From Oscillospiraceae bacterium (GTDB lineage: Bacteria; Bacillota; Clostridia; Oscillospirales; Oscillospiraceae), in NCBI GenBank assembly GCA_017502265.1, contig JAFVVI010000052.1, positions 1-41,654 on the forward strand: DNA of 41,654 nt. Reading direction: 5' to 3'. Positions within the stretch are counted from its first letter, which is position 1. Every line of letters begins with the position of its first letter. The notes under the pieces are model-generated. The model was given only the letters and a program-made list of their open reading frames with translations, had not been told where the DNA came from and made no database searches. The translations under genes were made by a program, and so were the position numbers. Below are positions 1 through 41,654 of the stretch, one piece after another.

Positions 1-335
1 AGCCTGCTCAGATCGTCAAACTGCACCCCATGACCATCATGCAGAACTCCCTGAACGGTACCTTCGGTCAGTCCGGCGACATCGCAAACGTTCCTCCCTG
101 CGCCGCTACCATCGGCCCTGTGGATGTAATGCGTGCTAAGGAGCGTATCGAAGTTCATGCACTGGCTACCTGCGGTACCTTCTCCTCCTGGCAGAGAATG
201 ATCTCCCGTCTGTGCACCCACGGACCCATCACTCCCTACCTGCCCTCCACCATGCTGCAGACCAAGAAGACCCAGGTCTACATCAGTGAAGAGCTGGCTG
301 CTCCCTTCCAGTGCTGGGAAAAGGTCGGTTACTAA
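1..335 (+). CDS. 3' end of a probable glucosamine-6-phosphate isomerase-like protein (partial)
   Basis: The reading frame is open from the left edge (frame 3) to TAA at 333-335, so only the C-terminal ~110 residues are seen and the start lies outside the window. The visible part contains the strings FGQSGDI, ATIGPVDV and SSWQRMISRLCTHGP. I associate these from memory with the long clostridial and Bacteroidetes glucosamine-6-phosphate isomerase/deaminase-like family; no sequence search was possible. That role, amino-sugar phosphate catabolism in the cytoplasm, would suit the sugar kinase gene downstream. A strong terminator separates the two, so they need not share a transcript. The gene is surely real, since codon use is strongly biased and the frame is open; the family name is tentative. 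Confidence 0.5.
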   Translation, partial: PAQIVKLHPMTIMQNSLNGTFGQSGDIANVPPCAATIGPVDVMRAKERIEVHALATCGTFSSWQRMISRLCTHGPITPYLPSTMLQTKKTQVYISEELAAPFQCWEKVGY

Positions 336-349
336 TTCTATCTCCGGCA

Positions 350-380
350 AAGGGCCACATCACCGATGTGGCCCTTTTTC
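350..380 (+). terminator. Rho-independent terminator after the isomerase-like gene
   Basis: An 11-bp perfect stem (351-361 with 365-375, GC-rich, 3-nt loop) is followed by a run of T. It lies between the first stop codon and the ribosome site of the kinase gene. Confidence 0.85.
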
Positions 381-410
381 AAAAATTACCCAACAGGGGA
401 GGACACCCAT

Positions 411-1862
411 ATGTATATTGGTGTTGATCTTGGCAGTACCAATCTCAAAGCTGCCCTTTATGATGAAAATTTAGCCTGCATCGGCCAGAAAGGTGCGCCT
501 GTGGAATATTTCCGGGAGAACGGCTTTGTGGAGTTTGATGCGGAAAGATATTTTGAAAGCTTGACCAAAATTCTGTCCCAGCTCATGGCAGAACACCCCG
601 GAAAGGTGACCCAGATCGCATTCACCGGCCAGGCAGAATCTCTCGTATGCCTGGACGCGGACGGCAAGCCTGTCTGCAACGCCATTTCCTGGATGGACGA
701 GCGTTCCGAGGAAGAATGCGCCTTGCTTGAAAAGCAGTTTTCTGCCCGGGAGTGCCACCGGAAGACCGGCCAGCAGGCGATCCTGCCCACTTGGCCTGCC
801 ACAAAAATTCTGTGGCTGCGGCGCAACCGCCCCGAGATCTTCGGCAAGGTTGCCACTTATATGCTGCTGAAGGACTATATCGTCTATTGCCTCACAGGCA
901 AAAAATGCGCCGATATGTCCATCGCAACCTTCTCTTTTTACTTTGATATTTACGGGAAGCGCTACTGGAAGCAGATGCTCGATGCCATTGGCATCAACGA
1001 GGGCCAGCTTCCGGCGCTGATCGAGCCTTGTACCGTAGTGGGCGCGCTGACCCCTGCTGCGGCAAAGTCGACCGGCCTGACCGAGGAAACCCAGGTCAAC
1101 ACCGGCACGCTGGACCATTTTGCCGGTATGATCGGCACAGGCAACACCGCCCCCGGCGGTATGACCCTGTCCACCGGCACTACTATGGTGCTCACTGCCA
1201 TGACCGACGGTATTCCCGACCCGGACTGCGATATGGCCCTGCACTACGGCTTCCTTCCCGATAGCTATATTATGCTGCCTGTTATGGAAAGCGGCGGTGT
1301 GTGCCTGGATTGGTTCCGTCGGACCTGTATGGACAATCTGGACTATGACACCCTGAATCAAGAATTGCTGGCAGCGCCGGATACGGGCATTTTGTTCCTG
1401 CCCTATCTGGTAGGCACCAATGCCCCGGAGTTTGACCGGGAGGCCACCGGCGTGTTCTTCGGCCTGCGGCAGGAGCACACCAATGTGCAGATGGCCAAGG
1501 CGGTTATGGAGGGCGTGTGCTTCGTCCTGCGGAAAAATTGCGAGGATATCCTGGCAAAGGGTACGAAAATCTCCAGTATTGTGGCTACCGGCGGCGGCGC
1601 AAAAAGCCCTGTTTGGTGTCAGCTGCAAGCCGATATCACCGGCCTGCCTGTGGAAGTGCCCGCGGTCACAGAGGCGGGCTGCCTGGGCGCGGCTATGATC
1701 GCAGCCTGGACCGCCGGTCAGTATGAAAATCTGCAAAAGGCAGCCAAGGATGTGAAAATGGTCCGCCGTTACACACCCAACGGTGGCCCTGCGCTGGAGA
1801 AAAAGTATCAGAAATTCTGCAAGCTCTATAATGCAATGCTGGAAATTGCCCAAGAGGACTGA
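411..1862 (+). CDS. FGGY-family carbohydrate kinase (xylulokinase-like)
   Basis: ATP-dependent kinase of a sugar or polyol in the cytoplasm. The 483-residue length is normal for the FGGY family. The N-terminal phosphate-1 loop is GVDLGSTNLKAALYD near residue 4. SWMDERSEEE (around residue 105) is the substrate-side motif, LSTGTTMVL (~260) is the phosphate-2 loop, and ATGGGAKSPVWCQLQADI (~390-410) is the FGGY C-terminal signature before the adenosine-binding end. The frame is open from 366, but ATG 411 has an AGGGGAGG ribosome site just upstream, whereas the earlier ATG lies inside the terminator hairpin. The CBM9-like gene starts 4 nt after the stop, so they form an operon. The substrate cannot be read from sequence; xylulose is only the nearest textbook example. 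Confidence 0.88.
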   Translation: MYIGVDLGSTNLKAALYDENLACIGQKGAPVEYFRENGFVEFDAERYFESLTKILSQLMAEHPGKVTQIAFTGQAESLVCLDADGKPVCNAISWMDERSEEECALLEKQFSARECHRKTGQQAILPTWPATKILWLRRNRPEIFGKVATYMLLKDYIVYCLTGKKCADMSIATFSFYFDIYGKRYWKQMLDAIGINEGQLPALIEPCTVVGALTPAAAKSTGLTEETQVNTGTLDHFAGMIGTGNTAPGGMTLSTGTTMVLTAMTDGIPDPDCDMALHYGFLPDSYIMLPVMESGGVCLDWFRRTCMDNLDYDTLNQELLAAPDTGILFLPYLVGTNAPEFDREATGVFFGLRQEHTNVQMAKAVMEGVCFVLRKNCEDILAKGTKISSIVATGGGAKSPVWCQLQADITGLPVEVPAVTEAGCLGAAMIAAWTAGQYENLQKAAKDVKMVRRYTPNGGPALEKKYQKFCKLYNAMLEIAQED

Positions 1863-1865
1863 CAT

Positions 1866-2468
1866 ATGAGAACCTATACAATGAAAAAAATACAGGGCGT
1901 ACCGGATTGGTCTGCCCACGAGGTGTTGCCCATCGATACCCTCCTGTGGACGGATTCCATTGATGTGACGGCCCAGGCCCAGATCTGCTATGATGAAGAG
2001 AATTTCTACCTGCGTCTTGCGGCCAAAGAGCCCCATATCCGCATGGAGTGCAAGGACCTCTTGGCGGAGGTCTGCGAGGATAGCTGCCTGGAGTTTTTTT
2101 TGCAGCCCACCGATCGAGTGGATTACTTCAATTTTGAGATCAATCCCAACGGCGCAATTTATTTAGGCTACGGCAGAGACCTGCCCAGCTTGATCCGGCT
2201 GATCGTGCCGGAGGTGCAGGAATTGCTGGATATCCAAGTGGAATTTCCGGAAGGCGGCTGGGCCTTGACCTATCGGGTACCCTTTGCCTTTATCCGTCGG
2301 TTTTTCCCGGAATTTAACCCGGTACAAGGGGGAAAGGTCCGCGCCAATTTCTACAAATGCGGTGACGAGACCGTCAAACCCCACTTTTTGGCGTGGAGCC
2401 CCATTACCTGTGAAGAGCCTGCATTCCATGTTCCTCAGGACTTCGGGTGCTTGATCTTTGGTGGCTAA
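1866..2468 (+). CDS. Carbohydrate-binding family 9-like protein, cytosolic
   Basis: A 200-residue protein resembling the CBM9/DOMON-type beta-sandwich. It has a W-rich start, CYDEENFYLRLAAKEP, then EDSCLEFFLQP and YFNFEINPNGAIYLGYG, a run typical of carbohydrate-binding family 9-like proteins, where an acidic D/E-S-C-L-E-F-F segment is characteristic. There is no signal peptide, membrane segment or catalytic module, so the protein should stay in the cytoplasm, unusual for a carbohydrate-binding domain. It starts 4 nt after the FGGY kinase stop and ends at a shared bidirectional terminator, so it is co-transcribed with the kinase. A role as a binding or mutarotase-like accessory to the same sugar is inference. 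Confidence 0.7.
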   Translation: MRTYTMKKIQGVPDWSAHEVLPIDTLLWTDSIDVTAQAQICYDEENFYLRLAAKEPHIRMECKDLLAEVCEDSCLEFFLQPTDRVDYFNFEINPNGAIYLGYGRDLPSLIRLIVPEVQELLDIQVEFPEGGWALTYRVPFAFIRRFFPEFNPVQGGKVRANFYKCGDETVKPHFLAWSPITCEEPAFHVPQDFGCLIFGG

Positions 2469-2470
2469 TA

Positions 2471-2507
2471 AAAACGACCCTGTGTTGTTACACAGGGTCG
2501 TTTTTTA
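2471..2507. terminator. Bidirectional terminator between the kinase operon and azlD
   Basis: A long GC-rich hairpin (about 2473-2485 with 2491-2503) is flanked by A and T runs on both sides. It serves both converging operons. The azlD stop codon (2505-2507) lies at its edge. Confidence 0.9.
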
Positions 2508-2822
2508 GAATACCACTTGTATTAGTACCATATAAAATGCCGTGCCGATGCCGATACTTAGAAGGCTGTTGCGCTTCCAGATGTGCAGGGCCGCTACCAC
2601 GGCGATGCCTAAAAGCTCCGGGATGCCAAAGGGTGCGGATAACACTGCAACATCCTTCAGACAGTACACCACCAGCATACCCATAATGGCGCAAGGGAGG
2701 ACCTTGCCTAAGTACAAAATAATCTCCGGAGTCTTCCGCTGTTCACCGAAAATGAGGAAAGGCAGAAACCGCGTCAGCATGGTGACAAGGGCCATTACGG
2801 CGATCATAATGATGTTATACAT
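2505..2822 (-). CDS. azlD: AzlD-family branched-chain amino acid exporter subunit
   Basis: A 105-residue protein with four hydrophobic segments. [11 protein letters not shown] is the conserved AzlD N-terminal motif, and [18 protein letters not shown] follows in the usual position. AzlD is the small partner of AzlC; together they form an inner-membrane exporter of branched-chain amino acids or similar small molecules. Its start overlaps the azlC stop by 8 nt, which suggests translational coupling. It is last in the three-gene minus-strand operon. Family assignment is strong; the true substrate is unknown. Confidence 0.9.
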
Positions 2823-3507
2823 TGGTTTGCCTCCTTCCTGTTTTTCTGGAAATGGTCAGCAGCACGGCGATCAGCGCCATAGAGGGGATCAGAAAAATAT
2901 TCCGTCCGAACAGAACAAGGCACAGGGCTGTCGCGCCCACACCGATGATGGCCGGCAGATGGTTTTTGTGGGTCAGCCACTGCTCCACAAACATTGTCAC
3001 AAACAGAGCTGTCAGTACAAACTCAATGCCCGCAAAGTTGATGGGCAGCGCGCCCAGCAGATTACCCAAAGAGCAGCCGGTGACCCAGTAGATGTGATCC
3101 AAAAGGCTCACCCAGAAGCAGTAGCTATGGCGGCTCATACCCTCCGGCGGCTCGTTTTGGGTCACCAGGGAGTAAGTTTCGTCGGTGAGCGCAAAAATCA
3201 TATAAGGCTTTTTCTTGCCTGCTCCCTTGTAGGGTTCAATGAGAGAAATGCCGTAAAAAATATGCCGGGCGTTGATCAAAAAGGTGGCGATCGCCGCGCT
3301 GAGAATGGACGCGTGATCTGCCATCAGGCTCACAGCCAGATACTGCCCGGACCCAGCCAGCATAAAAACCGCCATACCCATGGCCCACAGCAGGCCGTAG
3401 TCGGTTTTTTCTTTTAAGAGAATACCGAAACCAATGCCCAAAAACAGATACCCGGTCAGCACCGGGAGGGTGTCTTTGAGGACGGTTTTGAAATGTTTGC
3501 GGTTCAT
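2815..3507 (-). CDS. azlC: AzlC-family branched-chain amino acid exporter
   Basis: A 230-residue integral membrane protein. [30 protein letters not shown] and [13 protein letters not shown] are the conserved AzlC blocks, and [10 protein letters not shown] follows. The frame stays open much further upstream, but that extension is the shadow of the YitT-like gene. I chose ATG at 3507 because an AGAAGG-type ribosome site lies just upstream and the protein then begins MNRKHFK like its relatives. The start overlaps the stop of the upstream YitT-like gene in an ATGA arrangement. The larger subunit of the AzlCD exporter, it acts in the cell membrane. Confidence 0.9.
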
Positions 3508-4121
3508 AAAGCGTTTCCTTCTTTCTTTTGAGCGGGAAATCGTTGCACTAAGCCGACCAGCTTGCTGGACAGCAGAACTGACAGCAGAGAAAAGCCGATC
3601 CGGCGAACAGGAATATAGCTGAGGGATAGCAGCAGCACAGTCACATCGGAGATCATATACACATACTCGATTTTGATTTTGCAGATCCGGCTCAGACTCA
3701 TAGCGATGGCATCGTCTCCGCTGGGCGCGCCGCCCACGCGGACACACAATCCGCAACCCAGGCCCACAAACACGGCCCCCAACAGGGCCGCCGCCAGGGG
3801 ATACCCGGCAACATTGGGCCACAATGGGGGAAATTGCTCGCAAATGCGGTAGATCACACTAAAGCTGACGGCGGATATGCCAGAGTAAAATAGAAAAGTC
3901 TTTCCCAGTGTCCGCCAGCCTACCAGATAGCAAAGGGTGTTAATTATAAAACCGGATAGAGCAGGGGAGATGCGCAGCCAATGGTGCAGCAGCAGCGTCA
4001 GGCCCAGCTGACCGCCTTCGGTTATATGAGATTGGGCGTGAATGTGGTATAGACCAAAGGCCAGAATGCCACCGCCCAGCAGGGCAATCAGACTGCTTTT
4101 GATATATTGCTTGCGATCCAC
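3504..4121 (-). CDS. YitT/YczE-family membrane protein
   Basis: A 205-residue protein with about five or six membrane spans. It has the short-form pattern: GGGILAFGLYH near the N-terminus, TEGGQLGLTLLL, and GGAPSGDDAIAMSLSRI in the second half, as in YitT/YczE proteins that lack the soluble C-terminal domain. I chose a GTG start at 4121 because GGAGG sits 7 nt upstream; the frame is open to 4202, but that part has no ribosome site and would overlap the promoter. It is first of an operon with azlC and azlD. The function of the family is poorly known; an amino-acid or ion transport link is inference from its neighbours. Confidence 0.75.
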   Translation of the reverse strand: MDRKQYIKSSLIALLGGGILAFGLYHIHAQSHITEGGQLGLTLLLHHWLRISPALSGFIINTLCYLVGWRTLGKTFLFYSGISAVSFSVIYRICEQFPPLWPNVAGYPLAAALLGAVFVGLGCGLCVRVGGAPSGDDAIAMSLSRICKIKIEYVYMISDVTVLLLSLSYIPVRRIGFSLLSVLLSSKLVGLVQRFPAQKKEGNAL

Positions 4122-4151
4122 CGGGCACCTCCGTAAAACGACATCCTTTAC

Positions 4152-4180
4152 AATATAGAAGAAAAGGACAAAATTGTCAA
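4152..4180 (-). promoter_or_regulatory. Sigma-A promoter of the YitT-azlC-azlD operon
   Basis: On the minus strand, TTGACA (4175-4180) and TATATT (4152-4157) are separated by 17 nt. It sits 30 nt upstream of the GTG start and back to back with the promoter of the flavin reductase gene. Confidence 0.8.
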
Positions 4181-4195
4181 TACTACAAAATTTAC

Positions 4196-4224
4196 TTGCC
4201 ATTTGCGGCTTTTGGGGCTATGAT
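4196..4224 (+). promoter_or_regulatory. Sigma-A promoter of the flavin reductase-gpsA operon
   Basis: TTGCCA (4196-4201) and TATGAT (4219-4224) with a 17-nt spacer, ending 29 nt before the ATG at 4254. Its -35 box is only 16 nt from the -35 box of the divergent promoter. Confidence 0.8.
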
Positions 4225-4253
4225 AGAGGTAACCTAAAACAGGAGGCAATGCT

Positions 4254-4778
4254 ATGAAAGAGTATGTAAACCCTTGGGACTATGCCCCCCATATTTTGAA
4301 GAACATCACTGACGGTATTCTTTTGACCACTCAGGCCGACGGCGAGGTGGATACTATGGCCATCGGCTGGGGCACGATGGGTGTCCAGTGGAAGAAGCCG
4401 ATCTTTATCGTCTTTGTCCGCCAGAGCCGCCATACCAAGAGTCTGCTGGATAAGAACCCGGAGTTTACCGTGAATATCCCCCTGGATAAAATGGATAAGG
4501 ATATCCTGCGGGTCACCGGCACCATGTCTGGCCGGGATATCGATAAGGTCAAGGAACTGGGTCTGACCCTGGTGCCCGGTGAGACTGTGTCTGTGCCGGC
4601 CATCAAGGAACTGCCCTTGACCATCGAGTGCAAGGTGATCTATCAGCAGGATCAGGACCTGTCCTTGCTGGAGGAATCCTGCCGCGACCGCTGCTACAAG
4701 CCCGGCACCAAGGACGAGACGGATTTCCACACGGCCTATTATGGCCTCATTACCAGTGCCTATATTCTGAAAGACTGA
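4254..4778 (+). CDS. Flavin reductase family protein (FMN-binding split barrel)
   Basis: A 174-residue cytosolic protein of the flavin reductase/HpaC-like split-barrel family, the usual length. DTMAIGWGTMGVQWKKPIF and VRQSRHTKSLLDKN are the FMN-contacting strands and loop; EFTVNIP follows in the expected place. Such proteins bind FMN and transfer hydride from NAD(P)H or act as flavin-based redox proteins in anaerobes. AGGAGGC sits upstream of the ATG, and gpsA begins 10 nt after the stop, so the two are co-transcribed from the 4196 promoter. The physiological substrate is unknown and no clear metabolic link with gpsA is known to me. Confidence 0.85.
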   Translation: MKEYVNPWDYAPHILKNITDGILLTTQADGEVDTMAIGWGTMGVQWKKPIFIVFVRQSRHTKSLLDKNPEFTVNIPLDKMDKDILRVTGTMSGRDIDKVKELGLTLVPGETVSVPAIKELPLTIECKVIYQQDQDLSLLEESCRDRCYKPGTKDETDFHTAYYGLITSAYILKD

Positions 4779-4788
4779 GGATTTACTT

Positions 4789-5814
4789 ATGAGTAACATT
4801 GGCGTATTGGGCGCCGGCACCTGGGGTATGGCCCTTGCCAGAATGCTGTGTAATAACGGCCATACCGTGTCCGTGTGGTCGGCGCTGGAAAAGGAAGTGA
4901 CGGCCTTTGCCGCCACCCGCCGGCATCCTAACCTGCCGGGCATGGAGATCCCGGAAGCCATTGCCTTTACTGGCGATATTGCCGAGGTCTGCCGGCAAAA
5001 GGATATCCTCCTGTTTGCTGTGCCGTCACCCTTTGTGCGGTCCACGGCCCGACAGGCTGCGCCCCATATCCCCGACGGCCAGATCATCGTGGATGTGGCC
5101 AAGGGTATCGAGGAGGCAACTTTGCTCACTATGACGGGCATTATTGCTCAGGAGATCGCAAATCCCACCGTGAAGCTGGTGGCCCTGTCCGGCCCTACCC
5201 ACGCAGAGGAGGTTGCCAAGGACCTGCCTACCACCATCGTGTCCGCCTGTGAGGACCAGCAGGTGGCGGAGCTGGTACAGAATGTGTTCTGGGGCACCTG
5301 TATGCGCGTGTATACCAATGACGATGTGTTGGGCGTGGAGCTGTGCGGCGCGGTGAAAAATGTCATTGCTCTTGCCTCCGGCGTGGCGGCCGGTCTTGGT
5401 TATGGCGACAATATCAAAGCCGCGCTGATTACCCGGGGTATGGCGGAGATCTCCCGCTTGGGAATGGCCATGGGCTGCCGGGAGCAGACCTTTGGCGGCC
5501 TGGCCGGTATCGGCGATTTGATCGTCACCGCCACCAGTGTCCATAGCCGCAATAACCGCTGCGGTATGCTCATCGGCCAGGGTGTACCTGTGGATGAAGC
5601 CATCCGACAGGTGGGAATGGTTGTGGAGGGTATCAATGCCTTGCCGGCAGTTATGACCCTTGCAGAAAAGTACAATGTGGAAATGCCTATTGTCAAAGCC
5701 GCCTGGCAGGTGGTAAAGGAGGGCGTTTCTCCCAAGGATGTCGTCCAGCAGCTGATGGGCCGGGATAAGAAACCCGAATTGCCCCCCGCCGCTTGGGACA
5801 ATCATTACCAATAA
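4789..5814 (+). CDS. gpsA: NAD(P)-dependent glycerol-3-phosphate dehydrogenase
   Basis: Makes sn-glycerol 3-phosphate from dihydroxyacetone phosphate for phospholipid synthesis, in the cytoplasm. The 341-residue length is normal. The N-terminal dinucleotide fold has GAGTWGMALARML at residues 7-19. VDVAKGIEE, LSGPTHAEEV and ELCGAVKNVIALASG (with the catalytic lysine in the last) follow in order, then LAGIGDLIVTATS and the NRCGMLIGQG loop near the C-terminus, all GpsA hallmarks. Second gene of the operon, followed by a strong terminator. The identification is secure. Confidence 0.97.
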   Translation: MSNIGVLGAGTWGMALARMLCNNGHTVSVWSALEKEVTAFAATRRHPNLPGMEIPEAIAFTGDIAEVCRQKDILLFAVPSPFVRSTARQAAPHIPDGQIIVDVAKGIEEATLLTMTGIIAQEIANPTVKLVALSGPTHAEEVAKDLPTTIVSACEDQQVAELVQNVFWGTCMRVYTNDDVLGVELCGAVKNVIALASGVAAGLGYGDNIKAALITRGMAEISRLGMAMGCREQTFGGLAGIGDLIVTATSVHSRNNRCGMLIGQGVPVDEAIRQVGMVVEGINALPAVMTLAEKYNVEMPIVKAAWQVVKEGVSPKDVVQQLMGRDKKPELPPAAWDNHYQ

Positions 5815-5846
5815 AAAACAGGGTGCATCACGCACCCTGTTTTTAC
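5814..5846 (+). terminator. Terminator after gpsA
   Basis: A perfect 12-13-bp stem (A-run plus CAGGGTGC) with a 5-nt ATCAC loop and T5 tail, immediately after the gpsA stop codon. Confidence 0.9.
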
Positions 5847-5849
5847 TGC

Positions 5850-6225
5850 AACATAACAAAGAAGTAGCCCTTAACTGATTTCTTTACACCAGTTAAGGGC
5901 TACTTCTGTGCTATCTTGGTATCTAACATCATTGGTTAACCTCGCTTTCTGCAGTTTGGACAGTTCTTTCGATCCACCTATGAAATCCGCTCCAAAACAT
6001 GTATTCTTATGATTCTTACCATCTTACTCTAAGGGAGTATCCTGTATGTTGGAACATTTCCCGAATCGGAAGTTCTGTCTTGGGGTTGCTACTTAGTACA
6101 TTGGTATCACCCTTTCTGACTATAAGATAACATAAATAATAAGTATTTGCAATATGTAATAATGTACAAAATACACAAAACGGACTTGTTGAAACTGCGG
6201 AAATTATAAACAATCACCACATATA
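5850..6225. other. Non-coding gap with no credible gene
   Basis: This stretch between gpsA and ychF is richer in A+T than its neighbours and has no ORF with a ribosome site. A 50-codon open minus-strand frame (5871-6023) lacks a plausible start and could be the remnant of a lost gene. It ends inside the perfect inverted repeat listed separately. I see no tRNA, known riboswitch or mobile-element end. Confidence 0.5.
5860..5907. repeat. Perfect 18-bp inverted repeat
   Basis: Arms 5860-5877 and 5890-5907 are exact reverse complements around a 12-nt loop. The arm begins AGAAGTAGCCC. There is no T-run on either side, so it is not a classical terminator. The tail of a decayed minus-strand frame lies in it, so it may be the relic of a small mobile or repetitive element. 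Confidence 0.75.
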
Positions 6226-6227
6226 CC

Positions 6228-6257
6228 TTGACGGCCAAGTAATCCTCGTGATATAAT
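6228..6257 (+). promoter_or_regulatory. Orphan sigma-A promoter facing a terminator
   Basis: TTGACG (6228-6233) and TATAAT (6252-6257) are 18 nt apart on the plus strand. No plus-strand gene follows; the strong hairpin at 6276-6305 begins only some 12 nt after the expected transcription start. It could give a very short RNA, or be left over from a deleted gene. Confidence 0.55.
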
Positions 6258-6273
6258 AAATCCGTTGAGGCGC

Positions 6274-6312
6274 AAAAAAGCAGCAGTCATTTGACTGCTG
6301 CTTTTCTTTTTT
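6274..6312. terminator. Bidirectional terminator at the end of ychF
   Basis: A GC-rich stem (6280-6289 with 6292-6301) is flanked by A6 on the left and TTTTCTTTTTT on the right, so it ends minus-strand ychF transcripts and any plus-strand RNA from the 6228 promoter. Confidence 0.85.
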
Positions 6313-7408
6313 ACACATTAAACAGGAAGTTGACGATGTCGCCGTCCTTCATCACATATTCCTTGCCCTCGCTGCGGACCAGACCCTTGGCCTTAGCAGC
6401 GGCCATGGTGCCTTGTTCTTTCATATCCGTGAAGGCAATGACCTCTGCCCGGATAAAGCCCCGCTCAAAGTCGGTGTGGATCTTACCGGCGGCCTGGGGC
6501 GCCTTGGTGCCCTTCTTAATAGTCCAGGCGCGGCACTCATCAGAGCCTGCGGTGAGGAAGGAAATGAGACCCAGCAGGGCATAGGAGGACTTGATAAGCC
6601 GATCCAGACCGGACTCGGCAACGCCCAACTCTTCCATAAACATCGCTTTTTCCTCAGGGTCATCCAGCTCGGCGATATCCGCCTCCAGCTTGGCGCAGAT
6701 GGGGATCAGCTGGCTGCCTTCTTCTTCAGCCAGCGCCTTCACAGCCATATAATGGCGGTTGTTTTCCGGCTCGTTGATCTCGTTTTCTGCGAGGTTTGCC
6801 ACATAGATGGTCTTCTTCAAAGTCAGCAGGTCAGAGGTGGCGATAAGGGCCATATCATCTTCTGTGCCGTCAAAGGTGCGGGCCAGCTTGCCCTCGTTCA
6901 GGTGCTTCAGCAGCTGGCCGAACAGTTCAGCCTCCCGAGCTGCTTTTTTGTCGCCGCCCTTCATAGCCTTCTGGGCCTTGTCAATACGGCGTTCCACCAT
7001 TTCCATATCTGCCATCACCAGCTCTAAGTTGATGATGTCAATGTCCCGCAGGGGATCGGTGCTGCCCTCCACATGGGTGACATTGGTGTCTTCAAAGCAG
7101 CGAACCACATGGACAATGGCATCGGTGGTGCGGATGTTGCTCAGGAACTTGTTGCCCAGGCCTTCGCCCTTGGATGCGCCCTTGACAAGACCTGCAATGT
7201 CCACGAACTCGATCACCGCGGGGGTGAACTTCTTGGGCTGATGCAATTCTGCCAGCCAATCCAGCCGCTCATCGGGAACGCTCACCACGCCCACATTGGG
7301 GTCAATGGTGCAGAACGCGTAGTTGTCCGCCGGCACACCGGCGTTGGTAATGGCATTAAACAGAGTAGACTTGCCAACATTGGGAAGTCCCACGATACCT
7401 AATTTCAT
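6311..7408 (-). CDS. ychF: Redox-regulated ATPase YchF (Obg-like)
   Basis: A 365-residue cytosolic P-loop protein of the universally conserved YchF/OLA1 family, which binds the ribosome and hydrolyses ATP rather than GTP. G1 is GLPNVGKST at residues 6-14, the G3 region is DIAGLVKGASKGEGLGNKFL near 68-87, and the unusual G4 lies around VANLAENE (~205). A C-terminal TGS domain includes CRAWTIKKGTKAPQAAGKIH and ends near residue 365. AAGGAG lies before the ATG. A small gene of unknown function lies 27 nt upstream in the same direction. The identification is secure. Confidence 0.97.
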   Translation of the reverse strand: MKLGIVGLPNVGKSTLFNAITNAGVPADNYAFCTIDPNVGVVSVPDERLDWLAELHQPKKFTPAVIEFVDIAGLVKGASKGEGLGNKFLSNIRTTDAIVHVVRCFEDTNVTHVEGSTDPLRDIDIINLELVMADMEMVERRIDKAQKAMKGGDKKAAREAELFGQLLKHLNEGKLARTFDGTEDDMALIATSDLLTLKKTIYVANLAENEINEPENNRHYMAVKALAEEEGSQLIPICAKLEADIAELDDPEEKAMFMEELGVAESGLDRLIKSSYALLGLISFLTAGSDECRAWTIKKGTKAPQAAGKIHTDFERGFIRAEVIAFTDMKEQGTMAAAKAKGLVRSEGKEYVMKDGDIVNFLFNV

Positions 7409-7435
7409 TTCTTCTTCTATCTCCTTAAAAATCCT

Positions 7436-7654
7436 TTATTTATCAAGGTTTTTTGGCACCCCTCGGTGTTTCCATATACACCTTTTTACACCAAAGCGGC
7501 GGCCAATTCCGCTTTTGTCTACGAATCTTGCTATGTACCAACCATCTTTTTTGAAAGACAGCATTGCGACATTTTCGCCTTTTAGGTTTTCACCCAAATG
7601 ATGAACCCCATTCTCAGTTGAAAAAGAGCCAATAAATCCTTTACAGTATACCAC
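7436..7654 (-). CDS. Small protein of unknown function (72 residues)
   Basis: Starts with GTG at 7654 behind a good AAGGAG site with about 6 nt spacing, and a possible promoter (TTTCCA, 17 nt, TAGATA) lies further upstream. The middle, SFKKDGWYIARFVDKSGIGRR, looks like the short beta-hairpin DNA-binding arm at the start of some tyrosine integrases, but nothing of an integrase follows, so this may be a truncated relic or an independent small protein. Codon use is A+T-rich, unlike adjacent ychF. I do not recognise a family. Confidence 0.4.
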   Translation of the reverse strand: MVYCKGFIGSFSTENGVHHLGENLKGENVAMLSFKKDGWYIARFVDKSGIGRRFGVKRCIWKHRGVPKNLDK

Positions 7655-7751
7655 ATTGGCTCCTTGTTTTCAATAGGAATCGATGAATATCTATCGCTGT
7701 TTCACTTTTTTGGAAATTTAGAAAATCTGAAAATGTTGTGACATTTATTCT

Positions 7752-7787
7752 AAAATCATTGTGTTCGCAATGATTTTGTACTATAAT
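7752..7787 (+). promoter_or_regulatory. Promoter with overlapping palindromic operator, XRE-kinase-regulator operon
   Basis: TATAAT at 7782-7787 and TTGTGT at 7759-7764 have a 17-nt spacer. A perfect 10-bp inverted repeat, AAAATCATTG / CAATGATTTT (7752-7761 and 7768-7777, 6-nt gap), covers the -35 box and most of the spacer, a typical repressor site. The first gene downstream encodes an XRE-type DNA-binding protein, so self-repression is a reasonable inference. Confidence 0.7.
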
Positions 7788-7831
7788 GAAACAATAACAT
7801 TTGCACTGATGGAATACCGGAGGGAATTACA

Positions 7832-8050
7832 ATGGCGATCAGTTATAAGAAACTGTGGAAATTGCTTATTGACCGCGATATGAAAAAGAAAGACCTTATG
7901 GCGATATCGGGTGTGAGCCAATCCTCTGTAACCAAAATGGGAAAGAACGAAAATGTTAATACTGAGGTGCTCGTACGCATTTGTCTGGCTTTGAATTGTG
8001 ACATCGGAGATATTGCGCAGATCGTTCTGCCGGAGAGTCAGGAAGTATAA
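7832..8050 (+). CDS. XRE/Cro-family helix-turn-helix regulator
   Basis: A 72-residue single-domain DNA-binding protein. The HTH spans roughly residues 20-45: MKKKDLMAISGVSQSSVTKM, with the second helix GVSQSSVTKM as the recognition element, and a third helix from EVLVRICLALNCDIGDI. This resembles the HTH_26 subgroup common in Firmicutes. A CGGAGGG site precedes the ATG. It opens an operon with the sensor kinase and response regulator, and the palindrome over its own promoter is the likely operator. What signal it reads, if any, is unknown. Confidence 0.85.
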   Translation: MAISYKKLWKLLIDRDMKKKDLMAISGVSQSSVTKMGKNENVNTEVLVRICLALNCDIGDIAQIVLPESQEV

Positions 8051-8082
8051 CGAGTGAAGTGCTTTTTTGAGGAGTTGAGATA

Positions 8083-9930
8083 ATGAACCATAAAAAAATC
8101 AAGTCCCGTTTTTTGAATATGACAACACTAACGATTGCAGGCGTTCTGTTATTATTGCTCTCAGCTGTTATTTTGTTGTGGTATGGTAATGCAAACAGCA
8201 TGCAAGCTATGCCTGCCTTAGTGGCACAAGTATATTTTGACGGCGAGTACCGTATTGCCGACGGGCAGTGGCAAAAAATTGTAAAAGGAAACCATATTCC
8301 TTCTACTGAAGGCGATGTGACCCTGCGAGGCAATTTCCACATGTTGGCGCCGGATGGTGAGTATGTTGGTATTTACAGCGGTGATGTTCCGATTGCCTTT
8401 TATACCAATCATATTAACCTGACATTTTATGAGGGTGAAAATGAGCCATTTGTAACGGATGTGGAAAATTCTTTATACGGAGATTCTGCTTGCTGCGTGG
8501 AGTGGACAGCCTATACGCTTACAACCGAAAGCGAAGAGCCAATCGAGATCCTTGTTCATAATCCCCATAGTTTTGGTAACGAAACCGCCATTGACGAAAT
8601 GCTTTCCACCACGGCTTTATGGACGGATATTGGGTTTGAAAAAAGCGTTCTTGAAAGCGGAAACACCCAAAGAGATATTGGCCTGGTGTTTGTTATCGTT
8701 TCTCTTATCGTTTTGGGAACTGCGTTGTTTTCAACACTGATACATATAAAAAACAGTAAGATTCTTTGGTTATTCGGCATCGTAATTTTGTTCGCAGGCA
8801 CATACCTGTCTTATAGTGCAGACGGCGTTTCATTCTGGAGCGAATCCGTTGTATCAAATACGACGATTTTGGGCTGCTCAATGATGTTCTATATGCTCTT
8901 CCTTTCTATTGCGCTTGTGCACTTCCTGAAAGGCACGAGAACCATTGGTACAATCACCGTTATTCTTCTCGGTTTTGTTAACGCAGTGCTTTTTGTTTTA
9001 CCGATCTTAACGGATATGTTGTTTTATGATTTGTGGCTTTACTGGGCTGCTGCGCAAATGCTTGTAAACATCATTCTGCTTGGTTGCCTTATACGAGAGT
9101 TCTTTGTTACAAAAGGAAAAGAACGCTGGCTTTATATCGGCTCGATTTTGCCGCTTATCTCTTTCGGCATGGATGTTATTATGACAGACCTTGGATTATG
9201 GAAGGGCGGACTTGCGTCTAAATACATTTTTATTGTTTTCTTTATTGCTATAATGGTTGCGGTGCTGAAAGTTATACCAAACAGCATCAACGCTCTTGCC
9301 AAAGCAAAAGAACTGGAAACGGAAAAAATGGTTTTGAATGCCGAGCTTGCTGAAAGCCGCATTTCTACAATGATGAGCCAGATCCGACCGCATTTTATCT
9401 ATAATACCCTTGGAAGTATCGAGCAGCTTTGTGAATTGGATCCGCCCAAGGCCGGAGAGCTTGTCCATAACTTTGCGAAATATCTGAGAGGTAATTTTGG
9501 AGAACTGGATAATCCAAAGCCGATTTTAATGTCGCAGGAAATGGAGCACGTACGCCATTATATCAGTATTGAAAACGTGCGTTTTCCAGATATGACGTTC
9601 TCATTTGAGATGAATTCAGACGATTTTCATATTCCTGCACTTACCATTCAGCCAATTGTAGAAAATGCGATCAAGCACGGACTTATGAAATTGCAAAAAG
9701 GAGGGACAATCCGTGTAATCTCCTATGAGACCGATACCCATTACTGTGTTTCGGTGGAGGATGACGGTGTGGGATTTGATACAGGTGTCCTGATTGACGA
9801 AAGAAAACACGTGGGAATCCGTAATATTCGTGGAAGATTAAAGGCAATGGTAAACGGCACACTTGAAATTGAAAGCACTCAGGGTGTTGGCACCAAGGTC
9901 TTGATAACGATTCCTAAGGAGGTGGAATAA
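8083..9930 (+). CDS. 7TM LytS-type sensor histidine kinase
   Basis: A 615-residue membrane sensor. One hydrophobic segment near residues 17-33 is followed by an extracellular part (~34-205). Seven membrane spans follow at ~207-395, the plan of 7TMR-DISM receptors. A short coiled linker (KAKELETEKMVLNAELAESR) leads to a LytS/His_kinase domain with phospho-accepting His437 in QIRPHFIYNTL. The HATPase domain has the N-box IVENAIKHG near 525 and the G-box DDGVGFD near 560. A GAGGAG site precedes the ATG. Its stop overlaps the response regulator start by one base, so they are a translationally coupled two-component pair. The extracellular ligand is unknown. Confidence 0.88.
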   Translation: MNHKKIKSRFLNMTTLTIAGVLLLLLSAVILLWYGNANSMQAMPALVAQVYFDGEYRIADGQWQKIVKGNHIPSTEGDVTLRGNFHMLAPDGEYVGIYSGDVPIAFYTNHINLTFYEGENEPFVTDVENSLYGDSACCVEWTAYTLTTESEEPIEILVHNPHSFGNETAIDEMLSTTALWTDIGFEKSVLESGNTQRDIGLVFVIVSLIVLGTALFSTLIHIKNSKILWLFGIVILFAGTYLSYSADGVSFWSESVVSNTTILGCSMMFYMLFLSIALVHFLKGTRTIGTITVILLGFVNAVLFVLPILTDMLFYDLWLYWAAAQMLVNIILLGCLIREFFVTKGKERWLYIGSILPLISFGMDVIMTDLGLWKGGLASKYIFIVFFIAIMVAVLKVIPNSINALAKAKELETEKMVLNAELAESRISTMMSQIRPHFIYNTLGSIEQLCELDPPKAGELVHNFAKYLRGNFGELDNPKPILMSQEMEHVRHYISIENVRFPDMTFSFEMNSDDFHIPALTIQPIVENAIKHGLMKLQKGGTIRVISYETDTHYCVSVEDDGVGFDTGVLIDERKHVGIRNIRGRLKAMVNGTLEIESTQGVGTKVLITIPKEVE

Positions 9931-10706
9931 TGATTGCCATAGCAGTTGACGACGAAATATTAATGCTTGGCGCTTTAGTAGCAGCCATTAAAGCATCACC
10001 CGATATCTCTGAAGTTTCTCAGTTTTCCGGCTGTGATGAAGCCCTTGCCTTTGTAAAAGAAAATTCGGTTGACGTTGCATTTTTGGATATTAATATGCGT
10101 GGTATGGGCGGACTTGCACTTGCGGAAAAGATCCTTAATGCTTGTCCCGATTGCAAAATCGTATTTTGTACCGGATATGAGGAATATGCTATTCCCGCCT
10201 TTAAGCTCCACGCCTCCGGATACTTAATGAAACCTGTATCGGCCAAAGACGTGCAGATAGAGATTGATAATATCAAAGGGATTCGTCAAAAAGAAAAACC
10301 GCTTACAGTAAAATGCTTCGGCAATTTCGAGGTCTATGCTAAGGGAGAAAAGCTTACATTCAAACGTTCAAAAACAAAAGAGTTGTTTGCCTTTTTGGTG
10401 GATCGAAACGGTGCGGGGGTTACGGTTGCGGAAATTGGAGTTGCACTCTGGGAAAACGATGAAGAGCAAAAGAACCAAAACTATATCCATCAATTATTTC
10501 GTGATCTACGCCAAACCCTTGAAGCAATTGGTATGGAAGAAATTTTCGAGAGAAACAACTATCTTTATTCTGTGAATCCCGAGAAAATGGATTGTGATTA
10601 TTATAGTTATTTAAAAACCGGAAAGCCCGAATTTATCGGTGAGTATATGTCCCAGTACAGCTGGGCAGAAGAAACTTGCGGATTGCTTTGGGAAAAAAGA
10701 TCTTAA
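9930..10706 (+). CDS. Response regulator with winged-helix output domain
   Basis: A 258-residue cytosolic regulator. The receiver domain occupies residues 1-~118, with acidic residues VDDE at 6-9, phospho-acceptor Asp53 in FLDINMRG, Thr in FCTGYEEYA and Lys in YLMKPVSA. The output domain (~125-215) starts VKCFGNFEVYAKGEKLTFKR and continues with KTKELFAFLVDRNG. This is the OmpR-like winged helix found in SARP-type and related clostridial regulators, rather than the LytTR domain usually paired with LytS kinases. It is the partner of the preceding kinase and the last gene before a terminator. Its targets are unknown; the downstream membrane-protein cluster is a candidate. Confidence 0.88.
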   Translation: MIAIAVDDEILMLGALVAAIKASPDISEVSQFSGCDEALAFVKENSVDVAFLDINMRGMGGLALAEKILNACPDCKIVFCTGYEEYAIPAFKLHASGYLMKPVSAKDVQIEIDNIKGIRQKEKPLTVKCFGNFEVYAKGEKLTFKRSKTKELFAFLVDRNGAGVTVAEIGVALWENDEEQKNQNYIHQLFRDLRQTLEAIGMEEIFERNNYLYSVNPEKMDCDYYSYLKTGKPEFIGEYMSQYSWAEETCGLLWEKRS

Positions 10707-10720
10707 TAACAAACTTAGGA

Positions 10721-10748
10721 AAAGCCGTCGAATCGACGGCTTTTTTTG
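10721..10748 (+). terminator. Terminator after the two-component system
   Basis: A GC-rich hairpin (AAAGCCGTCGA, short loop, TCGACGGCTTT) followed by a T7 run, about 15 nt after the response regulator stop. Confidence 0.9.
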
Positions 10749-10775
10749 TTTGTAAGAAGTTTGTCATACCGTAAA

Positions 10776-10784
10776 TGTTATACT
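10776..10784 (+). promoter_or_regulatory. Possible extended -10 promoter
   Basis: TGTTATACT is an extended -10 element (TGn plus TATACT) upstream of the Pr6Pr-like gene. No good -35 box is present, so the call is weak. Confidence 0.35.
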
Positions 10785-10939
10785 GAAAAGGAAAATGGAC
10801 TAATTATACATTATTCTTCGGAGGAGACAGAAAATATCGAACTTGAATATGAATTAAAAAATCTAAAGTGTCGCGCTTGTTAAGGTTTTAATTTGCTATT
10901 AAGGCAAAATAAAATAAATTCTTGAAAAGGAGAAAAATC

Positions 10940-11620
10940 ATGATTAAAAACAGAACAGCACAGTTAATTTATCAGACCATTTACCTTACTCTTGGATTCG
11001 TAGGTCTTGTTGCAAGCCTTGGAATCTTCGACAACATCAATACGATTCGTTGGGATTTCTACGTTCATTTCACTAACATCAGCAATTTCCTTTGCATTGG
11101 TGTTATGCTTGCTGCGCTTATTCAAACAGCAAAGAAGAAAGAAGACAGCTTCGTTTCTGCGGCTCCCATTCTGAAGTTTATCGGAATGCTCGGCATTTTG
11201 CTTACTTTCCTTGTATTCAACATTATGCTCGCCGGTGCAGAAGGTCGTGATCCCCAGGCAAACTGGCGTGTTGGTAGCCTGTGCTTCCACGTAGTTCTTC
11301 CTATTATGTACATAGCTGACTGGTTCTTGTTCTACGAGCGTAAGAAGTGCAAGTGGTATTATCCCATCGCTTCTATTGCATTCCCGCTTGTTTATGTAAT
11401 TTTCCTTCTTATTCAGGCGGTTATTTTGAAGTTTGATTCTTCTATCCTTATTCCTACTACAACCACGCCCCTTATCTACCCTTATTTCTTTGTGAATCTT
11501 GATACACAGGGCGTTTCCGGTGTTCTTATGTGGATTGGCATTCTTTCTGTGGCATTTGTCGTTGTTGGATACTTGTTCTTTGGCCTTGATAAACTCCACA
11601 AGAAAAAACTTGATAAATAA
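10940..11620 (+). CDS. Pr6Pr-family membrane protein
   Basis: A 226-residue polytopic membrane protein with about six spans. The pattern WDFYVHFTNISNFLCIGVML near residue 35 (polar N/T-rich stretch inside the membrane), the central RVGSLCFHVVLPIMYIADWF and the late YPYFFVNLD fit the Pr6Pr family, a distant relative of eukaryotic FAR-17a/AIG1 proteins. I chose ATG 10940 because AAAAGGAG lies 9 nt before it; an upstream in-frame codon at 10922 has none. The biochemical role of bacterial members is not known. It begins a run of short membrane and accessory genes transcribed the same way. Confidence 0.75.
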   Translation: MIKNRTAQLIYQTIYLTLGFVGLVASLGIFDNINTIRWDFYVHFTNISNFLCIGVMLAALIQTAKKKEDSFVSAAPILKFIGMLGILLTFLVFNIMLAGAEGRDPQANWRVGSLCFHVVLPIMYIADWFLFYERKKCKWYYPIASIAFPLVYVIFLLIQAVILKFDSSILIPTTTTPLIYPYFFVNLDTQGVSGVLMWIGILSVAFVVVGYLFFGLDKLHKKKLDK

Positions 11621-11638
11621 GAGATGGAGAAAACTGTT

Positions 11639-11977
11639 ATGAAAAAGGATTTGATTTTTACTCCCGCTATGTTGCTCATTGGTGTTTCGTTGTTTCTGCT
11701 CAGAGCTACCGGTATGACTGCGCATATTGCTATTTCTGTAGTCGGTATTTTGGTTTTGATAGCCTATACTGTCTTAACTAAAAAGGACTGGAAAATACCT
11801 GCACTTGAGATTTTGATGAGAGCATTTTATGGTATCGCTTTGATTACCGGTATTGTGATTATGAATGTTCATGGCATTGCCGCACTCACTATTATTCACA
11901 AGGTAAGTGCTGTTTTGTTTATGGCATTGATTATCGTTTTGCTCACCCATAAGTTGGCAACGAATAAAAAGGCTTAA
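11639..11977 (+). CDS. Small four-helix membrane protein, function unknown
   Basis: A 112-residue protein with four hydrophobic helices: ~7-25, ~30-45, ~60-80 and ~88-105. I prefer ATG 11639 because GATGGAG lies upstream; an in-frame ATG at 11624 sits only 3 nt after the previous stop. No motif that I recognise. It follows the Pr6Pr-like gene by 18 nt and is probably co-transcribed. Confidence 0.7.
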   Translation: MKKDLIFTPAMLLIGVSLFLLRATGMTAHIAISVVGILVLIAYTVLTKKDWKIPALEILMRAFYGIALITGIVIMNVHGIAALTIIHKVSAVLFMALIIVLLTHKLATNKKA

Positions 11978-12013
11978 TCTTCAAGCTTTAGATGTGTGGT
12001 GTAAGGAGTAGAA

Positions 12014-12679
12014 ATGGATAAATTAGTTAGGAAAATAGAAATTCCGCTTGCAAAGAAAGCAATAGAAAAAGCGGGTTTGTATATTGTACAAAAAAAGGAC
12101 CTTGACCGCCTGGCCCAGGTGGCGGCCGATGCCTACCAGGACTATCCCTTACACAATTGGTTTACTAAGGGTAAATACGATGCCAAAGCATCCAAATTGA
12201 TTATGCAAATTTCCCTTAAAACTATGACGGAGGATGCGGTGATTTACGCCGACAGTGAGGAAATTAACGGTTTTGCGGTTTGGCTGCCCTTTGGTTTTAC
12301 GGGCAGCAAAACCCTTCCGTTTTTAATGAATGGCGGGCTGAGCCTTATACTGCACGCAGGCCTTGGTATTATCGGCAGACTTTTAACCTACGAAACCTAT
12401 GCAATGAATTTGAAAAAAGAGTTTACCGAAAATTACGATTGGTACTTATATAATCTTTCTATCAAAAAAGATGCGCAAGGCAAAGGGTTGGCAAGCAAAT
12501 TGATGCGCCCTATGCTGCAATTTTGCGATGACGAGCGTATGGTTGCCTATTTGGAAACCAACAAGGAGGCAAATGTTGGACTTTATAAGCATTATGGGTT
12601 TGATTTAATGAAAGAAGAGCAAATTCCCCAAAGCACCGTCACCCATTATGCTATGGTACGAAAGCCGAAGGACATGTAA
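12014..12679 (+). CDS. GNAT-family N-acetyltransferase
   Basis: A 221-residue cytosolic enzyme that would transfer an acetyl group from acetyl-CoA to an unknown amine. The core GNAT signature is in the second half: WYLYNLSIKKDAQGKGLASK near residue 138, where the Q-G-K-G-L-A loop binds the CoA pyrophosphate, followed by YLETNKEANVGLYKHYGF, the typical beta5/helix4 end. The N-terminal part reads DLDRLAQVAADAYQDYPLHNWF, as in acetyltransferases that act on small molecules. AAGGAG precedes the ATG. It lies in the same-direction cluster as the preceding membrane proteins. Confidence 0.85.
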   Translation: MDKLVRKIEIPLAKKAIEKAGLYIVQKKDLDRLAQVAADAYQDYPLHNWFTKGKYDAKASKLIMQISLKTMTEDAVIYADSEEINGFAVWLPFGFTGSKTLPFLMNGGLSLILHAGLGIIGRLLTYETYAMNLKKEFTENYDWYLYNLSIKKDAQGKGLASKLMRPMLQFCDDERMVAYLETNKEANVGLYKHYGFDLMKEEQIPQSTVTHYAMVRKPKDM

Positions 12680-12734
12680 TACCAGAAAAGAGAAAATATA
12701 AAACCAAGTTTAAGAAAAAACGGAGGCAAACAAA

Positions 12735-12968
12735 ATGCAGAATGAAAAGAAAGAATTGATGAAAAAGTTCAAGGTTGTCATTGATGACCTCATGGATCAT
12801 TACGAAGAATACACTGCCGAAGAAAAAGCACAGATCAAAGAAATCTTTCAGAAGGTTGCAGAGCTGAACACGATTCTGGATAAATACGACATCGAAGTGA
12901 AATTTGATTGGAATGAATACTTCAATTTGCTTGGCCAATGCTTTGATGCAACCCCTTACCATTATTAA
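12735..12968 (+). CDS. Small acidic helical protein, function unknown
   Basis: A 77-residue protein rich in Lys and Glu, predicted mostly helical (residues 3-55), with an aromatic C-terminal end (FDWNEYFNLLGQCFD). CGGAGGC sits 6-12 nt upstream of the ATG. No known motif. It stands alone between the GNAT gene and a hairpin, so it may be monocistronic or end the preceding operon. Confidence 0.65.
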   Translation: MQNEKKELMKKFKVVIDDLMDHYEEYTAEEKAQIKEIFQKVAELNTILDKYDIEVKFDWNEYFNLLGQCFDATPYHY

Positions 12969-13014
12969 GAAAAAGTTAGCTTGAGAAAAAGAACGACTTG
13001 GTTTTTATATTTGG

Positions 13015-13055
13015 GCTATTGGCTTTAAGTCGCCAATTTGCTTAAAGCCAATAGC
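13015..13055 (+). terminator. Long perfect hairpin, likely terminator or attenuator
   Basis: A perfect 15-bp stem (13015-13029 with 13041-13055) around an 11-nt loop. The following TTCGTTT is a weak T-run. It sits 24 nt before the ATG of the next gene, so it could also act on the leader of the partner-switching operon. Confidence 0.55.
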
Positions 13056-13078
13056 TTCGTTTAAAAGGAGAAAACAAA

Positions 13079-14038
13079 ATGCCGAAAAAACAAAGAAAGT
13101 TTGCTGATGATGGCTGGGCTGTTTGGATTGATGGTGAGGATACAAGCACGATTCACATTAACGACTGGCTGAACCCAATGAGCAAAAGCTATGTAGACAT
13201 CGCAATTCACATACGGGGTATCAAGTCAAGCAAGTCGCTGAATGTGTATGTGCCATTCCAGGTTTTTGACGAAGAAATTGAAGATGTGTCGTTATCCTTT
13301 GGAGATACAAAAATACTGCAGGCGGTATTCAGTGCCGCCTGCATTGTGGACTATAAGAAGAATCAACATACCTCAGAGATCGCTTACAACGGCAAAACGG
13401 TAGACATTGTACATATAAGCACTACGAGCTTTAAAGCAGAGCCGTTATCTAACGGAACGCTGATCCGTGTTGATCTGCAGGAATTACAACCATATTTTGA
13501 CAACAATGAAGCCTACTTTATTTGGCGTATGCCCCATAAAACCCTGGATGAAATTTTTAAACCGCGGGTGGATGTGGGAAATGCATTGGATCGGTTGAGA
13601 GATCTGATCACCACGCCTGTGATTTCTGAAAAATACGGCTATTCTATTCGGATCAATGAATCCAGACTATTGCCGGAGGAGATCACGAGAATCGGCGCAT
13701 TTCACCGCCAAAAGCTGAATAAGGCAGTTATCACAATTTCGGTGGATGAAAACTACGAGCTGAACGATTCCGGCTGCTACCGCATTCGTCGTTTGGAGGA
13801 GAATTTATATAAAGATTATCTTCCTGCGGATTACCACAGAGAAGATGTCATTACTTATCAATGGAACCAAAGTCGCGAACAAAATTATCAGGGCCAGTTT
13901 AACTTCTATTACAGCATAATAAAAAACTCTGTCAGCAAAGGCAGTATGTTTTTATATATGATTTTGCTTTTTATACTTGGTATTCTGAGCGATGCTATTT
14001 CAGACACCGTTCGTGCTTTGCTTGGTTTGCTTACATAG
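13079..14038 (+). CDS. Tail-anchored protein of unknown function
   Basis: A 319-residue protein, mostly soluble, with one hydrophobic segment at the very end (~294-316, FLYMILLFILGILSDAI), so it is probably anchored with its main part in the cytoplasm. The soluble part is beta-rich and has a mid-protein stretch DLITTPVISEKYGYSIRI. I do not recognise a family. AAGGAG lies 10 nt before the ATG. The phosphatase gene begins 12 nt after its stop with its ribosome site in the gap, so they are surely co-transcribed, and a role in the partner-switching circuit is likely by position. Confidence 0.75.
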   Translation: MPKKQRKFADDGWAVWIDGEDTSTIHINDWLNPMSKSYVDIAIHIRGIKSSKSLNVYVPFQVFDEEIEDVSLSFGDTKILQAVFSAACIVDYKKNQHTSEIAYNGKTVDIVHISTTSFKAEPLSNGTLIRVDLQELQPYFDNNEAYFIWRMPHKTLDEIFKPRVDVGNALDRLRDLITTPVISEKYGYSIRINESRLLPEEITRIGAFHRQKLNKAVITISVDENYELNDSGCYRIRRLEENLYKDYLPADYHREDVITYQWNQSREQNYQGQFNFYYSIIKNSVSKGSMFLYMILLFILGILSDAISDTVRALLGLLT

Positions 14039-14050
14039 GGAGGTTTCGGT

Positions 14051-16888
14051 GTGAGATTAATAGTTCCTATATTGCTTAACTGTGTTCTGGTTCTGATTGT
14101 ATATCTTGCGGACAAGTATACTCCGGCAAAAAAACTGCCGAATATAGCAAAGCAAATTATTATTGGTATTTTGTTTGGCGGTATTTCTGCCTTTGCGTCA
14201 AGCTATGGCGTGCAGTGGCTGGGAACCACGGTAAATGTCCGTGATGCGGCTCCGCTGTCTGCCGGTCTTATTTTCGGCGCGCCTGCAGGCATCATATCCG
14301 GCCTGATCGGAGGCCTTTATCGTTGGTTCTCTGTGTATTGGGGCGGCGGTATGTATACGAGGCTTGCCTGCAGCATCGCAACGATTCTTGCCGGATTTAT
14401 GGCCGCAGGTCTCAGAAAGCTGATGTTTGACAACAAAAAGCCCACTTGGAGTTACGGCATATGTATTGCTGTGGTGTGCGAAGTTATCCATATGATCCTG
14501 ATTTTCCTGACCAATATGGATAATTCTTCCCAGGCCTTTGAGTTTGTCAAGGGTGCCACTGCTCCAATGATGCTCGGTAATTCCGTGGCTGTTGGAGTAT
14601 CTATCATACTGGTTTCTCTTTTTAGTCACGAGCGCTTTTTTAGAAAGAAAACTTCAGAAGGCATTGCCCACACTTTTCAGCGAAGACTTCTCAGCTGCAT
14701 TGTGATTGCCTATCTCATTACCAGCACCTTTACTCTTATCCTCCAGAATGGAATGGCGCAGATTGAAACACAAGAAGTGTTTACTGTTGCTATCAATGAC
14801 GTTGAGGCAGCTGTAAGAGAGAAATCCAACCGCCAGCTTCTTGAAATTGCAGAACAAGTCAAGCAGGAATACGAAAAAGATCCGGCGGTATCCCTGTCCG
14901 GCTTTGCAGAAAAATACGATATCAAGGAAATCAATGTTGTTGCTCCGGGTGGCTTAATCACAAATTCCACAGAAGCGGATGTTATTAATAACTATGATAT
15001 GAATAGCAAGGCTCAATCCAAAGAATTTGTAGATACGCTTAGAGTTCAGGATTCTTTCGTACAAGAGTATTCGCCTAGAGGCAAGGATGAATCTGTTTGG
15101 AGAAAATATGCTGCTATCAACTTAAAAAACGGTGGATTTATTCAAGTTGGTTATGATGCCGAGCAGTTCCATGAAATGCTCAATGAGTTTGTAATTGATG
15201 TTACCAAGAATCGTCATGTCGGTACTAGCGGTTTTGTAGCGGTACTTGATGAACAACTCAACATGGTAATTGATAATGACTATGCAGGCAAGCATATTTC
15301 TTCAATTGGCATTAATCCCCCCAAAGAGATGACTCAAGGGCAAACTGCTACCGCACTATATAATGCCGACATTGTAGATGGTATCAGTAATTTGAGCGCA
15401 GAATATATGTATGTATTCAAGTTTGTTGAGGGTTATTGCCTGATTGCGGCTATGCCGGTGGATGAAGCTATGTTTATGCGCGACGCTTCTATGCTGACAA
15501 GCGTTTTTATGCAGGTGATTATTTTTGCGACCCTCTTCGTATTTATTTACTTACTCATTAAGCGCGTTATCATTAATAATCTGAAAAAAATCAACGATAC
15601 CCTTGCGCAAATTACAGATGGTGACCTGAGCGTGACTGTCGATGTGCGTTCCAACGTGGAATTTGCTTCGCTGTCAGACGATATCAACTCCACAGTTGCT
15701 ACCCTGAAACGGTATATCGCCGAAGCAGCTGCCCGTATTGATAAGGAGCTGGAATATGCTAAACAAATACAGCTTTCGGCACTGCCCACAAACTTCCCCG
15801 AAAACGAAGAATATGGCATCTATGCTGAAATGATCGCCGCAAAAGAAGTCGGCGGTGACTTCTACGATTTCTACAAGTTAAATGATACAACCGTGGCATT
15901 CCTTGCTGCGGATGTTTCGGGCAAGGGTATTCCGGCGGCAATGTTTATGATGACTGCCAAGACCATTATCAAAGACCTTGCAGAAAGCGGTATGGCTGTA
16001 AATGACATCTTTACAAAGGCAAATGAAAAGCTTTGTGAAAACAATGAGTCGGGTATGTTTGTAACGGCTTGGATGGGTATTTTGGATCTGACTACCGGCA
16101 ACGTACAGTTTGCCAACGCAGGCCATAATCCACCCCTCTTAAAACGTGCAGACGGCTCGTTTGAAACTTTAAAAACCCGTGCCGGATTTGTTCTTGCAGG
16201 TATGGAGGGTGTTCGTTACCGAGTCGTCGAAATCACATTAAACGAAGGCGACCGATTATTCTTATACACAGACGGTGTGCCGGAGGCTACAAACATAGAC
16301 AACAAGCTTTACGGTGAGGATAGACTGTTATCCTTTATGAACAAAAATGCTTCTATGGAAGCCACTAAACTTTTACCGGCGCTGAAAGCCAATATCGATG
16401 AGTTTGTGGGTGAAGCACCACAGTTTGATGATATTACCATGCTAATGTTTGATTACAAACCTAAAAAAGGAGGTGAGCATATGACGAATAAAACATTCCC
16501 TGCCAAAACCGAATCGTTGTCTGAGGTTCTCGGCTTTGTAGAGGAAACTCTTGAGGGCTTTGAATGTCCTATAAAAATCCAAACGGCAATCTGTGTCGCC
16601 ATTGAAGAAGTGTTCGTCAATGTTGCTCACTATGCCTACCCCGACGGCGAAGGTGATATGTCGCTCCATATTGGTTTTGACGACCAAAGCCGTGCTATTA
16701 CCTTCCGTATGACGGATAAAGGCGTTCCTTTTGATCCGCTCGCAAAACCGGATCCTGATATTACTTTATCGGCTGAGGATCGTGAAATAGGCGGTCTTGG
16801 CATCTTTATTGCCAAGAAAACAATGGATTCACTTAGTTACTCCTACGAAAACGGAGAAAATGTTTTGACCATGATTAAAAAGATATAA
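14051..16888 (+). CDS. Membrane sensor fused to SpoIIE-type phosphatase and RsbW-type kinase
   Basis: A 945-residue protein with a GTG start behind GGGAGG. Residues ~1-190 hold several spans with LFGGISAFASSYGVQW and GAPAGIISGLIGGLYRW, the 5TM LytS-type input module. A span near 215 is followed by an extracytoplasmic Cache-like region (~235-480), another span (~485-508) and a HAMP-like linker. A PP2C/SpoIIE phosphatase lies at ~568-805 with AKEVGGDFYDF (Asp603), ADVSGKGIPAAM and DDITMLMF, its metal-binding acidic motifs. Residues 811-945 form a GHKL ATPase like RsbW/SpoIIAB: IEEVFVNVAHYAY, DKGVPFDPL and GGLGIFIAKK. Partner switches normally use two separate proteins for these opposing activities. 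It should dephosphorylate and phosphorylate the STAS proteins encoded downstream. Confidence 0.88.
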   Translation: MRLIVPILLNCVLVLIVYLADKYTPAKKLPNIAKQIIIGILFGGISAFASSYGVQWLGTTVNVRDAAPLSAGLIFGAPAGIISGLIGGLYRWFSVYWGGGMYTRLACSIATILAGFMAAGLRKLMFDNKKPTWSYGICIAVVCEVIHMILIFLTNMDNSSQAFEFVKGATAPMMLGNSVAVGVSIILVSLFSHERFFRKKTSEGIAHTFQRRLLSCIVIAYLITSTFTLILQNGMAQIETQEVFTVAINDVEAAVREKSNRQLLEIAEQVKQEYEKDPAVSLSGFAEKYDIKEINVVAPGGLITNSTEADVINNYDMNSKAQSKEFVDTLRVQDSFVQEYSPRGKDESVWRKYAAINLKNGGFIQVGYDAEQFHEMLNEFVIDVTKNRHVGTSGFVAVLDEQLNMVIDNDYAGKHISSIGINPPKEMTQGQTATALYNADIVDGISNLSAEYMYVFKFVEGYCLIAAMPVDEAMFMRDASMLTSVFMQVIIFATLFVFIYLLIKRVIINNLKKINDTLAQITDGDLSVTVDVRSNVEFASLSDDINSTVATLKRYIAEAAARIDKELEYAKQIQLSALPTNFPENEEYGIYAEMIAAKEVGGDFYDFYKLNDTTVAFLAADVSGKGIPAAMFMMTAKTIIKDLAESGMAVNDIFTKANEKLCENNESGMFVTAWMGILDLTTGNVQFANAGHNPPLLKRADGSFETLKTRAGFVLAGMEGVRYRVVEITLNEGDRLFLYTDGVPEATNIDNKLYGEDRLLSFMNKNASMEATKLLPALKANIDEFVGEAPQFDDITMLMFDYKPKKGGEHMTNKTFPAKTESLSEVLGFVEETLEGFECPIKIQTAICVAIEEVFVNVAHYAYPDGEGDMSLHIGFDDQSRAITFRMTDKGVPFDPLAKPDPDITLSAEDREIGGLGIFIAKKTMDSLSYSYENGENVLTMIKKI
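16466..16483 (+). promoter_or_regulatory. Internal ribosome binding site and start codon for a free kinase domain
   Basis: AAAGGAGGTGA lies 7 nt (from AGGAGG) before ATG 16481, which is in frame with the fusion gene. Translation from it would give a 135-residue protein (16481-16888) that is exactly the RsbW-like kinase domain. In the fusion these bases are read as KKGGEH. Confidence 0.65.
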
Positions 16889-16903
16889 AGGAGATTTAAC
16901 TGT

Positions 16904-17200
16904 ATGACTATTGAAATCAAGAAAAATAATCAGGAAACCATCATCGAGATTGTAGGAAGACTTGATACTATCACTGCCCCCGCGCTTGATAAAACCATCA
17001 ATGAGGATATTGGAGATACCAAAAACCTTGTTCTTGACGTAAAGGGCATGGAGTACATCTCCAGTGCAGGACTTCGTGTTCTGCTTGCCGCGCAGAAGAA
17101 GATGCAAAAGATTGGCTCTATGAAAGTAACGGGCGTTTGTGAAGCGGTTATGGAAGTCTTTGAAATGACCGGATTTGCCGACATTTTGGTAATTGAATAA
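16904..17200 (+). CDS. STAS-domain anti-sigma factor antagonist (SpoIIAA/RsbV-like)
   Basis: A 98-residue single-domain STAS protein in the cytoplasm. The phosphorylation loop is MEYISSAGLRVLL, where Ser54 aligns with the serine phosphorylated in SpoIIAA and RsbV. The C-terminal helix region VMEVFEMTGFADIL is typical. In its unphosphorylated state such a protein binds a RsbW-type kinase and frees that kinase's other partner. AAAGGAG precedes the ATG. It is encoded 15 nt after the phosphatase/kinase gene, its expected partner, and its stop overlaps the next start by one base. Confidence 0.92.
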   Translation: MTIEIKKNNQETIIEIVGRLDTITAPALDKTINEDIGDTKNLVLDVKGMEYISSAGLRVLLAAQKKMQKIGSMKVTGVCEAVMEVFEMTGFADILVIE

Positions 17201-17766
17201 TGGAGCTTGTAAGCGAGGCTGTCGCATTTGCAGTGAAGGCCCACGACGGAATGCGACGCAAAAAAAGTGAGTCCCCATACATCCTGCATCCAATGGAAGC
17301 GGCTGTGATTGTCGGCACGATGACGGATGATCAGAATTTGATCGCTGCAGCCGCACTGCACGATGTTGTAGAGGACGCGGGTATTACCATCCAGGAAATT
17401 GAAGAGAGATTCGGCAGACGTGTGCGAGAACTTGTGGAGTCTGAAACCGAGGATAAACGTGCCGACTTGCCGCCTGCGTCAACCTGGCGTATCCGCAAGG
17501 AAGAATCTCTCAGTGTTCTCAAAAACACTGATGATATTGCCGTGCTGATGGTATGGCTGGGCGATAAGCTTGCCAATATGCGTTCCATCTACCGTGATTT
17601 CAAAGTAGAGGGCGAGGCAATGTGGCAGCGATTCAATCAAAAGGATGTTAATGAGCAGGCCTGGTACTACCGCGCAATTGTTAAATTGACCGAGCGTTTG
17701 TCTAACACTTCGGCGTGGCTTGAATACAAAACGCTTACGGAACTCGTGTTTGGAAAAGGAGAATAA
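17200..17766 (+). CDS. SpoT/Mesh1-like HD-domain hydrolase (putative ppGpp hydrolase)
   Basis: A 188-residue cytosolic protein consisting of the HD hydrolase half of RelA/SpoT, without a synthetase domain. Visible metal and active-site residues are His30 (YILHP), His54-Asp55 (LHDVVEDAG, also Glu58-Asp59) and Asp122 with Asn126-Arg128 (LGDKLANMR). All the residues needed for Mn-dependent pyrophosphohydrolysis appear to be present. The C-terminal WYYRAIVKLTERL helix follows the core. It is translationally coupled to the STAS gene (1-base overlap) and followed after 4 nt by the STAS-kinase gene. Removal of ppGpp is a family-based prediction; another nucleotide substrate is possible. Confidence 0.82.
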   Translation: MELVSEAVAFAVKAHDGMRRKKSESPYILHPMEAAVIVGTMTDDQNLIAAAALHDVVEDAGITIQEIEERFGRRVRELVESETEDKRADLPPASTWRIRKEESLSVLKNTDDIAVLMVWLGDKLANMRSIYRDFKVEGEAMWQRFNQKDVNEQAWYYRAIVKLTERLSNTSAWLEYKTLTELVFGKGE

Positions 17767-17770
17767 ATAA

Positions 17771-18943
17771 ATGGATGTTACCTATCGTATAGACAAAGAT
17801 ATTTTATATATTGCCGTTGAAGGCAGAATCGATGCTTCCAACGTAGCTGAAGCAGAAGAAAAGATTTTCAGTATTAAAAATGATAACCCAGGCAAGCACA
17901 CTGTGGTGGATGCCGATAAACTGGAGTACATATCTTCCGCAGGCTTGCGTGTGATTTTAAGACTGAGAAAAGAAGAACCTAAGCTTGCCATTATTAACGT
18001 GGCTTCTGACGTATACGAAGTCTTTGATATGACCGGATTTACCGATATGGTTACGGTTGAAAAGGCATATCAGAGAATGAGCGTCGAGGGTTGTGAGTTC
18101 ATTGCAAAGGGTGCTAACGGTGCCGTTTATCGCTACGATGATGAAAACATCCTCAAGACCTATTATGCAAAGGACGCGCTTCCTGAGATTAAGCAAGAAC
18201 GGGAAAATGCGAGAAAAGCCTTTGTTCTCGGCATCAATACCGCAATTCCTTACGGTATCGTTCGTGTGGATGACGGCTACGGTACGGTCACTGAGCTTTT
18301 GAATGCCACCAGTGTTACCAAATTGATTCGCAATAACCCCGATGATATGTCTGAGGCGGCGAAATATTACATTGATATGCTGAAAAGCATTCACGCCATC
18401 AAGGTAGAAGACGGCGAAGTTCCCGACATGAAGGAAACTGCTCTTGCCTGGGCAGACTTTGTAGCCCCTCATCTTCCTGAAGAGCAAGGCAAAAAACTTC
18501 GCGCCTTGATTGAAGCCGTTCCCAAGAGAAACACCCTGATGCACGGTGACTACCACACCAATAACATTATGGTACAAAACGGCGAACCCCTGCTCATCGA
18601 CATGGATACCCTGTGCATGGGTCACCCTGTATTTGAACTGGGTTCTATGTTTAATGCATTTATCGGATATTCTGAGCTGGATCATCAAGTGACGATGAAT
18701 TTCTACGGTTACACCCACGAAACGGCTGAAAGATTCTGGGATATGGCACTGAAGGCTTATCTGGGTACCGAGGATGAAACTGTTTGCAGAAGCGTTGCAG
18801 AAAAAGCGATGATCATCGGTTATACCCGTATGCTTCGTCGTGCTATTCGCCGTCCTGAAGAGGCAGACAGCCCTGCAAAAATTGCAAGATGCAAAGAAAT
18901 GCTTGCGGTGCTACTTAACAAGGTTGACACATTGATTTTTTAA
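17771..18943 (+). CDS. STAS domain fused to an APH-fold phosphotransferase (TIGR02172-like)
   Basis: A 390-residue cytosolic fusion. Residues 1-~98 are a complete STAS domain with LEYISSAGLRVIL (Ser56 is the expected phosphorylation site) and YEVFDMTGFTDMV, closely matching the free STAS protein encoded upstream. Residues ~105-390 are an aminoglycoside-phosphotransferase/choline-kinase-like fold: KGANGAVYRY as nucleotide loop, the catalytic loop HGDYHTNN (Asp260), and LLIDMDTLCMGHPVFEL with the metal-binding Asp. I associate this kinase type with the TIGR02172 family. Its substrate is unknown; antibiotic resistance is not implied. The STAS half suggests that the RsbW-type kinase and phosphatase control it. 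Confidence 0.85.
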   Translation: MDVTYRIDKDILYIAVEGRIDASNVAEAEEKIFSIKNDNPGKHTVVDADKLEYISSAGLRVILRLRKEEPKLAIINVASDVYEVFDMTGFTDMVTVEKAYQRMSVEGCEFIAKGANGAVYRYDDENILKTYYAKDALPEIKQERENARKAFVLGINTAIPYGIVRVDDGYGTVTELLNATSVTKLIRNNPDDMSEAAKYYIDMLKSIHAIKVEDGEVPDMKETALAWADFVAPHLPEEQGKKLRALIEAVPKRNTLMHGDYHTNNIMVQNGEPLLIDMDTLCMGHPVFELGSMFNAFIGYSELDHQVTMNFYGYTHETAERFWDMALKAYLGTEDETVCRSVAEKAMIIGYTRMLRRAIRRPEEADSPAKIARCKEMLAVLLNKVDTLIF

Positions 18944-18967
18944 ATCTTGGTGGAAAGGAACAAGATT

Positions 18968-19864
18968 ATGAAAAACAAAAAACTGTTTTTACCCACAATT
19001 ATTCTTGTTGTAGCAATTTTAGCAATAGCTGCTTATTCGATTATCAGCAGCATAGCCAAAAAACCTACCGTTACGGAAGGAGAGTTTCCTTTTTCTATTA
19101 CATACGAACTGAATGGCGAAAGGGTTACCATTGAAGACGTTTATAAGGTACATTACGTCAGAAACGACGGATATGCCGATACCAAGTCCCGCGTCTACGC
19201 CGGCGAGCTCAAGAGTTCAGGAGAAGACGACACGCTTTATACTCTCAAAAAAGATGAAAATACTCGTGTTGAATTATGGTCCCATTTTTATGCGGACTAT
19301 TTGATGGGCGACACCGAGTATGATTACTTTGACGACGAGCCTTTTGAACCAAGAATTTATTATTATGATGCTCAAGAAACCGAGTATCATGATGAAGAAA
19401 CGTTATCGGCACAAGGCGTAAAACTTATCAGTTTTGAATACCCCGCGCCGATTGAAAATTCGTTTGTTTTCTCACACATCTCCTATTTTAGCGGTGCGAT
19501 TGTATTGCCAACGCTGCTTATTGCACTACTCGCTCTTGTTGCAATAATTATTTTTGCAAGAAAAGAAAAAGAATTACAGCGCAAAGCAATTGATGTTGTT
19601 TCTATTATTTTGAATTTTGTTATCGGCTTTATCCTTGTGCCGTTTATTACAATTGCAGCGGCATTAATCGATATTAATGGCGGCGGTCCAGAGCTTTATC
19701 GTCAAGTTTTGTACTTCATTCCCTCGCTTTCGGTATTGTGTATTGCGGCTTCGGTTGCTTTGCGTCGTAAGGGTTATGGTGTAAAGTCGCTTATTACTGC
19801 GCTTATTGGCCCCGCTGTTTTTATTGTATATTTAATCATTTGCGGTGTGGGTGGCTTGCTCTAA
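18968..19864 (+). CDS. Membrane protein of unknown function with an extracytoplasmic domain
   Basis: A 298-residue protein. Residues 7-30 are a signal anchor, ~31-175 are acidic and tyrosine-rich and probably outside the cell (YDYFDDEPFEPRIYYYD), and four hydrophobic spans follow between ~178 and ~298. A short charged loop (RKEKELQRK) lies between the first two. I chose ATG 18968 over an upstream in-frame TTG because GGAAAGGAA sits just before it. It lies 24 nt after the STAS-kinase gene and is probably the last gene of that operon. I recognise no family. Confidence 0.7.
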   Translation: MKNKKLFLPTIILVVAILAIAAYSIISSIAKKPTVTEGEFPFSITYELNGERVTIEDVYKVHYVRNDGYADTKSRVYAGELKSSGEDDTLYTLKKDENTRVELWSHFYADYLMGDTEYDYFDDEPFEPRIYYYDAQETEYHDEETLSAQGVKLISFEYPAPIENSFVFSHISYFSGAIVLPTLLIALLALVAIIIFARKEKELQRKAIDVVSIILNFVIGFILVPFITIAAALIDINGGGPELYRQVLYFIPSLSVLCIAASVALRRKGYGVKSLITALIGPAVFIVYLIICGVGGLL

Positions 19865-19893
19865 TTTGAAAAATGATCCATAAACCTATTGAT

Positions 19894-19922
19894 TTGTAAG
19901 AGAGTACATAATAAAATATAAA
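19894..19922 (+). promoter_or_regulatory. Sigma-A promoter of the pilus operon
   Basis: TTGTAA (19894-19899), 17-nt spacer and TATAAA (19917-19922), 38 nt before the first ATG. It comes right after the last gene of the previous cluster, with no clear terminator between. Confidence 0.65.
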
Positions 19923-19960
19923 TACCGGAAAGAAATCGTCTTTGAAAGGAGGCGCGGCAT

Positions 19961-20359
19961 ATGACGGATCAGGAATTTAAAAGACTCAGTAGAGCGCAGC
20001 TGATCGATATTATCTACCAGTTCCAATTGCAAATTGACAAACTGAATGAAGAAAAACAGGAATTGGAACGGGAATTGGCCGACAAACGGCTTCGTTTGCG
20101 CAATGCCGGCAATATTGCCGATGCCGCCCTGGAAATTAACGACTGCTTCCGCAGCGCACAGAATGCTGCGGAGCAATACTTAAATGAAATCAAAGCGATC
20201 CGTGAAGAAACGGAAGCGCAGCGACAGAGGATTCTGGCAGAGGCGCAAGCGGAGGCGGAAGCAATCCTTGGGGGCGCAAAAAAGAAACATGGCGATTACG
20301 ATTCTGCAATAGAGGCGATTTTGAAAGAATACGGGCAGAGTCATTCGGATAACGGGTGA
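19961..20359 (+). CDS. Coiled-coil protein at the head of the pilus operon
   Basis: A 132-residue hydrophilic protein with two long heptad-rich helices: ~18-48 (QLQIDKLNEEKQELERELAD) and ~65-105 (alanine/glutamate-rich). No signal peptide, so it is cytosolic. AAAGGAGG precedes the ATG. Its stop overlaps the start of the signal peptidase gene (TGATG), so translation is coupled. Similar short coiled-coil genes occur next to signal peptidase and pilin genes in Clostridia. A role in organising secretion is inference only. Confidence 0.7.
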   Translation: MTDQEFKRLSRAQLIDIIYQFQLQIDKLNEEKQELERELADKRLRLRNAGNIADAALEINDCFRSAQNAAEQYLNEIKAIREETEAQRQRILAEAQAEAEAILGGAKKKHGDYDSAIEAILKEYGQSHSDNG

Positions 20360-20952
20360 TGGGTATGATACACAGAAAGAAAAAGGAAGTTTCTCTTCCT
20401 ACGAAAAGTCAAGTTGAAACAGAACGAAAGAGATACCGCCGTCAGAAAGCTTACAACAAAGCTTTGCGCGGAACGGTATATGTCTTAACGATCGTAGCTG
20501 CGGTCTCCGTGTTGATTGCAACGCTGATATTACCCGTTCTTCAAATTGAGGGCACCAGCATGGAGCCGACTCTGTCAAACGGTGACATCGTGCTGCTTAC
20601 CAAAACACCCCGCTTTGACCGGGGTGATCTTTGTGGATTCACTTGGAACAATAAACTTTTGATAAAACGAGTAATTGGTTTGCCGGGCGATTGGATCGAA
20701 ATCGATATTGACGGAAATGTATATCTCAATGGCGATAAATTGAAAGAACCGTATGTACAGCAAATGGCCTTGGGAGAATGTGATCTGGAATTTCCATTCC
20801 AAGTGCCCCAGGAGCAGTATTTTGTAGTGGGAGATATGCGGGAAAGCTCTATCGATTCCCGTAACTCACTGATCGGATGCATTCCAAAGGATCAGATTGT
20901 CGGAAAAGTTTTCTTTAGAGTATGGCCATTTAAGAGCATCCGATTTTTTTAA
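20359..20952 (+). CDS. lepB: Signal peptidase I of the pilus locus
   Basis: A 197-residue type I signal peptidase. One N-terminal membrane anchor (~35-58) follows a basic cytosolic tail. Catalytic Ser67 is in EGTSMEPTL and the general-base Lys103 in LIKRVIGLPGD; GDMRESSIDSRNSLIG is the box E region. It cleaves signal peptides on the outer face of the membrane. Dedicated signal peptidases are known partners of sortase pilus operons, and here the gene precedes the adhesin and pilin genes. I chose ATG 20359 (overlap with the previous stop) over GTG 20356 or the later ATG 20365; the N-terminus could shift by one or two residues. Confidence 0.92.
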   Translation: MGMIHRKKKEVSLPTKSQVETERKRYRRQKAYNKALRGTVYVLTIVAAVSVLIATLILPVLQIEGTSMEPTLSNGDIVLLTKTPRFDRGDLCGFTWNNKLLIKRVIGLPGDWIEIDIDGNVYLNGDKLKEPYVQQMALGECDLEFPFQVPQEQYFVVGDMRESSIDSRNSLIGCIPKDQIVGKVFFRVWPFKSIRFF

Positions 20953-20988
20953 ACAAGCAGAGCATAAGCAGCAAAAGGACAAGCGTTT

Positions 20989-23900
20989 ATGGGTTTCATT
21001 GAACAGTACTTGTTACAATTGAATACTGAAAAACGACGGTGGCGGTGTGCTGTAGCGATTCTGACAGCCCTGTCACTGCTCGTAGCGCTTGTCACCGTAT
21101 GGAACCTGCGCATGACAGGCATTACGATTGCAAATAACGCATCTTGCGGATATGAGGAACACCAACATATCGAAGATTGCGTGAGAGAAAATGTCCTGAT
21201 TTGCGGTCTGCCAGAGCATATTCACAAAGCTGGATGTTACTCCGACCCCAAGGCGGATACAGAAACCTTGTTGGATTGGCAAAATATGTTTGCTGACTAT
21301 CCGTACACCGGTGTTCTTCGTGAGGATTTAGTCGGAATTGCCAAAACCCAGGTGGGATATGCTGAGAGTCAGCTGAATTTTGAGGTAAACGACGACGGTG
21401 TACGACATGGTTATACAAGATATGGCGCATGGTACGGAGCGCCTTACAACGATTGGTCTGCGATGTTTGTGTCGTTCTGCCTGAGTTATGCCGGAGCAAA
21501 TGCAGCAGAATTTCCGAACAGTTCCGGCGCTGCAATGATGGCAGAACTTTGGAAAACACACGGAAAATACATTCCTGCGGGGGGCTATGTTCCCCAAAGT
21601 GGAGATATTGTATTTTTTAACAACAACACAGCAGGTATTGTTACAGAAATATTTAACTCTGCTTTCTATGTGATTCGTGGTGATATACACAATGCAGTTA
21701 CGAATGACATGATGCTCTTGCGCGACCCGTCCATTGTTGGTTGGGGATCCACGGAAACACCTGCCCCCCTGGATAAATTACAGACGGATGACTTGTTGGA
21801 TATATCAAACGGCCCTGTTTTTTCCATAATTGCAGGCGATAAAAATCAACAACGGCGAATGCAAAGCTTCACATATAAAGCTTCCCGCTCGACAACAGAA
21901 CTGATTCCTTATTTACATGCCAATGGCGGCAACTATTTTTTTACATTGCTGGACCTTAATAATGTGGAACTGCCCAAGGATGTAAACGGCAACTACATTG
22001 CTGTGGCTAACAAAGACTACAAGTTGACCTTTACCTTTAATAGCCCGAAGGGATTTCTTCCGGGAACATATCAGTATCAAATCCCCAACGGTATGATGGT
22101 AAATGGTGGTGCAGGTCATTTCGTCTTGAAGGACGGAACGAATGTTGGTAGCTGGGAGGTCACGGATACGGGTCTGATTACCCTTGTGTTCAACGAGCAT
22201 ATAAATAGCCGTGCGGACATTACTATCAGTTCCACACTGGGCATCCACTTCCCGGAGCAGGAAGACCCCATCGATTTTGACGGCTTAATCACAGTTAAGG
22301 TGGAACCGCCCGTCCAGCAGAAGGACCCAACCGTTTTATCAAAATGGGGTTCTCCCAATGCGAGCGCAAAAAAAATCAATTGGACAGTGCGAATCGACGG
22401 ACACACAGATTCTCAGATTCCCGGAAATATTCTTACCGACCAACCCACCCTGAGCGATTGGAGCAGACCCCATAGCTACACACAATCGGATATAGACGGC
22501 GGTCTGACATTTGGCGTTTCCGATCCGGATGGTGGATGGCATAACTGGACTGTTTACGCTGACGACCCACACCTGATATGGAATGAAACAGGATGGTCCT
22601 ATAAGATCCCCAAAACTGTTACCTGCGACTATTGCGGAGAGCTGGAATTGGGAAATGATGGCTGGGTCTACCTGATCAATTATACTTCCACCCCCACGCA
22701 GCTCAATACCCCGGGCACCTTTGACTACGAGAATAAGGTCACAGTGGACGGCCAGACCGCATGGGGCTGGAGTAATTTTACCCATGTTGAGATTGAAGCC
22801 GAGATCGTTAAGAACGGCTCTTTTGTATCCGATGCTGCCGGAGGCGGATTCCTTTGGGAGTTCCAGGTTACCATACCGGGACGGCCGGAAGGCCAGCGAG
22901 CGGAATATTCCTGGTTTGTTATGGATGAGATGCGTCTCATGGACGATAAGGGCACAATCATAGGCCGTGCGCAAAATGATGCCCATCTATCTACAGTTAC
23001 AACAATCTATAATGGGAAAGCTATCCAAATACCTCGCATTCAGGATGCTACGGATGAGGATATGTTCGCTTGGGACAATGCTTGGACAGCAACAGAAAAT
23101 GGTATCAGCTACAACCGAACGATCAATCTCCTCTGCCGCTGCCAATGCACTCCGGAAACCTGCCACTGGACAGGTTGTGGAGATTACTGGTTCCAGAAAG
23201 ATAATGGTGAATGGGCTGCCAACGGTTTTTGCCAGTGTTGGACAGAGACCCAGAATATGACCTTTACCTTCGTTTACAAAACCGAGGATCTGTCCTTAAT
23301 TAAAGAATATGGCTCACTTGGCTATCAAGTAAACAACCATGCGCAACTGTACTATATGCCCGATGGCAGCAACTCCGTTCGGGTTTCCTATGATGATGCG
23401 ACGGTCGCCATTCCCAATTTGTTTGAAAAACAGTTGACCCACGATTTTAACGGCTATACCGCCCACTATAAGATCACAGTCAATGAAGCGAAGCAGATGT
23501 TGACAGACGGATCGCCTCTGACAATTCGCGATGAAATGACAGACACACTTGCTTATATAAGCGGTTCGCTTGCTATCACAACTGAAAATGCAAACGGTCA
23601 CACAAGCTTCCTGCAGCAAGATGTGGATTATACCGTAACCTATGACGGCACAGGCCATCAAGTGAACACCTCCGGCAAGAAAGTCCATGTGCTGAACATC
23701 GTGATCCTGAATCCCCAACCGGTCAAGTACATACTTGATTACGACACTACATTGATTATGCCGGAGCAGATCACGGGAGGCATTAAGTACAGCAACTCCG
23801 CTTCCATCACGCTGTGGGGCGATGAGGTCTCTGACGATGCCGTTGAAAAGGTCTATGCAGATATCAACATCGCCACCAAGAGCTTCTCGGTAGATGTGTT

Positions 23901-24375
23901 TAAAACCTGCGCGCTGACAGAAAAACCTCTTCCGGGCGCAACCTTTGGTTTGCACAACGCCCAGGGCGGTCTGATTACCACCGGTGTCACCGACAGCAAC
24001 GGCAGGCTTGTGTTCCAAACCAATGTTATCCAAGGCATTATTTTGCAGGAACATATGCTCTACTACTTGCAAGAGGTTCGACCACCTCCTGCATACCAAT
24101 TGGACGATACCCAGCATTGGTTCTGCTTCTGCAGCGATTCCGGCAATGCCTGTAGCGAATGCGATAAGCTTCTTTACGATGTAGAGGCTTACCGAATTCC
24201 CTTTGAGCAGGTGGGCATCATTGATATTGCTAACTATCCCGTAAATGTGATGCTACCTGCCACCGGTGGAATAGGCACACCCATTTATATACTTTGCGGA
24301 TTGGTTCTTACCATAGGTCCGCTCGTATACGGATTCAGCTTGAGGCGCAAAAACGAAAGGAGGTCAAAACATTAG
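20989..24375 (+). CDS. Large LPATG surface adhesin, probable pilus tip protein
   Basis: 1128 residues. A hydrophobic export segment (~20-45) is followed by a His/Cys motif pair (CGYEEHQHIEDC, CGLPEHIHKAGC). A CHAP/NlpC-like domain at ~105-235 (YGAWYGAPYNDWSAMFVSFC) has Ser157 where the catalytic Cys is expected, and no His in the FFNNNTAGIV strand. Adhesin-type beta domains follow (~285-960), with a Cys-rich insertion at ~716-755. A Cna_B/SpaA-like domain (~965-1075) ends in a second Cys cluster. The sorting signal is LPATG at 1089-1093, then a hydrophobic span and RRKNERR. Sortase would join it to the pilin or cell wall. Size and position before the major pilin suggest the tip subunit. Confidence 0.85.
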   Translation: MGFIEQYLLQLNTEKRRWRCAVAILTALSLLVALVTVWNLRMTGITIANNASCGYEEHQHIEDCVRENVLICGLPEHIHKAGCYSDPKADTETLLDWQNMFADYPYTGVLREDLVGIAKTQVGYAESQLNFEVNDDGVRHGYTRYGAWYGAPYNDWSAMFVSFCLSYAGANAAEFPNSSGAAMMAELWKTHGKYIPAGGYVPQSGDIVFFNNNTAGIVTEIFNSAFYVIRGDIHNAVTNDMMLLRDPSIVGWGSTETPAPLDKLQTDDLLDISNGPVFSIIAGDKNQQRRMQSFTYKASRSTTELIPYLHANGGNYFFTLLDLNNVELPKDVNGNYIAVANKDYKLTFTFNSPKGFLPGTYQYQIPNGMMVNGGAGHFVLKDGTNVGSWEVTDTGLITLVFNEHINSRADITISSTLGIHFPEQEDPIDFDGLITVKVEPPVQQKDPTVLSKWGSPNASAKKINWTVRIDGHTDSQIPGNILTDQPTLSDWSRPHSYTQSDIDGGLTFGVSDPDGGWHNWTVYADDPHLIWNETGWSYKIPKTVTCDYCGELELGNDGWVYLINYTSTPTQLNTPGTFDYENKVTVDGQTAWGWSNFTHVEIEAEIVKNGSFVSDAAGGGFLWEFQVTIPGRPEGQRAEYSWFVMDEMRLMDDKGTIIGRAQNDAHLSTVTTIYNGKAIQIPRIQDATDEDMFAWDNAWTATENGISYNRTINLLCRCQCTPETCHWTGCGDYWFQKDNGEWAANGFCQCWTETQNMTFTFVYKTEDLSLIKEYGSLGYQVNNHAQLYYMPDGSNSVRVSYDDATVAIPNLFEKQLTHDFNGYTAHYKITVNEAKQMLTDGSPLTIRDEMTDTLAYISGSLAITTENANGHTSFLQQDVDYTVTYDGTGHQVNTSGKKVHVLNIVILNPQPVKYILDYDTTLIMPEQITGGIKYSNSASITLWGDEVSDDAVEKVYADINIATKSFSVDVFKTCALTEKPLPGATFGLHNAQGGLITTGVTDSNGRLVFQTNVIQGIILQEHMLYYLQEVRPPPAYQLDDTQHWFCFCSDSGNACSECDKLLYDVEAYRIPFEQVGIIDIANYPVNVMLPATGGIGTPIYILCGLVLTIGPLVYGFSLRRKNERRSKH

Positions 24376-24463
24376 GCCTCCGCAATTGGCGTAAAATCAA
24401 AATTAAGCGCCTGACTGTTTCCACAATTTAATAAGAAAAATTTCAAACGAAAGGAAAAATATT

Positions 24464-26284
24464 ATGAAAAAATTATTATCCATCCTCTTGGTGCTGACAA
24501 TGGTGCTGTCTTTGGGTATTACCGCTTTTGCAGCCGAGGAAACCGGCACGATTACTGTCACCAACGCAACCAAAGAGCGCGAATACAAGGCATACAAGAT
24601 CTTCGGCGCAACCATCAGTACAGATGTTAACGGCAAAACTGCAGTTTCTTACATTGCTGACGGCAGCCCGTACTTTGACGAAATCTTCCCTGATACTACT
24701 ACCTACGACAACCGCTTCTTCGTTTACAATACCAGCACCGGTACTGTGACCAAGAAGGAAGGTGTCAACGATGCAGACCTGATCGACTACCTGACCAAGT
24801 TGGTACAAGATAGCGGTCTTGCAGCAAATAAAACAATCACCGCTGATTCCGATACCGTAACATTTACAGATATGCCCTATGGTTACTACCTGATTACCAG
24901 TTCTCTGGGCTCTACCGTAACCATTAACTCCAACACTCCCAATGTTTCCGTCATCGATAAGAACCAGAAGCCCGGTACCGGCTTTAACAAGCTGATTCAG
25001 ACCGGTGTAGAAAACGGCGAACCCACCTGGGGTGAATCCAACTCCGCCAACATCGGCGACGAGGTCACCTATAAGATCTCCTTCGAAGCTACCAACTACG
25101 ATGGCGACAAGAAGATCAAGTACTATCAGATCCACGACGAAAAGGGCGAGGCAATCTGGGCAGAATTTGACAGCTTCAAGGTTACTGTCGACGGTAAAGA
25201 GCTTCCCAGAGGTTACTATCTGGACCTGGCCAACCTGGACAATGGCAATTGGGAGTTTTTGAACGAGGATTCCAATCACCCTGACAGCTGGAGGAATCTT
25301 CCTGCAGACAAGAAGACCCGCGACAATGCACAGTGGTACCTGGTGCACCTGGGCGAAGATGAGTTCCGCATTACCATTCCCTGGCTGAATAAGCGCACCT
25401 TGAAAGACGTTACCAACGATGCAGACGAAGTTGTTTCCTACTCCCTGGAGTTTGAGGATGACTCAACTTTCGAGTTCACCTCCCCCTCTTTGGTAGAAAT
25501 TACTTATAAAGCAGTAATCGAAGCAGACGCTGCTATCGGTAACACTACCCACGGCAACCGTTTCAACAAGGCTTACGCCTCCTGGACCAGCGAACACGAA
25601 ACCGGCTATACAACGCCTGAAGAAGTTGTAACCTATGTTTACGGTATCGGCCTGTTGAAGGACGACATCGCTACCAGTGTAAATCTGGCAGGCGCCCAGT
25701 TCCGTGTTTACAAGGATGTAGCTTGCACCGATCCTGTATACTTGCTCCCCACCAAAATCGCCGGCGTTTACATTGTGGACAGCCATAACACCCCCCTTGC
25801 TACCGTAAGTGGCACCGGTAAGGATACTACCAGAGACCTCTATGCAGCATATCTGGGCAACTATCTGACCAACGAAGAAGGCCAGCCTGTTGAGCAGAAC
25901 AACCTGGTTGTTTCTCAGAAAAACGGTAAGCTGGTAATTCTGGGTCTGAAGGCTGGCACTTACTACCTGGAGGAAGTTAAGGCTCCCAGCGGCTATAACG
26001 CGCTGACACAGCCCGTTAAGTTCGAGGCCGGTAAGGACATCCGCCCCTTCAGCATCTTCGCTAAGGAAGATGGCTCTGTTGCTGACATTCAGCAGACCGA
26101 CGGCGTCCACACCGAGATCCGCTACGACCTGACCCACACTGTTGTGCACAACAGCCAGGGCGTTGTGCTCCCTTCCACCGGTGGCGAAGGCACTTTCTGG
26201 CTGATCACCGTGGGCACTCTGCTGGCAATCGGCTTTGCCGTGTTCCTGATCACCCACAAGAAGATGTCTGTTTATAATGACTAA
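24464..26284 (+). CDS. Major pilin, fimbrial isopeptide-forming LPSTG protein
   Basis: 606 residues with a clear signal peptide (residues 1-~24, cut after AFA). An N-terminal domain (~25-165) ends in SVIDKNQKP, which likely carries the polymerising pilin lysine. A D2-type isopeptide domain (~175-390) opens with the FNKLIQTG segment, and a SpaA/Cna_B domain (~395-560) carries the E-box YLEEVKAPSGY (Glu504). The sorting signal is LPSTG at 569-573, followed by a hydrophobic span and a short basic tail. The sortase encoded next should link LPST to the lysine of the next subunit. AAAGGA precedes the ATG. Codon use is more uniform than in the neighbouring genes, fitting a highly expressed structural protein. 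Confidence 0.92.
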   Translation: MKKLLSILLVLTMVLSLGITAFAAEETGTITVTNATKEREYKAYKIFGATISTDVNGKTAVSYIADGSPYFDEIFPDTTTYDNRFFVYNTSTGTVTKKEGVNDADLIDYLTKLVQDSGLAANKTITADSDTVTFTDMPYGYYLITSSLGSTVTINSNTPNVSVIDKNQKPGTGFNKLIQTGVENGEPTWGESNSANIGDEVTYKISFEATNYDGDKKIKYYQIHDEKGEAIWAEFDSFKVTVDGKELPRGYYLDLANLDNGNWEFLNEDSNHPDSWRNLPADKKTRDNAQWYLVHLGEDEFRITIPWLNKRTLKDVTNDADEVVSYSLEFEDDSTFEFTSPSLVEITYKAVIEADAAIGNTTHGNRFNKAYASWTSEHETGYTTPEEVVTYVYGIGLLKDDIATSVNLAGAQFRVYKDVACTDPVYLLPTKIAGVYIVDSHNTPLATVSGTGKDTTRDLYAAYLGNYLTNEEGQPVEQNNLVVSQKNGKLVILGLKAGTYYLEEVKAPSGYNALTQPVKFEAGKDIRPFSIFAKEDGSVADIQQTDGVHTEIRYDLTHTVVHNSQGVVLPSTGGEGTFWLITVGTLLAIGFAVFLITHKKMSVYND

Positions 26285-26308
26285 TTCTTAACCTGCAAAA
26301 AGAAACAC

Positions 26309-26340
26309 AATGGGAGGAGAGATTCTTCTCTCCTCCCATT
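26309..26340 (+). terminator. Hairpin between the major pilin and sortase genes (attenuator-like)
   Basis: A perfect 14-bp stem (26309-26322 with 26327-26340) with a TTCT loop, followed by AAAAG rather than a T-run. It may protect the 3' end of the pilin mRNA or lower read-through into the sortase gene, rather than stop transcription fully. Confidence 0.65.
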
Positions 26341-26366
26341 AAAAGTATAACAGAAAGGAGATGCCT

Positions 26367-27233
26367 ATGAGAAGACATAAGACCGTGATTTTTTTGACCC
26401 TTGGTTTTTTGGTAGGTATCTGCATTCTGTTATATCCTGCCTTCAGCGATTTTTGGAACAGTAAGACCCAAAGCCGGGCAATTACAGACTATGAATCGGT
26501 TTTGGAAAACTTGAAACCAGAAGACTATACTGCTGCTTTTGAAAACGCTTACGCTTATAATAAGGCACTTTACGAAACCGATTATCCGTTGGTGGATTAT
26601 AAGAATGTGCCGGGCTACTATGAAACCCTTACCGTAACAGAAAATGCGATGATCGGTTATTTGAAAATCGACCGCATTGGCGTGGAGCTTCCCATTTACC
26701 ACGGCACATCGGACGATGTGCTGAGCAGAGGCGTGGGTCATTTGGAAGGCAGCAGCTTGCCGGTAGGCGGCGAAAACACCCATAGTGTTATGTCTGCGCA
26801 TAGAGGCTTGCCCAGTTCAAAGCTGTTTACCGACCTTGATCGGGTAGAAAAGGGCGATACCTTTCAAATCATCATATTGGATCAGGTGCTGACCTATCAG
26901 GTCGATTTTATAAAAGTCATAGAACCTACCGATGTTTCAAACTTGCAAATCATTGAAGGCGGCGACTATTGCACCTTATTCACCTGTACCCCTTATGGCA
27001 TCAATACACACCGGCTTTTGGTGCGGGGCGTCAGAATTGAAACCATCAAAGAAAAACCTGTGCTTTATGTCTCCAACGAGGCATTTCGCATAGAACCCTT
27101 GCTGGTAACACCGGCAGTTGCCGCGCCGATGCTCCTTGTGCTTTTGATTCACTTGCTTGTTAAGTACAGAGAGCCGCCCCAAAATACCCAGCAAAAGAAA
27201 AAAGAGGAAGGAGGTACAGAGTATGCGCCGTAA
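26367..27233 (+). CDS. Class C sortase, pilin polymerase
   Basis: A 288-residue membrane transpeptidase that builds the pilus by joining LPXTG pilins through lysine. It has an N-terminal span (~7-25) and a C-terminal span (~247-268) that is typical of class C. The active site is His145 (SAHRG), Cys207 (LFTCTPYG) and Arg220 (LLVRG). The class C lid region should precede the barrel, around residues 80-105, but its usual DP[FW] motif is not obvious. I chose ATG 26367; the ATG at 26361 abuts the AAGGAG site and is too close. The stop overlaps the minor pilin start by 11 nt. Confidence 0.9.
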   Translation: MRRHKTVIFLTLGFLVGICILLYPAFSDFWNSKTQSRAITDYESVLENLKPEDYTAAFENAYAYNKALYETDYPLVDYKNVPGYYETLTVTENAMIGYLKIDRIGVELPIYHGTSDDVLSRGVGHLEGSSLPVGGENTHSVMSAHRGLPSSKLFTDLDRVEKGDTFQIIILDQVLTYQVDFIKVIEPTDVSNLQIIEGGDYCTLFTCTPYGINTHRLLVRGVRIETIKEKPVLYVSNEAFRIEPLLVTPAVAAPMLLVLLIHLLVKYREPPQNTQQKKKEEGGTEYAP

Positions 27234-28098
27234 AATGATCACCCTGTGTGTGACAGCATTACTGATTCTGACCTGTTCACTTGCGGTTTTTGCGCAAGAT
27301 TTTGACTGGGAAAAAACCGGAGTTGTTTCTGTGACGCTGACGGAGCAGTATAAAAAAGAGCCAATCGTCGGCGCAGAGCTTAGTGTGTATTATGTTGCAA
27401 CAGTTGCAATGGATGCAGACGGAAATTTAATTTATGACTACACGGAAGATTTCAAACAGCTTGATACCGCAATCAATGATACGACACTTGCTACAAAGCT
27501 GGATGCGTTTGTATCGCAGCACAGCGTACCTTCTGTTAAAATAACAACCAATGCCCAGGGAACGGCGTTGTGCGATGGGCTTTCATTAGGACTATATTTT
27601 GTTAAGCAGACGGGTAATGTAGAAGGCTTTGCACCTTGCACACCCTTCCTTGTGACAGTCCCCAATGAAAAGGATGGCGAGTATGTGTACGAGGTAAATG
27701 CTTCCCCAAAAACGGAGGTTGCAAGGCTCACTTCCATCACTATAAAAAAGGTGTGGAACACCGATGCATCCACCGAGGCAACGGAAAGTGTTACAGTACA
27801 GCTTTTGCAAAATGGCAATGTGGTCAAGGCAGCAACTCTGAATGCCCAAAACAATTGGCAGGTAACCTACACCGATATGCCGGAAAGCGATGCCTACAGC
27901 ATTCAGGAAATCGATGTACCCAAGGGCTTCACAGCAACATATTCCAAAACAGGATATGTTTTTACGGTTACCAATACCTCCACCTTGGCGCAAACCGGTC
28001 AGCGGATATGGCCGATTCCTGTATTGTCAATCAGCGGCATGCTGTTAATTGCCGTTGGAATCACCCTATTGCAGAAAAAGAGGAACACAAATGCGTAA
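27223..28098 (+). CDS. Minor pilin with Cna_B domain and LAQTG sorting signal
   Basis: 291 residues with a signal peptide (1-~22, cut after VFA). The first domain (~25-165) is a SpaA-like beta-sandwich. The second (~175-258) is a Cna_B-type domain starting ITIKKVWNTD and ending SIQEIDVPKGFTATYS. The sorting signal is LAQTG near residue 260, with Ala in place of Pro, followed by a hydrophobic span and KKRNTNA. Within this kind of operon such a protein is usually the basal or anchor pilin. GGAGG precedes the ATG inside the sortase gene. The next gene, a second sortase, overlaps its end by 8 nt and may be the one that reads LAQTG. Confidence 0.85.
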   Translation: MRRKMITLCVTALLILTCSLAVFAQDFDWEKTGVVSVTLTEQYKKEPIVGAELSVYYVATVAMDADGNLIYDYTEDFKQLDTAINDTTLATKLDAFVSQHSVPSVKITTNAQGTALCDGLSLGLYFVKQTGNVEGFAPCTPFLVTVPNEKDGEYVYEVNASPKTEVARLTSITIKKVWNTDASTEATESVTVQLLQNGNVVKAATLNAQNNWQVTYTDMPESDAYSIQEIDVPKGFTATYSKTGYVFTVTNTSTLAQTGQRIWPIPVLSISGMLLIAVGITLLQKKRNTNA

Positions 28099-28681
28099 AT
28101 GGATCGGTGTAATCTGTATTTTCCTTGGTGTTGTTTGCATACTGAGCGCCGTCGGCTTCGTAGTATACAATCGATGGGAAAACAAGAACGCAGAAGAGGT
28201 TGCCCAATCTCTTCTTGAGGATGTACAAAGCATAATCGATGAAAAGCAATTGGGATCCTCTTTGCTTGATGATATGGAAATGACAACCGTTAAAGTGGAC
28301 GGTTATGACTGCATCGGGATTCTTTCTGTCCCGGTTTTGAATTTGGAACTGCCTGTCTTGACAGATTGGAGCTATGCAAAGCTAAAGGAAGCGCCGTGTC
28401 ATTATTACGGGTCCTATTACGAAAAGGATTTTGTGATTGCCGCACATAATTATAAATCGCATTTTGGCCGATTATCGCAGCTGCAGGCGGGAGATATCGT
28501 TATCTTTACCGATGTGAATGGTGCAGACCATGGCTATGAAGTCGTACTTTTAGAAACATTACCAAAGGAAGCCACCCAGGAAATGATCGCCAGCGGATTT
28601 GCCCTGTCGCTCTACACCTGCACCCCCGGCGGAGCTAGTCGTGTAACGGTGCGGTGCAACGCTGTTGAGGACAGCAACTGA
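28091..28681 (+). CDS. Second sortase, short form
   Basis: A 196-residue protein with an N-terminal span (~5-25) and no C-terminal span, unlike the class C enzyme encoded upstream. Active-site residues are His119 (IAAHNYKSHFG), Cys177 (LYTCTPGG) and an Arg (184 or 188, in SRVTVRC). The short barrel resembles class D or other small clostridial sortases. It might anchor the finished pilus or handle the unusual LAQTG signal of the minor pilin. I start it at ATG 28091; the frame is open further upstream, but that part is the shadow of the minor pilin. It is the last gene of the operon. Confidence 0.85.
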   Translation: MRKWIGVICIFLGVVCILSAVGFVVYNRWENKNAEEVAQSLLEDVQSIIDEKQLGSSLLDDMEMTTVKVDGYDCIGILSVPVLNLELPVLTDWSYAKLKEAPCHYYGSYYEKDFVIAAHNYKSHFGRLSQLQAGDIVIFTDVNGADHGYEVVLLETLPKEATQEMIASGFALSLYTCTPGGASRVTVRCNAVEDSN

Positions 28682-28734
28682 TATGCAGAGCGTACCGGGT
28701 ATCATTACGGATTTACAAACCTTTCTGAAAACTT

Positions 28735-28772
28735 AAAAAAGGAGAATGACGGGCGACAGTCATTCTCCTTTT
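28735..28772 (+). terminator. Terminator of the pilus operon
   Basis: A perfect hairpin of about 14 bp (AAAAGGAGAATGAC with its complement, 8-nt loop) ending in TTTT, 55 nt after the last sortase stop. Confidence 0.85.
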
Positions 28773-28878
28773 GCCTGTTTATAAATGGCTGCATACAGTT
28801 ATCTTGTAAGGCAGAAATGCAATCTAATCTTAGCCGGCGATTTCTGTTAAGCTTTATTCCCGGCCGGAAATTCCCTGC

Positions 28879-28907
28879 TTGCAGGACGGGGATGATTGTG
28901 TTATAAT
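28879..28907 (+). promoter_or_regulatory. Sigma-A promoter of the VanY-like gene
   Basis: TTGCAG (28879-28884), 17-nt spacer and TATAAT (28902-28907). It rules out an in-frame ATG at 28906 as the translation start, because that would lie in the -10 box. Confidence 0.8.
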
Positions 28908-28962
28908 GTCGAAAGATTGTTTTGGGTGGTGTCGAAATTTGTTAAAAGAACAGTTATCCAAT

Positions 28963-30366
28963 ATGAAATTGTTGAATACCCGGCCTAAGCGCATCGCGGC
29001 GCTGGTGCTGTGTGTTGTGGCGCTGATCTGCGCGGTGTACAGCCTGCTGCGGTTCGGTTTCGGCCTGGACCTGCTGGACCGAAGCGGCCTGCATACGAAA
29101 AACGGTGTGGTACGCTATTTGGACTATTTTGGACGGCCGCAGACCCAGTGGCAGTACATAGATGGCAAGCTCTATTACTTTGCCGAAGATGGCGCAATGG
29201 CCACCGGCTGGCAGGAGATCGACGGCCAGCGGTACTTCTTCGACGCTTCCGGTGTCCGGGCTACCGGCTGGCACACCGTGGACGGCAAGTCCTACTATTT
29301 GGGCGATGCCGGCAAAATGGTCACCGGCTGGCAGAAGATCGAAGAAAAGTCCTACTATTTTGCTGAGGACGGCGCAATGGCCACCGGCTGGCAGGAAATG
29401 GACGGAAAGCGCAGCTATTTCTCCCAGGAGGGCGTGGCGCTGACCGGCTGGCAGAAGGTCGAAGAAAAGTTGTATTACTTCACAGCCGAGGGCTACACGG
29501 TCTCCGGTTGGCAGGAGCTGGATAATGTTCGCTTCCGCTTCCATGAGGATGGCTCTGTGGTCACCGGCTGGTATGAAGACGACACCGGCAAGTACTACTT
29601 TGATGAAGACGGCCACCCCCATACAGGCTGGCTGGAATGGGAGGGCGAGCGCTACTATTGCAACCCCGACGGTACCTTGGCCACCGGTTGGCTGACCTTG
29701 GAGCAGGACCGCTACTTCCTGCACCCGGACGGCAAAATGGCCGTGGGCGAGGTGAAGATCGACGGCGTGTCCAGTTTCTTCTCCTCTCAGGGCAAATATG
29801 TTCTGCTGTGCAATCCCTGGCATTCCGTGCCGGAGGATTATGTGCTGCAAATGTCCACCCTTGAGGGCTTCCAGTTTGCCAGCATTGGCCGGGACGCATT
29901 GGAGAAAATGATCGCCGACTGCCGGGCAGCAGGCGTTGGTTGTACCATCAATAATACCTACCGATCCAAGGCTCTCCAGCAACGGATGTGGGATCAGAGC
30001 GTTGCTAAGTTTATAGCAGCCGGTATGACCAAGGAACAGGCCGAGGCAGAAACCGGCAAGACTACCGCGATCCCCGGCCACAGCGAGCATCAGACCGGCC
30101 TTGCGGCGGATCTGAATGGCGGTAACGCAACCTATGATTGGCTTGGAGAGCACTGTTGGGAGTATGGCTTCATTCTCCGCTACCCGGACAACAAGATCGA
30201 GATTACCGGCATTATTTATGAGCCGTGGCATTTCCGTTATGTGGGCACGGAGCTTGCATTGGAACTGAAGGCCGTCGGCCTTACCTTAGAGGAGTATATG
30301 GCCAAGCTGACCCCGGCGGAAGTCCCTGTGGTGAATACCCAATCTGCCACCGAAGAGGCAGCTTAA
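28963..30366 (+). CDS. Cell-wall-binding D-alanyl-D-alanine carboxypeptidase (VanY/M15 type)
   Basis: About 467 residues. A signal anchor (~12-35) is followed by about ten 20-residue cell-wall-binding repeats of the choline-binding type (~50-275), each with TGW, an aromatic YYF and a G turn. The peptidase M15/VanY domain (~290-460) has zinc and active-site residues His376, Asp383 (SEHQTGLAADL) and the EPWHFRYVG end (Glu420, His423). It would trim D-Ala from peptidoglycan outside the cell while bound to wall polymers. The start is uncertain: ATG 28963 has a poor ribosome site, and TTG 28939 behind GGGTGGT is an alternative. It is a single gene between its own promoter and terminator. Confidence 0.9.
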   Translation: MKLLNTRPKRIAALVLCVVALICAVYSLLRFGFGLDLLDRSGLHTKNGVVRYLDYFGRPQTQWQYIDGKLYYFAEDGAMATGWQEIDGQRYFFDASGVRATGWHTVDGKSYYLGDAGKMVTGWQKIEEKSYYFAEDGAMATGWQEMDGKRSYFSQEGVALTGWQKVEEKLYYFTAEGYTVSGWQELDNVRFRFHEDGSVVTGWYEDDTGKYYFDEDGHPHTGWLEWEGERYYCNPDGTLATGWLTLEQDRYFLHPDGKMAVGEVKIDGVSSFFSSQGKYVLLCNPWHSVPEDYVLQMSTLEGFQFASIGRDALEKMIADCRAAGVGCTINNTYRSKALQQRMWDQSVAKFIAAGMTKEQAEAETGKTTAIPGHSEHQTGLAADLNGGNATYDWLGEHCWEYGFILRYPDNKIEITGIIYEPWHFRYVGTELALELKAVGLTLEEYMAKLTPAEVPVVNTQSATEEAA

Positions 30367-30374
30367 AATCAGTA

Positions 30375-30407
30375 AAAAATACCCCCATCGCGGGGGTATT
30401 TTTATTT
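30375..30407. terminator. Bidirectional terminator
   Basis: A GC-rich hairpin (AAAAATACCCCC with GGGGGTATTTTT, 5-nt loop) with T-runs in both directions, shared by the VanY-like gene and the small minus-strand gene. Confidence 0.9.
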
Positions 30408-30420
30408 GTAGGGATGGGCA

Positions 30421-30573
30421 TTATCCCGGCTGCAATGCCTCCAGGGAAAGCTCCCCGGCCAACTTAAACAGGGCATCGCTCAGCACCTGTTCCAAAGAAA
30501 CCCCGGCAGCCTGGGCAATGCGGGTATAAAAAAGAGCTACGGAAGGCTCTAAAATCAGCGTTACCTGCGTCAT
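30421..30573 (-). CDS. Small 50-residue protein of unknown function
   Basis: This short gene starts at ATG 30573 behind a strong GGGAGGA site 5-6 nt away. It begins MTQVTLILEPSVALFYTRI, continues with a helical AGVSLEQVLSDALFKL stretch, and ends at TAA 30421-30423. It lies back to back with proS and has a bidirectional terminator 14 nt after its stop. The beta-then-helix pattern could be a small ribbon-helix-helix-like or sporulation-associated protein, but I do not recognise it. The frame extends much further upstream, but only as a shadow of proS. Confidence 0.6.
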   Translation of the reverse strand: MTQVTLILEPSVALFYTRIAQAAGVSLEQVLSDALFKLAGELSLEALQPG

Positions 30574-30675
30574 ACCGTCCTCCCTTAAAAAACTGTGTTT
30601 CATTCTATGCAAACCCTTGACAGGCGTGCTACAATATAAAGTACGGATAACAAATAATGCTTGAGGTGAAAAACT

Positions 30676-32112
30676 ATGGCAAAAGAGAAAAAGGTAGAAC
30701 AGATAACCGATATGGAGGTAGACTTTGCCCAATGGTTCACGGATGTGTGCACCAAGGCGCAGCTCATTGACTACTCCTCCATTAAGGGTGTATTTATTTA
30801 CAGACCCTATGGCTATGCCATCTGGGAGAATATTCAGCAAATTATGGACAAGGAGTTCAAAAAGCAGGGCGTTGAAAATGTCTATATGCCCCTGCTGATC
30901 CCGGAAAGCCTGCTGCAGAAGGAGAAGGACCATGTGGAAGGCTTTGCGCCCGAATGCGCATGGGTGACTATGGGCGGCGGTGAGAGACTGGAAGAGCGTT
31001 ACGCCATCCGTCCCACCTCCGAGACCCTGTTCTGCGAGCATTTTGCAAATGTCCTGCAGACCCACCGGCAGCTGCCTATGAAGTATAACCAGTGGTGCAG
31101 CGTTCTGCGCTGGGAGAAGACCTCCCGTCCCTTCCTGCGGCACAGAGAGTTCCTGTGGCAGGAGGGTCATACCATCCACGCCACCGCTGAAGAGGCAAAG
31201 AATTTCACCGAGACGATGCTCAATGTCTATGCCGACTTCTGCGAGAATGTGCTGGCAATGCCCGTTACCCGGGGCCAGAAGACCGAGAAGGAGAAGTTCA
31301 ACGGTGCAGAGGCCACCTATACCATCGAGTGTATGATGCATGACCGTAAGGCTCTGCAGGCCGGTACTTCCCACTACTTTGGCGATGGCTTTGCCAAGGC
31401 CTTCGAGATCGAGTTTACCGACAAGAACAACCAGAAATCCAACCCCCACGAGACAAGCTGGGGCGTTTCCACCCGTCTGATCGGCGGTATCATTATGACC
31501 CACGGTGATAATAACGGTCTGGTACTGCCTCCCAAGGTTGCCCCCATTCAGGTTATCGTGCTGCCCATCGCCCAGCATAAGCCCGGCGTTCTGGAAGCCG
31601 CTGCCGACATCAAGAACCGCCTGATCGAGGCCGGTCTCCGGGTCAAGGTGGACGATTCCGACAACTCCATGGGCTGGAAGTGCGCTGAGTACGAGATGAA
31701 GGGCGTGCCCCTCCGGGTGGAGTGTGGCCCCCGTGACCTGGAAAACGGTCAGGTAGTACTGGTCCGCAGAAACGACGGCGAGAAGACCGTTGTGAAGCTG
31801 GAAGACCTGGAACAGGCCGTTGCCCAGCAGCTGCAGCTGGTCCACGAGGGTATGTACGCCAGAGCCAAGAAGAATCTGGAAGAGCATATCTACGAGGCCC
31901 ATTCTCTGGAAGAGGCCAAGGCGCTGCAGGAGAAAAACGGCGGTTTCATCAAGACTATGTGGTGCGGCGAGCTGGAATGCGAGCTGAAGATGAAGGAGCA
32001 GGCCGGTATGTCCTCCCGGTGCATCCCCTTTGCCCAGGAGAACTTGGGCGATGTTTGCCCCATCTGCGGCAAGCCTGTCAAGCATATGATCCTCTGGGGC
32101 GTTGCTTATTAA
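30676..32112 (+). CDS. proS: Prolyl-tRNA synthetase (short, archaeal/eukaryotic-like form)
   Basis: Charges tRNA-Pro in the cytoplasm. The 478-residue length and lack of the editing insertion mark the ProS type 3 form used by many Clostridia. Class II motif 2 is visible as FLRHREFLWQEGHTIHAT (~153-170), and ETSWGVSTRLIGGIIMTHGD (~258-277) carries the motif 3 arginine. The anticodon-binding domain (~283-395) is followed by a C-terminal zinc-binding-like end with CGELECEL and CPICGKPV. TGAGGTGA precedes the ATG. Identification is secure. Confidence 0.96.
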   Translation: MAKEKKVEQITDMEVDFAQWFTDVCTKAQLIDYSSIKGVFIYRPYGYAIWENIQQIMDKEFKKQGVENVYMPLLIPESLLQKEKDHVEGFAPECAWVTMGGGERLEERYAIRPTSETLFCEHFANVLQTHRQLPMKYNQWCSVLRWEKTSRPFLRHREFLWQEGHTIHATAEEAKNFTETMLNVYADFCENVLAMPVTRGQKTEKEKFNGAEATYTIECMMHDRKALQAGTSHYFGDGFAKAFEIEFTDKNNQKSNPHETSWGVSTRLIGGIIMTHGDNNGLVLPPKVAPIQVIVLPIAQHKPGVLEAAADIKNRLIEAGLRVKVDDSDNSMGWKCAEYEMKGVPLRVECGPRDLENGQVVLVRRNDGEKTVVKLEDLEQAVAQQLQLVHEGMYARAKKNLEEHIYEAHSLEEAKALQEKNGGFIKTMWCGELECELKMKEQAGMSSRCIPFAQENLGDVCPICGKPVKHMILWGVAY

Positions 32113-32119
32113 TTGACAA

Positions 32120-32153
32120 TAAAAATCCCTCGGAATTTTCCGAGGGATTTTTG
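32120..32153. terminator. Bidirectional terminator between proS and the HAD gene
   Basis: A perfect 13-bp stem (32121-32133 with 32140-32152), 6-nt AATTTT loop, flanked by A5 and T5. Confidence 0.9.
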
Positions 32154-32154
32154 T

Positions 32155-32949
32155 TTATTTACCGTTTGCCAGGCGAACAATGTCGCCTACGCCGTCCAGC
32201 ACCATGGTAGGCCGGTAGGCGAAGGTCTTCAGGGTTTCATGGGTGGAGATGCCGGACAGTACCAGCACCGTGGACATACCGGTCTCCAGGCCGGAGATGA
32301 TGTCTGTATCCATCCGGTCACCTACCATCACGGCCTCGGCCGAGTGGCAGCCCAGCAGCTTCAAGCCCGTGCGCATCATCAGGGGATTGGGCTTGCCGCA
32401 GAAGTAGGCTTGTGTGCCGGTGGCAATTTCAATGGGGGCAATCAGCGCCCGGCAGGCCGGAGCGATGCCGTTTTCAATAGGGCCGGTCACATCGGGGTTG
32501 GCGCCAATCAGCTTTGCGCCGCCCAGCACCAAGTTGGTAGCCTTGGTAAGGGTTTCTAAGCTGTAGGTTCTGCCTTCGCCCACCACCACATAGTCCGGGT
32601 TAATGTCATTCATGGTGCAGCCGGCCTGATACAGCGCGTTCAGCAGGCCTGCCTCGCCGATGGCATATACCGAGCAGCCGGGACTTTGCTCCTTCAAAAA
32701 AGCAGCGGTAGCCAACGCGCTGGTGTAGAAATGATGCTCCGGTACATCCAGACCCATCCGGGCCAGCTTTAATTTCAGCTCACAGGGGGTGTAGCCGCTG
32801 TTGTTGGTCAAAAACAGATATTCTTTCTTTTCTGCGTTGAGCCAGTTGATAAATTCCGCAACTCCCGGCAGTACCTTGTTGCCGTGGTAGATGACACCGT
32901 CCATATCGCAGATAAAGCCTTTGATCTTATTAAAATCCAGTTGTGCCAT
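32155..32949 (-). CDS. HAD-IIA family hydrolase (NagD-like phosphatase)
   Basis: A 264-residue cytosolic phosphatase. The nucleophile motif is CDMDGVIYHGN (~14-24), motif II is FLTNNSGYTP (~46-55), the type IIA cap lies at ~75-175, GKPNPLMM (~184) carries the motif III lysine, and VGDRMDTDIISGLETGM (~212-228) is motif IV. It closely follows the NagD/p-nitrophenyl phosphatase pattern. The natural substrate is unknown; nucleotide or sugar phosphates are usual. AGGAGG precedes the ATG. Confidence 0.92.
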   Translation of the reverse strand: MAQLDFNKIKGFICDMDGVIYHGNKVLPGVAEFINWLNAEKKEYLFLTNNSGYTPCELKLKLARMGLDVPEHHFYTSALATAAFLKEQSPGCSVYAIGEAGLLNALYQAGCTMNDINPDYVVVGEGRTYSLETLTKATNLVLGGAKLIGANPDVTGPIENGIAPACRALIAPIEIATGTQAYFCGKPNPLMMRTGLKLLGCHSAEAVMVGDRMDTDIISGLETGMSTVLVLSGISTHETLKTFAYRPTMVLDGVGDIVRLANGK

Positions 32950-32982
32950 AGTTTCCTCCTAAAAAACATGTTCCTACACTAA

Positions 32983-33010
32983 ATTAAACATGATTCTTCC
33001 CAAAAGTCAA
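32983..33010 (-). promoter_or_regulatory. Possible promoter of the HAD gene
   Basis: TTGACT (33005-33010, minus strand) with TTTAAT (32983-32988) after 16 nt. It lies back to back with the promoter of the DUF1461 gene. The -10 is only fair. Confidence 0.45.
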
Positions 33011-33023
33011 GAGGGAATATGGA

Positions 33024-33052
33024 TTGTATTTTGCTTCTGCCTGTGGTATGCT
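33024..33052 (+). promoter_or_regulatory. Sigma-A promoter of the DUF1461 gene
   Basis: TTGTAT (33024-33029), 17-nt spacer and TATGCT (33047-33052), 23 nt upstream of the ATG. Confidence 0.7.
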
Positions 33053-33075
33053 AATCAAAAGGAGGGGGGCGGAAT

Positions 33076-33732
33076 ATGAAAAGAAATGTGCTTGGTGTTT
33101 TCAAAGCGGTATTGATTGCTCTTGTGGTGCTTGCCGGCGGGATTGTGCTTCCGATTTTGTTCCGTCCCTTTTTCTGGTGGCATATAGAGCCTTTGGACCT
33201 GCCGAAAATCACCGGCTTATCCATTCGTCAGATCCAAACCGCGTATGGAGAAATGATGGATTACTGCATCGGCCTTTCTAAGAATTTTTCTGCGGGCGTG
33301 CTGCCTTTTTCAGAGGCGGGAGCATCCCATTTTGCCGATGTGCGGAAGTTGTTTTTGCTGGATCTTGGGGTCTTGGTGATTTCCGCAGCGCTGTTGATCG
33401 GTCTTGCAATTTTGGGAAGAAAACAGCCTTTGCGCCTTGGGGGACACATCCCCGGCTTTTGGGCGGCGGTGGGCTTGGGGGCAAGCTTCGTGACAATAGC
33501 CGCACTGGCGGCCATAGACTTTAACCGGGCGTTTACAGTGTTTCACAAGCTATTCTTCCCCGGTAAGGATAACTGGCTCTTTGATGGACGCACTGACCCC
33601 ATCATTTATATGCTGCCCGCGGAATTTTTCCGCAACTGCGCCATTTTAATTCTTGGTGCGATTCTTGCAAGCTGTTTGGGCCTGTTATTATGGGATAGAA
33701 AATACATTCATCATTCCCTACAAAAAAGATGA
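33076..33732 (+). CDS. DUF1461/TIGR01906-family membrane protein
   Basis: A 218-residue protein with four spans (~8-28, ~95-115, ~130-150 and ~185-208). An extracytoplasmic part holds the typical SIRQIQTAYGEMMDYC stretch, and a second loop contains FHKLFFPGKDNWLFD, a hallmark I associate with the DUF1461 family. The FFPGKDNWLFD motif and the EFF following it are well conserved in relatives; no function is known. GGAGGGG precedes the ATG. It is transcribed alone. Confidence 0.82.
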   Translation: MKRNVLGVFKAVLIALVVLAGGIVLPILFRPFFWWHIEPLDLPKITGLSIRQIQTAYGEMMDYCIGLSKNFSAGVLPFSEAGASHFADVRKLFLLDLGVLVISAALLIGLAILGRKQPLRLGGHIPGFWAAVGLGASFVTIAALAAIDFNRAFTVFHKLFFPGKDNWLFDGRTDPIIYMLPAEFFRNCAILILGAILASCLGLLLWDRKYIHHSLQKR

Positions 33733-33733
33733 A

Positions 33734-33765
33734 ATACACCCGTGTGCAGTAGCACACGGGTGTAT
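33734..33765. terminator. Hairpin between the DUF1461 and rubrerythrin genes
   Basis: A perfect 14-bp stem (33734-33747 with 33752-33765) around AGTA, directly after the DUF1461 stop and before the rubrerythrin stop. T-runs are weak on both sides. Confidence 0.7.
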
Positions 33766-33779
33766 TGCTGCATATAAGA

Positions 33780-34325
33780 TTAGTAATTTTCCTTGCGGAC
33801 CTCGAAGAAGGCCTGGGGATGATTGCACACGGGGCAAACCTCCGGGGCAGCAGTACCGGTGACCAGGTGACCGCAGTTACGGCACTCCCACATCACGATG
33901 CCGGCCTTTTCAAAGACGGCCTTGGTCTCCACATTGTGCAGCAGCGCGCGGTAGCGCTCCTCGTGGGACTTTTCGATGGCAGCCACACCGCGGAACTGGG
34001 CAGCCAGGGCAGTGAAGCCTTCTTCCTCAGCTTCCTTGGCCATACGGTCATACATGTCGGTCCACTCGTAATGCTCGCCCTGGGCGGCCTCTACCAGATT
34101 TTCGGCGGTGTTACCCAGCTCGCCGAGGGCCTTGAACCACAGCTTGGCGTGCTCCTTTTCGTTCTCTGCGGTCTGCAGGAACAAAGCGGCGATCTGCTCA
34201 TAGCCGGCCTTCTTGGCAACGGAAGCAAAGTAGGTGTACTTGTTCCGGGCCTGGGATTCGCCGGCAAAGGCTTCCCACAGGTTCTTCTCGGTTTTTGTAC
34301 CGGCGTAGGGATTTTTCTTTTCCAT
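33780..34325 (-). CDS. Rubrerythrin
   Basis: A 181-residue cytosolic non-heme iron protein that reduces hydrogen peroxide in anaerobes. The N-terminal four-helix diiron domain has [16 protein letters not shown] (~19-34), [10 protein letters not shown] (~54-63), and [10 protein letters not shown]-like [14 protein letters not shown] (~118-131). The C-terminal rubredoxin-like domain has CRNCGH and [11 protein letters not shown] with the four iron-binding cysteines. A GGAGG-type site (AGGTATT region) precedes the ATG, and a strong promoter lies upstream. Identification is secure. Confidence 0.96.
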
Positions 34326-34363
34326 AAAATAATACCTCCATAGTTATTTTTTGTTCTGTTTTT

Positions 34364-34391
34364 ATTATACCCAAAGAATTGCCAATGTCAA
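34364..34391 (-). promoter_or_regulatory. Sigma-A promoter of rubrerythrin
   Basis: On the minus strand, TTGACA (34386-34391), 16-nt spacer and TATAAT (34364-34369): both boxes match consensus. No operator palindrome (for example for PerR) is obvious. Confidence 0.8.
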
Positions 34392-34399
34392 AGAAAATA

Positions 34400-34428
34400 T
34401 TGACTTTGGATAGGCAGTGTGGTATAAA
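34400..34428 (+). promoter_or_regulatory. Sigma-A promoter of the beta-helix/glmM operon
   Basis: TTGACT (34400-34405), 17-nt spacer and TATAAA (34423-34428). It leaves a leader of about 125 nt before the ATG at 34560. Confidence 0.75.
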
Positions 34429-34559
34429 AACAACAGAAAAAATCCAAAAAATCTGTCTTATAAAGTGGAAAGAAAGGGCAAAATAAGATAGAGAAGGAAA
34501 TGCGCAATGACAGCGCGGTGTGGCGTTTAAAAACATCTTTTATAGAAAAGAGGAACTTT

Positions 34560-35219
34560 ATGTATCAGATTTCGGAACTGTACGATCTTGACCATACCCT
34601 GGCAGCGGATTATCTGCGGGGATTTACCTATCCTTGGGAAGCGCTGAAGGGCATCAAGGATATGATCCTTTCCTTAGGACAGACCTTAGGCGGGGAGTAT
34701 ACCCAAGTGTCCGAGGGTGTCTGGGTGCATAATACTGCAAAGGTAGCGCCCACTGCCTATCTGGGCGCGCCCTGTATCATCGGTGCCAATACTGAGGTGC
34801 GCCACTGCGCTTTTGTTCGTGGCTCAGCCCTTGTAGGTGAGAACTGCGTGGTGGGCAATTCCGTGGAGCTGAAAAATGTGATTTTGTTTGATAATGTCCA
34901 AACTCCCCACTATAACTATGTAGGTGACAGTATTTTGGGTTATAAGTCCCATATGGGCGCTGGCTCTATCACCTCCAATGTGAAGTCCGATAAGACCCTG
35001 GTGGTGATCCACGGTGATGAAAATGTGGAAACCGGACAGAAAAAGGTAGGCGCTCTGCTGGGTGACTTTGTGGAGATCGGCTGCAACAGCGTGCTCAATC
35101 CCGGCACGGTCATCGGCAGAAATTCCTCTGTGTACCCCACCTCCAATGTACGGGGTGTTGTGCCTGCAAACAGTATTTATAAGACTGGTGGCGTGATCGC
35201 TGCCAAGAAAGAGGGTTAA
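34560..35219 (+). CDS. Left-handed beta-helix protein, GlmU-like acyl/uridylyl-transferase relative
   Basis: A 219-residue protein. After a short helical start, residues ~50-200 form hexapeptide-repeat coils (VWVHNTAKVAPTAYLGAPCI, then VRGSALVGENCVVGNSVELKNV), and HMGAGSITSNVKSD resembles the GlmU C-terminal loop. It looks like the acyltransferase half of GlmU without the pyrophosphorylase half. AAGAGGAAC precedes ATG 34560. It is followed after 3 nt by glmM. In the UDP-GlcNAc pathway GlmM supplies glucosamine 1-phosphate, whose acetylation is the GlmU C-terminal reaction; that pairing is an attractive inference. Confidence 0.8.
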   Translation: MYQISELYDLDHTLAADYLRGFTYPWEALKGIKDMILSLGQTLGGEYTQVSEGVWVHNTAKVAPTAYLGAPCIIGANTEVRHCAFVRGSALVGENCVVGNSVELKNVILFDNVQTPHYNYVGDSILGYKSHMGAGSITSNVKSDKTLVVIHGDENVETGQKKVGALLGDFVEIGCNSVLNPGTVIGRNSSVYPTSNVRGVVPANSIYKTGGVIAAKKEG

Positions 35220-35222
35220 CCT

Positions 35223-36611
35223 ATGGGAAAATATTTTGGAACTGACGGCTTTCGCGGTGAAGCCAATGTAAACCTGACTGCTGATCACGCATTTAAGGTA
35301 GGCCGTTTTCTGGGCTGGTACTATGGTGAACTGAAGCGCCGGGCAGGGGAGCAGGAGTCCCCTCGTGTGGTGATCGGTAAGGATACCCGCCGGTCAAGCT
35401 ATATGTTTGAGTACGCTCTGGTGGCAGGTTTGACCGCCTCCGGCGCAGATGCTTACATGCTCCACGTTACCACCACCCCCTCTGTTGCTTATGTGACCCG
35501 GGTGGATGGTTTTGACTGCGGCATTATGATTTCCGCCAGTCACAATGCTTTCTATGATAACGGTATCAAGCTCCTTAACGGCTTCGGTGAAAAGATGGAA
35601 GAAGAGACCATCGCTTTGGTAGAAGTCTACCTGGACGGTGAGCTGGAAGTGTTCGGTCAGCGCTGGGAGGAACTGCCCTACAGCACCCGGGAAAAGGTTG
35701 GCTGCACGGTGGACTATGTGTCCGGCCGTAACCGCTATATCGGCTACCTGATCTCACTGGGTCTGTTCTCCTTTAAGGGTGTCAAGGTGGGTCTGGACTG
35801 CGCCAACGGCGCGGCCTGGAATATTGCCAAGTCTGTCTTTGATGCCTTGGGCGCAAAGACCTATGTAATCAATGCCGATCCCGACGGCACCAATATCAAC
35901 CGGGATGCCGGTTCTACCCATATTGAAGGACTGCAGAAATTTGTGGTGGAGAACGGCCTGGATGTGGGCTTTGCCTATGACGGCGATGCCGACCGCTGCC
36001 TGTGCGTGGACGAGAAGGGCGAGGTGGTCAACGGTGACCATATCCTCTATGCCTTAGGCGGGTATATGCAGGAGCGGGGCCAGCTGGACAATAACACTGT
36101 GGTCACCACCGTGATGTCCAACTTCGGTCTGTATAAGGCGTTTGACGAAAAGGGTATCGGCTATGCAAAGACCGCTGTGGGCGATAAGTATGTGTATGAA
36201 TATATGGTAAATAACGGCTGTCGCCTGGGCGGCGAGCAGTCCGGTCACATTATCATCTCCAAGTATGCCACCACCGGCGACGGCATTTTGACCAGTATCA
36301 AAATGATGGAAGTGATGCTGGCCAAGAAGAAGAAAATGAGCCAGCTGTGCGAGGGCCTGACCATCTATCCCCAGGTTCTGAAGAATGTTCGCGTTAAGTC
36401 CAAGCCGGAGGCTCAGAACGATCCTGCCGTGCAGGCAGCAGTGCAGGCTGTGGCGGATCAACTGGGTGAGACCGGCCGGATCCTGGTTCGGGAGTCCGGT
36501 ACAGAGCCGGTGATCCGGGTTATGGTGGAGGCTCCCAGCAAGGAGATCTGCCAGGAATGTGTGGATCGGGTGGTAGATGTGATCTGCGCTCAGGGCCATG
36601 CAAGAGTATAA
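35223..36611 (+). CDS. glmM: Phosphoglucosamine mutase
   Basis: Interconverts glucosamine 6- and 1-phosphate in the cytoplasm for UDP-GlcNAc and peptidoglycan synthesis. 462 residues. FGTDGFRG is at residues 5-12 and the catalytic phosphoserine is Ser106 in ISASHNAFYDNGIK. The metal loop is DGDADRCL (~253), the sugar loop GEQSGH (~338), and the phosphate loop RESGTEPVIRVM (~423). It starts 3 nt after the beta-helix gene stop. Phosphoglucomutase activity cannot be excluded, but the motif set favours GlmM. Confidence 0.93.
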   Translation: MGKYFGTDGFRGEANVNLTADHAFKVGRFLGWYYGELKRRAGEQESPRVVIGKDTRRSSYMFEYALVAGLTASGADAYMLHVTTTPSVAYVTRVDGFDCGIMISASHNAFYDNGIKLLNGFGEKMEEETIALVEVYLDGELEVFGQRWEELPYSTREKVGCTVDYVSGRNRYIGYLISLGLFSFKGVKVGLDCANGAAWNIAKSVFDALGAKTYVINADPDGTNINRDAGSTHIEGLQKFVVENGLDVGFAYDGDADRCLCVDEKGEVVNGDHILYALGGYMQERGQLDNNTVVTTVMSNFGLYKAFDEKGIGYAKTAVGDKYVYEYMVNNGCRLGGEQSGHIIISKYATTGDGILTSIKMMEVMLAKKKKMSQLCEGLTIYPQVLKNVRVKSKPEAQNDPAVQAAVQAVADQLGETGRILVRESGTEPVIRVMVEAPSKEICQECVDRVVDVICAQGHARV

Positions 36612-36624
36612 AGAATAAATAATG

Positions 36625-36656
36625 AAAAGCGCGTTGCGAAAGCAGCGCGCTTTTTG
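36625..36656 (+). terminator. Terminator after glmM
   Basis: A 12-bp stem with one G-U pair (36626-36637 with 36642-36653) capped by a GAAA tetraloop and followed by T5. Confidence 0.9.
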
Positions 36657-36719
36657 CGTTATCATTTCTGTAAAAAAAGAATATACTTGTCTATAAAATC
36701 GGACAAGGAGTGATGGGCG

Positions 36720-37253
36720 ATGAAACGGTCGGTGTCCACATGGCAAATGGGAGGCTTTGTTTTTACCGGGGTGCTGGGAACGCTGCTGCACTTTCTCTTT
36801 GATTGGACAGGGGGCAGCGGGGTGGCGGCGCTCTTTTCCGCAGTGAATGAATCTATCTGGGAGCATATGAAGCTGCTGTATTACCCCATGCTGGCGTTTG
36901 CTTTTATAGAGTATTCCAAATGGGGCAAAGACTGCCCCCAGTTCTGGTGTGTCAAGCTTGTGGGTATGTTGGTGGGACTGGTGGTGATTCCTGTGATATA
37001 TTATACCTATACAGGGATTCTTGGGGTGTCGGCGGACTGGTTTAATATCGCCATTTTCTTTCTTGCGGCAGGGATGGCATTCTATCTGGAAACCAAGCTT
37101 TTTGAAAAGCAACATGCTTATTGCATCTCTCCGGATAAGGCGTTTGTTCTTTTTTGCTTGCTGGGCGTAGCCTTTACGGTGCTGACCTTTGCGACCCCCC
37201 AAATCCCCTTTTTTCAAGACCCTCTTACAGGCACCTACGGCTTTCAAAAATAG
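36720..37253 (+). CDS. DUF6512-like membrane protein
   Basis: A 177-residue protein with five or six spans. GTLLHFLFDWTGGSG near residue 20 and NESIWEHMKLLYYPM (~42-57) match what I recall of the DUF6512 family; the function is unknown. The C-terminal loop FATPQIPFFQDP is also typical. AAGGAGTGATG precedes the ATG. Its stop lies 50 nt before the sigK start, so the two may be co-transcribed. Confidence 0.65.
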   Translation: MKRSVSTWQMGGFVFTGVLGTLLHFLFDWTGGSGVAALFSAVNESIWEHMKLLYYPMLAFAFIEYSKWGKDCPQFWCVKLVGMLVGLVVIPVIYYTYTGILGVSADWFNIAIFFLAAGMAFYLETKLFEKQHAYCISPDKAFVLFCLLGVAFTVLTFATPQIPFFQDPLTGTYGFQK

Positions 37254-37303
37254 AGGAAAAAGGACGGGCTGTGGCGAATACCTTTAACCGTGGAGGTGAG
37301 GCG

Positions 37304-37978
37304 ATGTACGCCGCCGCATGGTTAATACTCAGTAGCCTGCTGTACTCTTTGCAGCTTTCTGCCGGCAGCTTTCCCAAACCGCTGACCGCGCAGGAGGAAC
37401 AGTATTACCTGGAACGGGCCGCAAAGGGGGACTTGGAAGCCCGAAATATACTCATCGAGCGCAATTTGCGCCTCGTGGCGCACATTATGAAGAAATACTA
37501 TGCCCAAACCGCCGATCAGGAGGACCTGATCTCTATCGGCACCATCGGGCTCATCAAGGGGATCACCACCTTTGATCCGTCCAAGGGCGCAAAGCTGGCT
37601 ACCTATGCCGCACGCTGTGTGGAAAATGAAATACTGATGCATTTCCGGGCCCAACGCAAATCCAGCCACGATGTGTCGCTGTCGGACTATATCGACACCG
37701 GTACCGACGGTACGGCCCTTTCGCTGATGGATGTAGTCTGCGAGGACGAGGACCTGCTGGAGCAAGTCAGCAACCGGGAGCAGCTGCAAATGGTGCGCAA
37801 ATTGGTAGATACCTGCTTAACGGAGCAGGAGCAGCAGGTCATCAGCCTGCGTTACGGCTTACAGGACGGACACCCCCAGCGGCAGCGGGAGGTAGCCAAG
37901 GCCATCGGCATCAGCAGGAGCTATGTATCCCGTATCGAGAAACGGGCGCTGGAAAAGCTGCGAAAGGAACTGGAGTAA
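37304..37978 (+). CDS. sigK: RNA polymerase sporulation sigma factor, SigK type
   Basis: A 224-residue sigma-70 family factor for late mother-cell sporulation genes. A short hydrophobic N-terminus (WLILSSLLYSL) is followed by SFPKPLTAQEEQYYLERAAK and ARNILIERNLRLVAHI, the SigK region 2 pattern. Region 2 continues with DQEDLISIGTIGLIKGITTFD and region 4 ends EVAKAIGISRSYVSRIEKRA. GGAGGTGA lies 4 nt before ATG 37304. The hydrophobic start could be a pro-sequence, as in the processed SigK of Bacillus. The frame is unbroken: there is no intervening skin-like element. SigE is the main alternative, but the N-terminal wording fits SigK. Confidence 0.88.
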   Translation: MYAAAWLILSSLLYSLQLSAGSFPKPLTAQEEQYYLERAAKGDLEARNILIERNLRLVAHIMKKYYAQTADQEDLISIGTIGLIKGITTFDPSKGAKLATYAARCVENEILMHFRAQRKSSHDVSLSDYIDTGTDGTALSLMDVVCEDEDLLEQVSNREQLQMVRKLVDTCLTEQEQQVISLRYGLQDGHPQRQREVAKAIGISRSYVSRIEKRALEKLRKELE

Positions 37979-37987
37979 AGAAAACCC

Positions 37988-38016
37988 TTGACATTATAGA
38001 TATCGAGTGATATAAT
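37988..38016 (+). promoter_or_regulatory. Consensus sigma-A promoter of the tRNA pair
   Basis: TTGACA, exactly 17 nt, TATAAT: both boxes perfect. It lies 36 nt before the first tRNA. Confidence 0.92.
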
Positions 38017-38051
38017 GATTCGGCGATGGTGCTCAGGCACTTATGATTTAC

Positions 38052-38128
38052 GGGCCCTTAGCTCAGTTGGTTAGAGCCTCCGGCTCATAACCGGATAGTC
38101 CCGGGTTCGAATCCCTGAGGGCCCACCA
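38052..38128 (+). tRNA. tRNA-Met (CAT), CCA encoded
   Basis: 77 nt with a 7-bp acceptor stem (GGGCCCT / AGGGCCC), AGCTCAGTTGGTTAGAGC D-arm, anticodon loop CTCATAA, GGTTCGAATCC T-arm and encoded CCA. The anticodon CAT means elongator Met most likely; a tRNA-Ile modified to lysidine cannot be excluded. The start is not that of an initiator tRNA. Confidence 0.93.
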
Positions 38129-38157
38129 GATAACAAGGCCTCCGGCCTTTCATATAA

Positions 38158-38233
<76 letters not shown>

Positions 38234-38235
38234 AG

Positions 38236-38277
38236 AAACAGTCAGTAAATCTTACGATTACTGACTGTTTTCTTTTG
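38236..38277 (+). terminator. Terminator of the tRNA operon
   Basis: A perfect 13-bp stem (38236-38248 with 38258-38270), 9-nt loop, then TTTTCTTTTG. Confidence 0.85.
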
Positions 38278-38329
38278 TTTTCCGAACTTTTTGAACTAAT
38301 TTGTTTTGAAAACGGGAACTCGATAAAGG

Positions 38330-38351
38330 TTTTTCCCTTATTTTTCCCTTA
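38330..38351. repeat. Tandem 11-bp repeat at the end of the integrase gene
   Basis: TTTTTCCCTTA occurs twice in direct succession (38330-38340 and 38341-38351). The second copy includes the integrase stop codon. Direct repeats like this near attL often bind the integrase arm domain; the actual attachment core cannot be fixed because the right end of the element is outside the window. Confidence 0.5.
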
Positions 38352-39536
38352 TAGACCGTTTTCAGCGTTTAACTGCTCGTAAAACTTTTGCATCCGATTT
38401 GCGCTTTCCTGACGCATCTTTTGGGTCACGTGTCCGTACACATCCAGAGTGAATTGGGCGGTTGCGTGGCCTAAATTTGCCTGCACGGTTTTGATGTCAT
38501 CACCGGCATACAGGGAGGAAACGGCGAAGCTGTGGCGCAAATCGTGGAAACGGGCATCGTCCGAAATACCGGCTCTTTGAGAAATCTTTTTGAAGTGCTT
38601 GACCACCGTGCGGCGGACAAGATGTTTTCCCAAAGCATCGGTGAACACCAAGCCAAACTGGTTGTCCCACATTTTTCCTGCCTGCTCCTGTTCTTTCTGC
38701 TGCCTCTCCAGCTGATTGCGGAGGGCATCCATAACAATAGGTGCAGGAAGAATGGTGCGGTTCTTTCCGCTTTTGGGTGTTTCCAAAAAGTAGTTGCCGT
38801 CTTTGCACTGCAGCTGTTGCTTGACCGTGATGATGCCGGATTTGAAATCCACGCATTCCCAGGCAAGACCCAACAGTTCGCCTTGGCGCATACCGGTGAA
38901 CATAGCCACGATGAACAGGTTGCAATAATCGTCTTGCTCTGCCTCCTTCAGCAGTCGTGCAATCTCTGCCGGTTCTAATGGCTTGATCTCCGGTTTGGTG
39001 ACCTTTGGCAGTTTACAAGCATCTGCGGGGTTGCGAGAAAGGTAATCGCAGGCAATGGCTTGCTGAAGGGCGCAGTGCAGAATTCCGTGAAGGTTCTTAA
39101 CTGTCTTGGGCGACAGTCCTGATGCGGTCAGAGAGTTGTAAAACCGCTGAATAGTGTGGGTGTCCAGTGCATCTAACCTGACTGCACCCAAAGCAGGCTT
39201 GAAGTGCTTCTGCACCTGCTTATTGTAGTTGTGCTTGGTCAGAGGTTTTACACTGTTCAAATACTCGGCAACCCAAATGTCCAGCCATTGGGCAACGGTC
39301 ATCTTGCAGGGTGCTTTGTAGGTGCCTGCATCGAGATCGGCCATAGCGGCTCTCAACTTTTGGGCAACGACCTTTTTGGATTTGTCGGTGATGCTGCGCT
39401 GGATTTGCTTGCCTGTTCCGGGATCGAAACCGGCAGTATAACGCGCTTCGTAATAGGTATAGGTTTTACCATTGACCTCTCTTGTGATCTTTCGGATAGA
39501 ACCCATACCCGAGGTGGATTTTTTGCTTTGCGGCAT
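38349..39536 (-). CDS. Tyrosine recombinase/integrase of the mobile element
   Basis: A 395-residue integrase. An AP2-like DNA-binding arm spans ~12-65 (GSIRKITREVNGKTYTYYEA). The SAM-like core-binding domain is ~78-160 (TVAQWLDIWVAEYL), and the catalytic domain ~185-385. Catalytic residues are Arg217 (GMRQGE), His331 and Arg334 (FHDLRHSFA), His357 (LGHATAQFTLDVYGH) and the nucleophile Tyr367. It would cut and join attP/attB, here probably near tRNA-Trp. It is the last of the minus-strand genes, closest to the host junction, which is the normal place for an integrase. Confidence 0.95.
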   Translation of the reverse strand: MPQSKKSTSGMGSIRKITREVNGKTYTYYEARYTAGFDPGTGKQIQRSITDKSKKVVAQKLRAAMADLDAGTYKAPCKMTVAQWLDIWVAEYLNSVKPLTKHNYNKQVQKHFKPALGAVRLDALDTHTIQRFYNSLTASGLSPKTVKNLHGILHCALQQAIACDYLSRNPADACKLPKVTKPEIKPLEPAEIARLLKEAEQDDYCNLFIVAMFTGMRQGELLGLAWECVDFKSGIITVKQQLQCKDGNYFLETPKSGKNRTILPAPIVMDALRNQLERQQKEQEQAGKMWDNQFGLVFTDALGKHLVRRTVVKHFKKISQRAGISDDARFHDLRHSFAVSSLYAGDDIKTVQANLGHATAQFTLDVYGHVTQKMRQESANRMQKFYEQLNAENGL

Positions 39537-39609
39537 AAATATTACTCCTTTCGTTGCCGCATAGCAGGTACACCTATATTATACCATACGAGCGGTCAAT
39601 CCGCAACGA

Positions 39610-39798
39610 TCAGTGCTTACTCAGGTAGTCAACCACCGCTTCCAGAGGGATGCGGTAGTTGCGTCCAACCCGGACACTATGAATCGCTCCGGAACGGACC
39701 AACTCATACGCGGTGTTATGACTGACTACCAGTATTTCGGCCACCTGCCTCACACGGAGGACAGGTGGATATTTATTTTGCAGGTTAGATGATGTCAT
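39610..39798 (-). CDS. Excisionase-type small DNA-binding protein
   Basis: A 62-residue helix-turn-helix protein of the excisionase/HTH_17 kind: VLRVRQVAEILVVSHNTAYE is the winged-helix recognition part, and RVGRNYRIPLEAVVDYL the wing and last helix. I chose ATG 39798 because GGAGG lies 10 nt before it, inside the end of the FtsK-like gene; the longer open frame upstream is a shadow. It likely binds the element end with the integrase to favour excision. It lies 73 nt upstream of int. Confidence 0.88.
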   Translation of the reverse strand: MTSSNLQNKYPPVLRVRQVAEILVVSHNTAYELVRSGAIHSVRVGRNYRIPLEAVVDYLSKH

Positions 39799-39802
39799 AG
39801 TA

Positions 39803-41104
39803 TCAGCCTCCTCTGTCATCGAACCAATAGGCTTGGAAAAGAGTGCCGTCGTGGAGTAGGAAACGGCCACGGGCGTCCTTGGGGATTTGCTCTGCTGCAG
39901 CCGTGCTATCCAGGATAATTTGTGACAGGATGGTATCCGCACGGCCACAGATCCGGCAGTTCACGTTGTTCTTGATCTGTCCGGAAAGGATGTTGGCATC
40001 CGGACGCTGAGTGGCAAGAATCAGGTGGATGCCAAAGGCACGGCCTTGTCGGGCAATCATAGAAAGCTTGCTTTCGATCTTGCCGACAATCTCTTTTTGT
40101 TCCTTCGTCAGGCCGGTCTTGTCCAACACCTCCGCAATCTCGTCACAGGCGAAGATATACCGTGGCAGGTCTTCTCCGGTGGCTTCGTTATAGCGGTCGA
40201 TATTGGGTTGCCCAGAGGCTGCTAGCAAGGTTTTGCGCCGTTGCAGCTCGTCCACAAGTTCTGTGAGTAAGGAAAGTGTGGATTCCTCCTCGATGCACAT
40301 CTTGCATTGCTTGTGCCAAATGGGTGGGAAATCCACACCGCCCTTGAAATCGGCGATGGAAACAACTGCGCCTTTCTTTAATGCCTGCATGAGGAGCAGC
40401 TTCAGCAGAACACTTTTTCCACTACCGGTAGAACCGCCCAAAAGAATGTGGGGTACTTTTACAAGATCCACAGTGACAGGTCCGGTAAAACTCTCACCCA
40501 AAGCCAGTATGAAGGGCTTATGGGAAAGGTACTTATCCTTCCAGTCTATTACCTCCGGCAGATCTGTTCTGGCAGGAACAGTATAGAGTAGGATGCGACT
40601 CTTCCCAAACCCATATTTCATATTGACGATGGTGATGTCCAGGATGGTCTCAATGGCTGCCTGCTTGTCCTCCCAGGTCTTTAGTGGTATTCCTTGACTG
40701 CTGAACTCCCAGACTGAAATACGGGGATTTTGTTTATCCTTGTATTTCCGTTTGAGAGCCGGTACCATATCAGTATGGTTCACAAGACCAATGCTCCGCA
40801 ACTGATCCTGGGCCGTCTTCTTTCCTAGAGGGAACAGAATGAGTATGGAGAGAAATACACCGCCAACCAGCAGGTATACAGCAAAAACATGCTGCATCAC
40901 AAAGCTGGCTATGGGTGAAAGTAATGCGGTGGTCTCTGCGGTCAGTGCAATCTCATCTTGCATAGTCCATACTAGGATCGCTCCAAGAATATAGAGTACA
41001 GCAAAAATGAGTTTCACCGGCGCGTCGGAGGTAGAGCTGGGGCTGGGGAGATGCTCCCGGGGACTGGAACGGCGTTGCAGCCGTTCCTTTTCAAACCGTC
41101 TCAT
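39803..41104 (-). CDS. FtsK/SpoIIIE-type DNA translocase (TcpA-like coupling protein)
   Basis: A 433-residue protein. Two membrane spans lie at ~31-48 and ~71-92, and the cytosolic ATPase has Walker A GGSTGSGKS at 223-231 and Walker B RYIFACDEIAE at 315-325. It is short for FtsK, without the long linker and gamma domain. Similar small FtsK-like ATPases act as DNA coupling proteins in Tn916-type and mobilizable elements, where they bring the DNA-relaxase complex to a conjugation channel. GGAGGTG precedes the ATG. Its start overlaps the end of the Rep gene by 14 nt, so the two products probably work together. Confidence 0.88.
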   Translation of the reverse strand: MRRFEKERLQRRSSPREHLPSPSSTSDAPVKLIFAVLYILGAILVWTMQDEIALTAETTALLSPIASFVMQHVFAVYLLVGGVFLSILILFPLGKKTAQDQLRSIGLVNHTDMVPALKRKYKDKQNPRISVWEFSSQGIPLKTWEDKQAAIETILDITIVNMKYGFGKSRILLYTVPARTDLPEVIDWKDKYLSHKPFILALGESFTGPVTVDLVKVPHILLGGSTGSGKSVLLKLLLMQALKKGAVVSIADFKGGVDFPPIWHKQCKMCIEEESTLSLLTELVDELQRRKTLLAASGQPNIDRYNEATGEDLPRYIFACDEIAEVLDKTGLTKEQKEIVGKIESKLSMIARQGRAFGIHLILATQRPDANILSGQIKNNVNCRICGRADTILSQIILDSTAAAEQIPKDARGRFLLHDGTLFQAYWFDDRGG

Positions 41105-41654
41105 GAGGCACCTCCCGTGGGGGCATACCCCGGCGGAACTCCGTCACCGAATGAATGCGCCGCAGAAATGCGTTCCAGGTCTCCAACTCCTTACGCTGGA
41201 TCTCTTGGTATTGCTGTTCCAGCGGAATGTTGGAGGTGATGTACACCGTGTCAAAGCAAGCAACGCGGTCACGGTATCGGGCAGGAAGTCTCAGAGGGTA
41301 AATGTCCAGAAAGTTCAGCATCGCTGAAATGGGCACTTGGGAATGGAATTCCTCAAACACGATCACAGGCTCTCCGTGGTAGTCGTCAAAACGAGCGCCG
41401 GATTGTCCGCTGTAATCGGTGATGCGGTAAACATCCTCCGGAGGGTGTTTTTCGTAGATACTCCGGGTTTTGCCGGTACCGCTATCACCAAAGAGGTAAT
41501 TCGTCTTCACCGGGCGGTTTTCCTTCCGGAATCTTTCAAAGAGCAGTTTCTCCCGCAGAGCCTCAATATCATTGATCTTAAAAGCAAAGCTGGGATCGTT
41601 TTCAATGATCTCTGTGGTGGAATAGCCGTCTTTTACATCCTGCATAAGCTGAGC
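41091..41654 (-). CDS. CRESS-like Rep with superfamily 3 helicase domain (partial)
   Basis: The gene runs off the right edge: its frame is open through base 41654, so only the C-terminal ~187 residues are seen. The visible part has an N-terminal linker (DGYSTTEIIENDPSF), Walker A GDSGTGKT (about 53-60 after the Met at 41645), Walker B VIVFEEF and motif C VYITSN, the order of superfamily 3 helicases of CRESS-DNA viruses and bacterial rolling-circle plasmids. The HUH nicking domain that such proteins carry would lie upstream, outside the window. It probably nicks and unwinds the excised element for replication or transfer. It is coupled to the FtsK-like gene. Confidence 0.82.
   Translation of the reverse strand, partial: AQLMQDVKDGYSTTEIIENDPSFAFKINDIEALREKLLFERFRKENRPVKTNYLFGDSGTGKTRSIYEKHPPEDVYRITDYSGQSGARFDDYHGEPVIVFEEFHSQVPISAMLNFLDIYPLRLPARYRDRVACFDTVYITSNIPLEQQYQEIQRKELETWNAFLRRIHSVTEFRRGMPPREVPHETV

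Follow-up and report, generated by a model that had tools for sequence, protein, structure and literature searches.

Partner switching is best known for the control of sigma factors. What, then, is controlled by a gene cluster that encodes a phosphatase, a kinase and a STAS antagonist, and no sigma factor? The question is raised by six open reading frames at 13079-19864 of the window, by which we mean the whole 41,654-nucleotide stretch of DNA that was analysed. All six lie on the + strand, separated by gaps of 12, 15, -1, 4 and 3 bp, and both the reading frames and the Pfam matches agree with the original prediction of co-directional, tightly spaced genes with the following domains:

13079-14038, + strand: gene A, a 319-residue tail-anchored protein of a family without a match, accessory in this module clade
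14051-16888, + strand: gene B, with 5TM-5TMR_LYT, HAMP, SpoIIE PP2C and HATPase_c_2 (RsbW-like) domains (Pfam)
15884-16456, + strand: PP2C (SpoIIE) domain of gene B (PF07228, residues 612-802, E 1.3e-50)
16496-16879, + strand: RsbW-like kinase domain of gene B (PF13581, residues 816-943, E 4.4e-24)
16904-17200, + strand: gene C, free STAS antagonist (PF01740, E 6.7e-16)
17200-17766, + strand: gene D, a 188-residue small alarmone hydrolase (HD_4), RelH/MixSpo-like (PF13328, E 5.4e-21)
17771-18943, + strand: gene E, STAS-APH kinase (Pfam STAS and APH), the probable target of the switch
17783-18067, + strand: STAS domain of gene E (PF01740), with the phosphoacceptor-type serine S56 (codon 17936-17938)
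18074-18940, + strand: APH-fold kinase domain of gene E (G114, K129, E143, HGD 258-260, N265, D277)
18947-19864, + strand: gene F, a membrane protein of a family without a match, clade-specific accessory (likely start 18968)

Purine-rich stretches resembling ribosome-binding sites are found 5' of the starts of genes A, B, C and E, and the start of gene D overlaps the last base of the stop codon of gene C. For gene F the ATG at 18968, preceded by GGAAAGGAACAAG, is more likely the start and is favoured over the TTG at 18947. Scans for promoter and terminator consensus sequences returned sites no commoner than in shuffled sequence, and it is therefore only the spacing that speaks for an operon. 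The gene-order search that the original prediction had proposed shows the order A to E repeated at 69-96% protein identity in four other loci (L046, L047, L051 and L053). A chance neighbourhood was rejected, since gene order and gene fusions recur in relatives.

Judged by sequence motifs, the cluster holds the components of an RsbU/V/W-type switch, namely a PP2C phosphatase, an HATPase_c_2 serine kinase and a STAS protein with a phosphoacceptor serine. The acidic, metal-binding residues of the PP2C motif are kept in all 50 PP2C rows aligned, and among 83 HATPase rows the N-box glutamate and the G1 aspartate are invariant while the N-box asparagine is present in 79, the window being included in both sets. 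On alignment to 1th8, S54 of gene C (codon 17063-17065) falls on the phosphorylation serine of SpoIIAA, which we take to be Ser58. A double serine lies over this site, with both serines present in 72 of 72 free STAS rows, and the same motif occurs in 81 of 81 STAS-APH rows. Upstream of these catalytic domains, the HAMP match of gene B is just above threshold (25.5 bits against a Pfam cut-off of 25). An envelope signal had been proposed as the input; the 5TM-5TMR_LYT sensor suggests that a small ligand from outside the cell fits at least as well, and transporter S-components and receptors are described as related in PMC11109136.

The second STAS domain of the cluster is built into gene E, in front of an APH-fold kinase. 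The catalytic lysine, the HGDxHxxN motif and the catalytic aspartate of APH kinases are all present, and K129, H258, D260, N265 and D277 are found in 110 of 110 APH rows (105 of them distinct), with E143 in 108. The best NCBIfam model is TIGR02172 (E 4.5e-35), whose score of 121.5 bits against a cut-off of 228.2 leaves gene E outside that family. Gene E is like TIGR02172 and the APH superfamily in its APH motifs; however, it differs from them in this sub-threshold score, in the STAS or HD domain found at the N-terminus and in its remoteness from solved kinases, of which the best match is hygromycin-B 4-O-kinase at E 2.1e-5.

A four-row alignment of gene E detected 426 relatives in named genome contigs, and the best 80 of these were analysed with up to 10 kb of flank on each side (loci of 3 to 21.6 kb, 1.24 Mb in total), using domain HMMs built from these same loci. 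The best 80 come mostly from animal gut-sample metagenome-assembled genomes (MAGs) titled Clostridia, Clostridiales, Oscillospiraceae, Ruminococcaceae or Lachnospiraceae. Records among them without a MAG label include Flavonifractor sp. An82, Coprococcus catus VPIC661 and Erysipelotrichaceae bacterium NK3D112, and Actinomycetota are represented by two MAGs, of Collinsella and Olsenella. The APH subfamily appears to be rare across the phylum, because at E <= 1e-40 it was found in 5 of 398 evenly sampled genomes, the source genome included and one match being partial.

The switch components recur with the kinase. Within the best 80 loci, an HATPase is fused to the kinase or encoded within 10 kb of it in 68, a second STAS is seen in 63 and a PP2C in 50. 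In the 36 of these loci that are well flanked, HATPase, second STAS and PP2C occur together in 25; the other 11 miss one or more of these over the stretch read, and three of them (L073, L084 and L114) miss all of them. Neither PP2C nor HATPase was seen in the stretch read for L099 (Coprococcus catus VPIC661) and L076 (Flavonifractor sp. An82), two loci with the HD/STAS-APH pair. In 25 of the best 80 loci the HATPase is fused to the C-terminus of the kinase itself, so that the APH domain lies between the switch substrate (STAS) and the switch kinase (HATPase) in one protein. The one fusion scanned with Pfam, in L074, was confirmed as STAS, APH and HATPase_c_2. An HATPase call obtained with looser thresholds (L162, 106-1206) was set aside as it resembles an ABC transporter ATPase.

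Sigma factor genes, on the other hand, are rare around these kinases. Within 13079-19864 there is none, as the original prediction had stated, and the cluster is in this respect unlike switches of the sigma-B or sigma-F type. Eight of the nine sigma matches of the source genome were used as blastp and phmmer queries against all open reading frames of the best 80 loci; this gave a clear sigma gene, of the ECF type, in one locus (L069) and a weak match in a second (L076), and a regular sigma factor in homologous clusters, which would have spoken against the original reading, was thus not seen. It may be argued that the switch acts on a sigma factor encoded elsewhere, the STAS of gene E serving as an extra antagonist and its APH domain being incidental. 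The source genome (G000; 1.4 Mb, 82% complete) does contain nine sigma-70 region 2 matches, one of them SigK-like by NCBIfam, and as far as this 82% extends its STAS domains are two, those of genes C and E, with no separate SpoIIAA-like STAS. The SigK-like gene lies at 37154-37978, about 17 kb downstream of the cluster, and bears no sign of a connection to it. Against a distant sigma target stand the single clear sigma gene in the best 80 loci, the STAS-APH-HATPase fusions, which place the APH domain within the switch, and the invariance of the APH catalytic residues noted above; we regard this explanation as quite improbable. Because sigma genes are rare, switch parts are frequent and both the STAS serines and the APH residues are conserved, the APH kinase is, as far as these comparisons reach, most likely the target of the switch.

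Is the hydrolase encoded by gene D a further output, as had also been proposed? The claim that it carries the SpoT-type residues holds well. R20, H30, H54, D55, E58, D59, D122, N126 and R128 are identical in 31 of 31 HD rows, and we take these nine to be the RSH catalytic positions, with which alignments to solved structures agree. The best NCBIfam model, spoT_relA, matches only the N-terminal part and below cut-off. With an HD_4 domain, the RSH hydrolase residues and no synthetase domain, gene D belongs by sequence among the small alarmone hydrolases. The closest solved chains are 7qoe, 4yf1 and 7qoc by profile and 7qoe and 7qoc by sequence, and these are grouped in PMC10434055 as the MixSpo/RelH family. 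Gene D is like the members of that family (RelH Cg 7qod, RelH Ll 7qoe, Lmo0812 4yf1) in length, HD_4 domain and catalytic residues; in the rows compared, however, every member of its own group has an APH kinase as neighbour or fusion partner. The RelH of C. glutamicum is reported to hydrolyse pppGpp, ppGpp and pGpp (PMC10434055). Since the small alarmone hydrolases characterised in PMC9765508 and PMC10434055 vary in substrate, acting on (p)ppGpp, (p)ppApp or NADPH, the substrate of gene D is not to be read from its family, and (p)ppGpp is a plausible candidate. The source genome has one RelA_SpoT synthetase domain, inside a long RSH encoded on another contig; by eye, this RSH appears to have both its hydrolase and its synthetase motifs intact.

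The distribution of the hydrolase is patchier than that of the switch. Among the best 80 loci an HD gene is found within 10 kb of the STAS-APH gene in 29 and adjacent to it (<200 bp) in 28, in 27 of these 28 upstream and on the same strand, and in 51 no HD was seen in the stretch read; three loci (L054, L113 and L119) break off close to the start of the STAS-APH gene, where an upstream hydrolase would be invisible, and short contigs are frequent among the others. In L048, L049, L056 and L057, which are close relatives of the window, B, C and E are kept and there is no HD. Mapped on the APH tree, the HD label requires 22 changes, five of them forced by the starred branches, against a mean of 33.8 after shuffling; with 22 changes the HD has been gained or lost often, the tree being silent on which. 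The hydrolase is hence not a regular part of the switch; its recurrent partner is the APH kinase. Gene order follows two patterns, with switch gene, HD and STAS-APH in unfused loci and STAS-APH-HATPase followed by HD in L081, L128, L129 and L170. A supposed HD-STAS-APH fusion in L174 was rejected, as it consists of two separate genes.

The tie between hydrolase and kinase was also approached from the hydrolase side. A search of 391 genomes of the class returned 30 loci, of which 23 besides the window had long HD matches; in seven of the 23 an APH gene is adjacent or fused, including single HD-APH proteins in G260 and G283. The lone hydrolase of G064 (L007/L045) is unlinked and of a different kind. 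With the fused protein as query, 250 genomes of the G260 family yielded HD-APH proteins in G608 and G583, bringing the fusions to four genomes, as well as four more adjacent HD/APH pairs, of which one is identical to that of Coprococcus catus. NCBIfam recognised spoT_relA and TIGR02172 stretches in both of the HD-APH fusions scanned. Among the reading frames kept from the 17 kb read, neither G260 nor G283 shows a STAS, HATPase or PP2C domain, whereas the HD-APH fusion of L165 has a STAS gene about 160 bp upstream. One reading frame of the G260 stretch (L155, 2-1033), at a distance of about 5.5 kb from HD-APH, looks sigma-like by eye.

On an HD tree of 73 rows, the 42 rows that are linked or fused to an APH need a single change against 23.7 when shuffled; the split holding all 42 has a support of 1, against an SH-aLRT of 93 for the node holding 41, L108 being placed at an unresolved fork. 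For the 47 rows made up of the hydrolase-side matches and the window, the 17 linked rows need two changes against 14.2 shuffled, 77% of the bootstrap trees require one change, and the AU test does not speak against a single clade (p 0.49), the 'unlinked' state being judged mostly from a flank of about 1.5 kb and, of 12 unlinked-looking matches, seven having been read and five being without a locus. A single origin of the APH-linked hydrolases is thus moderately supported. An apparent co-divergence of HD and APH was given no weight, as its correlation of 0.80 over 378 pairs fell to 0.24 without close pairs.

These observations bear on two further explanations, in both of which the hydrolase is central. 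If the main output of the switch were the alarmone level, with gene D toggled by the kinase or by gene C, the intact residues of D, its RelH-type nearest relatives with their (p)ppGpp-hydrolysing C. glutamicum member and its neighbourhood would be readily understood; within 300 bp before the HD, the preceding gene encodes an HATPase in nine, a PP2C-HATPase in one and a STAS in 11 of 27 cases in the best 80 loci. No HD reading frame in the best 80 loci, however, has a detectable STAS or HATPase domain, the 51 loci that show no HD in the stretch read and the close relatives that keep the switch genes do without this supposed output, and the source genome already has its long RSH. Moreover, as these 51 loci show no HD and no switch genes were detected around the G260 and G283 fusions, a link between D and E is not in itself enough to connect D with the switch, and we consider alarmone control an unlikely main output. 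Of the two outputs originally proposed, the STAS-kinase is very likely, while the hydrolase as a regular output is not upheld. The adjacency or fusion of D and APH would also suit a toxin-antitoxin-like pair, in which the APH product is harmful and D removes it in the manner of the hydrolases that accompany toxSAS toxins (PMC10434055, PMC11782079). Yet the sole RelA_SpoT domain of the genome is on another contig, so that no RelA/SpoT-type synthetase toxin stands beside the hydrolase, 52 of the best 80 loci have no adjacent HD (13 of these having an adjacent PHP gene), PADLOC gives no match and viral contigs contribute one weak relative; such a pair is very improbable. The same PADLOC and viral results, with PHROG matches that are general phosphohydrolases and kinases, led to the rejection of a defence or phage origin of the cluster.

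The PHP genes provide a different clue to the role of the companion enzyme. In the best 80 loci a PHP-domain gene is seen in the stretch read in 19 and directly downstream of STAS-APH (<200 bp) in 13, of which L115 and L121 are truncated where the contig ends and L109 has a PHP frame split in two. Pfam PHP was above cut-off in all eight of the 19 that were scanned. For all four scanned with NCBIfam, 3',5'-nucleoside bisphosphate phosphatase came out as the best model, though with scores far under the cut-off, and among solved chains the nearest are metal-dependent phosphoesterases of the PHP type. None of the 13 PHP-adjacent loci is among the 28 HD-adjacent loci of the best 80 (P 0.002, ignoring kinship). 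This exclusion is perhaps a clade effect only, because 11 of the 13 carry the fused STAS-APH-HATPase type; in the 55 unfused loci of the best 80, an HD adjoins 27 and a PHP two. Both families are tied to nucleotide phosphate groups, the RSH-type HD enzymes to the ribose 3' position, and the recurrent unit can for this reason be read as a kinase with a nucleotide phosphohydrolase.

Genes A and F appear less constant. Gene A has no match in Pfam, NCBIfam (E 0.01), PADLOC or PHROG and no relative among solved structures (best E 0.52); its homologues immediately precede B in 10 of the best 80 STAS-APH loci, and in one further locus (L082) a homologue of 53-54% identity lies downstream of STAS-APH. 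Gene F has no Pfam or NCBIfam match at E 0.01, and homologues are found downstream of STAS-APH in six of the best 80 loci, in two of them at a distance of about 0.6 kb.

Taken as a working model, which we hold to be somewhat favoured by the evidence, gene B would set the phosphorylation state of gene C and of the STAS of gene E, exchange of the kinase between them would set APH activity, and gene D would share the pathway of the APH kinase. The membrane protein B would sense a cue from outside and, carrying both a PP2C phosphatase and an HATPase kinase for STAS domains, would have two partners for the latter, the free STAS protein C and the STAS of E. With C phosphorylated, the HATPase kinase would be available to the STAS of E, for binding or phosphorylation. 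When the phosphatase of B dephosphorylates C, C would take up the kinase, the STAS of E would be freed and the APH kinase switched. Gene D would stand outside the switch core as an enzyme that accompanies the APH kinase, probably in the same nucleotide pathway. The phosphorylation events, the direction of control, the shared pathway and the substrates are the parts of this model that we infer.

A more far-reaching version, which we put forward tentatively as a possibility with the odds against it, is that APH kinase and hydrolase may work against each other in a new cycle of nucleotide signalling, whose synthesis step is gated by the partner switch in response to an outside cue. The kinase would phosphorylate a ribose hydroxyl or otherwise make a phosphorylated nucleotide, and the HD or PHP enzyme would remove the phosphate. 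That a PHP phosphoesterase adjoins the kinase in other loci makes such a cycle more probable than it would otherwise be. If true, the cycle would be distinct from (p)ppGpp, c-di-GMP and c-di-AMP signalling.

How does the proposed switch on the APH kinase compare with known systems? The RsbU/RsbV/RsbW and SpoIIE/SpoIIAA/SpoIIAB switches are alike in their PP2C, their HATPase_c_2 kinase and their STAS with a conserved phosphoacceptor serine. In contrast to them, phosphatase and kinase are here one polypeptide (B), a sigma factor is absent and a second STAS sits inside an APH kinase, which is itself HATPase-fused in the 25 of the best 80 loci described above. Closer in output are SiaABCD, HsbA-HsbD and BgrSTUWV-BgrR, described in PMC8457831 as partner switches acting on diguanylate cyclases, where an enzyme instead of a sigma factor is under a STAS-type partner. 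The present system differs from these, as they are described there, in an APH-fold kinase with a built-in STAS, in phylum and in gene set. Sigma-free partner switching is thus known, and the variant with an APH kinase as target would, on the sequence comparisons made here, be new; among the open-licence PMC matches listed, no title or abstract opening names STAS-APH kinases, HD-APH proteins or an alarmone-hydrolase partner switch.

The analysis thus points to a kinase that is probably placed under a partner switch, mostly in gut Firmicutes and in two Actinomycetota MAGs, and often as a single STAS-kinase-HATPase protein. This kinase is paired with one of two unrelated nucleotide-type phosphohydrolases, HD or PHP. 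Should the kinase and its hydrolase act on a common substrate, a signal from outside would be passed directly into nucleotide chemistry, without transcription.

A search of the window's own genome, which is 82% complete, for STAS domains returned none beyond the two encoded in the module, in the free STAS protein (gene C) and the STAS-APH kinase (gene E). A sigma factor is encoded elsewhere on the contig, and by eye some further sigma proteins of this genome resemble the sporulation type. Features of the window outside the module are as follows.

8083-10706, upstream of the module: a protein resembling a sensor kinase, and a response regulator of BtsR/LytR-like type
19961-24375, immediately downstream of the module: a protein of 132 aa, signal peptidase I, and a pilin-like protein that contains a SpaA domain and ends in an LPATG-type motif
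37154-37978, SigK-like sporulation sigma factor

Blocks like the downstream one also lie near the module in four related loci (L047, L054, L057 and L107), and among the best 80 of 426 STAS-APH relatives the sensor kinase-like family is found in five loci and the BtsR/LytR-like family in six.

HD hydrolases occur in further contexts, including one locus (L064) that holds an APH-linked enzyme as well as a divergent one with 35% identity across residues 2-86.

L064 5728-6291, second, divergent HD hydrolase, directly upstream of the sensor-phosphatase-kinase
L135 88-2046, 652-aa protein whose C-terminal part is a relative of the module's hydrolase (gene D) unlinked to an APH kinase and whose N-terminal part is presumably ADP-ribosylglycohydrolase-like

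Among the same best 80 of 426 relatives, the kinase is adjoined in 13 loci without an adjacent HD gene by one for a PHP-domain phosphoesterase, directly downstream of STAS-APH (L072, L083, L085, L090, L093, L100, L102, L109, L110, L111, L113, L115 and L121). For the four PHP proteins scanned, the nearest NCBIfam model was 3',5'-nucleoside bisphosphate phosphatase, with scores below the cut-off.

Three groups of proteins recur across related loci, the last two of them beside the modules.

Protein of ~199 aa: L052 7881-8480; L055 2713-3312; L056 9297-9989; L059 2-586; L061 8532-9131; L103 8608-9234; also L161 6341-6940
Family with a symporter in L104: L061 15803-17161; L072 4654-5895; L079 737-2332; L104 1148-2767; L123 11905-13512; L125 5809-7464
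Proteins of ~580 aa with an RsbW-like HATPase domain: L068 2142-3896; L069 6079-7833; L071 6751-8523; L078 13112-14845; L086 2718-4475; L088 7002-8741; L092 11577-13349; L110 8171-9967; L111 14798-16567

The ~199-aa protein, which gave no match in a Pfam scan, is encoded in most of its loci between gene C and a second free STAS. The L104 protein, the one member of its family scanned against Pfam, is a sodium:dicarboxylate symporter with ~137 N-terminal residues lacking a domain assignment. Of the nine ~580-aa proteins, three were scanned with Pfam (L068, L071 and L078), and each of these combines a MatE transporter with HATPase_c_2 in one chain; the G1-box glycine is absent from the HATPase domain in all nine. 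If the MatE-HATPase transporter is under partner-switch control, it would constitute a further sigma-free output.
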